Shown piece by piece: positions 1-41,815 of a stretch of DNA of 41,815 bases. The DNA comes from Cellulomonas biazotea. Its GTDB lineage: Bacteria > Actinomycetota > Actinomycetes > Actinomycetales > Cellulomonadaceae. The notes beneath the pieces were generated by a model that was given only the letters and a program-made list of their open reading frames with translations, made no database searches and was not told the DNA's origin. The stretch covers positions 1-41,815 of the forward strand of contig NZ_BIMR01000016.1 in NCBI RefSeq assembly GCF_004306155.1, read 5' to 3'. Position 1 is the stretch's first letter, and the number at the start of each line of letters is the position of its first letter. A program made the position numbers and the translations under genes.

Positions 1-55
1 CCCCGACCGCACAGCCGCCTGACGTCACCGGCCCAGACGGCCGGCCGAACGCCGC

Positions 56-1186
56 TCAGCCGACGAGCCGGTAGAACCGGAAGAAGTCGTTCTCGACGTC
101 CAGCACCTCGACGCCGGAGAAGCCCGCGTCCTGCGCGTACCCGGCGAGCACGTCGGGACGCATGACGGTGCCGGTGCCGACGCTGCCCTCCTGCGACATG
201 CCGTCGGGCAGGCAGACGCCGAGCGAGTACCCGTAGAAGAGCCGCTCGACGTGCCCGGCGGGCGCGGTGAACCGCTCCTGGGTGCGCTCGTCCATGACGA
301 GGACGAAACCGTCGTCGTGCACCATCGCGCGGGCCGCGCGCAGCACGCCGACGGGGTCGGGCATGTCGTGCACGCACTCGAAGGCGGTCACGACGTCGAA
401 CGCGCCGACGGCACCGGCGGCGTCGCCCCCGCGGAACGACACCCGGTCGGCGAGCCCGTGCGCGGCGGCGTTCCGTGTGGCCGCGGCGACGGACGGCTCG
501 TCGACGTCGAGCCCGACGACGGTCGCGCCGGGGAACGCCCGGGCGATCGCGATGCTCGACCAGCCCTCCCCGCACCCGACGTCCGCGACGCGCGCGCCGC
601 GGCTCAGGTGGGCGTGCAGCTCGGGGATCGCCGGGACGACCTCCTCGACGAACGACCCGAGGAAGAACGGCCGGTTGACCGCAGCCTGCGACTCGCGCGC
701 GTCGGCACCGAGCGCCGCCCACGGGACGCCGCCGCCGGTGCGGTAGGCGTCGAGCAGGTGGTCGACGGCGCGCAGGCTCGCGACCTGCATCCGCGCGAGG
801 GGCCCGAGGAACAGCTCGGAGTCGTGGTCGGTGAGGACCTCGGCGGCGCCGGGCGTCAGCGCGTAGCGACGCTCGTGCGCGGCGGCCCGGTCGTCGTCGA
901 CGGTGACGAAGCCCGCGACCGCCTGGTGCTCGAGCCACTCGCGGGCGTACCGCTCGTGCGTCCCGGTGGCGCGCGCGAGGTCGACGGACGTCGTCGGGCC
1001 GTCCTGCGCGAGCGTCCGGTACCAGCCGAGCCGGTCGCCGGCGTGCACGGCGAGGACCTCCTGGGCGCCGAGCAGCATCGCGACCATGCGGGTCGCGACG
1101 TCGTCGGGCGTCGGCCCGACGGGCTGGAACAGGTCGGACGACGGTGCCGCGGCGGGGGCGGTCGTGGCGTCGGCGAGATCGGGCAT
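56..1186 (-). CDS. Class I SAM-dependent methyltransferase with N-terminal winged-helix region
   Basis: 376 aa. Residues about 20-110 look like a winged-helix/dimerisation region, and a Rossmann methyltransferase domain follows, with glycine motif DVGCGEGWS near residues 202-210 and acidic loop LDVDE that would bind SAM ribose. This domain order is typical of actinobacterial methyltransferases of the Rv2258c/O-methyltransferase type; the substrate cannot be told. The ATG at 1186 was chosen because a GAGGAG Shine-Dalgarno lies just upstream, although the frame stays open to 1603. It is monocistronic, downstream of a hairpin that ends the HNH gene. Methyltransferase call strong, substrate unknown. 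Confidence 0.88.
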   Translation of the reverse strand: MPDLADATTAPAAAPSSDLFQPVGPTPDDVATRMVAMLLGAQEVLAVHAGDRLGWYRTLAQDGPTTSVDLARATGTHERYAREWLEHQAVAGFVTVDDDRAAAHERRYALTPGAAEVLTDHDSELFLGPLARMQVASLRAVDHLLDAYRTGGGVPWAALGADARESQAAVNRPFFLGSFVEEVVPAIPELHAHLSRGARVADVGCGEGWSSIAIARAFPGATVVGLDVDEPSVAAATRNAAAHGLADRVSFRGGDAAGAVGAFDVVTAFECVHDMPDPVGVLRAARAMVHDDGFVLVMDERTQERFTAPAGHVERLFYGYSLGVCLPDGMSQEGSVGTGTVMRPDVLAGYAQDAGFSGVEVLDVENDFFRFYRLVG

Positions 1187-1294
1187 GGTGCGCTCCTCGT
1201 GCTCGGCCGGTCCGGGGACGGACCGGGACGAACCCACCTGACCGCCCCATGGTCGCAGGACGTCACGCCGCCGGGAACGGCACCGGCGACGACA

Positions 1295-1328
1295 CCGGGT
1301 GGACCGCCCCGACGGACGGTCCACCCGG
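1295..1328 (-). terminator. Hairpin after HNH gene
   Basis: A 12-bp perfect inverted repeat (arms 1295-1306 and 1317-1328, 10-nt loop) begins immediately after the HNH stop codon. There is no T-tract, as is common for hairpin terminators in GC-rich actinobacteria. Confidence 0.6.
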
Positions 1329-1329
1329 T

Positions 1330-1782
1330 TCACGCGTGCAGGAGCTCGGCGAACGACGGCACGCGCGGCGCGTACCGCAGCCGCATCCCCGCCTCCTGCG
1401 GCGTGCGGTCCCGCTTGAGGTTGTTGCAGCGGCCGCACGACGCGACGGTGTTGAGCCACGTGTTCGCGTCGGCGGTCCGCGACCGCGGCAGCACGTGGTC
1501 GACGGTGCCCGCGTCGCGCGCACCGCAGTACGCGCAGACGTGCCGGTCGCGGCGCAGGACGCCGGCACGCGACCACGGCGGCGTGCCGCTGCGGTGCCGC
1601 CACCGCATCTGCACGTACCGCACGAGGCGCAGGACCGCGGGCAGCGGGTACGGCCCGTACCGCTTGCCCGCCACCGCCTCCTCGACGACCGCGACCCGGC
1701 GGTGCAGCATCTGCGCGGCGTGCTGCAGGCTGACCCGGTGCAGGGGCTCGTAGCCTGCGTTGAGGACCAGGACCCCGGACAC
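1330..1782 (-). CDS. HNH endonuclease
   Basis: 150 aa. The HNH zinc/beta-beta-alpha fold is visible as CAYC (Cys83, Cys86), the DH pair at residues 95-96, an asparagine-rich helix (ANTWLN) and CGRC (Cys116, Cys119). The N-terminus (LVLNAGYEPL) is typical of the small stand-alone HNH proteins found in most actinobacterial chromosomes; their biological role is unclear and no restriction or phage partner is present. A GTG also exists at 1791, but it directly abuts the AAGGAGG Shine-Dalgarno. The GTG at 1782 has a 7-nt spacing and is preferred. It lies 81 bp downstream of the 76-aa gene and may be cotranscribed with it. Confidence 0.9.
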   Translation of the reverse strand: MSGVLVLNAGYEPLHRVSLQHAAQMLHRRVAVVEEAVAGKRYGPYPLPAVLRLVRYVQMRWRHRSGTPPWSRAGVLRRDRHVCAYCGARDAGTVDHVLPRSRTADANTWLNTVASCGRCNNLKRDRTPQEAGMRLRYAPRVPSFAELLHA

Positions 1783-1863
1783 CGGGCTCACCTCCTTCTT
1801 CTCTCGTGTCTGCGTGCGGTCCCGTCCGGGTGCGGACGGGCTGCTCGGGCTACGCGGTGCGGG

Positions 1864-2094
1864 TTACTCGGTGACCTCGACGACGGTCGCCCAGTCGGCG
1901 TGCGCGTCGCACCAGATGCGGTCGCCGACGGTCGCGAGCGCGTCGCGGACGGCGTGCGGCTCGCACGTGATCCGGACGCGGCGCAGCGGGTTGCGGGCGG
2001 TCCGGCGGGCGATGCGCCGGCGGGCCGCCTCCGCCTCGCGGTCGGAGATCGCCGGTCGGGTGGTGACGAGGGACTGGTGGACGAGGCGGACCAT
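1864..2094 (-). CDS. Small basic protein of unknown function upstream of HNH gene
   Basis: 76 aa, ATG at 2094 preceded by AAGGAG at good spacing; ends in TAA. The middle is arginine-rich (EAEAARRRIARRTARNPLRR) and the end is acidic/aromatic (IWCDAHADWATVVEV), with two cysteines. I recognise no domain. The strong ribosome site and position just upstream of the HNH gene suggest a real gene, possibly in one transcript with the tRNA-like element at 2210-2274 in its leader. Function unknown. Confidence 0.7.
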   Translation of the reverse strand: MVRLVHQSLVTTRPAISDREAEAARRRIARRTARNPLRRVRITCEPHAVRDALATVGDRIWCDAHADWATVVEVTE

Positions 2095-2209
2095 GGCGGT
2101 CTCCTTCCTGGGTGGTGGCCGGACCGTGGGTCGGGCGGGTCTGCGTGGTCGGGGCGGCGGGACGGAGTGGTCCCGGCGGTCGGGGATGTCGTGACCGAGG
2201 TGCTCTGGG

Positions 2210-2274
2210 TCGGGGACAGAGGAGTCGAACCTCTCCGGTCGGGCCGTGCGGCCCGGCGGGCTCCTGCGCCCCCG
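2210..2274 (-). other. tRNA-like acceptor/T-arm element
   Basis: Read on the minus strand, CGGGGGC (2268-2274) pairs with GTCCCCG (2211-2217) to give a 7-bp acceptor-like stem with one G.U. It is followed by unpaired A and CCC. Inside it is a perfect 5-bp T-arm, AGAGG/CCTCT, closing a 7-nt TTCGACT loop (2218-2234). The acceptor resembles tRNA-Pro. The remaining 33 nt form a 6-bp hairpin with a 4-nt loop (about 2240-2256) and cannot make a D-arm or a 7-nt anticodon loop. It is therefore not a normal tRNA: either a tRNA-derived relic or a tRNA-mimicking RNA. It lies about 115 nt upstream of the 76-aa gene on the same strand. Confidence 0.55.
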
Positions 2275-2313
2275 TGGCGTCCGCGGCGCAACGGCTCGTG
2301 GGCAGGACGGCGA

Positions 2314-2344
2314 AGGGCCGCTCACCGGTGACGGGAGCGGCCCT
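2314..2344. terminator. Strong intergenic hairpin
   Basis: A 10-bp perfect inverted repeat (2314-2323 with 2335-2344, 11-nt loop), between the possible 48-aa ORF and the tRNA-like element. It is probably a terminator or attenuator for minus-strand transcription coming from 2514; no T-tract. Confidence 0.5.
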
Positions 2345-2367
2345 CGGGACCTGCGGCGTGCGTCAGG

Positions 2368-2514
2368 TCAGGAGGGCACGGCTTCCGTGCACCACCGGCG
2401 GCACGAGACGTCGTCGACGAGGCCGTCGACGGGGCGCTGACCGCGGAGGATCGGGGACGGGCGCACGGCGACGTGGCGGTCGCCCTGCCGGCCGTCCGGC
2501 GTGATGCTCGTCAA
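2368..2514 (-). CDS. Possible 48-aa small protein (TTG start)
   Basis: A 48-aa frame with a TTG start at 2514, a good Shine-Dalgarno (AGGAGG, 5-nt spacing) and a TGA stop 23 nt before the hairpin at 2314-2344. The product is polar and ends in SCRRWCTEAVPS with a C-x3-C pair. No family is recognised. Evidence is only the ribosome site, the frame and the placement before a hairpin; it could equally be non-coding. Confidence 0.33.
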   Translation of the reverse strand: MTSITPDGRQGDRHVAVRPSPILRGQRPVDGLVDDVSCRRWCTEAVPS

Positions 2515-2646
2515 GGTCCCCTCCTCCCGGCGCGTGCCCTCGTGGTCCCGACGACGTCGGGTGTCGCCGCTGCGGCGCCCCCGTACTGTGCCGCGGGCAC
2601 CGTCGCCCTGGCCAGCACTTTTCCGCCGCAGGACCGCCGGTGAGGC

Positions 2647-3489
2647 CTACGCGCGCGTCGCCCAGAACGCGACCGCGCCCGCGGCGGCGACGTTGAGCGA
2701 GTCCACCTCACCGGCCATGGGGATCCGCACGACGAGGTCGGACGCGGCGACGGTCGCGGGCTTGAGCCCGTGCCCTTCCGCGCCGAGGACGAGCGCGAGG
2801 CGCTCCGGCGGGTCGGCGACGAGCTCGTCGAGCGTGATCGCGTCGTCGGCGAGCGCGAGCGACGCGGTGACGAACCCGTGGTCGCGCAGTAGGTCGATGC
2901 CGTCGGGCCAGGGGTCGATGCGGGTCCACGGCACCTGGAAGACGGTGCCCATCGAGACGCGGACGGACCTCCGGTAGAGGGGGTCGGCGCAGCGCGGCGT
3001 GACGAGCACCGCGTCGACGCCCAGCGCGGCGGCGGACCGGAACGCGGCGCCGACGTTGGTGTGGTCGACGACGTCCTCGAGCACCGCGACGCGGCGCGCC
3101 CCGGCTCCCCCGCGGGCGCCCGCGAGCACGGCGGCGACCGACGGCAGCGGCGGCCGGTGCATCGCGGCGAGCGCACCCCGGTGCACGTGGAAACCCGTGA
3201 TGGCCTCCAGGACGGGCTCGTCGGCGACGAGGACGGGCACGCTCGTCCCGTCGTCGGGCTGCGCGGCCAGCATGCGCTCCAGGTCAGGCACCCAGCGGGG
3301 GGCCAGCAGGACGGACCGGGGCCGGTGCCCGGCGCGCAGGGCGCGCTCCAGCACGGTCGACGACTCCGCGATGTACAGACCCTTGGCGGGCTCGTGCCGG
3401 GAGCGCAGCGCGACGTCGGTCAGCGAGACGTAGTCGGCGAGGCGGGGGTCGGCGGGGTCGGTGACGGGCTGCAGGTCCGGGCGGGGCAC
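2647..3489 (-). CDS. TrmH/SpoU family RNA 2'-O-methyltransferase
   Basis: 280 aa. An N-terminal RNA-binding region of about 110 residues is followed by a SPOUT knot domain. The three family motifs are clear: NVGAAFRSA (motif 1, catalytic Arg), LGAEGHGL (motif 2) and IPMAGEVDSLNVAAA (motif 3). It transfers a methyl group from SAM to a ribose 2'-OH in tRNA or rRNA; the exact target cannot be assigned. The GTG at 3489 has GGGAGG upstream at 8-nt spacing. Single gene, ending in TAG. Confidence 0.92.
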   Translation of the reverse strand: MPRPDLQPVTDPADPRLADYVSLTDVALRSRHEPAKGLYIAESSTVLERALRAGHRPRSVLLAPRWVPDLERMLAAQPDDGTSVPVLVADEPVLEAITGFHVHRGALAAMHRPPLPSVAAVLAGARGGAGARRVAVLEDVVDHTNVGAAFRSAAALGVDAVLVTPRCADPLYRRSVRVSMGTVFQVPWTRIDPWPDGIDLLRDHGFVTASLALADDAITLDELVADPPERLALVLGAEGHGLKPATVAASDLVVRIPMAGEVDSLNVAAAGAVAFWATRA

Positions 3490-3534
3490 CCGCCCATCCT
3501 CCCAGCCACGAGCGTGCCGCCCGACGGACGCCGG

Positions 3535-4095
3535 TCAGAGCCGGCGGATCGGCACCCGGCCCCAGAGCGTCGTGGGACGCGGTCGCGCGGGCACCGCCCC
3601 GGCGGCGAAGGTCCGGCTCAGGACGGCCGCGAGCTGCTTCGCGGCGGCGAGCAGGTGCACGGTCGCGTCCGGCTCGTCCGACCACGACGACGGCTGGGCG
3701 AGCACCCGGGCTGCGGCGGCCGCGTCCTGCTGCAGGGCCAGGGCGTGGGACTCGGTGAGCAGCGCGGCGTGCCCGGCGTGCGACCGCAGCCCGAGCAGGT
3801 CACGGGCGGCGCGCGGCGTCGTCGGCGCGACGGGGTGCCGGTCGGCGCCCGTGAGGACGGCGGCGACGAGCCCGGCGGTCGCGTAGGTGGACTGCGGGAA
3901 CGCGTAGCAGGCGTACGGCTGGCCGTCGGCGGCGGCGCGCAGCTCGCGACGCAGGTGCGCGACCACACCGTCGACGTCGACCGACCCGGGCACGAGCGCG
4001 AGCGTCGCGTCGACGTCGGCGTGCCGCAGCGTCAGCCGCTCGAGGAAGTCGAGCGCCGGGTGGGCGTCGAACGGTCCGGGGCCCCACGCGGGCAT
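3535..4095 (-). CDS. DUF4259 domain-containing protein
   Basis: 186 aa. It begins with WGPGPFDAHPALDFLERL, the WGxGxF...D/E...F signature of DUF4259, followed by alanine-rich helices. No signal peptide or membrane segment; likely cytoplasmic. Function of the family is not established. The ATG at 4095 has GAGGAGGAGG a few bases upstream. The frame is open further upstream, but the DUF starts exactly at this ATG. It lies 45 bp upstream of the SpoU gene on the same strand and could be cotranscribed with it. Confidence 0.8.
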   Translation of the reverse strand: MPAWGPGPFDAHPALDFLERLTLRHADVDATLALVPGSVDVDGVVAHLRRELRAAADGQPYACYAFPQSTYATAGLVAAVLTGADRHPVAPTTPRAARDLLGLRSHAGHAALLTESHALALQQDAAAAARVLAQPSSWSDEPDATVHLLAAAKQLAAVLSRTFAAGAVPARPRPTTLWGRVPIRRL

Positions 4096-4311
4096 GCGCG
4101 CCTCCTCCTCGTCCTGTCGGTGTCGGGAGCCGGGTGCGGCGCGCACGGGACGGCGGCCGCAGACGGCGTCGTCCCCCTGGGCAGCGTGCCGCACCCACCC
4201 CGGCGGTGCCCAGCGCTTTGCGGCCCGGTCCCCCGCCCGGACGCCTCGGACGCCCACGCAGGCGGCCGGGCAGGCGCGAGTCTCGCGTCGAGGGCAGCGG
4301 TCCCGTCGCGG

Positions 4312-4358
4312 CGTGGTCGGCGTGTCGTCGCCTCGCGACGTGGTCGGCGTGTCGTCGC
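4312..4358. repeat. 27-bp-period tandem repeat
   Basis: The 20-bp string cgtggtcggcgtgtcgtcgc occurs at 4312-4331 and again, identically, at 4339-4358; a degenerate third start (cgtggtcagcg) is at about 4364. It sits just past the 3' end of the xylanase gene and upstream of the DUF4259 gene. The rest of the 284-bp gap shows nothing I can name. Confidence 0.75.
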
Positions 4359-4379
4359 GACGCCGTGGTCAGCGAGCCG

Positions 4380-5753
4380 TCATGACGTCGACGGCGCGTG
4401 CGCGAGCCGCACGTCGAGCACGTCGCCGGTCGCCGCGAGCGCGAATGTCGCCGACGCCCCGCCTGCGGTCACGACGTAGTCCCCGAGGAACCCGTGCACG
4501 GGCACGGCCCCGTCGTCGTCCGTGACGAGCGTCGTCGGCGCGTGCCACCACTGGTCGCGCACGAGCGACCGCAGCGCGTCGTACGCGGGCTTGGGCGTCC
4601 CGTCGACCCGCACGAGACCCGCGGGGGCGCCGAGCCACGCGCCCTCGTCCGCGATCCCCCAGTACGTGGTGGACGCGACGGCCGGGTGCGACACGAGGGT
4701 CCGGTAGTGCCGCACGAGCTCGTCGGCCTGCCGCGCCTCGCCCTCGGCCGTGGACGGCCACGAGTCGACCTGGTGGTCGTTGAGGTCCTCGATGTGCGCC
4801 GGCATGAGGTCGCCCGAGACGAGGGTCGTCTCGGTGAGGTGCAGCGGCAGGCCGAAGCGTGCGAACCGGTCGAGGATCGCCAGCGTCTTCTCCTCGCCCC
4901 AGTAGCCCTGGTGCATGTGGCTCTGCAGCCCGAGGGCGTCGACCTGGATGCCGGCCTCGAGCACGCCCTCGATCAGGCACTCGTACGCGGTGGACATGTC
5001 GAAGTCGTTGAGCAGCAGCGTCGCCCCCGGGTTCGCGGCCCGGGCGGTCTCGAAGGCGAGCCGGACGGTCGCGATCCGCCCGCGGTCCCACGCGAGGCGC
5101 GTCAGCCCGTTCGGCTCCTTGTCGAAGACCGGCATGATGACGACCTCGTTGATCGCGTCCCACGTGTCGACGACGCCCGCGAAGTCGGTGACGTCGCGCG
5201 TGACGCGGTCGCGGACGGCGGTCTCGACCTCGTCGACGGGCAGGTCGGTGAGCCAGTCCGGCGCGACCGTGTGCCAGGCGAGCGGGTGCCCCTTGACCTC
5301 GACACCCCGCTCGGCGAACCACCGCGCGGCCCGCAGCAGGCGAGCCGTGTCGGGGCGGCCACGCTCGGGCTCGAACCGCCCCCAGTAGAACGGCAGCGTG
5401 ACGGTGTTGAAGACGTCGAGCCACAGGTCGGCGAGCGCCGGGGCGGACGCGTCGCTCGCCCCGCCGAACACCGGCGGCGTGCTGTCGATCTCCCCGTTGG
5501 CGAGGCCGATGAGGTCGAAGCCGATGCAGCCGAACCGGAACGCGTGCCGCGTCTGCTCGACGACGACCTCCTGCCGGCGCAGTGGCGTGCCGTCGGCGGT
5601 GCGGACGACGAGGCGGACGTCGGCGGTGCGGTGCGCGAGCGCGGGGTCCGTCATGGGCCGCGCGGGTGTCACGGCACCGGCCGTCACGACGGTGCGGGCG
5701 GTGCTGGCCGTGCGGGCGGTGCTGGCTGTGCGGGCGTGCGGGGACAGCGGCAT
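4380..5753 (-). CDS. GH10 endo-1,4-beta-xylanase without signal peptide
   Basis: 457 aa. The GH10 barrel spans about residues 95-400: GHPLAWH at 155-161, acid/base Glu203 in DAINEV, nucleophile Glu308 in LTET. It should cleave internal beta-1,4-xylosidic bonds. An N-terminal beta-rich segment (about 43-90) precedes the barrel and a short tail follows it. There is no signal peptide: the N-terminus is Ala/Thr/Arg repeats, so the enzyme is probably cytoplasmic and acts on imported xylo-oligosaccharides. The ATG at 5753 has GAAGGA 10 nt upstream; an ATG at 5654 lacks a ribosome site. The LacI-type palindrome lies 41 bp upstream. No xylosidase or xylan-specific regulator is in view. Confidence 0.9.
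   Translation of the reverse strand: MPLSPHARTASTARTASTARTVVTAGAVTPARPMTDPALAHRTADVRLVVRTADGTPLRRQEVVVEQTRHAFRFGCIGFDLIGLANGEIDSTPPVFGGASDASAPALADLWLDVFNTVTLPFYWGRFEPERGRPDTARLLRAARWFAERGVEVKGHPLAWHTVAPDWLTDLPVDEVETAVRDRVTRDVTDFAGVVDTWDAINEVVIMPVFDKEPNGLTRLAWDRGRIATVRLAFETARAANPGATLLLNDFDMSTAYECLIEGVLEAGIQVDALGLQSHMHQGYWGEEKTLAILDRFARFGLPLHLTETTLVSGDLMPAHIEDLNDHQVDSWPSTAEGEARQADELVRHYRTLVSHPAVASTTYWGIADEGAWLGAPAGLVRVDGTPKPAYDALRSLVRDQWWHAPTTLVTDDDGAVPVHGFLGDYVVTAGGASATFALAATGDVLDVRLAHAPSTS
5692..5736 (-). repeat. 18-bp in-frame repeats in xylanase N-terminus
   Basis: Two 18-bp units (5692-5709 and 5710-5727, one mismatch) and half of a third (5728-5736) encode repeated TARTAS-like hexapeptides. 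Because the unit is a multiple of three, copy changes would keep the reading frame. Confidence 0.75.
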
Positions 5754-5794
5754 GGCGCGTGGGTCCTTCGGTCGTCGTCGACCGGGCGGCCCGC

Positions 5795-5822
5795 CCGGGT
5801 TCGATAACGTTATCGAACCCGG
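5795..5822. promoter_or_regulatory. 28-bp perfect palindrome, candidate LacI-family operator
   Basis: Fourteen-base arms meet with no spacer at the central CG; the core is TTCGATAACGTTATCGAA. A central CG in an even palindrome is typical of LacI-family operators, which often control carbohydrate genes in actinobacteria. It ends 41 bp upstream of the xylanase ATG. The TAA stop codon of the MFS gene (5810-5812) lies inside it. The regulator is not encoded in the window. Confidence 0.78.
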
Positions 5823-7072
5823 CTTCCGTCCGCGTCCACCACACTCGCGACCTGCGCCGATCGGCGCACCGCGACCCCGCCGCCCCAGGCCGCGAGCGCC
5901 CCGACCACCGCGACGACCGGCACGATGACGAACGCCGTGTGCGCCCCCACCTGGTCCGCGAGCGCCCCGAGCGCGAACGGCGCGACCCCGATGGCGATCC
6001 CGCCCGCGAGCGTCGCCCGTGCCTGCGCGGCGTCGCCCGACCCCGGTGTGGCCGCGAGCAGCAGCGACACCGACAGCGGGTACTGCGCGCCGTACCCGAA
6101 CCCGGCGACGACGAGCCCGGTGAGCGCGACCGCGGGCGTCGTGGCGGTCCACAGCACCGCCCACCCGGCGATCGCGACGAGGAACGCGCCCGTGAGCAGC
6201 AGCGCGGGCCGCACCCGCAGCGACAGGGGCGCGACGACGAAGCGGACCGCCGACATGCCCGCGACGAGCCCGGCGGTGGTCGCGGCGGCGATGCCCGCGC
6301 CCGCACCGGTCCGCTCGATGACGAGCTCGGTCGACCAGTACGTCGTCGCGTTCTCCAGCGAGATCGCGGCGACCAGGGTCGCGAGGAAGCACCACGTCGC
6401 CAGCCCGGCGCGGCGCCGCGGCTGCTCGTCGACCTCGACCTCGGCGACGTCCGGCGTGGGCGTGCCGTCCTGCGGGGCGCGACGCTCGGCGGGCGTCATC
6501 GCCCCGCCGACGGGCTGCCGGCCCAGCAGGGCCGCGGTGAGGACCGCGAGCAGCGCGGTCACGGCCACCGCAGGACGCCACCCGAAGCCCGCCGCGACGC
6601 ACGCTCCGACTGCCAGCGGCCCGAGCAGCCCGATGCTCGACCCGACCCCGTTGGCCTCCGTGACGGCGGCCGACGCCGCGGCGCCGTGGTGCTGCGCGAG
6701 ACCGGGCTGCGCGCCGCTGATCGCGAGGTTCCCCCCGATCGCGAGCACGAACATGCCGAGCAGGCTCTGCGCGAGCGTGCCGGCGGTCAGCAGCACGACG
6801 GTGCCGACGACCACGACCGCGCACGCGAGGACGAGCGTCCACCGGCGACCGCGCGCCCGCACGGCCCGCGGTGTGAGGAACGCGGTGAGGATCGCCCCCG
6901 CCGCCATCGCGGTGCCGTGCAGCCCTGCCTGCGCCCCGGAGATCCCGAGGTCGTCGGCGAGCAGCGGCACGCTCGGGTTGAACGAGTAGAGCAGCCAGCC
7001 CCACACGACGAAGCAGCCGTACAGCGTGACCGTGAAGCGGTCACGCCGTAGCCGCGGGGTGGAGGGGGCCAT
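5810..7072 (-). CDS. MFS transporter (cyanate/sugar-type, 12 TM)
   Basis: 420 aa. Two halves of six hydrophobic segments are separated by a charged loop at about 205-235. Segment 1 (VVWGWLLYSFNPSVPLLADDLG) and the following loop fit the MFS fold; the R-x-x-G-R-R motif after TM2 is present. The substrate is not determinable; closeness to the xylanase suggests a sugar or oligosaccharide but is weak evidence. The start ATG has no Shine-Dalgarno, but a TAGTGT hexamer sits 6 nt upstream, so the mRNA is probably leaderless. The last codons and stop form one arm of the operator palindrome. Confidence 0.85.
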   Translation of the reverse strand: MAPSTPRLRRDRFTVTLYGCFVVWGWLLYSFNPSVPLLADDLGISGAQAGLHGTAMAAGAILTAFLTPRAVRARGRRWTLVLACAVVVVGTVVLLTAGTLAQSLLGMFVLAIGGNLAISGAQPGLAQHHGAAASAAVTEANGVGSSIGLLGPLAVGACVAAGFGWRPAVAVTALLAVLTAALLGRQPVGGAMTPAERRAPQDGTPTPDVAEVEVDEQPRRRAGLATWCFLATLVAAISLENATTYWSTELVIERTGAGAGIAAATTAGLVAGMSAVRFVVAPLSLRVRPALLLTGAFLVAIAGWAVLWTATTPAVALTGLVVAGFGYGAQYPLSVSLLLAATPGSGDAAQARATLAGGIAIGVAPFALGALADQVGAHTAFVIVPVVAVVGALAAWGGGVAVRRSAQVASVVDADGSRVR

Positions 7073-7078
7073 GCGGGC

Positions 7079-7084
7079 ACACTA
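7079..7084 (-). promoter_or_regulatory. -10 element, leaderless start of MFS gene
   Basis: TAGTGT on the minus strand, 6 nt upstream of the ATG at 7072. The gene lacks a ribosome site. Confidence 0.5.
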
Positions 7085-7159
7085 TGCGCCGGTGCCCACG
7101 ACCCCGTCGGCCGGAGGTCCCGCGCCGCCGCCGGGCACCCGGACGGCCGAGCGCCACGC

Positions 7160-9166
7160 TCAGTCCTCGACCGTCACCGCCGCCGCGAACTGGCTCGCGT
7201 ACAGCCGGGCGTAGGCCCCGTCGGCGGCGAGCAGCTCCTCGTGCGACCCGTGCTCGACGATCGACCCGTGCTCCATCACGAGGATGGTGTCGGCGTCGCG
7301 GATGGTCGACAGGCGGTGCGCGATGACGAACGACGTCCGCCCGGCCCGCAGGGCGTTCATCGCCTGCTGGACGAGCACCTCGGTGCGGGTGTCCACGGAC
7401 GAGGTGGCCTCGTCGAGGATGAGGATCGCGGGGTCGGCGAGGAACGCGCGGGCGATGGTGAGCAGCTGCTTCTCCCCCGCCGACACGTTGCCGCCCTCGT
7501 CGTCGACGACGGTGTCGTACCCGGCGGGCAGGGTGCGCACGAACCGGTCGACGTGCGTGGCCTGCGCGGCGGCGACGATCTGCTCGTGGGTCGCGGAGTC
7601 GACGCCGTAGGCGATGTTCTCGGCGAGGGTGCCGCCGAACAGCCAGGTGTCCTGCAGGACCATGCCCATCTGGGCGCGCAGCTCGTCGCGGGTGAGGTCG
7701 CGGGTGTCGACGCCGTCGAGCGTGATGCGGCCGTCGTCGACCTCGTAGAACCGCATGAGCAGGTTGACGAGGGTGGTCTTGCCGGCACCGGTGGGTCCGA
7801 CGATCGCGATGGTGGAGCCGGGCTCGGCGACGATCGACAGGTCGTCGATGAGGGGCTTGTCGGCCTCGTACCGGAAGGCGACGTGCTCGAAGGTGACGCG
7901 TCCGCGCACAGGCCGGTCGAGGGCGGTCGGCACCTGCGGGTCGGGCGTCTGCTCGGGTGCGTCGAGCAGCTCGAAGACCCGCTCGGCGGACGCGATGCCG
8001 GACTGCAGCAGGTTGGCCATGGACGCGATCTGCGTGATGGGCTGCGTGAACTGGCGGCTGTACTGGATGAACGCCTGGACGTCGCCGAGCGACATCGCGC
8101 CGGACGCGACCCGCAGCCCGCCGACGACGGCGACGATCAGGTAGTTGAGGTTCGCGAGGAACCCGAGCGCGGGCTGGATGATCCCGGAGATGTACTGCGC
8201 CTTGAAGCTGGCCTGGTAGAGGGCCTCGTTGCGCTCCTCGAACGTCGCGGCGGCCTCGCGCTGGCGTCCGAAGACGGTGACGAGGGCGTGCCCGGTGAAC
8301 ATCTCCTCGATGTGCGCGTTGAGCTTGCCGGTCCACGCCCACTGGTCGATGAACTGGGGGCGCGACCGCTTCGCGATGGTTCCCGCGACGACCACCGACG
8401 CGGGGACGGTGACGAGCGCGACCACGGCGAGCAGCGGCGAGATCCAGAACATCATCGCGAGCACGCCGATGACGGTGAGCACCGACGTGATGAGCTGCGA
8501 CAGCGTCTGCTGGAGCGACTGCGCGACGTTGTCGATGTCGTTGGTGACGCGGCTGAGCAGCTCGCCGCGCGGCTGGGAGTCGACGTAGGACAGCGGCAGG
8601 CGCGTGAGCTTGGCCTCGACGCGCTGGCGCAGCCGGTAGACGGTCCGCTGCACGACGCCGGCGGTGATCCGCCCCTGCAGCCAGCCGAACAGGAACGACC
8701 CGACGTAGATGAGCGCGACGACCACCAGGATGTTGCGCAGCTGCGTGAAGTCGACGCCCACGCCGGGCACGGCGTCGGTGCCGGAGAGCATGTCGGCGAG
8801 CTGGTCCTGACCCTGGGCGCGCAGCCCGGCGATCGCCTGGTCGAGCGTGAGCCCCGCGGGCAGCTGCTGGCCGATGATCCCGTTGAAGATCACGTTGGTC
8901 GCGTTGCCGAGCAGCTTGGGCCCGGTGACCGCGAGGACGACCGACGCGACGCCGAGCACGATGACGGCGACGAGCGGCACGCGCTCGGGGCGCAGCTCGC
9001 GCAGGAACCGGGCGCCGGACCCGCGGAAGTCCATCGACTTCTCGCCGGGCATGCCCATGCCGCCCATGGGGCCGGGGCCGCCGCGGGGCATGCGCTGCGG
9101 GGGTGCGGGACGGGCGGTCGGGACCGCCGGGTCGGCCGTGGGTGCCGGACGCTCCTGCGCGCTCAC
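7160..9166 (-). CDS. ABC exporter half-transporter, catalytically competent subunit
   Basis: 668 aa. A long N-terminal tail rich in Pro/Gly/Met (residues 1-50) precedes six membrane helices and an ATPase domain. Walker A is GPTGAGKTT at 457-465, the signature VSAGEK, Walker B ILILD with catalytic Glu586, and H-loop His617. It is a multidrug/lipid-type exporter half. GTG at 9166 overlaps the stop of the upstream partner by four bases (GTGA) and has GGAGGAGG upstream. With 9163-10908 it should form a heterodimer in which this subunit supplies the complete catalytic residues. Substrate unknown. Confidence 0.92.
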   Translation of the reverse strand: MSAQERPAPTADPAVPTARPAPPQRMPRGGPGPMGGMGMPGEKSMDFRGSGARFLRELRPERVPLVAVIVLGVASVVLAVTGPKLLGNATNVIFNGIIGQQLPAGLTLDQAIAGLRAQGQDQLADMLSGTDAVPGVGVDFTQLRNILVVVALIYVGSFLFGWLQGRITAGVVQRTVYRLRQRVEAKLTRLPLSYVDSQPRGELLSRVTNDIDNVAQSLQQTLSQLITSVLTVIGVLAMMFWISPLLAVVALVTVPASVVVAGTIAKRSRPQFIDQWAWTGKLNAHIEEMFTGHALVTVFGRQREAAATFEERNEALYQASFKAQYISGIIQPALGFLANLNYLIVAVVGGLRVASGAMSLGDVQAFIQYSRQFTQPITQIASMANLLQSGIASAERVFELLDAPEQTPDPQVPTALDRPVRGRVTFEHVAFRYEADKPLIDDLSIVAEPGSTIAIVGPTGAGKTTLVNLLMRFYEVDDGRITLDGVDTRDLTRDELRAQMGMVLQDTWLFGGTLAENIAYGVDSATHEQIVAAAQATHVDRFVRTLPAGYDTVVDDEGGNVSAGEKQLLTIARAFLADPAILILDEATSSVDTRTEVLVQQAMNALRAGRTSFVIAHRLSTIRDADTILVMEHGSIVEHGSHEELLAADGAYARLYASQFAAAVTVED

Positions 9167-10908
9167 GCCGCCTCCTCCGCGCTGACCTGCGAGTAGACGA
9201 TCTCGCGGTAGGTCTCCGACGACTCCAGCAGCTCGGCGTGCGTGCCGACGCCGACGACGGCGCCCTCCTCGAGGACGACGATCCGGTCGGCGTGCCGGAT
9301 GGTGGCGACGCGCTGCGCGACGACGATGACGGTCGCGTCGCGCGTCTCCGGGACGAGGGCCGCGCGCAGCGCCGCGTCGGTCGCGTAGTCGAGCGCGGAG
9401 AACGAGTCGTCGAACAGGTACACGTGCGGTCGTCTGACGAGGGCGCGCGCGATGGCGAGCCGTTGCCGCTGCCCGCCGGACACGTTGGTGCCGCCCTGGG
9501 CGATGGGGGCGTCGAGGCCGCCGGTGAGCTCCTCGACGAACCCGCGCGCCTGCGCGACCTCGAGGGCGTGCCACAGCTCGTCGTCGCTCGCGCCGGGGCG
9601 CCCGAACTCGAGGTTGGTCCGCACGGTGCCGGAGAACAGGTAGGGCTTCTGCGGGACGAGGCCGATCTGGGACCACAGCACGTCGGCATCGAGCTCGCGC
9701 ACGTCGACCCCGTCGATCAGCAGCGCGCCGCCGGTGACGTCGAACAGTCGTGGCACGAGGTTGAGCAGCGTCGTCTTGCCCGAGCCGGTCGACCCGATGA
9801 TGGCCGTCGTGCGGCCCGGCTCGGCGACCAGGTCGACGCCGTGCAGCACCGCCTGCTCGGCTCCGGGGTACCGGAACTCGACGCCGCGCAGCTCGACGAG
9901 CCCGGGCCGGGACGTCGGCCCCGACGGGAGCGGTACCGGCGCGGCCGGCGGTTCGACGGTCGTGGTCGTCGTCAGCACCTCGCCGATGCGCTCCGCGGAC
10001 ACCACGGCCCGCGGGAACATGACGAACATCATCGTCGACATCATGACCGCGACCAGGATGTACGCGATGTACGACAGGTAGGCGGTGAGCGCCCCGATCT
10101 CCATCTCCCCCGCGTCGACGCGCTGCCCGCCGAACCACAGCACCGCGACGCTCGTGAGGTTGAGCACGAGCATGACGGCCGGGAACATCAGCGCCATGAG
10201 CCGCCCGACGCGCAGCGACGTGTCGAACAGGTCGGTGTTGGCGGCGGCGAAACGCTCCTGCTCGCGCTCCTCGCGGACGAACGCCCGCACGACCCGGATG
10301 CCGCTGATCTGCTCGCGCAGCACCCGGTTGATCGCGTCGATCCGCTTCTGCATGGACCGGAAGTAGGGCACCATCCGCACGACGATGAGCGCGATGACGA
10401 CCGCGAGCGCGGGCACGGCGAACAGCAGGATCGCGGAGAGCCCGACGTCTTCCAGCAGCGCCATGACGACCCCGCCGACGAGCATGATCGGCGCGACGAT
10501 CATCAGCGTGAACGTCAGCAGCACGACCATCTGCACCTGCTGCACGTCGTTCGTGGTGCGCGTGATGAGCGTCGGCGCCCCGAACGTGCCGATCTCCTGC
10601 GCGGAGAACGTCTGGACGTGACCGAACAGCCGGCCGCGCAGGTCGCGCCCGAACGCCATGGCGGCCTTCGCCCCGAAGTAGACGGCGGCGACGGCGGCGA
10701 CGACCTGGACGAGGCTGACGGCGAGCATGATGCCGCCGAGCCGCAGGATCTGGGTGGTGTCGCCGGTGGCGACGCCGTCGTCGATGATCTGCGCGTTGAG
10801 GCTGGGCAGGTAGAGCGTCGCGGCGGTCTGCAGGACCTGCAGCACGACGACCGCGACGACGGCGGAACGGTAGGGCGCCAGATGGTGGCGCAGGAGCGTG
10901 ACGAGCAC
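9163..10908 (-). CDS. ABC exporter half-transporter, degenerate-site subunit
   Basis: 581 aa. Six membrane helices (about 10-300) are followed by an ATPase domain: Walker A GSTGSGKTT at 372-380, signature VSGGQ at 476-480, Walker B VYLFD at 496-500. The catalytic glutamate position is Asp501 and the H-loop histidine is replaced by Gln532, the degenerate pattern known for heterodimeric exporters such as TM287/288 and BmrCD. GTG at 10908 was chosen for the GGGAGAG site 6 nt upstream; the open frame runs well beyond it into the stomatin gene region. Cotranscribed and coupled with 7160-9166. Confidence 0.92.
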   Translation of the reverse strand: MLVTLLRHHLAPYRSAVVAVVVLQVLQTAATLYLPSLNAQIIDDGVATGDTTQILRLGGIMLAVSLVQVVAAVAAVYFGAKAAMAFGRDLRGRLFGHVQTFSAQEIGTFGAPTLITRTTNDVQQVQMVVLLTFTLMIVAPIMLVGGVVMALLEDVGLSAILLFAVPALAVVIALIVVRMVPYFRSMQKRIDAINRVLREQISGIRVVRAFVREEREQERFAAANTDLFDTSLRVGRLMALMFPAVMLVLNLTSVAVLWFGGQRVDAGEMEIGALTAYLSYIAYILVAVMMSTMMFVMFPRAVVSAERIGEVLTTTTTVEPPAAPVPLPSGPTSRPGLVELRGVEFRYPGAEQAVLHGVDLVAEPGRTTAIIGSTGSGKTTLLNLVPRLFDVTGGALLIDGVDVRELDADVLWSQIGLVPQKPYLFSGTVRTNLEFGRPGASDDELWHALEVAQARGFVEELTGGLDAPIAQGGTNVSGGQRQRLAIARALVRRPHVYLFDDSFSALDYATDAALRAALVPETRDATVIVVAQRVATIRHADRIVVLEEGAVVGVGTHAELLESSETYREIVYSQVSAEEAA

Positions 10909-11038
10909 GAGCAGCTCTCCCGGGGGTCGGGCGGAGGCGGTGCCGTGCGCCGTCAGTCCGCACTCGCACGCTAGGCCCGGTCCCTTGCCCGGGCCAACGG
11001 GTAATCGAGGCGTGTCGCGCCGTTTCGCCGCAAGCGAA

Positions 11039-11068
11039 GACCCCGGGAGGACGGTGCCTCCCGGGGTC
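11039..11068 (-). terminator. Terminator of nfeD-stomatin operon
   Basis: 12-bp perfect stem (11039-11050 with 11057-11068, 6-nt loop) 12 bases after the stomatin stop on the minus strand, followed there by TTCGCTT. Confidence 0.72.
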
Positions 11069-11080
11069 GTCGTGGTCGCG

Positions 11081-12265
11081 TCAGTCGCCCGTGGTGGGCT
11101 CCTGCGGCGGTGCCGGATCGGCGTGCGGCTTGCGTAGCGGCGGCGGCACGGCGCCGCCCCCGGGGCGCTGACCGAGCTCGACGCCCGGGTCGAACGGGCG
11201 TCCGCTGAGGGTGCCGGCGCTCGTCGCGTCCGCCGTCGCGGCGGCCGACTCCGCACGGGCCTCGGCGAGCGCGACGGCCGGGTCGGTGAGCGCCGTGGGC
11301 GGCAGGTCGTCCCCGAGCGGCGACGTCCCGACGGGGCGGGCCGTGTCGTCGACCGCACCGCCGTCGCCACCGAGCGGCGCACCGAAGCCGCGGGCGAGCT
11401 GCCCGAGCGCCCCGGTGAGCTCCGACGGCAGGAACCACATCTTGTTCGACGGGCTCGCGGCGATCTTCGGCAGCGTCTGCAGGTACTGGTAGGCGAGCAG
11501 CTTGGGGTCGGCGTCGCCGCGGTGGACGGCGTCGAAGACCTGGAGGATCGCCCGCGCCTCGCCCTCGGCGGTGAGGATCGCCGACTGCGCGTTGCCCTCG
11601 GCACGCAGGATCGACGCCTGCTTCTCGCCCTCGGCGGTGAGGATCTGCGACTGCTTGACGCCCTCGGCCGTGAGGATCGCGGCACGACGGTCACGCTCGG
11701 CGCGCATCTGCTGCTCCATCGAGCCCTTGATGCTGTCCGGCGGGTCGATGGACTTGAGCTCGACGCGGTTGACGCGCACGCCCCAGCGGCCGGTCGCCTC
11801 GTCGAGCACGCCGCGCAGCTGGCCGTTGATCTGGTCGCGGCTCGTCAGCGTCTGCTCGAGGTCCATCGAGCCGACGACGTTGCGGAGCGTCGTCACCGTG
11901 AGCTGCTCGATGCCGGTGATGTAGTTCGCGATCTCGTACACGGCCGACTTCGGGTCGGTGACCTGGAAGTAGATGACCGTGTCGATGCTGACGACCAGGT
12001 TGTCGGAGGTGATGACGGGCTGCGGCGGGAACGACACGACCTGCTCGCGCAGGTCGACGCCGGCGCGCACGCGGTCGACGAACGGGATGAGCAGGTGCAG
12101 CCCGGCGTCGAGCGTGCGGGAGTAGCGGCCGAGGCGCTCGACGATGATCGCGACCGTCTGCGGCACGATCCGCACGGAGCGGACGAGCGCGACGACGACG
12201 AAGAGCAGGACGAGGCCGAGCACGAGGTACAGGGCGATCTGCCCGACGTTCGTCGTGTCTTCCAT
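11081..12265 (-). CDS. SPFH/Band 7 (stomatin/paraslipin) membrane protein
   Basis: 394 aa. One N-terminal membrane helix (about 9-30) leads into an SPFH domain (about 30-200; VPQTVAIIVERLGRY and SIDTVIYFQVTD are typical). A helical region follows with four near-repeats of ILTAEGxxQ (about 210-250), the likely oligomerisation segment, then a Pro-rich tail. Stomatin/paraslipin proteins form large membrane rings, usually with an NfeD partner, which is encoded 52 bp upstream here. ATG at 12265 has AGGAGG 5-6 nt upstream. Role in membrane microdomain or protease control is inferred from the family. Confidence 0.93.
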   Translation of the reverse strand: MEDTTNVGQIALYLVLGLVLLFVVVALVRSVRIVPQTVAIIVERLGRYSRTLDAGLHLLIPFVDRVRAGVDLREQVVSFPPQPVITSDNLVVSIDTVIYFQVTDPKSAVYEIANYITGIEQLTVTTLRNVVGSMDLEQTLTSRDQINGQLRGVLDEATGRWGVRVNRVELKSIDPPDSIKGSMEQQMRAERDRRAAILTAEGVKQSQILTAEGEKQASILRAEGNAQSAILTAEGEARAILQVFDAVHRGDADPKLLAYQYLQTLPKIAASPSNKMWFLPSELTGALGQLARGFGAPLGGDGGAVDDTARPVGTSPLGDDLPPTALTDPAVALAEARAESAAATADATSAGTLSGRPFDPGVELGQRPGGGAVPPPLRKPHADPAPPQEPTTGD

Positions 12266-12317
12266 GGAACCTCCTGGGGTGCTGCCGACCGTGGCCGGCG
12301 CGGGGGCGGTCGGGCGG

Positions 12318-12791
12318 TCAGTGCGCCGGGGCGGCGGTGCCCGGCAGTGGTGGCTGGCCGGCGCCCACCGCGGCGACGACGGCGGTGGCCCCCTCGATGC
12401 GGGCGACGCGCACGGGCGTCCCGGGTCCGATCGCGGTGCCCGCCTCCGCGCGGGCGCTCCACACCTCGCCCGCGAGCTTCACGCGGCCGCCCTCGACGGT
12501 GACGGTCGACATGACGACCGCCTCGCGGCCCACGAGCGCCGCGGTGTTGGTCTCGACGAGGGGCTGGCGCCCGCGCAGGTGGCGCAGCAGCCAGGGACGC
12601 AGGGTGAACAGGAGCAGCGCGGCCGTCACGCAGGCGACGACGATCTGCACGGGGACGGAGGCACCGAGACCGGCGGCCAGACCACCGGCGAGCGCACCGC
12701 CGGCGAACATCACGAGCACGAGGTCGAGCGACAGCATCTCGAGGATGCCGAGCACGAGCGCCCCGCTGATCCACCACAGCCAGTCCGCCAT
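12318..12791 (-). CDS. NfeD-like membrane protein
   Basis: 157 aa. Short NfeD form: two or three membrane helices (about 5-65) and a C-terminal OB-fold domain (about 85-145) with the family core LVGREAVV...GRVKLAGEVWSARA. NfeD proteins are obligate neighbours and partners of stomatin/SPFH proteins. First gene of the operon with 11081-12265. ATG at 12791 has GGAGGG upstream. Confidence 0.92.
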   Translation of the reverse strand: MADWLWWISGALVLGILEMLSLDLVLVMFAGGALAGGLAAGLGASVPVQIVVACVTAALLLFTLRPWLLRHLRGRQPLVETNTAALVGREAVVMSTVTVEGGRVKLAGEVWSARAEAGTAIGPGTPVRVARIEGATAVVAAVGAGQPPLPGTAAPAH

Positions 12792-12843
12792 CGGGCTGCC
12801 CTCCGGTCGGGCGCGGCCGTCCGGGAGACCGCGCTGTACACCG

Positions 12844-12849
12844 ATCCTA
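12844..12849 (-). promoter_or_regulatory. Possible -10 element of nfeD operon
   Basis: TAGGAT on the minus strand in the 131-bp gap between nfeD and the ABC ATPase gene, giving a leader of about 45 nt. No convincing -35 was seen. Confidence 0.35.
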
Positions 12850-12922
12850 GACGATCACTTTGCTTTCGCGTGGGGTATCGGTGGACGCGCCGCGGTGCCG
12901 CCGACGTGCGGACGGACGCCCG

Positions 12923-13711
12923 TCAGCCCTGCGCAGCGCGCGCCGACCAGCGGTTGCCGACGCGCTCGACGACCAGGTCGAGACCGAACGCGCCCGACAG
13001 GTTCTCCGCCGTGAGGACGTCCTCGACGGGACCCGCCGCGTGCACCTGGCCGTCGCGCAGGAGCAGCAGGTGCGTGAAGCCCGGGGGCACCTCCTCGACG
13101 TGGTGGGTCACCAGCACGAGCACGGGCGAGCGCGGGTCGCCGGCGAGCTCCGCGAGCGCCGCGACGAGCTCCTCGCGGCCCCCGAGGTCGAGCCCGGCGG
13201 CCGGCTCGTCGAGCAGCAGCAGCTCGGGGTCCGTCATGAGCGAGCGCGCGATCTGGACGCGCTTGCGCTCACCCTCGCTCAGGGTGCCGAAGTACCGGTC
13301 GGCGAGCCGCTCGACGCCGAACGCCCGCAGCAGGTCCGCCGCGCGCTGCTCGTCGAGCTCCTCGTACGACTCGCGCCAGCGGCCCGTCACGCCGTACGCG
13401 GCGGTGAGGACGACGTCGCGCACGGTCTCGCCCGACGGGATCCGGTCCGCGAGCGCGGCGCTCGACAGCCCGATCCGCGGCCGCAGCTCGAAGACGTCGA
13501 CCTGCCCGAGCCGCTCGCCCAGCAGCTCCGCCGAGCCCTGCGTCGGGTGCATCCGGCCCGAGGCGACCTGCAGCAGCGTCGTCTTGCCGGCGCCGTTGCG
13601 GCCGAGGACGACCCACCGCTCCCCCTCGCGGACCGTCCACGAGACCTCGTCGAGGATCGTCGTCGAGCCCCGCCGGATCGTCACGGCCTGCAGGTCGAGC
13701 ACGTCGGTCAT
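12923..13711 (-). CDS. Orphan ABC transporter ATP-binding protein
   Basis: 262 aa. One ABC ATPase domain: Walker A GRNGAGKTT, signature LSEGERKRVQIA, Walker B LLLLDEPAAGLD, H-loop THHVEE. The sequence style is that of iron/metal-complex or ModF-like ATPases. No permease or binding protein is adjacent, so a transport role is uncertain; it may be a regulatory or housekeeping ATPase. The ATG at 13711 lacks a Shine-Dalgarno but has TAGGGT 7 nt upstream, indicating a leaderless mRNA. Confidence 0.88.
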   Translation of the reverse strand: MTDVLDLQAVTIRRGSTTILDEVSWTVREGERWVVLGRNGAGKTTLLQVASGRMHPTQGSAELLGERLGQVDVFELRPRIGLSSAALADRIPSGETVRDVVLTAAYGVTGRWRESYEELDEQRAADLLRAFGVERLADRYFGTLSEGERKRVQIARSLMTDPELLLLDEPAAGLDLGGREELVAALAELAGDPRSPVLVLVTHHVEEVPPGFTHLLLLRDGQVHAAGPVEDVLTAENLSGAFGLDLVVERVGNRWSARAAQG

Positions 13712-13718
13712 GGGGACG

Positions 13719-13724
13719 ACCCTA
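13719..13724 (-). promoter_or_regulatory. -10 element, leaderless start of orphan ABC ATPase
   Basis: TAGGGT on the minus strand, 7 nt upstream of the ATG at 13711. Confidence 0.5.
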
Positions 13725-13799
13725 ACCGTCGGGACGAAGGTCCTCGTCGCACTCCGGCGGGTCGCCCGGCGTGGCCTCGGTCACGTGCCTCACGAGCCC

Positions 13800-13805
13800 T
13801 ACGGT
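13800..13805 (+). promoter_or_regulatory. -10 element, leaderless start of 256-aa gene
   Basis: TACGGT 6 nt upstream of GTG at 13812. GGAG in the spacer is too close to serve well as a ribosome site. Confidence 0.45.
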
Positions 13806-13811
13806 GGAGCC

Positions 13812-14582
13812 GTGACGACGCTCGACCTGCCCCGCTCCGTCCTGCTCGCCCTGTGGCTCGCCCAGGACGGCGTGGACCGGACGGCGCTCGCGCGCGCCGT
13901 GCAGGCCGACGACGAGCCGCACACCGTCCGGGCCGCCGTCGACGGGGACGACCACGTCGACGGGCCCTTGTCGCTACTGCTCGACGTGTGTGGTCCCGGC
14001 GCTCGGGACGTCGCGGCCCTCGTCCCGGCACCCGGCGACGCGTCGGCCGCACCACCGGCCGTGAGCGCGGCCGCGACGATCGCGGGCGAGGCGGTCCTCG
14101 TGCGCAGCGACCTGGCGTGCGTCGCGGCCGTCCCCGACGTCGAGCGGTTCGGCTCCGACCTGGAGCCGGGCCACCTGGTCACGTGGGAGGTGCACGGCGT
14201 GGCCGACTGGCGCACGTCGGTCCTCGCCAACGCGGGGTCGCTCGCCGACGCCGAGCGCGAGCTCCGGCAGGGGCTCGTCGACGCGACCGAGGCGCTGGTG
14301 CGGCTCGACGTCGCCCGCTGGCGGCCCGACGCGGCCGAGCAGATCGCGACGCTGCGGGACACCGACCTGCCGGCGTGGCGGCTGCCCGCGGGCCTCGAGG
14401 GGCGCCGCGTGCGGGTGCTCGCGTCCGCGGCCCGCCTGCGCCGGATCGTGGCGCTCGCGACGCAGGACGACGGCGGTGCGGTCAACCTGTGGCAGGCGGA
14501 CCAGCGCTCGACGGCGCTGCGCGAGGTCGACCGCGTCGCGCGGCGCGCGATGGCGGCCGCGGCGACGACGATCGCGGTCTGA
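13812..14582 (+). CDS. Conserved actinobacterial-type protein of unknown function
   Basis: 256 aa, soluble, acidic and alanine-rich. It begins TTLDLPRSVLLALWLAQDG, a helix-turn pattern that could be winged-helix-like, and contains VTWEVHGVADWRTSVLANAGSL and a C-terminal helix. No catalytic motif or membrane segment is seen and I do not recognise a named family. It is divergent from the orphan ABC ATPase with 100 bp between the starts and ends 6 bp before the convergent glgA stop. The GTG start fits a leaderless promoter. Confidence 0.75.
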   Translation: MTTLDLPRSVLLALWLAQDGVDRTALARAVQADDEPHTVRAAVDGDDHVDGPLSLLLDVCGPGARDVAALVPAPGDASAAPPAVSAAATIAGEAVLVRSDLACVAAVPDVERFGSDLEPGHLVTWEVHGVADWRTSVLANAGSLADAERELRQGLVDATEALVRLDVARWRPDAAEQIATLRDTDLPAWRLPAGLEGRRVRVLASAARLRRIVALATQDDGGAVNLWQADQRSTALREVDRVARRAMAAAATTIAV

Positions 14583-14588
14583 GGCCCG

Positions 14589-15815
14589 TCAGCCGAGGAC
14601 GTCGCGGTAGACGGTGAGCGTCCGCTCCCCGATCGCGTCCCACGAGAAGTGGTCCTCGACGCGCCGCCGTGCGGCCTGCCCCCACGCCGCGGCGCGCGCG
14701 GGGTCCTGCACGAGGCCGGTGAGGGCGTCCGCGAGGTCGCCGACGAACCGGTCGGGGTCGACGGGTGTGCCGGTGCCGTCCTGGACCTGGTCGATCGGCA
14801 CGAGCGTGCCGGTGACGCCGTCGACGATGACCTCGGGGATGCCGCCCGTGGCGGTGCCGACGACGGGCAGGCCGACGGCCATCGCCTCGAGGTTGACGAT
14901 CCCGAGCGGCTCGTAGACCGACGGGCAGACGAACACCGTGCCGTGCGACAGGATCGCGACGACGTCCTTCCGGGGCAGCATCCGGTCGATCCACACGACG
15001 CCGGACCGCTTCTCCCGGAGCTGGTCGACGAGCCCGGCGACCTCCTGCGCGATCTGCGGCGTGTCGGGCGCGCCCGCGCACAGCACGAGCTGCACGTCGG
15101 CGGGCAGCCGCTCCGCGGCGCGCAGGAAGTAGGGCAGGCCCTTCTGCCGCGTGATCCGCCCGACGAAGACGACGGCCGGGCGGGTGGGGTCGATGCCGAG
15201 GGCCCGGACGGTCGCCTCGGCCTGCGCGCGGTCCTCGTCGCTCTCGGGGCGCCGCCAGCCGTCGAGGTCGATGCCGTTGTGCACGACGTGCACGCGGCTC
15301 GGGTCGACCGCCGGGTAGGACCGCAGGATGTCCTGGCGCATGCCGCCGCTCACGGCGATGACGGCTGCGGCCGCCTCGTAGGCGGTCTTCTCCGCCCAGC
15401 TCGAGATCGCGTACCCGCCGCCGAGCTGCTCGGCCTTCCAGGGCCGCAGCGGCTCGAGGCTGTGCGCGGTCAGGACGTGCGGGACGCCGTGCAGCAGCGA
15501 CGCGAGGTGCCCGCCGAGGTTGGCGTACCAGGTGTGCGAGTGCACGAGGTCGCTCGCGACGCCGTCCGCGCCCACGCGCCCGACGGCGTCGACCATCTCG
15601 AGGTCGACGCCGAAGGTCTGCAGGGCCGGGTTCGCCTGCTCGAGGCCGCCGGGGACGGTGTACCCCAGGACCCCGGGCTCGTCGCGCGGGCCGTCGAAGC
15701 AGTGCACCCGGACGTCGACCTTCGCGCGGAGCACGCGGGACAGGCCCGCGACGTGGACCCCGGCACCGCCGTACACGTGGGGCGGGTACTCGCGGGTCAG
15801 CAGGTCGACACGCAC
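14589..15815 (-). CDS. glgA: Glycogen synthase / maltose-1-phosphate synthase, GT4
   Basis: 408 aa. GT4 GT-B glycosyltransferase: N-terminal half with REYPPHVYGGAGVHV and HSHTWYANLGG; C-terminal half with donor loop GRITRQKGLPYF and the E-x7-E motif EPLGIVNLE. In actinobacteria this glgC-linked enzyme corresponds to mycobacterial GlgA/GlgM (Rv1212c), which uses ADP-glucose to make maltose-1-phosphate or extend glycogen; sequence alone cannot separate the two activities. GTG at 15815 has GGAGG 6 nt upstream; the open frame runs 45 codons further without support. Divergent from glgC, as in mycobacteria. Confidence 0.92.
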   Translation of the reverse strand: MRVDLLTREYPPHVYGGAGVHVAGLSRVLRAKVDVRVHCFDGPRDEPGVLGYTVPGGLEQANPALQTFGVDLEMVDAVGRVGADGVASDLVHSHTWYANLGGHLASLLHGVPHVLTAHSLEPLRPWKAEQLGGGYAISSWAEKTAYEAAAAVIAVSGGMRQDILRSYPAVDPSRVHVVHNGIDLDGWRRPESDEDRAQAEATVRALGIDPTRPAVVFVGRITRQKGLPYFLRAAERLPADVQLVLCAGAPDTPQIAQEVAGLVDQLREKRSGVVWIDRMLPRKDVVAILSHGTVFVCPSVYEPLGIVNLEAMAVGLPVVGTATGGIPEVIVDGVTGTLVPIDQVQDGTGTPVDPDRFVGDLADALTGLVQDPARAAAWGQAARRRVEDHFSWDAIGERTLTVYRDVLG

Positions 15816-15862
15816 CGGGGACCTCCACCGTCGGGGCCGGTCGACGACCGGCTCTGCGCGAC

Positions 15863-15868
15863 ACGCTA
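15863..15868 (-). promoter_or_regulatory. Possible -10 element of glgA
   Basis: TAGCGT on the minus strand in the 110-bp glgA/glgC intergenic region, giving a leader of about 40 nt that includes the Shine-Dalgarno. Confidence 0.4.
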
Positions 15869-15913
15869 GCGCGAGACGGGCCGCTCGCCTCGCCGCGGTG
15901 CCACCCGGGGGCC

Positions 15914-15919
15914 TAGGGT
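15914..15919 (+). promoter_or_regulatory. -10 element, leaderless start of glgC
   Basis: TAGGGT 6 nt upstream of the glgC ATG; no ribosome site is present. Confidence 0.55.
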
Positions 15920-15925
15920 CGTCGC

Positions 15926-17167
15926 ATGGCAGCGCCGCGCGTTCTCGCAATCGTCCTCGCAGGTGGCGAGGGCAAACGACTCATGCCGCTCACGGCGCAC
16001 CGCGCGAAGCCCGCCGTCCCGTTCGGGGGCATCTACCGGCTCGTGGACTTCGCGCTGTCGAACGTCATCAACTCGCGGTACCTGCACGTGATCGTGCTGA
16101 CGCAGTACAAGTCGCACAGCCTCGACCGGCACGTCTCCAAGACGTGGCGCATGTCGCCGCTGCTCGGCAACTACGTCGCCGCGGTGCCCGCGCAGCAGCG
16201 GGTCGGCAAGCACTGGTACCTGGGCAGCGCCGACGCGATCTACCAGTGCCTCAACATCATCGAGGACGAGCGGCCCGACATCGTCGTCGTGGTCGGTGCG
16301 GACCACGTGTACCGCATGGACTTCTCGCAGATGGTCGACGCGCACCGCGAGTCCGGTGCCGAGCTGACCGTCGCGGCGATCCGGCAGCCGATCGCCGAGG
16401 CCGACCAGTTCGGCGTCATCGAGACGCACCCGAGCGACCCGACGAAGATCGCCGCGTTCCGCGAGAAGCCGACCGACCCCGTCGGGCTGCCCGACTCGCC
16501 GCTCGAGATCCTCGCGTCGATGGGCAACTACGTCGCGAACACCGACGCGCTCGTGCGCGCGGTCACCGAGGACGCCGAGAACCCGACGTCGCGGCACGAC
16601 ATGGGCGGCGACATCGTCCCCGCGTTCGTGGCGCGCGGCACGGCCGCCGTCTACGACTTCATCCGCAACGACGTGCCCGGCTCGACGCCGCGCGACCGCG
16701 ACTACTGGCGGGACGTCGGGACGATCGACGCGTTCTACGAGGCCAACACCGACCTCATCTCGATCGAGCCGGTGTTCAACCTCTACAACGACGAGTGGCC
16801 CCTGTACACGGGCTACACCGGCCTGCCGCCCGCGAAGTTCGTGCACGCGGGCGCAGGTCGCCTGGGCCACGCGGCGGACTCGATCGTCTCCCCCGGCGTC
16901 CTCGTCTCGGGTGCGACGGTGTCGGGGTCGGTCATCTCGCCCGGGGTGCGCCTGCACTCGTGGGCGCAAGTCACCGACTCGGTGCTCATGGACGACGTGC
17001 ACGTGCACCGCTACGCGCAGGTGCACCGCGCGATCATCGACAAGAACGTCATCGTCCCCGAGCGGGCCCGGATCGGCCTGGACCGCGAGCACGACCTCGC
17101 GCGCGGCTTCACGATCACCGAGTCGGGCATCACCGTGGTGCCGAAGGGCACCGTCATCAACGACTGA
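15926..17167 (+). CDS. glgC: Glucose-1-phosphate adenylyltransferase
   Basis: 413 aa, the usual length. Nucleotidyltransferase domain with [20 protein letters not shown] near residues 13-32, catalytic-region [14 protein letters not shown], then a C-terminal left-handed beta-helix with repeats ([20 protein letters not shown]). It makes ADP-glucose from glucose-1-phosphate and ATP, the committed step of bacterial glycogen and related alpha-glucan synthesis. The product feeds GlgA/GlgM encoded divergently. Translation appears leaderless. A hairpin follows at 17176-17210. Confidence 0.96.
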
Positions 17168-17175
17168 CCGGCCTG

Positions 17176-17210
17176 CCGGGGGCCCGCTGCACACCAGGCG
17201 GGCACCCCGG
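17176..17210 (+). terminator. Hairpin after glgC
   Basis: Imperfect inverted repeat (17176-17187 with 17198-17210, one bulge/mismatch, 10-nt loop) 9 bp after the glgC stop and before the serB promoter. Confidence 0.5.
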
Positions 17211-17231
17211 CGCCCGTCGTCCCGCCGCGGC

Positions 17232-17237
17232 TAGCCT
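17232..17237 (+). promoter_or_regulatory. -10 element, leaderless start of serB
   Basis: TAGCCT 7 nt upstream of GTG at 17245, no ribosome site. Confidence 0.5.
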
Positions 17238-17244
17238 GCGTGCC

Positions 17245-17964
<720 letters not shown>

Positions 17965-17983
17965 CACCCGCGGGTGCCCGGCG

Positions 17984-18517
17984 TCAGTCCGGGACGCCGA
18001 GCCGGACCAGCGTCGCGGCGCCGCCCGCGAGGCGCGCCCACGGCTCCGCGACGTCGAGCACCGACCAGCTCGCCGTCGGGACGCCGACCTGCACGCGAGC
18101 CAGCGCGGCCGCGTCGGAGCCCGGGCCCGCGAGCGTCGCGGCGAGGCGTGACATCGTCGGCTCGTGGCCCACGACGAGCACCGTCCGGGCGTCCTCGGGC
18201 AGCGCCAGCAGCAGGTCGAGCAGCGACCCGACCCCGGCGTCGTACACGTCGTCGCTGAGGTCGAGCGCCGGGTCGGCGCCGAGCGTGCCGCGCACGAGGT
18301 CCCACGTCTGGCGGGTGCGCAGGCTCGTCGAGCACAGCACGCGGTCGGGCACGAGCCCGGCCTCGGCGAGCTGCGCCCCGACCCGTCCCGACTGCCGCCG
18401 CCCCGTCAGGGACAGCGGCCGCTGGTGGTCGAGCATCCCCTCCGGGTGCTCGGCCTTCGCGTGGCGCAGCAGGATCAGTCGGTGTGCGGGGCCGCCGGGG
18501 GCCTGGTCGAGCGTCAC
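17984..18517 (-). CDS. SixA-like histidine phosphatase
   Basis: 177 aa. Short histidine phosphatase superfamily: LLRHAKAE with catalytic His near residue 19, the downstream Arg in SLRTRQTW, and VVGHEPT with the second catalytic His. Closest in form to SixA-type phosphohistidine phosphatases; the substrate is unknown. GTG at 18517 lies 15 bp after the fabI stop, so it is probably the last gene of the fabG-fabI operon. A functional link to fatty acid synthesis is not evident. A downstream in-frame start is possible. Confidence 0.87.
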   Translation of the reverse strand: MTLDQAPGGPAHRLILLRHAKAEHPEGMLDHQRPLSLTGRRQSGRVGAQLAEAGLVPDRVLCSTSLRTRQTWDLVRGTLGADPALDLSDDVYDAGVGSLLDLLLALPEDARTVLVVGHEPTMSRLAATLAGPGSDAAALARVQVGVPTASWSVLDVAEPWARLAGGAATLVRLGVPD

Positions 18518-18532
18518 CGCCTCAGCGTGCCA

Positions 18533-19303
18533 TCACAGGCCCATGGCGTGCACGCCGCCGTCGACGTGCACGATCTCGCCCGTCGTCGCGGGGAACCAGT
18601 CGGACAGCAGGGCTGCGACCGCACGCGCCGTCGGCTCCGGGTCGGTGACGTCCCAGCCGAGCGGCGCGCGCTCGGGCCAGCCGCCCTCCATCGCCTCGAA
18701 GCCGGGGATCGACTTCGCGGCCGTCGTGCGGATCGGCCCGGCGGAGACGAGGTTGACGCGCACGCCGTGCGGTCCGAGGTCGCGCGCGAGGTAGCGGGCG
18801 GTCGACTCGAACGCGGCCTTCGCGACGCCCATCCAGTCGTACACGGGCCACGCGTAGCGCGCGTCGAACGTCAGCCCGACCACGGCCGAGCCGCGCGCGA
18901 GCAGCGGCTGGGCCGCGACGGCCAGCGACTTGAGCGAGTACGCGCTCACGTGCAGCGCGGTCGCGACGTCGTCCCACTCGCCCGCGAGGAAGTTGCCGCC
19001 CATGACGGACTGCGGCGCGAACCCGATCGAGTGCACGACGCCGTCGAGGTGGTCGAACCCGGCCTCGCGGACGCGGCCCGCGAGCGCCTCGAGGTCCTCG
19101 GCCGACGTCGCGTCGAGCTGCAGGACCTGGGCCTCGACGGGCAGGCGTCGCGCGATGGCCTGCGTGAGGCGGAACTGGCGGCCGAAGGACGTGAGGAGGA
19201 CCTCGGCCCCCTGCTCCTGCGCGAGCCGGGCCACGTGGAAGGCGATCGAGCCGTCGGTGAGGACACCGGTGACGAGGAGCTTCTTGCCGTCGAGCAGACC
19301 CAT
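18533..19303 (-). CDS. fabI: Enoyl-ACP reductase (NADH)
   Basis: 256 aa. Divergent SDR fold of the FabI/InhA group: N-terminal GLLDGKKLLVTGVLTDGSIAF with the glycine-rich cofactor loop, HSIGFAP and the catalytic Y-x6-K (YDWMGVAK). It reduces trans-2-enoyl-ACP in the last step of each fatty acid elongation cycle. The ATG at 19303 has only a weak ribosome site (AAGAGAACGG). It lies 59 bp downstream of fabG, the same fabG-inhA order known from mycobacteria (mabA-inhA). Confidence 0.95.
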   Translation of the reverse strand: MGLLDGKKLLVTGVLTDGSIAFHVARLAQEQGAEVLLTSFGRQFRLTQAIARRLPVEAQVLQLDATSAEDLEALAGRVREAGFDHLDGVVHSIGFAPQSVMGGNFLAGEWDDVATALHVSAYSLKSLAVAAQPLLARGSAVVGLTFDARYAWPVYDWMGVAKAAFESTARYLARDLGPHGVRVNLVSAGPIRTTAAKSIPGFEAMEGGWPERAPLGWDVTDPEPTARAVAALLSDWFPATTGEIVHVDGGVHAMGL

Positions 19304-19362
19304 GGGTGTTCCGTTCTCTTGCGGTGCGAGCAGCGGTGCGTGCGGGTGCGGGTGGGGAGGCG

Positions 19363-20106
19363 TCAGTGGCCCATGCCGAGGCCGCCATCGACCGGGATCA
19401 CGGCCCCGGAGATGTACGCGGCGGCATCGGACGCGAGGAACTCGACGGTTGCGGCGACCTCGTCGGGCTGCGCGAAGCGCCCGGCGGGGATCGTGTCGAG
19501 GTACGCCTTCTGCCGGTCCTCGGGCAGGGCGCGCGTCATGTCCGTGTCGATGAACCCGGGGGCGACGACGTTCGCGGTGATGCCGCGGCCGCCGAGCTCG
19601 CGCGTGATCGAGCGGGCCATGCCGACGAGCGCCGACTTCGACGCCGCGTAGTTGACCTGGCCGGGCGAGCCGTACAGGCCGACGACCGAGGAGATGAGGA
19701 CCACGCGGCCGCGGCGCAGGCGGATCATGCCCTTGCTGGCCCGCCGCACGACCCGGAACGCGCCCGTGAGGTTGACGTCGAGGACGTCGGTGAACTCCTC
19801 GTCGGTCATCCGCAGCAGCAGCTGGTCGCGCGTCACGCCGGCGTTGGCGACGAGCACCTCGACGGGGCCGTGCGCGGCCTCGATCTCGGTGAAGGCCGCG
19901 TCGACCGCGGCGGTGTCGCGCACGTCGGCGACGGCGCCGAGGACGCCGTCCGGCAGGTCGCCCGAGCGGTAGATCGTCGCCACCTGGTCCCCCGCGGCGA
20001 CGAAGCGCTCGGCGATCGCGCGGCCGATGCCACGGTTCGCGCCGGTCACCAGCACGCTGCGGGGACGGTGGGCAGGGGCGGTCGCGTTGTCGGGAGTCTC
20101 AGGCAC
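19363..20106 (-). CDS. fabG: 3-oxoacyl-ACP reductase
   Basis: 247 aa, typical FabG length. Classical SDR: cofactor motif TGANRGIG (T-G-x3-G-x-G), NAG in VANAGVT, catalytic Ser (ISSVVG) and Y-x3-K (YAASK), and the C-terminal IPVDGGLGMGH. It reduces beta-ketoacyl-ACP with NADPH in fatty acid elongation. GTG at 20106 was chosen because a TAGCGT hexamer lies 8 nt upstream (leaderless). First gene of the fabG-fabI-phosphatase operon. Confidence 0.95.
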   Translation of the reverse strand: MPETPDNATAPAHRPRSVLVTGANRGIGRAIAERFVAAGDQVATIYRSGDLPDGVLGAVADVRDTAAVDAAFTEIEAAHGPVEVLVANAGVTRDQLLLRMTDEEFTDVLDVNLTGAFRVVRRASKGMIRLRRGRVVLISSVVGLYGSPGQVNYAASKSALVGMARSITRELGGRGITANVVAPGFIDTDMTRALPEDRQKAYLDTIPAGRFAQPDEVAATVEFLASDAAAYISGAVIPVDGGLGMGH

Positions 20107-20114
20107 GGAACCCG

Positions 20115-20120
20115 ACGCTA
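20115..20120 (-). promoter_or_regulatory. -10 element, leaderless start of fabG operon
   Basis: TAGCGT on the minus strand, 8 nt upstream of GTG at 20106. Confidence 0.45.
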
Positions 20121-20227
20121 TCCGACGTCGCAGGCGTGCCGGGGCACCGGCCCGGCACACGTTCGCCGTGGCGTGTTGTGGGATCCGGACAACGACCGCC
20201 CACGCGGAGACCTCGCCGACACCGGAC

Positions 20228-20233
20228 TACCAT
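20228..20233 (+). promoter_or_regulatory. -10 element, leaderless start of DUF3099 gene
   Basis: TACCAT 6 nt upstream of GTG at 20240. The 133-bp gap to fabG also holds an imperfect inverted repeat, GTTGT-N9-ACAAC (20175-20193). Confidence 0.48.
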
Positions 20234-20239
20234 CAGGTG

Positions 20240-20578
20240 GTGAGCAGCCGCAGGAGCCCGGGACGTCCGGACGAGGACGCGCAGCGCATCACGTCCGCGC
20301 CCGAGTCGCTCGCGGACGACATGTCGCGCCGCCAGCGCCGCTACCTGGCCCAGATGGGCGTCCGCATGGTCTGCTTCGCGGGCGCCTTCTTCACGTGGGG
20401 GCACCTGCCCGCGGTCGTGCCGATCCTGCTCATGGTCGCGGCGGTCGTCCTGCCGTACGTCGCGGTCCTGTTCGCCAACGCGGGGCGGGAGCGTCGGGAC
20501 ACCGACGCGACGTTCATGGAGTACCGCGAGATCGGGCCCGGGTCCGGCCCGCACGAGCAGCTCGGAGGCCGGTCGTGA
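20240..20578 (+). CDS. DUF3099 membrane protein
   Basis: 112 aa. The family core is visible: RITSAPES, then RRRQRRYL-like DMSRRQRRYL, MGVRMVCF, two membrane helices (about 45-85) and LPYVAVLFAN. Small actinobacterial integral membrane protein of unknown function. First gene of a coupled three-gene unit with the Cys/His protein and SURF1 (each junction is a GTGA overlap), which hints at a role near the respiratory chain. GTG start fits a leaderless promoter. Confidence 0.88.
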   Translation: MSSRRSPGRPDEDAQRITSAPESLADDMSRRQRRYLAQMGVRMVCFAGAFFTWGHLPAVVPILLMVAAVVLPYVAVLFANAGRERRDTDATFMEYREIGPGSGPHEQLGGRS

Positions 20579-20820
20579 ACCTGCTGGGGACCCACGGCGC
20601 CGACGCCGTCGACGAGCTCGTGTGCAGCGCGCGCGGGTGCTCCGCCGAGCCGTCGTGGGGCGTGCTGTGGAACAACCCCAAGCTGCACACCCCCGAGCGC
20701 CGCAAGGTGTGGCTCGCGTGCGAGGGCCACCGCGAGCACCTGTCGCAGTACCTCGACGTGCGCGGCTTCCTGCGGGACGTCGTGCCCGTCGACGACCTCG
20801 AGCGGGTGGCGCCGTCGTGA
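20575..20820 (+). CDS. Small Cys/His-rich protein between DUF3099 and SURF1
   Basis: 81 aa. It contains VCSARGC (C-x4-C), ACEGHREHLSQYL (C-x2-H-x2-H) and conserved-looking WGVLWNNPKLHTPERRKVW; the cysteines and histidines could bind a metal such as zinc. No membrane segment. Function unknown; I know of similar small actinobacterial proteins but no established role. GTG at 20575 overlaps the DUF3099 stop and has CGGAGG 7 nt upstream, so translation is coupled. Confidence 0.82.
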   Translation: MNLLGTHGADAVDELVCSARGCSAEPSWGVLWNNPKLHTPERRKVWLACEGHREHLSQYLDVRGFLRDVVPVDDLERVAPS

Positions 20821-21749
20821 GTCCCGCGGTGCGCCGGGCCGTCGGGATCGTCTGCGTCGGGCTCGTGGTGGCCACGGCGTGCGTGCTGCTGGGCCGCTGG
20901 CAGTGGAACCGGCACGTGTGGCGGGACGCGGCGATCGAGGTCGTCCGGACGAACTTCGCGGCGCCGCCGGTGCCGCTCGGCGAGGTGCTCGGCTCGACGG
21001 ACGACGTCCTGGGCAAGGCCGACGAGTGGCGCACGGTCGAGGTCGTCGGCCGGTACGACGAGGACGCCACGGTGCTGCTGCGCAACCGGCCGGTCGGCGG
21101 CACGCCGTCGTACCACGTGCTCGTGCCGTTCGTCGTCGAGGACGCGTCGGCGGGCACCGCGGCGCAGCCCGTGGGCGCCGGTGACGTGCTCGTCGTCGAC
21201 CGCGGGTGGGTCCCGACGGGCGCGGACGCGAGCACCGCGGTCGACGTCCCGCAGCCGCCCGCGGGCAGCGTCGTGCTGACCGCGCGCCTGCGCCTCGACG
21301 AGCGGCCCACGACGCGGTCGGCACCCGACGGGCAGGTGCAGGCCATCGCCTCCGAGCAGGTCCTCGCGGCCGGCGGGCTGACCGACGCGACCCCGTACGC
21401 GGCCTACGCGCAGCGTGTCGCGGAGGACCCCGCGCCCGCGCAGGTGCCCGGGGCGCTGCCGCCGCCGAGCACCGACCCGGGGTCGCACCTGTCGTACGCG
21501 TTCCAGTGGTGGGCGTTCGCGGTGCTGGTCCTCGGCGCCGCGGTCGTCGTGGCCCGGCGCGAGGCGGCACTCGTCGCCGCCGACGACACGGCCGCCGCGG
21601 CCGTCCCGAGCGCCCCACGTGCCCCGCGCCGACGCGGCGGGCGCGCGGAGGACGAGGAGGACGCGCTCATCGACGCGCAGCTCGGCCCCGACGTCCCGGC
21701 CGGCGCGACCGCCGGCCAGGACGGGACGGGCGTCAGGCCAGCGCGATGA
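20817..21749 (+). CDS. SURF1 family cytochrome oxidase biogenesis protein
   Basis: 310 aa. An N-terminal membrane helix (about 8-27) ends in LGRWQWNR; the central extracytoplasmic domain has EWRTVEVVGRYD, LLRNRPVGGTPSYHVLVPF and VLVVDRGWVP, all SURF1 hallmarks; a second helix (about 226-246, FQWWAFAVLVLGAAVVVARR) follows, then an extra charged tail of about 60 residues. SURF1/Shy1 helps insert heme A into cytochrome c oxidase. It fits the heme A synthase at 36117. GTG 20817 overlaps the upstream stop (GTGA). Its 3' end overlaps the convergent ABC-F gene by 17 bp. Confidence 0.93.
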   Translation: MSPAVRRAVGIVCVGLVVATACVLLGRWQWNRHVWRDAAIEVVRTNFAAPPVPLGEVLGSTDDVLGKADEWRTVEVVGRYDEDATVLLRNRPVGGTPSYHVLVPFVVEDASAGTAAQPVGAGDVLVVDRGWVPTGADASTAVDVPQPPAGSVVLTARLRLDERPTTRSAPDGQVQAIASEQVLAAGGLTDATPYAAYAQRVAEDPAPAQVPGALPPPSTDPGSHLSYAFQWWAFAVLVLGAAVVVARREAALVAADDTAAAAVPSAPRAPRRRGGRAEDEEDALIDAQLGPDVPAGATAGQDGTGVRPAR

Positions 21750-23331
21750 GGTCCAGGTAGTCGGGACCCCACAGGTCCTCGTCGCCGTCGGGCAGCAGCA
21801 GCACGCGCTCCGGGTCGAGCGCCGCGACGGCGCCCTCGTCGTGCGAGACGAGCACCACCGCGCCCTTGTAGGAGCGCAGCGCGGCGAGGATCTCCTCGCG
21901 CGACGCCGGGTCGAGGTTGTTCGTCGGCTCGTCGAGCAGCAGCACGTTCGCGGCGGACACCACGAGGGTCGCGAGCGCAAGCCGGGTCTTCTCCCCGCCC
22001 GACAGCACGCGTGCGGGCTTGTCCGCGTCGTCGCCGGAGAACAGGAACGAGCCGAGCACGGAGCGGACCTGCGTGTCCGTGAGGTCGGGCGCGGCCGAGC
22101 GCAGGTTCTCGACGACCGTGCGGCCGAGGTCGAGCGTCTCGTGCTCCTGCGCGTAGTACCCGAGCTTGAGCCCGTGCCCCGGCTTGACCTCGCCGGTGTC
22201 GGACGCCTCGATACCGCCGAGGATGCGCAGCAGGGTCGTCTTCCCGGCACCGTTGAGCCCCAGGACGACGACCTTCGAGCCCCGGTCGATCGCGAGGTCG
22301 ACGTCGGTGAACACCTCGAGCGAGCCGTACGACTTCGACAGGCCCTCGGCGGTGATCGGGGTGCGCCCGCACGGCGCGGGGTCGGGGAACCGCAGGCGGG
22401 CCACCTTGTCGGAGGCGCGCACCTCGTCGAGCCCGGACAGCATCCGCTCGGCGCGGCGGGCCATGTTCTGCGCGGCGACGGCCTTCGTGGCCTTCGCGCG
22501 CATCTTGTCGGCCTGCGCGAGCAGCACCGACGCCTTCTTCTCCGCGTTCGCCCGCTCGCGGCGACGACGCTTCTCGTCGGTCTCCCGCTGCTGCAGGTAC
22601 GCGTCCCAGCCCAGGTTGTACTGGTCGAGCTGGGAGCGGTTGGCGTCGAGGTGGAAGACCTTGTTGACGGTCGCGCGCAGCAGGTCGGCGTCGTGCGAGA
22701 TGACGACGAAGCCGCCCGCGTACGCCTTGAGGTAGTCGCGCAGCCACGCGATCGAGTCGGCGTCGAGGTGGTTCGTCGGCTCGTCGAGCAGGAGCGTGTC
22801 GACGCCGGAGAACAGGATCCGCGCGAGCTCGACACGCCGCCGCTGACCGCCCGACAGGGTGCCCATGGGCTGGCCGAGCACCCGGTCGTCGAGGCCGAGG
22901 TTCGACGTGATGCGGTGCGCCTCGCTCTCGGCCGCGTAGCCGCCGGCGGCCGTGAAGCGCGCCTCGAGGCGGCTGTAGCGGGCCATCGCGGTCTCGCGGA
23001 CGGTGTCGTCCTCGGCGGCCATCGCGCCCTCGGTGACGCGCATCGCGCCGACGATCTCGTCGAGGCCGCGGGCCGAGAGCACGCGGTCCATCGCGAGCTG
23101 CGCGAGGTCGCCGTGGCTCGGGTCCTGCGGCAGGTAGCCGATGTCGCCGGACCGCGCGATCTGGCCGCCCGTCGGCTGCGTCTCGCCGGACAGGGTGCGC
23201 GTCAGGGTCGTCTTGCCGGCGCCGTTGCGCCCGACGAGCCCGATGCGGTCGCCCGAGGCGATGCGGAAGGTCGTCGGCTCGAGCAGCACGCGGGCGCCGA
23301 TGCGCAGCTCGACGGCCTGGGCGGTGATCAC
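21733..23331 (-). CDS. ABC-F family ribosome-associated ATPase
   Basis: 532 aa. Two ABC domains with no membrane segment: domain 1 with GRNGAGKTT, LSGGQRRRVELA and LLLDEPTNHLD; domain 2 with GLNGAGKTT, LSGGEKTRLALA and LLLDEPTNNLD. The two are joined by a basic helical linker (DEKRRRRERANAEKKA and following), which in ABC-F proteins reaches the ribosomal P-site tRNA. Expected to act on translating ribosomes; it could be a housekeeping factor or confer antibiotic protection, not distinguishable here. GTG 23331 has GGAGGA 9 nt upstream. Confidence 0.93.
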   Translation of the reverse strand: MITAQAVELRIGARVLLEPTTFRIASGDRIGLVGRNGAGKTTLTRTLSGETQPTGGQIARSGDIGYLPQDPSHGDLAQLAMDRVLSARGLDEIVGAMRVTEGAMAAEDDTVRETAMARYSRLEARFTAAGGYAAESEAHRITSNLGLDDRVLGQPMGTLSGGQRRRVELARILFSGVDTLLLDEPTNHLDADSIAWLRDYLKAYAGGFVVISHDADLLRATVNKVFHLDANRSQLDQYNLGWDAYLQQRETDEKRRRRERANAEKKASVLLAQADKMRAKATKAVAAQNMARRAERMLSGLDEVRASDKVARLRFPDPAPCGRTPITAEGLSKSYGSLEVFTDVDLAIDRGSKVVVLGLNGAGKTTLLRILGGIEASDTGEVKPGHGLKLGYYAQEHETLDLGRTVVENLRSAAPDLTDTQVRSVLGSFLFSGDDADKPARVLSGGEKTRLALATLVVSAANVLLLDEPTNNLDPASREEILAALRSYKGAVVLVSHDEGAVAALDPERVLLLPDGDEDLWGPDYLDLIALA

Positions 23332-23389
23332 GTGGTGGTTTCCTCCGAGAAAAGCGCCCGGGTTCTGGCCACGGACGCGACGGCCCATG

Positions 23390-23395
23390 ATTCTA
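23390..23395 (-). promoter_or_regulatory. Possible -10 element of ABC-F gene
   Basis: TAGAAT on the minus strand, giving a leader of about 50 nt with the Shine-Dalgarno. No clear -35. Confidence 0.42.
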
Positions 23396-23403
23396 CGACC
23401 CGC

Positions 23404-23422
23404 TAGCGTTTCGACCGGTCGA
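23404..23422 (+). promoter_or_regulatory. Possible bioY promoter with overlapping palindrome
   Basis: TAGCGT at 23404-23409 would start transcription near 23416. The 12-bp perfect palindrome TCGACCGGTCGA at 23411-23422 covers that start point and could be an operator. It does not resemble a biotin-repressor site I know. Confidence 0.35.
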
Positions 23423-23470
23423 CCAGCCCTGTGCCATCCGCTCCGCACCACCGACGTCCCAGGGGGACCG

Positions 23471-24118
23471 ATGACCGACGCACCGCAGCGCCCGCACCCG
23501 ACCGACGTGCCCGCCCCGGCGGCGGCACCGCTCGACGTGCCCGCACCCGTGACCCGGACCAGCCTCGCGACGGACGTCGCGCTGGTGTCGACGTTCGCCG
23601 CGTTCATCGCGGTGTGCGCGATCCTGCCCGCGATCCCGACGCCCTCGGGCGTGCCGATCACGCTGCAGACGTTCGGCGTGATCCTCGCGGGCCTGGTCCT
23701 CGGCTGGCGCCGCGGCGCGCTCGCCGTGGCGCTCTACCTCGCCGTCGGCCTCGCGGGCGTGCCCGTGTTCTCGGGCGGAGCGGGCGGCCTCGCGGTCCTC
23801 GCCGGACCGACCGTCGGCTACCTGCTCGCGTTCCCGTTCGGGGCCGCGCTCGCCGGGGCGTTCGCCGGCCGTGCGCTGCGCGTCCCCGTGGCCTGGCGCT
23901 ACGCCGCGCTGGTCGGCTCGGGCCTCGCGGCGAGCTTCCTCACGATCCACCCCGCCGGCATCGCCGGGCTGATGGCCCGCCTCGGGCTGCCGTTCGGCGA
24001 GGCGCTCGCGATCGACGTCGTGTACTGGCCCGGCGACGTCGTGAAGAACCTGCTCGCGGCCGCGGTCGCCCTCGCGGTCTTCCGGGCGTTCCCCGACCTG
24101 CTGCGCACGCGTCGCTGA
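23471..24118 (+). CDS. bioY: Biotin ECF transporter substrate-binding protein BioY
   Basis: 215 aa. After a Pro/Ala-rich tail of about 35 residues come six hydrophobic segments with BioY features: PTPSGVPITLQTFGVILAG, VGLAGVPVFSGGAGG, GPTVGYLLAFPFGA and WPGDVVKNLLAA. BioY is the S-component that captures biotin for the ECF module. ATG at 23471 has AGGGGG 4 nt upstream. The ATPase and T-component genes follow immediately, giving a complete bioY-bioM-bioN set. Confidence 0.94.
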   Translation: MTDAPQRPHPTDVPAPAAAPLDVPAPVTRTSLATDVALVSTFAAFIAVCAILPAIPTPSGVPITLQTFGVILAGLVLGWRRGALAVALYLAVGLAGVPVFSGGAGGLAVLAGPTVGYLLAFPFGAALAGAFAGRALRVPVAWRYAALVGSGLAASFLTIHPAGIAGLMARLGLPFGEALAIDVVYWPGDVVKNLLAAAVALAVFRAFPDLLRTRR

Positions 24119-24125
24119 CCGTTCC

Positions 24126-24845
24126 GTGATCGAGCTCGACGACGTCGTCGTCACCGCGTGGAGCCCCGGCCCGGGCGGCGGGGACGAGCGGGTCGTGCGG
24201 CTCCTCGGCCCGGTGACGCTGCGGCTCGCCGAGCGGCGGGTCGCCGTGGTCGGCGCCAACGGGTCGGGCAAGTCGACCCTCGCACGCCTGCTCAACGGGC
24301 TCGTCCTGCCGTCGTCCGGGTCGGTGCGCGTCGACGGCCTGGACACCGCGACCGACGGCGCGGCCGTCCGGCGGCGCGTGGGCTTCGTGTTCACCGACCC
24401 GAACGCGCAGATCGTCATGCCGACGCCGCTCGAGGACGTCGCGCTGTCGCTGCGCCGCCGGTTCCCCGACGCCGCCGAGCGGGAGGTCGTGGCGCGCGCG
24501 GCGCTCGCGCGGTTCGGGCTCGGCGAGCGGGCCGACGTCCCCGTGCACGCGCTGTCGGGCGGGCAGCGCCAGCTCCTCGCGATCGCGGCGGTGCTGGCCG
24601 TCGAGCCCGCGGTGCTCGTGTGCGACGAGCCGACGACGCTGCTCGACCTGCGCTGGCGGCGCACGGTCGACGACCTGCTGGCCGGGCTCGACCAGCAGGT
24701 CGTCGTCGTGACGCACGACCTCGACGCCGCCCGCCGCGCGGACCGGGTGCTCGTCGTGCACGACGGGCAGGTCGTGCACGACGGCGAGCCGCACGCGGCG
24801 GTCGCGCACTACGAGGCCCTCATGTCCGGGGAGTGGGTCCCGTGA
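24126..24845 (+). CDS. bioM: ECF transporter ATPase (BioM/CbiO type)
   Basis: 239 aa. ABC ATPase: Walker A GANGSGKST, Q-loop region FTDPNAQIVMPT, signature LSGGQRQLLAIA, Walker B VLVCDEPTTLLD and H-loop THDLD. The NAQ-VxPT Q-loop is characteristic of ECF-type ATPases. GTG at 24126 is 7 bp after the bioY stop. It powers biotin uptake with BioN and BioY. Confidence 0.93.
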   Translation: MIELDDVVVTAWSPGPGGGDERVVRLLGPVTLRLAERRVAVVGANGSGKSTLARLLNGLVLPSSGSVRVDGLDTATDGAAVRRRVGFVFTDPNAQIVMPTPLEDVALSLRRRFPDAAEREVVARAALARFGLGERADVPVHALSGGQRQLLAIAAVLAVEPAVLVCDEPTTLLDLRWRRTVDDLLAGLDQQVVVVTHDLDAARRADRVLVVHDGQVVHDGEPHAAVAHYEALMSGEWVP

Positions 24846-25522
24846 GGCGGCGGTCTGCCCGCGGCACGGCGACGCCAGGGCGCCGGCCCGGTGCCGGTCC
24901 GATGCGCGCGCCGTGGGCGGGGCCGCTCGGCCTCTACCACCCGGGCACGAGCGTCCTGCACCGGCTCCCCGCGGGCGCGAAGCTCGCCGGGCTGCTCGTC
25001 GCGGGCCTCGTCGTCCTGTTCCTGCACGGCCCCACGTCGGCGGTGGGCGCGCTGCTCGTCGCGCTCGGCGTGCTCGTCGTCGCCCGCGTCCCGCTGCACC
25101 GCACGACGCGCGGCCTGCTGCCCGTGCTCGTGACCGCGGCGCTCGTCGGCGCGTACCAGGCGTGGGCGCGCGGCTGGGCGGTCGGCGTCGAGGTGGCCGC
25201 CGACCTGCTCGCGCTGGTCGTGCTCGGCACCGTCGTCACGGCCACGACCCGCTCGGACGCGCTGCTCGACGTGCTCGCCCGCGTCGCCCGGCCGTTGCGG
25301 CACGTCGGGCTGCCTCCGGACTCCGCCGCGCTGGCCGTCGGGCTGTTCCTGCGCACCGTGCCGGTCCTCGCGCAGACGTCGCTCGAGGTGCGGGACGCGG
25401 CGCGCGCCCGCGGGCTGGAGCGCGACCTGCGGGCGGTCGTCGTCCCGGCGGCGGTCCGCATGGTCGGGCACGCCCGGGCGACGGGTGACGCGCTCGCAGC
25501 GCGCGGGCTCGGCGACCGCTGA
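24842..25522 (+). CDS. bioN: ECF transporter transmembrane T-component (BioN/EcfT)
   Basis: 226 aa. Opens with GLYHPGTSVLHRLPAGAKL, the EcfT entry motif, followed by about four to five membrane helices, and ends with coupling helices bearing two ARG motifs (AARARGLERD and AARGLGDR) that contact the ATPase. GTG 24842 overlaps the bioM stop by four bases and adds a basic leader of 20 residues; an ATG at 24902 is an alternative without a ribosome site. Completes the biotin ECF transporter. Confidence 0.9.
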   Translation: MRRRSARGTATPGRRPGAGPMRAPWAGPLGLYHPGTSVLHRLPAGAKLAGLLVAGLVVLFLHGPTSAVGALLVALGVLVVARVPLHRTTRGLLPVLVTAALVGAYQAWARGWAVGVEVAADLLALVVLGTVVTATTRSDALLDVLARVARPLRHVGLPPDSAALAVGLFLRTVPVLAQTSLEVRDAARARGLERDLRAVVVPAAVRMVGHARATGDALAARGLGDR

Positions 25523-25610
25523 CGGGCGCCGGTCGGGTGCGCCCACCCGCCGGTCGTCGCACGTCCGTGCACCGCCGTCCGCCCGCCGCGCGCACCGCTG
25601 GACGCGCGAC

Positions 25611-25616
25611 TACGTT
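25611..25616 (+). promoter_or_regulatory. -10 element, leaderless start of metallopeptidase gene
   Basis: TACGTT 6 nt upstream of ATG at 25623; no ribosome site. Confidence 0.5.
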
Positions 25617-25622
25617 CCCTCC

Positions 25623-26510
25623 ATGACGTTCGGCGAGGGTGGTCAGTTCGAGGGCGGTCGCGTGCGCACGAGCCGCGGCGGCAAGGTCGCGGTCGGCGGC
25701 GGGATCGGCGCGCTCGTCGTCGCCGTGCTCGCGATCGTCCTCAACCAGTCGGGCAACGGCGACCTCGCGAACGTCCTGCAGGGTGTCGCCGGCGGCAGCG
25801 GCCAGCAGGCCGAGCAGGGCGTCGTCGGCGACTGCACCGCGGAGCAGGCCAACACGCAGCGCGACTGCCGGCTGTCCGCGACGCTGCAGGCGCTCGACGC
25901 GTACTGGGCGGGTGAGCTGCCGGCCCAGGGCGTCGAGTTCGCGCAGCCCCAGGCCGAGGCGTTCGAGGCCCAGACGACCACGGGGTGCGGCGCGGCGAGC
26001 GCGTCGACCGGGCCGTTCTACTGCCCGCCCGACCAGACGATCTACCTCGACCTCGGCTTCTACGACGTCCTGCAGAGCCAGTTCGGCGCGCAGGACGGCC
26101 CGCTCGCGGAGATGTACGTGACGGCCCACGAGTACGGCCACCACGTGCAGAACCTCACGGGCGTCATGGACAGCGCGCAGCGGCAGGGCGGCGGCGCGGA
26201 GTCCGACTCGGTGCGCGTCGAGCTGCAGGCCGACTGCTACGCCGGGATGTGGGTCGGCAACGCCGCGACCCAGGTCGACCCCGACACGGGCGTGACGTTC
26301 CTCGAGCCGATCACCGTCGAGCAGCTGCAGCAGGCGCTGTCGGCCGCGGAGGCCGTCGGTGACGACCACATCCAGCAGCAGTCCGGCGGCGGCGTGAACC
26401 CCGACACGTGGACCCACGGGTCGAGCGAGCAGCGCCAGCGCTGGTTCACGACGGGCTACGAGCAGGGCACCCTCGCGGCCTGCGACACGTTCGCGACCGA
26501 CAGCCTCTGA
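25623..26510 (+). CDS. Neutral zinc metallopeptidase, YpfJ family, membrane-anchored
   Basis: 295 aa. N-terminal glycine/arginine tail with GGxxxxxRVRTSRGGK, one membrane helix (about 21-40), then an extracytoplasmic peptidase domain with zinc motif HEYGHH at 169-174 and downstream VELQADCYAGMW, whose Glu/Asp probably completes the zinc site. Several cysteine pairs (71, 82, 122, 134) may form disulfides. Matches the putative neutral zinc metallopeptidase family (YpfJ); substrates are unknown. Monocistronic and apparently leaderless. Confidence 0.93.
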   Translation: MTFGEGGQFEGGRVRTSRGGKVAVGGGIGALVVAVLAIVLNQSGNGDLANVLQGVAGGSGQQAEQGVVGDCTAEQANTQRDCRLSATLQALDAYWAGELPAQGVEFAQPQAEAFEAQTTTGCGAASASTGPFYCPPDQTIYLDLGFYDVLQSQFGAQDGPLAEMYVTAHEYGHHVQNLTGVMDSAQRQGGGAESDSVRVELQADCYAGMWVGNAATQVDPDTGVTFLEPITVEQLQQALSAAEAVGDDHIQQQSGGGVNPDTWTHGSSEQRQRWFTTGYEQGTLAACDTFATDSL

Positions 26511-26554
26511 CGGGCCGCGCGGCAATGGGCGTGCCCGGACGGCCGCGTGCCGTC

Positions 26555-26560
26555 TACCCT
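26555..26560 (+). promoter_or_regulatory. -10 element, leaderless start of GNAT gene
   Basis: TACCCT 6 nt upstream of GTG at 26567. Confidence 0.5.
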
Positions 26561-26566
26561 CCCGAC

Positions 26567-27109
26567 GTGCCGACGACGATCCGCCCCGAGTCCCCCGCTG
26601 ACGTCGACGCGGTCCGCGACGTCGTCGCCGCCGCCTTCGGCGAGCACGCCGAGCACGTCCTGACGATGCTCGACGGCCTGCGTGCGGACCCCGCGTGGGT
26701 CGACGGCCTGTCGCTCGTCGCGGAGTGCGACGACGTCGTCGTCGGCCACGTCCTGCTCACGCGGGTCCGGGTCGAGACGGAGCGCGGGCCGCTGGCCGCG
26801 CTCACCCTCACGCCCCTGTCGGTCCTCCCCGAGGCGCAGGGGCGCGGCGTCGGCACGTCCCTCGTGACGCGCGCGCTCGACACCGCGACCGCGGGCGGCT
26901 GGCCGCTCGTCGTGCTCGAGGGCGACCCCCGCTACTACGGGCGACGCGGGTTCGTCGCCGCCGAGCCGCACGGGCTGCCGTCGCCGTCGGCGCTCATCCC
27001 GCCCGGCGCGTGGCAGGTGGCCCTGCTGCCCGACCACGAGCCGTGGATGACCGGTCCGGTGACGCTCTCCGCTCCCCTGCTCGCGGTCAACGACGAGCCG
27101 CGCGTCTGA
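26567..27109 (+). CDS. GNAT family N-acetyltransferase
   Basis: 180 aa. Starts TTIRPESPADVDAVRDVVAAAFG; the acetyl-CoA pyrophosphate loop is QGRGVGTSL and the following strand is VVLEGDPRYYGRRGF, the pattern of the YhbS-type predicted acetyltransferases. Substrate unknown. GTG at 26567 is supported by TACCCT 6 nt upstream. Followed by a strong bidirectional hairpin shared with the convergent SUF operon. Confidence 0.9.
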   Translation: MPTTIRPESPADVDAVRDVVAAAFGEHAEHVLTMLDGLRADPAWVDGLSLVAECDDVVVGHVLLTRVRVETERGPLAALTLTPLSVLPEAQGRGVGTSLVTRALDTATAGGWPLVVLEGDPRYYGRRGFVAAEPHGLPSPSALIPPGAWQVALLPDHEPWMTGPVTLSAPLLAVNDEPRV

Positions 27110-27149
27110 CGCCGGGCTGGCGGGCCCGCGTCCAGCACGGCGGCGGGTA

Positions 27150-27194
27150 CGACGAAGCCCAGGCCCCCGTGGTCCGGGAACCTGGGCTTCGTCG
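27150..27194. terminator. Bidirectional terminator between GNAT gene and SUF operon
   Basis: 14-bp perfect stem (27150-27163 with 27181-27194) around a 17-nt GC-rich loop, between two convergent stop codons at 27109 and 27206. Confidence 0.8.
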
Positions 27195-27205
27195 GGACGG
27201 CGGCG

Positions 27206-27537
27206 TCAGATGTTGAAGCCGAGCGCGCGCATCTGCGCGCGGCCGTCGTCCGTGATCTTCTCCGGGCCCCACGGCGGCATCCACACCCAGTTGATGCGGA
27301 AGCCGTCGACGATCCCGTCGAGCGCCTGGGCCGACTGGTCCTCGATGACGTCGGTCAGCGGGCACGCCGCGGACGTCAGCGTCATGTCGATGACCGCCGT
27401 GTTCGTCTGGTCGATGACGACGCCGTAGACGAGGCCCAGGTCGACGACGTTGATCCCGAGCTCGGGGTCGATGACGTCGCGCATGGCCTCCTCGACGTCG
27501 GCCACGGTCGTCGGGCTGGTGGGGTTGGTCTCGGTGC

Positions 27538-27541
<4 letters not shown>
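27206..27541 (-). CDS. sufT: SufT-like Fe-S assembly factor (MIP18/DUF59)
   Basis: 111 aa. MIP18/DUF59 domain: DPELGINVVDLGLVYGV and the conserved Cys in TSAACPLTDV. The PPWGPEKITDDGR segment is typical of actinobacterial SUF-linked members (Rv1466). It assists Fe-S cluster maturation, probably as a carrier or helper. Last gene of the SUF operon; its ATG overlaps the sufU stop (ATGA). Confidence 0.93.
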
Positions 27542-30207
<2,666 letters not shown>

Positions 30208-30223
30208 GCGGGGTACTCCTAGG

Positions 30224-30556
30224 TCAGAGGGGGACGTCGACGTCGACCAGCACGCGCTGGCCGTCGACGGTCACGGGGTAGACGGGGACGGGCTTGACGG
30301 CGGGCGGGCCCAGCGGCTTGCCGGTGCGCAGGTCGAAGCGCGAGCCGTGCAGCCAGCACTCGATCGAGCAGCCCTCGACCTCGCCGTCGGACAGCGAGAC
30401 AGCGCCGTGCGAGCAGATGTCGCTGATGGCGTGCAGCTCGCCGTCCTCGTCGCGGACGATCGCGACCTCGACCGGTCCGGACTCGCCCTCGAGCTCGACG
30501 CGGAACGTGCCGGCGACCGGCACGTCCTCGTCGTAGCAGGCGAGCTGGGCGGTCAC
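30224..30556 (-). CDS. Rieske-type [2Fe-2S] ferredoxin in SUF operon
   Basis: 110 aa. Single Rieske domain with ligands in CSHGAV and CWLHGSRFD (C-x-H...C-x2-H), similar to dioxygenase ferredoxin subunits. Streptomyces SUF operons carry the same gene between sufD and sufC. It may be an electron donor or a cluster acceptor for SUF; the role is unproven. GTG at 30556 overlaps the sufD stop (GTGA). Confidence 0.92.
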   Translation of the reverse strand: MTAQLACYDEDVPVAGTFRVELEGESGPVEVAIVRDEDGELHAISDICSHGAVSLSDGEVEGCSIECWLHGSRFDLRTGKPLGPPAVKPVPVYPVTVDGQRVLVDVDVPL

Positions 30557-31851
30557 ACGCGCTCCGTGTGCGCGGACGACTCGGAGCCCTCGACGTGCGG
30601 GGCGGCCAGGGCGTCGAGCGCCGACATCGACGACTCGAGCTCCTTCTCGATCGCGCCGATGAGGCGCTCCTCGACCGCGGGGACGCCGATCTCGTGGATG
30701 AGCTCGGCGAAGAAGCCGCGCACCACGAGGCGACGCGCGTCGGCCTCGGGGATGCCGCGGGCCCGCAGGTAGAAGAGCTGCTCGTCGTCGAAGCGGCCGG
30801 TCGCGGACGCGTGGCCCGCGCCCTCGATGACGCCGGTCTCGATCTCGAGGTTCGGCACGGAGTCCGCCCGCGCACCGTCCGTGAGGACGAGGTTGCGGTT
30901 GAGCTCGTAGGTGTCCGTGCCCTCGGCGGCCGCGCGGATCAGCACGTCGCCGACCCACACCGCGTGCGCGCCCTCGCCCTGCAGCGCGCCCTTGTACGTC
31001 ACGCGGCTCACGCAGTTCGGGACGGCGTGGTCGACGAACAGGCGCTGCTCCTGGTGCTGGCCGGCGTCGGCGAAGTACAGGCCGAGCAGGTTGACCGACG
31101 CACCCTCGCCGACGAACTCGGCGTCCGGCGTGACGCGCACGACGTCGCCGCCGAGCGTGACGACGATGTGCTTGACGGTCGCGTCGCGGCCCACGGTGAC
31201 CCGGTGCGACGCCGTGTGCACGGAGCCGTCGGCCCAGTCCTGGACGGACACGACCGTGAGGTGCGCGCCCTCGTCGGCGACGATCTCGACCGTCTCGGTG
31301 AGCGCGGCGTGGCCGACGTGGTCGAGGACGACGACCGACTCGGACAGCGCCTCGGCGTGCACGAGCAGGTGCGACGCCGTGGGCTCGAGGGGCGCGTCGT
31401 TGAGACCGGCACCCTCGACGCCCTCGACCTTGATCGAGGTGACGGTCGAGGCGACCTGCTCGCGCGGGATCGTCACGACGGTCGCGCGGGGGTACGACGC
31501 CCACGCGACGGCGGACGTCCGGTCGCCCGGCTTGCCGGCCCGGCCCAGGCGCTCGTCGCCGCGGTCGACGATCTCGACGCGGACCTCGGGCGCCTCGACG
31601 ACGGTCGTCAGGACGCCGTGGCCGGACAGCACGCCGTCGGTCGCTCCGGCGAACAGCGGCGCGATCTTGTCGACGGGCGAGAAGCGCCACTCCTCCTCCC
31701 GGCCCGTGGGGACCGGGAAGTCGGCGACGTCGAACGAGGTGAGGCGCGACGCGCGGGACGACTCGGGCGTCCCGCCGACGCCGTGCGTGTGGGCCCCGTC
31801 GGCGACCGCCCGCGAGTGGTCGGTCGACAGGTTCTCCGTGGTGGTCGTCAT
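30553..31851 (-). CDS. sufD: SufD Fe-S cluster assembly scaffold
   Basis: 432 aa. Begins with a disordered His/Thr tail, then EEEWRFSPVDKI and a long right-handed beta-helix, with the SufD C-terminal core EIGAGHASATGRFDDEQLFYLRARGIPE-like segment (short motifs: GAGHASATG, QLFYLRARGI, ARRLVVRGFF). Partner of SufB and SufC in the SufBC2D scaffold. Its ATG (31851) overlaps the last base of the sufB stop codon. Confidence 0.95.
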   Translation of the reverse strand: MTTTTENLSTDHSRAVADGAHTHGVGGTPESSRASRLTSFDVADFPVPTGREEEWRFSPVDKIAPLFAGATDGVLSGHGVLTTVVEAPEVRVEIVDRGDERLGRAGKPGDRTSAVAWASYPRATVVTIPREQVASTVTSIKVEGVEGAGLNDAPLEPTASHLLVHAEALSESVVVLDHVGHAALTETVEIVADEGAHLTVVSVQDWADGSVHTASHRVTVGRDATVKHIVVTLGGDVVRVTPDAEFVGEGASVNLLGLYFADAGQHQEQRLFVDHAVPNCVSRVTYKGALQGEGAHAVWVGDVLIRAAAEGTDTYELNRNLVLTDGARADSVPNLEIETGVIEGAGHASATGRFDDEQLFYLRARGIPEADARRLVVRGFFAELIHEIGVPAVEERLIGAIEKELESSMSALDALAAPHVEGSESSAHTERV

Positions 31852-33290
31852 CAGCCGACGGCCCCTTCCATCTGCAGCTCGATGAGGCGGTTGAGCTCGA
31901 GGGCGTACTCCATGGGCAGCTCGCGCGCGATGGGCTCGACGAACCCGCGCACGATCATGGCCATCGCCTCGGTCTCGGGCATGCCCCGGGACATCAGGTA
32001 GAACAGCTGGTCCTCGCTCACGCGCGACACCGTCGCCTCGTGGCCCATCGACACGTCGTCCTCGCGGACGTCGACGTACGGGTAGGTGTCGGAGCGGGAG
32101 ATCTGGTCGACGAGCAGGGCGTCGCACAGGACGTTGCTCGCGCTGTGCTCGGCGCCCTCGAGGACCTGCACGAGGCCGCGGTAGGACGTGCGGCCACCGC
32201 CGCGCGCGACCGACTTGGAGACGATCGACGACGACGTGTGCGGCGCGGCGTGCACCATCTTGGCGCCCGCGTCCTGGTGCTGGCCCTCGCCGGCGAACGC
32301 GATCGACAGCGTCTCGCCGCGCGCGTGCTCGCCCATGAGGTAGATCGCCGGGTACTTCATGGTGACCTTGGAGCCGATGTTGCCGTCGACCCACTCCATG
32401 GTCGCGCCCTCGGCGGCGGTCGCCCGCTTGGTCACGAGGTTGTACACGTTGTTCGACCAGTTCTGGATCGTCGTGTACCGCACGCGGGCGTTCTTCTTGA
32501 CGATGATCTCGACGACCGCGGAGTGCAGCGAGTCCGAGGAGTACACGGGGGCCGTGCAGCCCTCGACGTAGTGCACGTACGAGCCCTCGTCCGCGATGAT
32601 CAGCGTCCGCTCGAACTGGCCCATGTTCTCCGTGTTGATGCGGAAGTAGGCCTGCAGCGGGATCTCGACGTGCACGCCCGGCGGCACGTAGACGAACGAG
32701 CCGCCCGACCAGACGGCGGTGTTGAGCGACGCGAACTTGTTGTCGCCCGGGGGGATCACGGAGCCGAAGTACTGCTCGAAGATCTCCGGGTGCTCACGCA
32801 GGCCCGTGTCGGTGTCGAGGAAGATGACGCCCTGCTCCTCGAGCGACTCCTGGATCTGGTGGTAGACGACCTCGGACTCGTACTGCGCGGCGACGCCCGC
32901 GACGAGGCGCTGCTTCTCCGCCTCCGGGATGCCGAGCCGGTCGTACGTGTTCTTGATGTCCTCGGGCAGGTCCTCCCAGCTGGCGGCCTGCTTCTCCGTG
33001 GAGCGCACGAAGTACTTGATGTTGTCGAAGTCGATGCCCGACAGGTCGGAGCCCCACCACGGCATCGGCTTCTTCTCGAAGAGGCGCAGGGACTTCAGGC
33101 GCGTCTTGAGCATCCACTCGGGCTCGTTCTTCAGCGCCGAGATCTCCCGCACGACGGCCTCGGACAGGCCGCGCTTGGCCGTCGCACCGGCGACGTCGGT
33201 GTCGTGCCAGCCGTAGTTGTAGTTGCCGATCGAGGCGATGGTCTCGTCCTGCGTCAGCGGCGTGGCCGCGTTCTCGGTGGGTGCACTCAT
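31851..33290 (-). CDS. sufB: SufB Fe-S cluster assembly scaffold
   Basis: 479 aa, the usual SufB length. Recognised by [48 protein letters not shown], conserved [14 protein letters not shown], and C-terminal [22 protein letters not shown]. SufB is the subunit on which Fe-S clusters form. ATG at 33290 overlaps the sufR stop by four bases, so scaffold synthesis is coupled to translation of the repressor. Confidence 0.97.
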
Positions 33291-34021
33291 GCTGTCGGTC
33301 CTTCCGGGGCGAGCACGGGGGCTGCGGGGGTCGGTGCGGTCGTCGGGATGTTCGTGGTGCAGACGTGCCCGCCCCCGGCGAGGGTGGCGAGGCGCTGCAC
33401 GTGGACGCCGAGCAGGCGCGAGAACGCGCGCGCCTCGGCCTCGCAGAGCTGCGGGAACTCGTGCGCGACGTCCTGGACGGGGCAGTGCCCCTGGCAGAGC
33501 TGGACGGCGTGCGTGCCGGGCACGGGCCGCGCGGACGCGGCGTAGCCGTCGGCGGACAGGCCGTCGGCGAGCGTGCGGGCGCGGGCGGTGACGTCGTCCC
33601 CCGCGGCGGCGACCGCCGCGGCGTGCCGCTGCTCGAGGTCGCGCACGCGCTGCTCCGCGAAGCTCTCGACGGCGTCGGGGCCGGCGGTCTGCGCGAGGAA
33701 CCGCAGCGCGTCGGCGGCGAGCTCGGAATAGCGGTGCGACAACGCGCTCTGCCCGCGGCTCGTCACGACGTAGCGACGGGCGGGCCGGCCGCGGCGCACG
33801 GGGCCGGCACCGACGCTCTCGTGCACGGCGATCTGCTCGCCCTGCTCGAGCACCGCGAGGTGGCGCCGGATGCCGGCGGTCGTGAGGTCGAGCCGCGCGG
33901 CGAGCTCGGCGGCGGAGACGGGGCCCTGCGACGCGACGATCCGGAGCACGCGCTGCCGGGTCCCCGCGTCCGACTCGGGCGCGTCGGCGTCGTGCAGGAC
34001 GACGGGCAGCGTCGCGCTCAT
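33287..34021 (-). CDS. sufR: SufR-type Fe-S transcriptional repressor of the SUF operon
   Basis: 244 aa. N-terminal DeoR/ArsR-like winged helix (about 20-90; [25 protein letters not shown]) and a C-terminal domain with four cysteines at 176, 180, 193 and 221, suited to ligate an Fe-S cluster. SufR represses the suf operon when its cluster is loaded (known from cyanobacteria and mycobacteria). First gene of the operon. ATG at 34021 has GGAGG upstream. A matching operator lies about 110 bp upstream. Confidence 0.94.
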
Positions 34022-34130
34022 GCACACCTCCGGGCCGGGTCGGGCGGTCTCGCGGCGGCGTCCCGCCGCACGCACCGCCGGCCGGTGCGTGCCGGCCGAC
34101 GGGCGACCCGGGGGAAGGTCGCGATATTGA

Positions 34131-34144
34131 CAACATCCTCGTTG
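34131..34144 (-). promoter_or_regulatory. Candidate SufR operator CAAC-N6-GTTG
   Basis: The sequence is caac-atcctc-gttg on the plus strand. CAAC-N6-GTTG is the inverted repeat reported for SufR of Synechocystis. Its N6 (GAGGAT on the minus strand) is a plausible -10 hexamer. Confidence 0.68.
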
Positions 34145-34163
34145 CCGAAATGCATCCCTGCAA
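34135..34163 (-). promoter_or_regulatory. Candidate suf operon promoter
   Basis: On the minus strand TTGCAG (34158-34163, -35) and GAGGAT (34135-34140, -10) are 17 bp apart. The predicted transcript begins near 34128 and has a leader of about 105 nt. The -10 lies within the SufR operator candidate. Confidence 0.5.
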
Positions 34164-34298
34164 GCAAGGCAGACCTTCCTACCGTCGCCCAGACCTCGCC
34201 CCGACGCCGGCCGGACGCCGGGCGCAGCAGCCGTTGCGGCACGCCGCCCGGCACCGCCACCGCGGCACGTGGCGCACGTCACGCCGCCCGCACGCGCC

Positions 34299-34304
34299 TA
34301 GACT
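34299..34304 (+). promoter_or_regulatory. -10 element, leaderless start of ABC ATPase gene
   Basis: TAGACT 8 nt upstream of GTG at 34313. Confidence 0.48.
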
Positions 34305-34312
34305 CCCCTCTC

Positions 34313-35236
34313 GTGCCCGACTCCCCCGCCCTGGAGGTCCGTGGGCTCGTCAAGCGGTACGGCGGCACCGCCGTCGTCGACGGGCTCGACCTCGTCGCCC
34401 GCCACGGCCAGGTCACCGCGGTCCTCGGGCCCAACGGTGCCGGGAAGACCACGACCATCGAGTGCTGCGAGGGCCTGCGCACGCCCGACGAGGGCACGGT
34501 GACCGTCCTCGGCCTCGACCCCCGCACGCAGGCGCGCGACCTGCGCCCGCGCGTCGGCGTCATGCTCCAGGACGGCGGGCTGCCCACGGGGATCCGCGCC
34601 GCCGAGATGCTCGCGCACGTCGCCCGCATGTACGCCGCGCCGCGCGACCTCGGCGAGCTCACCGAGCGCCTCGGCCTCGGCTCGTTCGCGCGCACGACCG
34701 TCCGGCGGCTGTCCGGCGGTCAGCGGCAGCGGCTCGCGCTCGCCGCGGCCGTCGTGGGCCGTCCCGAGCTCGTGTTCCTCGACGAGCCGAGCGCCGGCAT
34801 GGACCCCCAGGCCCGGCTCGCGGTGTGGGAGCTCGTCCGCGAGCTGCGCGCCGAGGGCGTCGCCGTCGTCCTCACGACCCACCTCATGGACGAGGCCGAG
34901 GACCTCGCGGACCACGTCGTCGTCGTCGACCGCGGCCGCGTCGTCGCGCAGGGCTCGGTGGCCGAGCTGCTCACCGGCGCCGACGACCGCACGCTGCACC
35001 TGCAGGCACCCGCCGGGCTCGACCTCGCCCCGCTGCGCACCGCCCTCGGCGACGGCCTCTCCGTCGCCGAGGCCGCGCCGGGCACGTACGTCGTCGCCGG
35101 GGCGGTCGAGCCGGCCACGGTCGCCGCGGTCACCGCCTGGCTCGCGCAGGCCGACGCCCTCGCGAGCCGGCTCACGGTCGGCCGCTCGACGCTCGAGGAC
35201 GTCTTCCTCGACCTCACCGGACGGGACCTGCGATGA
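34313..35236 (+). CDS. ABC transporter ATP-binding protein (ctaA-linked)
   Basis: 307 aa. ABC-2 type ATPase: Walker [10 protein letters not shown], signature LSGGQRQRLALA, Walker B LVFLDEPSAGMD, H-loop TTHLMDEAEDL, and a C-terminal accessory domain of about 80 residues. Equivalent in position to mycobacterial Rv1458c, beside suf and ctaA. Substrate unknown; the link to heme A/Fe-S assembly is by neighbourhood only. GTG start fits a leaderless promoter. Coupled to the permease by an ATGA overlap. Confidence 0.92.
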   Translation: MPDSPALEVRGLVKRYGGTAVVDGLDLVARHGQVTAVLGPNGAGKTTTIECCEGLRTPDEGTVTVLGLDPRTQARDLRPRVGVMLQDGGLPTGIRAAEMLAHVARMYAAPRDLGELTERLGLGSFARTTVRRLSGGQRQRLALAAAVVGRPELVFLDEPSAGMDPQARLAVWELVRELRAEGVAVVLTTHLMDEAEDLADHVVVVDRGRVVAQGSVAELLTGADDRTLHLQAPAGLDLAPLRTALGDGLSVAEAAPGTYVVAGAVEPATVAAVTAWLAQADALASRLTVGRSTLEDVFLDLTGRDLR

Positions 35237-36027
35237 GCGCCACCCCCGCACCTGTCGCCGACACCGCCCCCACGGCGCACCCCGGCGCCGCGCCGACCCC
35301 CCGCCGGGTCCTCGCGCAGACGGCCTTCGAGGCCCGCGCGATCCTGCGCAACGGCGAGCAGCTCCTCGTCACGGTCGTCGTGCCCGTGCTCGTGCTCGTC
35401 GGCCTCACGCGCGGCACGTTCGTCGAGCTCGACACCGGCGGCGCGAGCCGCATCGACTTCCTCGCACCCGGCGTCCTCGCGCTCGCCGTCATGACGACGT
35501 CCTTCACGTCGCAGGCCATCGCCTCGTCGTTCGACCGACGCAACGGCGTGCTGCGGCTGCTGTCGACGACGCCGCTCGGCCGCGGCGGCCTGCTCGCCGG
35601 CAAGGTGCTCGGGGTCCTCGTCGTCGAGCTCGTCCAGGTCCTCGTCATCGGCGTCGCCGCCGTGCTGCTGGGCTGGCGTCCCGACCCCGCGGGTATCCCC
35701 CTCGCGGTCGTGGCGGTCGTCCTCGGCACGGCCGCGTTCACGTCGCTCGCGATGCTCGTCGCCGGCACGCTGCGCGCCGAGGCCGTCCTGGCCGTCGCCA
35801 ACCTCGCGCTGCTCGTCCTCGCCGTCGCCGGGGGCGTCGTCGTGCCCGCGAGCAGCCTGCCCGGCCCGCTCGAGCACGTCGCGCTGCTGCTGCCGTCGGG
35901 CGCGCTCGGCGAGGCGATGCGCGAGACCCTGCTGCACGGCGTGCTGCCGCCGTGGTCGGTCGTCGTCCTGCTCGGCTGGACCGCCGCGCTCGGCTGGGGC
36001 GCCGGGCGTCTCTTCCGCTGGCACTGA
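35233..36027 (+). CDS. ABC-2 type permease (ctaA-linked)
   Basis: 264 aa. A proline-rich tail of about 25 residues is followed by six membrane helices of the ABC-2 type, with FLAPGVLALAVMTTSFTSQAIASSFDRRNGVLRLLSTTPL forming the coupling region and LPGPLEHVALLLPSGALGEAMR before the last helix. Corresponds by position to mycobacterial Rv1457c. Works with 34313-35236. Its stop is 89 bp before heme A synthase, which has its own promoter. Confidence 0.92.
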   Translation: MSATPAPVADTAPTAHPGAAPTPRRVLAQTAFEARAILRNGEQLLVTVVVPVLVLVGLTRGTFVELDTGGASRIDFLAPGVLALAVMTTSFTSQAIASSFDRRNGVLRLLSTTPLGRGGLLAGKVLGVLVVELVQVLVIGVAAVLLGWRPDPAGIPLAVVAVVLGTAAFTSLAMLVAGTLRAEAVLAVANLALLVLAVAGGVVVPASSLPGPLEHVALLLPSGALGEAMRETLLHGVLPPWSVVVLLGWTAALGWGAGRLFRWH

Positions 36028-36103
36028 GGTCGACGCACCCGCGGGGCGACCGCGTGTGACGCACCTGGCCCCCGGACGGTCCGGCCGGGCGGGACGCGGA
36101 ACG

Positions 36104-36109
36104 TACCCT
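36104..36109 (+). promoter_or_regulatory. -10 element, leaderless start of ctaA
   Basis: TACCCT 7 nt upstream of GTG at 36117; no ribosome site. Confidence 0.52.
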
Positions 36110-36116
36110 GGGACCC

Positions 36117-37070
36117 GTGACGACGCCCGCCACCGCACCCGCCCCGCCGCCCCTGCTCGACCGGCTGCGGCCGCGCTGGACCCGGCCCGCGATCGTCGCG
36201 AACCTCGTCGGGCAGATCGTCATCGTCGGCACCGGCGGCGCCGTGCGGCTCACCGGCTCCGGCCTCGGCTGCTCGACGTGGCCGCAGTGCGAGCCCGGCG
36301 AGTTCACGCCCCGGTTCCACGAGGCGACCTCGATCCACCCGTTCATCGAGTTCGGCAACCGCACCATCACGGGCGTCCTCGGCATCCTCGCGATCGCCGT
36401 GGCGCTCCTCGTCTTCACGGACCGCCGCCGGTCGAGCGCCTACCGCTGGCTCGGGCTCGCACCCCTCGCGGGCGTCGCGGTGCAGGCGGTCGTGGGCGGC
36501 ATCACCGTGCTCGTCGACCTGCACCCCGCGATCGTCGGCGGGCACCTGCTCATCTCGATGGCGCTCGTCGCCGCCTCGACCTGGCTGCTGGTCCGGGCCC
36601 GCGAGGGCGACGCCCCGCCCGTGCCCGTCGTCGACACGACCACCTACGCGCTGCGCTGGGCGCTCGCCGCGGCGACCGTCGTCGTGCTGGTCCTCGGCGT
36701 CGTCGTCACCGGCGCGGGCCCGCACTCGGGCGACGAGGAGGTCGGGTACCGGTTCGCGGTCGACCCCTACGCGACCGCGCGCGTGCACGCCGCGGCCGTG
36801 TGGCTGTTCGTCGCCGTCCTCGCCGTCATGCTCGTGCGGATCGTGCGCAGCGGCGTCGGCGGGCGTCCACGGTCCGTGGGCATCGTGCTGCTCGTCATCA
36901 CGCTCGCCCAAGGCCTCGTCGGCTACGTGCAGCTCTTCACCGGGCTTCCGATCGCGCTCGTCAACCTGCACATGGTCGGCGCGGCGCTGCTCGCGGCGGG
37001 CGTCGTCTCGTTCAGCGGCACCCTGCGCGCGCGGGACCCGCTGCCCGACAGGGCCCTGACAGCGGTCTGA
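36117..37070 (+). CDS. ctaA: Heme A synthase (COX15/CtaA)
   Basis: 317 aa, about eight membrane helices. Conserved features: GGAVRLTGSGLGCSTWPQC with the paired cysteines of Gram-positive CtaA, HPFIEFGNR with His and the essential Glu, GGHLLISM, ARVHAAAVW and NLHMVGAAL, giving the heme-ligand histidines. It oxidises heme O to heme A for cytochrome aa3 oxidase. Fits with SURF1 at 20817 as oxidase assembly functions. Possibly leaderless. Confidence 0.95.
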   Translation: MTTPATAPAPPPLLDRLRPRWTRPAIVANLVGQIVIVGTGGAVRLTGSGLGCSTWPQCEPGEFTPRFHEATSIHPFIEFGNRTITGVLGILAIAVALLVFTDRRRSSAYRWLGLAPLAGVAVQAVVGGITVLVDLHPAIVGGHLLISMALVAASTWLLVRAREGDAPPVPVVDTTTYALRWALAAATVVVLVLGVVVTGAGPHSGDEEVGYRFAVDPYATARVHAAAVWLFVAVLAVMLVRIVRSGVGGRPRSVGIVLLVITLAQGLVGYVQLFTGLPIALVNLHMVGAALLAAGVVSFSGTLRARDPLPDRALTAV

Positions 37071-37117
37071 CAGCGCCGGCCGGTCGACGACAGCCGACCG
37101 ACAGCGCCCCCGTCCCA

Positions 37118-37141
37118 CCCTGGTCACGACACCGACCAGGG
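37118..37141 (+). promoter_or_regulatory. Inverted repeat overlapping ribosome site of drrA-like gene
   Basis: CCCTGGTC (37118-37125) and GACCAGGG (37134-37141) are separated by 8 nt. The right arm overlaps the Shine-Dalgarno (AGGGAGG) of the ATG at 37149. It could be a TetR-type operator or an RNA hairpin that hides the ribosome site. Confidence 0.5.
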
Positions 37142-37148
37142 AGGACCC

Positions 37149-38165
37149 ATGACCCACCAGACCTGGGCCATCGAGGCCGAGGGCCTCGTCAAGCTCTTCG
37201 GGGAGCAGCGCGCCGTCGACGGCGTCGACCTCACCGTCCGGACCGGCACCGTCTACGGCGTGCTCGGCCCGAACGGCGCCGGGAAGACGACGACGATCCG
37301 CATGCTCGCCACGCTGCTGCGGCCCGACGCGGGCACCGCGCGCGTCTTCGGCCACGACGTCGCCCGCGAGCCGCACGTGGTGCGCCAGCTCGTCGGCGTG
37401 ACCGGGCAGTACGCCTCGGTCGACGAGACGCTGAGCGCCACCGAGAACCTCGTGCTGTTCTCGCGCCTGCACGGCCTGCCCCGGGCGACCGCCCGCCGCA
37501 CGGCTGTCGACCTGCTCGAGCGGTTCGGGCTCACCGAGGCCGCGAGCAAGCCGCTGCGGAGCTTCTCGGGCGGCATGCGGCGCCGGCTCGACCTCGCGGC
37601 CAGCCTCATCGCGCAGCCGCCGCTGATCTTCCTCGACGAGCCGACGACGGGCCTCGACCCGCGCACCCGCGCGCAGATGTGGGACACGATCCGCGAGCTC
37701 GTCGCGAGCGGCTCGACCGTCCTGCTCACCACGCAGTACCTCGACGAGGCCGACCAGCTCGCCGACCGGATCGCGGTCATCGACCGCGGCCGGGTCGTCG
37801 CCGAGGGCACCGCCGACGAGCTGAAGTCGGCCGTCGGCACGCAGTCGCTCCAGCTCAGGCTCGCCGACCCGGGCCACGTGCTCGCGGCGGCCGCGACCGT
37901 CCGCGACCGCTTCCGCGTCGAGCCGACGGTCTCGCCCGAGGCCGGCCGCCTCACGGTCCCGCTCGACGACCCCGGCGCCGTCACGGACCTGCTCGTCCTG
38001 CTGCGCGAGCGCGGGCTGGGCGTCGACGAGCTGTCGATGCAGAAGCCCTCGCTCGACGAGGTCTTCCTCACGCTGACCGGCCACCCGGCCGAGGCGACCG
38101 ACGACGCGGACGGGTCCGCGGCGCAGAGCGCGGCCGACGCCGCAGGAACGACGGTGAACGCATGA
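37149..38165 (+). CDS. DrrA-type ABC transporter ATPase
   Basis: 338 aa. Daunorubicin-resistance (DrrA) subtype: Walker [35 protein letters not shown], signature [12 protein letters not shown], Walker [16 protein letters not shown]-loop TTQYLDEAD (His replaced by Gln, as usual for DrrA) and the C-terminal [13 protein letters not shown] motif. Probably exports a drug or lipid; substrate unknown. ATG 37149 follows AGGGAGG. Coupled to the permease (ATGA). Confidence 0.94.
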
Positions 38166-39001
38166 GCGCCACGACCCTGACCCCGACCCCCCGGCGCCTC
38201 ACCGCGGACCCCGCGGGCCTCGACCTGCCGTCGGCCGTCTCCCCCGCCCTCGCGGTGACCCAGTCGCTGACGATGGCGTGGCGCGGGCTGGTGAAGATCC
38301 GCCGCACGCCCGAGCAGCTCATGGACGTCACGCTGCAGCCGATCCTGTTCACGCTGATGTTCACGTACATCTTCGGCGGCGCGATCTCCGGCAGCGTGCA
38401 GGACTACCTGCCCGTCATCATCCCCGGCATCCTCGTCCAGACCGTCATCACGACGTCCGTCGTCACGGGCGTGCAGCTGCGCGAGGACATGGACAAGGGC
38501 GTGTTCGACCGGTTCAAGTCGCTGCCCATCGCCCGAGTCGCGCCGCTGGCCGGTGCGCTGCTCGCCGACATGGTGCGGTACCTCATCGCGACGACCCTCA
38601 CGTTCACGATGGGCTACGTCATGGGCTACCGCCCCGGCGGCGGGATCGGCGGCGTCGTCATGGCAGGGCTGCTCGTCGTCGTCTGCTCGTGGTCGCTGAG
38701 CTGGATCTTCGCGTTCTTCGGCGTGATCGGCCGGACGGCCACCGCGGTGCAGGGCACGTCGTTCCTGGTCCTGTTCCCGCTGACCTTCCTGTCGAACGCG
38801 TTCGTCGACCCGTCGACGATGCCGCGGCCGCTGCAGGTGTTCGCCGACGCGAACCCCGTCTCACACCTCGTCACGGCGGTCCGGGAGCTCGCCAACACCG
38901 CGGCCGTGACCCACCAGGTCGGCCTCGCGCTGCTCGGGTCGGCGGTCGTCGTGGCGGTCTTCGCGCCGCTGGCCGTGCGGGCGTACATGCGCCGCGCCTG
39001 A
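38162..39001 (+). CDS. DrrB-type ABC transporter permease
   Basis: 279 aa. ABC-2 permease, six membrane helices. Has the DrrB signature [48 protein letters not shown] before helix 1, and [29 protein letters not shown] before the last helix. Pairs with the DrrA-type ATPase. Ends before a strong hairpin shared with the convergent regulator gene. Confidence 0.94.
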
Positions 39002-39009
39002 CCAGGTCC

Positions 39010-39048
39010 GCCCGACACCCCGGGGTCGCGCACCCCGGGGCGTCGGGC
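39010..39048. terminator. Bidirectional terminator hairpin
   Basis: 16-bp stem with one mismatch (39010-39025 with 39033-39048, 7-nt loop) between the convergent permease (stop 39001) and regulator (stop 39067). Confidence 0.75.
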
Positions 39049-39066
39049 GTCTGCGGGGTGCGGCGG

Positions 39067-41815
39067 TCAGGGCGTCGTCGGCGACGGTTCCGGGGGCGAC
39101 GACCAGAGCGACGCCACGAGCGCCAGGGCGCGCGCCGCCGCGTTCCGCCGGCCCGCGGCCCGTGCCCGCTCGCGTGCGGCGTCGACCCGCACGTCCCCGT
39201 GCACCAGGCGCGCCCTCTCCTCGAGCGGGGCGCGCCACAGGATCGGCAGGTCCTGCCGCGACCCGAGCAGGTCGGCGAGGAAGAACAGCGTCAGTCCGTC
39301 GTCGACCCGGTCGGGCCGCGCGGTCGACGACCAGGTGGCGGCCCCGAGGCCGACGGCTGCGGTTCCCAGGACGGGGTGGTCGATCGCGCCCGTCCCCCGC
39401 AGGAACTGCCACTCGTGCACGTGCGCGGCCAGCCGCGCGGCAGGCTCGGCCACGGGTGGCTGGCCCGCGCGCGACTCCTCGGGCGCGAGGACCAGCTGGG
39501 CGAGCCAGCCGGCGGTCAGCATGACGAACCACGGCGACGACGCGCCCGGCGCACCGTCCGGGTCGAACGCGTCGTTCGCCGCCCGCAGCAGCGCGAGCGC
39601 CCCCGGCAGGTCACCCCGCGCTGCGGCGATCTCCGCGCGACCCGCGTGCTCGAGCGCGACGACCTCGGGCGACGCCCACCCGGTCGGCACGGACCGGCCC
39701 GACGCGACGAGCTCCGCGATCTCGTCGCAGCGCTCCTGCGCGGCGTCCAGGTCACCGACGCCGACCGCGCCCGCGAGCTCCAGCCACGTGAGCTGGTGCA
39801 GCTCCTCGTCGGCGAGCAGCCGCCGCAGCCCGGTCCGTGCGCGCCCCGCCCACACGAGGACGTCGTCGGGCCGCCCCTCCTCGCTCGCGAGCTGCGCGAG
39901 GAACGAGGCGTTGTTCGCCACCGCCCACACGTCGCCGCGCTCGACGGCCAGGGCGTACGCCGTCTCGACCCACCGCCGGGCGACCTCGACGCGTCCCGAG
40001 TTCTCGGCGAGCTGCGCCGAGAGCATGTGCCCGATCATCGCGAGGTACGCGTCGTCCGCGCGGCGCAGCACCGCGAGCTCGCGCGCGACGCCCGCGACGG
40101 ACCCCGCGAGCGCGAGCCGCACGAACGCGCGCGTCCTGCTGCCGAGGTGCGCCCCCAGCTCGCGCTCGACCAGCCGGAGCCGCGCGAGGGACCGGACGGT
40201 CGACGCCGCGTCCCCGAACGTGCCCATCCCCGCGAGCTCGGTGAGCGCGAGCGCGGTCACGTCCGCGAGCACCGGGGGCACCCGCCAGCCGTGCGTGCGG
40301 GCCAGCACCTCCTGCCCCAGGCCGAAGACCTGCTCGTGCGCGCCCCGCAGGCTCCAGTGGCCGCTGAGCAGCACGTACAGCGCGTACGCCTCGCCTGAGC
40401 GCCCCGCGGCGAGCACGGTGCGCAGCGCGAGGAGCAGGTTGTCCTGCTCGGTGCGGACCGCGCCCATCGCGGCGACCTGGTCGCCGTCGACGAGCCGCGG
40501 CGCCCACCGGCGGGTGAACGCGAGCGCCCAGGCGACCATCGCGGCGAGCGCCGGCGTCTCCTCGCCCGCGGCCGCGAGGCGCAGCTGCCCGAACTCGCGC
40601 ACCGTCTCGAGCATCCGGTACCGGACCGTCGGGGTGCCGTCACCGCTGCCGTGCTCGTCGGTGACGGTGCACAGCGACTGCAGGACGAGTCCGTCGAGCG
40701 CGTCCACGACACCCCAGTCGAGCGCGTCGAGGTCGACCTGGCCGGGCTCGCCGCTCCCGACGGTGCCGGCGGCTCCGCCCAGGGCCTCGCGGGTCGCGTC
40801 GTGAGAGACGGCGAGCCGGCCGACGACCGTCGCGGCGTCGAGCCCGAACCCGTCCGGCAGGACCGAGAGCCGCCGCAGCACCGCCTGCTCGTCGTCCGTC
40901 AGCAGGTTCCAGCTCCAGTCGATGACGGCCTCGAGCGTCCGGTGCCGCTCGGGCGCCAGCCGCTCGCCGGAGCGCAGCAGCGCGAAGCGCGCGTCGAGCC
41001 TCCGCTCGACCTCCTCGACGGTCATGGTGCGCACGCGCGCGGCGGCGAGCTCGATCGCGAGGGGCAGGCCGTCGAGGCGGGTGACGAGGCGGGCGACCAC
41101 GTCGAGGGGCAGCGCGGCGCCGGGTCGGGCCGCCCGCGCGCGCTCGAGGAAGAGCTCGACCGCGGCACCCCGGCCGTCGTCGACGGGCAGCGGGGCGAGC
41201 GGGTGCACCCGTTCCCCGGCGACGAGCAGGGGCGTGCGGCTCGTGGTCAGCACCCGCAGGTCGGTCACGGCGGCGAGGAGGCCGTCGGCGCACGCGGCCG
41301 CCCCCGCGACGACGTGCTCGCAGTTGTCGAGGACGAGCAGGGCGGGGACCTCGCCCAGCCGCTCGGCGACGCGGCGCAGCACGTCCGCCGTCGGCGGGAG
41401 CTGGTCGCCGAGCCGCGGGCCCCGCGTGGGCTGCGCGAGCCCGAGCGCGGACGCGACCGCGACGTCGACGTCGGCGTCGGTCCGCACGCCCGCGAGCTCC
41501 ACGACGACGACCCACGTGTCGTCCTGGGCGCGCCGCGCGACCTGCTGCGCGAGCGTCGTCTTGCCCAGACCGCCCGTGCCGAGGACGGTGACGAGGCGGC
41601 CGTCGGCGAGCAGCGACTCGACCGTCGCGACGTCGGCGTCGCGGCCGAGCACGGCGTGCGGAGCCGCACGCACCCCGAGGGGTCGACGACGGACCGTCCG
41701 GTGCGAGCCGGCGACCGCACCGCCTGCGAGCTCGCCGTGCGCGCCGCCCGATGCCGCGGCGCCGTCCACGGGCGCCCCGGGCGGGCTCGGCGGACCGTCC
41801 GGCGCGGTGCGGCCC
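39067..41815 (-). CDS. AfsR/SARP-like STAND ATPase with TPR region, 5' end missing
   Basis: At least 915 codons visible; the frame is open to the right edge, so the start lies outside. Order seen: a low-complexity Pro/Gly/Ala linker (about 41650-41815), NB-ARC/STAND ATPase with Walker A GTGGLGKTT, Walker B ALLVLDNCEHV and GLPLAIELAAARV, a winged-helix segment (RTLEAVIDWSWNLL), then alpha-helical TPR-like repeats. No helix-turn-helix is found at the C-terminus, so any DNA-binding/BTAD domain must be N-terminal and beyond the edge, as in AfsR-type regulators. Likely an ATP-dependent transcriptional regulator. A GTG at 41769 is a possible but unsupported internal start. Confidence 0.86.
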   Translation of the reverse strand, partial: GRTAPDGPPSPPGAPVDGAAASGGAHGELAGGAVAGSHRTVRRRPLGVRAAPHAVLGRDADVATVESLLADGRLVTVLGTGGLGKTTLAQQVARRAQDDTWVVVVELAGVRTDADVDVAVASALGLAQPTRGPRLGDQLPPTADVLRRVAERLGEVPALLVLDNCEHVVAGAAACADGLLAAVTDLRVLTTSRTPLLVAGERVHPLAPLPVDDGRGAAVELFLERARAARPGAALPLDVVARLVTRLDGLPLAIELAAARVRTMTVEEVERRLDARFALLRSGERLAPERHRTLEAVIDWSWNLLTDDEQAVLRRLSVLPDGFGLDAATVVGRLAVSHDATREALGGAAGTVGSGEPGQVDLDALDWGVVDALDGLVLQSLCTVTDEHGSGDGTPTVRYRMLETVREFGQLRLAAAGEETPALAAMVAWALAFTRRWAPRLVDGDQVAAMGAVRTEQDNLLLALRTVLAAGRSGEAYALYVLLSGHWSLRGAHEQVFGLGQEVLARTHGWRVPPVLADVTALALTELAGMGTFGDAASTVRSLARLRLVERELGAHLGSRTRAFVRLALAGSVAGVARELAVLRRADDAYLAMIGHMLSAQLAENSGRVEVARRWVETAYALAVERGDVWAVANNASFLAQLASEEGRPDDVLVWAGRARTGLRRLLADEELHQLTWLELAGAVGVGDLDAAQERCDEIAELVASGRSVPTGWASPEVVALEHAGRAEIAAARGDLPGALALLRAANDAFDPDGAPGASSPWFVMLTAGWLAQLVLAPEESRAGQPPVAEPAARLAAHVHEWQFLRGTGAIDHPVLGTAAVGLGAATWSSTARPDRVDDGLTLFFLADLLGSRQDLPILWRAPLEERARLVHGDVRVDAARERARAAGRRNAAARALALVASLWSSPPEPSPTTP

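Follow-up and report, generated by a model that had tools for sequence, protein, structure and literature searches.

A miniature tRNA-like element without an anticodon beside an HNH endonuclease gene of Cellulomonas, probably derived from a D-arm-minimised tRNA(CAU)

The window, a stretch of 41,815 nucleotides from Cellulomonas biazotea (contig NZ_BIMR01000016.1), carries a short tRNA-like element on its minus strand, followed by the small gene p76 and the endonuclease gene HNH-B (Table 1). On the HNH side, the element is the only adjacent tRNA-type feature within the window itself. The p76 gene was found in 8 of 220 genomes of the family, all of one genus and each time with an HNH gene after it; it has no match in Pfam, NCBIfam or PADLOC, none in phages and only one at E = 0.12 in PHROGs, and its structure model (mean pLDDT 54.5) is unusable. 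A G+C-rich hairpin can be recognised by eye 5' of p76-HNH in all eight such cassettes, with or without the element.

Table 1. Features of the tRNA-like locus in the window.
Feature	Coordinates	Strand	Basis and remarks
Miniature element, tRNA-like; 65 nt long with its discriminator A73 (2210)	2210..2274	-	Cloverleaf; 11 genus genomes, this one included
Acceptor stem	5' strand 2274-2268, 3' strand 2217-2211	-	7/7 pairs in the window
Vestigial D arm GC-AGGA-GC with invariant AGG (G18G19-like)	2260..2267	-	Folds and alignment
Hairpin at the anticodon-arm position, 6 bp, tetraloop GCAC, no anticodon	2240..2255	-	Predicted folds
T arm AGAGG-TTCGACT-CCTCT	2218..2234	-	5/5 pairs
CCCA after the discriminator	2206..2209	-	ACCA instead in 7 type II genomes
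G+C-rich hairpin 5' of the element, resembling a leader or terminator	2315..2343	-	By eye, 8/8 upstream regions
p76, 76-aa gene, family of unknown function	1864..2094	-	8/220 family genomes
HNH-B endonuclease gene, 153 aa	1330..1791	-	Pfam HNH 1.3e-8; PHROG 16726 over residues 6-151

A preliminary description of this DNA had reported a 7-bp acceptor-like stem and a perfect T arm with a TTCGACT loop at 2210-2274, and both are present there, on the minus strand. The acceptor pairs CGGGGGC with GTCCCCG and includes one G-U pair. Along with the T arm, whose loop fits the TTCRANN pattern, and the discriminator followed by CC(A), it represents the canonical part of the element. In place of a canonical D stem of 3-4 bp, most of the 11 elements found in the genus have a 2-bp GC/GC stem around AGGA or AGGT (G008 has none), and A15, G16 and G17 are invariant across the 11 aligned rows. 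In place of the canonical 7-nt anticodon loop with U33, the window has the tetraloop GCAC. The same description had one hairpin replacing both the D and the anticodon arm: the single hairpin stands, but at the position of the anticodon arm, and the D arm has shrunk to 2 bp instead of being replaced. As judged by eye, a usable anticodon is missing in 9 of the 11 genomes; the loop at the anticodon position reads CTCATAA only in G050 and CTCATAG in G020, and it comprises 3-5 nt in the predicted folds of G008 and of the type II elements introduced below.

When both strands of the window were scanned strictly for this anatomy, a single match emerged, compared with none in 4 Mb simulated by a first-order Markov model. 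Looser criteria, fixed after homologues had been seen, gave one match in the window and two in 20 Mb, which corresponds to 0.008 expected per window. Folding energy was rejected as evidence (z -1.7; 11 of 200 shuffles fold equally well); the minimum-energy fold of the window's element is an alternative structure 0.4 kcal/mol below the cloverleaf, and this element is not among the 8 of 11 sequences in which the optimal fold has the tRNA-like acceptor and T arm. Rfam returns nothing for the window at gathering thresholds and only tRNA-Sec (E = 8) at relaxed ones, and no RF00005 match at E <= 1 coincides with the element. ARAGORN, too, calls no tRNA anywhere in the window; among the 11 elements of the genus it calls tRNA-Met(cat) in G050, with a longer 5' end than the element as drawn, and a 98-nt tRNA-Cys in G018, G022 and G024; the remaining seven receive no call.

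Several DNA matches elsewhere in the genus sit just over the element (L004-L006, L008, L009, L022). With a covariance model it was found in at least 11 of 60 genus genomes, among them Cellulomonas humilata, C. chitinilytica and Cellulomonas sp. Leaf334, and in at least 11 of 221 family genomes, where Cellulomonas is the only one of 25 genera in which the search found it. These counts are lower bounds, because stricter Infernal filters apply in model searches over 40 genomes and the candidates scored per genome are limited (12 in the order, class and phylum searches). The order search over 396 genomes likewise returned, as a lower bound, only G000 and G393; the latter (E 0.006) was discarded as a chance match, since a TTCGA T loop is missing from the stretch and an HNH gene from its 3-kb locus.

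The elements occur in two types of locus. In type I (G000, G008, G020, G050) the element is followed by p76 and HNH, and in type II (G018, G022, G024, G054, G055), which occupies one common site, by tRNA-Arg(ACG) and HNH. Two further genomes carry the element at the type II site: in G059 the tRNA-Arg is deleted, the HNH gene is debris and the element is intact, and in G051 the element stands alone, followed by a terminator-like hairpin (by eye) and by no HNH gene. In G022 the HNH gene is frameshifted and the element kept. An HNH gene thus follows nine of the 11 elements, one of these genes being frameshifted; a tenth element has HNH debris as its neighbour, and the eleventh stands by itself. 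No DNA could be aligned beyond the cassette between G000, G008, the G020/G050 pair and the type II genomes when about 20 kb per locus (12 kb of the window) were compared. A candidate cassette-free type II site is seen in G030 (L233, ~2150-2320), where ~100-120 nt separate the TetR-like from the RDD-like gene and contain no tRNA-Arg and no HNH gene.

Covariation supports the drawn structure. In the MAFFT alignment of the 11 sequences (A4), 98.4% of cells are paired and three pairs have changed on both sides; the covariation score is reached by none of 500 shuffles, pairing falls to 47-59% when the partner is shifted by 1-3 columns, and the count of extra pair types is unexceptional (81 of 500 shuffles reach it). 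A model-fitted alignment of 13 rows, to which two distant relatives were added (A10), has 98.6% paired cells and eight pairs changed on both sides, against 0 of 500 shuffles and 45-55% pairing in the slid controls. In this alignment the acceptor has 98.9% of its cells paired, with two-sided changes in five of seven pairs, and the T arm 100%. The preliminary description had named two findings that would speak against the element, namely no compensatory changes in related genomes and no conserved placement relative to the downstream genes. With covarying stems, and with HNH company kept in several unrelated chromosomal contexts, the element has survived both, and its reading as a tRNA-like, probably tRNA-derived structure agrees with a cloverleaf whose stems covary between genomes.

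Sequence conservation is unevenly distributed along the element. Identity among the seven type II genomes amounts to 100% in the 5' core, 98.9% in the 3' core and 86% in the middle, and falls to 81% over the first 50 nt upstream and to 74% over the next 100; in five of these genomes the spacer between element and tRNA reaches 85% and the tRNA-Arg 100%. Across the four type I genomes the values are 91% for the 3' core, 81% for the 5' core and 60% for the middle, and the flanks drop to 46% over 25 nt on the upstream side and 32% over 30 nt on the downstream side. At third codon positions the type II HNH gene (4 genomes) has 84% identity and type I p76 has 73%, the latter reaching only 76% at positions 1+2; as G+C bias raises third-position identity, the contrast in constraint between element and codons is approximate. 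These comparisons show an element under selection, with its acceptor/T-arm half kept and its hairpin free in sequence yet still paired.

A tRNA pseudogene or an integration fragment is marked by structure without selective constraint, which is not the pattern found here. The missing anticodons (9 of 11 genomes, by eye), the neighbouring tRNA-Arg damaged in G005 and deleted in G059, the HNH gene frameshifted in G022 and reduced to debris in G059, and a host that already has 45 tRNA genes would all suit a dead relic, that is, a tRNA gene of a mobile array that is decaying and without function today. The compensatory changes in acceptor and T arm argue against such a relic, as does a type II core that is 98.9-100% identical next to 81% in the 50 nt upstream and that is intact even in G051 and G059, both without a working HNH gene; we regard it as unlikely. 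A tRNA fragment could also be left behind when a mobile element integrates site-specifically into a tRNA gene, an event known to be a general source of such fragments (PMC9897764). However, such remnants keep one contiguous part of a tRNA, whereas the element has both acceptor strands, a shortened D arm and a T arm, all covarying, and none of the 45 host tRNA genes closely matches it, which makes this origin extremely improbable.

The element and the HNH gene are linked but separable both ways, as each is also found without the other. A close HNH paralogue (61% identity or more) is present in 13 of the 60 genus genomes, and the element occurs in 9 of these 13 versus 2 of the 47 others; the four paralogue carriers without it are G013, G005, G040 and G057. 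The HNH gene does not need the element, since four of the eight p76-HNH cassettes (G013, G082, G086, G087) lack it, as do the tRNA-Arg-HNH pairs at the type II site of G005 and G040 and the HNH gene located elsewhere in G057. The tRNA-Arg before the intact HNH gene of G005 (L084, ~9798-9873) has a shortened anticodon loop, is of undetermined type in ARAGORN and represents a decaying tRNA.

These arrangements bear on a possible cis-acting leader, which would control p76/HNH expression through its folding, for example, or by binding a tRNA-handling enzyme. Wherever p76-HNH or tRNA-Arg-HNH is present, the element does precede it on the same strand; in the window the distance to the p76 start is ~110 nt, and in type I loci a G+C-rich hairpin lies ahead of the element. 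As an obligatory arrangement, the cis-acting role raised in the preliminary description is contradicted by the four element-free p76-HNH cassettes, by the lack of p76 in 7 of 11 carriers, and by G051, G059 and G022, which keep the element with no HNH gene, its debris or a frameshifted copy, respectively. A leader function in general is also opposed by the terminator-like hairpin (by eye) that follows the element of G051, and by the tRNA-Arg lying between element and HNH in type II, and we therefore consider it quite unlikely.

HNH-B has near-full-length relatives in phages and plasmids, many of them close to tRNA genes. We chose 15 loci from the phage and plasmid lists (10 phage, 5 plasmid). 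A same-strand tRNA ends 14-59 nt ahead of the HNH start in seven of them and at 120 nt in one more, making eight within 120 nt; three have the nearest upstream tRNA at 245-1214 nt, and four (phages GodonK and Sixama and two plasmids) have no same-strand tRNA upstream. In the Microbacterium phages Cece, A3Wally, Pumpernickel and Zooman the relative lies inside clusters of ~20 tRNAs. The tRNA-Arg of three named Cellulomonas loci ends within 20 nt of the HNH start (the alignment starts 11-12 nt away), and the arrangement of a tRNA-array HNH cassette, with the HNH gene adjoining a tRNA, is found in type II loci, G005, G040 and 8 of the 15 phage and plasmid loci. The G057 locus (L086, ~451-9115) has 19 ARAGORN tRNA calls and a tmRNA-like stretch (by eye), followed by a 63%-identical HNH gene, and this cluster is probably a mobile element.

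In groups of mycobacterial tRNA arrays, an endonuclease, often of HNH type, is given as the most widespread coding sequence (PMC5966550). HNH homing has been proposed as a possible spreader of tRNA arrays, and SegB of T4 is cited as spreading its own gene together with the surrounding tRNA genes (PMC6409571). The mycobacterial plasmid and phage arrays share with our loci an HNH gene among tRNA genes (PMC5966550, PMC6409571); unlike them, the chromosomal array of Cellulomonas consists of one degenerate tRNA-like element beside HNH, with or without tRNA-Arg.

The idea that the element stands 5' of this HNH family everywhere was rejected. In a model search of 54 of the 80 retrieved HNH loci, three from Cellulomonas (L088, L089 and L091) matched strongly; the remaining ones had E >= 0.2, including the Amycolatopsis loci L094 and L095, where the match has the right place and strand but is without the T-arm motif. 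An upstream motif scan of L087-L121 found only these three elements and ordinary tRNAs, and HNH relatives of other genera (L093-L121) have no such element upstream. A pattern search for HNH-B in IMG/VR gave 45 matches, none of them confirmed. A structure search with the HNH model found no match at E <= 0.001, with Cas9-, IscB- and McrA-type HNH domains as the best ones. IscB and Cas9 with their omega RNA resemble the present locus in having an HNH gene with a structured RNA upstream; in contrast to omega RNA, the element is tRNA-like and has no match to the omega RNA families (HEARO) of IscB/IsrB in Rfam. The sequence similarity of HNH-B to IscB/Cas9 is confined to the HNH part, which does not make it an IscB/IsrB protein, and a suspected likeness of its N-terminus to the PLMP domain of IscB/IshB found no confirmation, as there is no N-terminal sequence match.

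With respect to parentage, the acceptor end is Pro-like, as had been suggested: of 225 tRNA sequences scored, in which overlapping loci count some genes twice, nine have C1-G72 and eight of these nine are called tRNA-Pro; A73 belongs to the same Pro-like end. The best match of the core is the initiator-type tRNA-Met of the host, and the CTCATAA and CTCATAG loops of G050 and G020 point to a tRNA(CAU), not to tRNA-Pro. At E <= 0.001 the class search found at least 3 of 394 genomes, namely the window's own and the distant actinobacteria G593 and G682, which have a mini-D arm of the same kind and a CTCATAA loop. Both mini-tRNAs score 46 bits, versus at most 25 for other tRNAs of the same loci. The one of G593, which ARAGORN misses, shares its strand with 16 tRNAs that ARAGORN does call, with no Met tRNA among them; the one of G682 adjoins tRNA-Tyr and is called tRNA-Met. 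No HNH-B relative lies near either, which means that outside Cellulomonas the cassette was not seen in combination with a CAU mini-tRNA. Searches of phages and plasmids gave only short chance-level matches to the element, no phage or plasmid match to the G593 mini-tRNA and no plasmid match to that of G682. The phylum search found at least 5 of 396 genomes and added G943 (a CAU tRNA with a 3-bp D stem) as well as G983 and G994 (ordinary-looking CAU array tRNAs), which we left out of the counts. It is from the two Cellulomonas loops and the two distant genomes that we infer descent from a tRNA(CAU).

Could the element then still be a working, D-arm-reduced tRNA that decodes Met/CAU in at least some genomes? 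The canonical CTCATAA loop of G050, where ARAGORN calls tRNA-Met(cat), albeit with the longer 5' end, would agree with this, and so would the lack of Met among the 16 ARAGORN tRNAs of the G593 cluster. Decoding nevertheless seems very unlikely with a GCAC loop and no anticodon in the window, predicted loops of 3-5 nt in type II and G008, and ARAGORN calls that comprise a 98-nt tRNA-Cys in three type II genomes and nothing in seven other carriers.

A comparable form exists on viral contigs. A pattern scan found a D-armless tRNA with a CTCATAA loop and a GGCAGG/CCTGCC acceptor in 19 IMG/VR contigs (L300, L311, L360 and L384-L398, and L383, which was dropped before alignment for its different spacing). 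The 18 aligned contigs, with 11 distinct rows, have 99.0% of cells paired and six pairs changed on both sides, and the anticodon stem compensates; as part of the acceptor, the CAU loop and the T loop were prescribed by the pattern, information comes from the remaining positions alone. ARAGORN misses this tRNA in 7 of 18 contigs and gives it varying 5' ends in the others. We take the viral form as a likeness to the Cellulomonas element, short of established homology. An earlier, broader viral pattern had mostly ordinary tRNAs among the matches listed. A further viral contig (L258, 4134-4188, minus strand) bears an unclassified tRNA-like stretch with a T arm, a partial acceptor and a short middle.

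Several known RNAs invite comparison. The tRNA-like domain of tmRNA comprises an acceptor and a T arm, with a reduced D arm and no anticodon arm, and so retains the upper half of a tRNA, as does our element. Unlike tmRNA, the element has neither an mRNA-like part nor a tag, the 65 nt have no tmRNA match in Rfam or ARAGORN, and the C1-G72 of its acceptor stands against the alanine G3-U70 pair that serves as identity element in the tmRNA acceptor. The 'tRNA-Other' of the Bacillus cereus group, a non-decoding pseudo-tRNA, is likewise a tRNA-like RNA without ordinary decoding, but it has a fuller cloverleaf and belongs to a different phylum and context. Loss of the D arm is known from tRNAs of animal mitochondria (PMC7609411), which resemble the element in that the D arm is shortened or gone and the rest of the molecule is tRNA-like; unlike these, the element is bacterial, and its anticodon arm is degenerate in most Cellulomonas copies. 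No description of the element was found among the titles and abstract openings of the open-licence literature on tRNA-like features together with HNH in actinobacteria, on tRNA-like features in Cellulomonas and on D-armless tRNA in connection with phages.

In order to account for these observations together, we propose that the element is probably a derived, mostly non-decoding, D-arm-minimised tRNA(CAU) from mobile tRNA/HNH DNA, kept for its tRNA-like half. This judgement covers the identity and origin of the element; we are less confident about any specific function. A D-arm-minimised tRNA(CAU) of array type would have entered Cellulomonas chromosomes together with a putative homing-type HNH gene. 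There the anticodon arm may have been freed to drift, with the acceptor, the elbow formed by AGG and the T loop, the T arm and A73-CC held in place. Since the tRNA-like half is near-constant and the codon-reading part has decayed, the element probably serves some purpose other than decoding.

The acceptor/T-arm half of tRNAs is contacted by RNase P, by EF-Tu and by the enzymes of 3' processing and CCA addition. Selection on this half, combined with a hairpin free to vary in sequence, accords with a non-decoding RNA that continues to use the tRNA machinery. In the most likely mechanism, the element would be transcribed ahead of p76-HNH or tRNA-Arg-HNH and treated as a tRNA by processing enzymes, with RNase P cutting at C1 and 3' trimming at the CC end. 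This would release a stable RNA of ~65-68 nt, and the same cut may provide the downstream message with a processed 5' end near its ribosome-binding site, in the manner of tRNA punctuation. That the element survives without a working HNH gene in G051, G059 and G022 argues that the RNA itself matters, and yet this retention could also reflect recent loss of HNH.

Altogether, we tentatively suggest, with slightly less than even confidence, that D-arm-minimised tRNA(CAU) species on arrays and phage contigs form an unnoticed bacterial and phage class that ARAGORN often misses or mis-calls, and that the Cellulomonas branch has become a non-decoding stand-alone RNA that outlives its HNH carrier. If true, a conserved D-arm-minimised bacterial tRNA and its D-armless viral counterpart would show how small a working or processed tRNA can get. 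The Cellulomonas branch offers a natural series, which leads from an anticodon-like loop to a conserved tRNA-like RNA without one beside a putative selfish nuclease, and in which selection on the acceptor/T-arm half can be tested directly.
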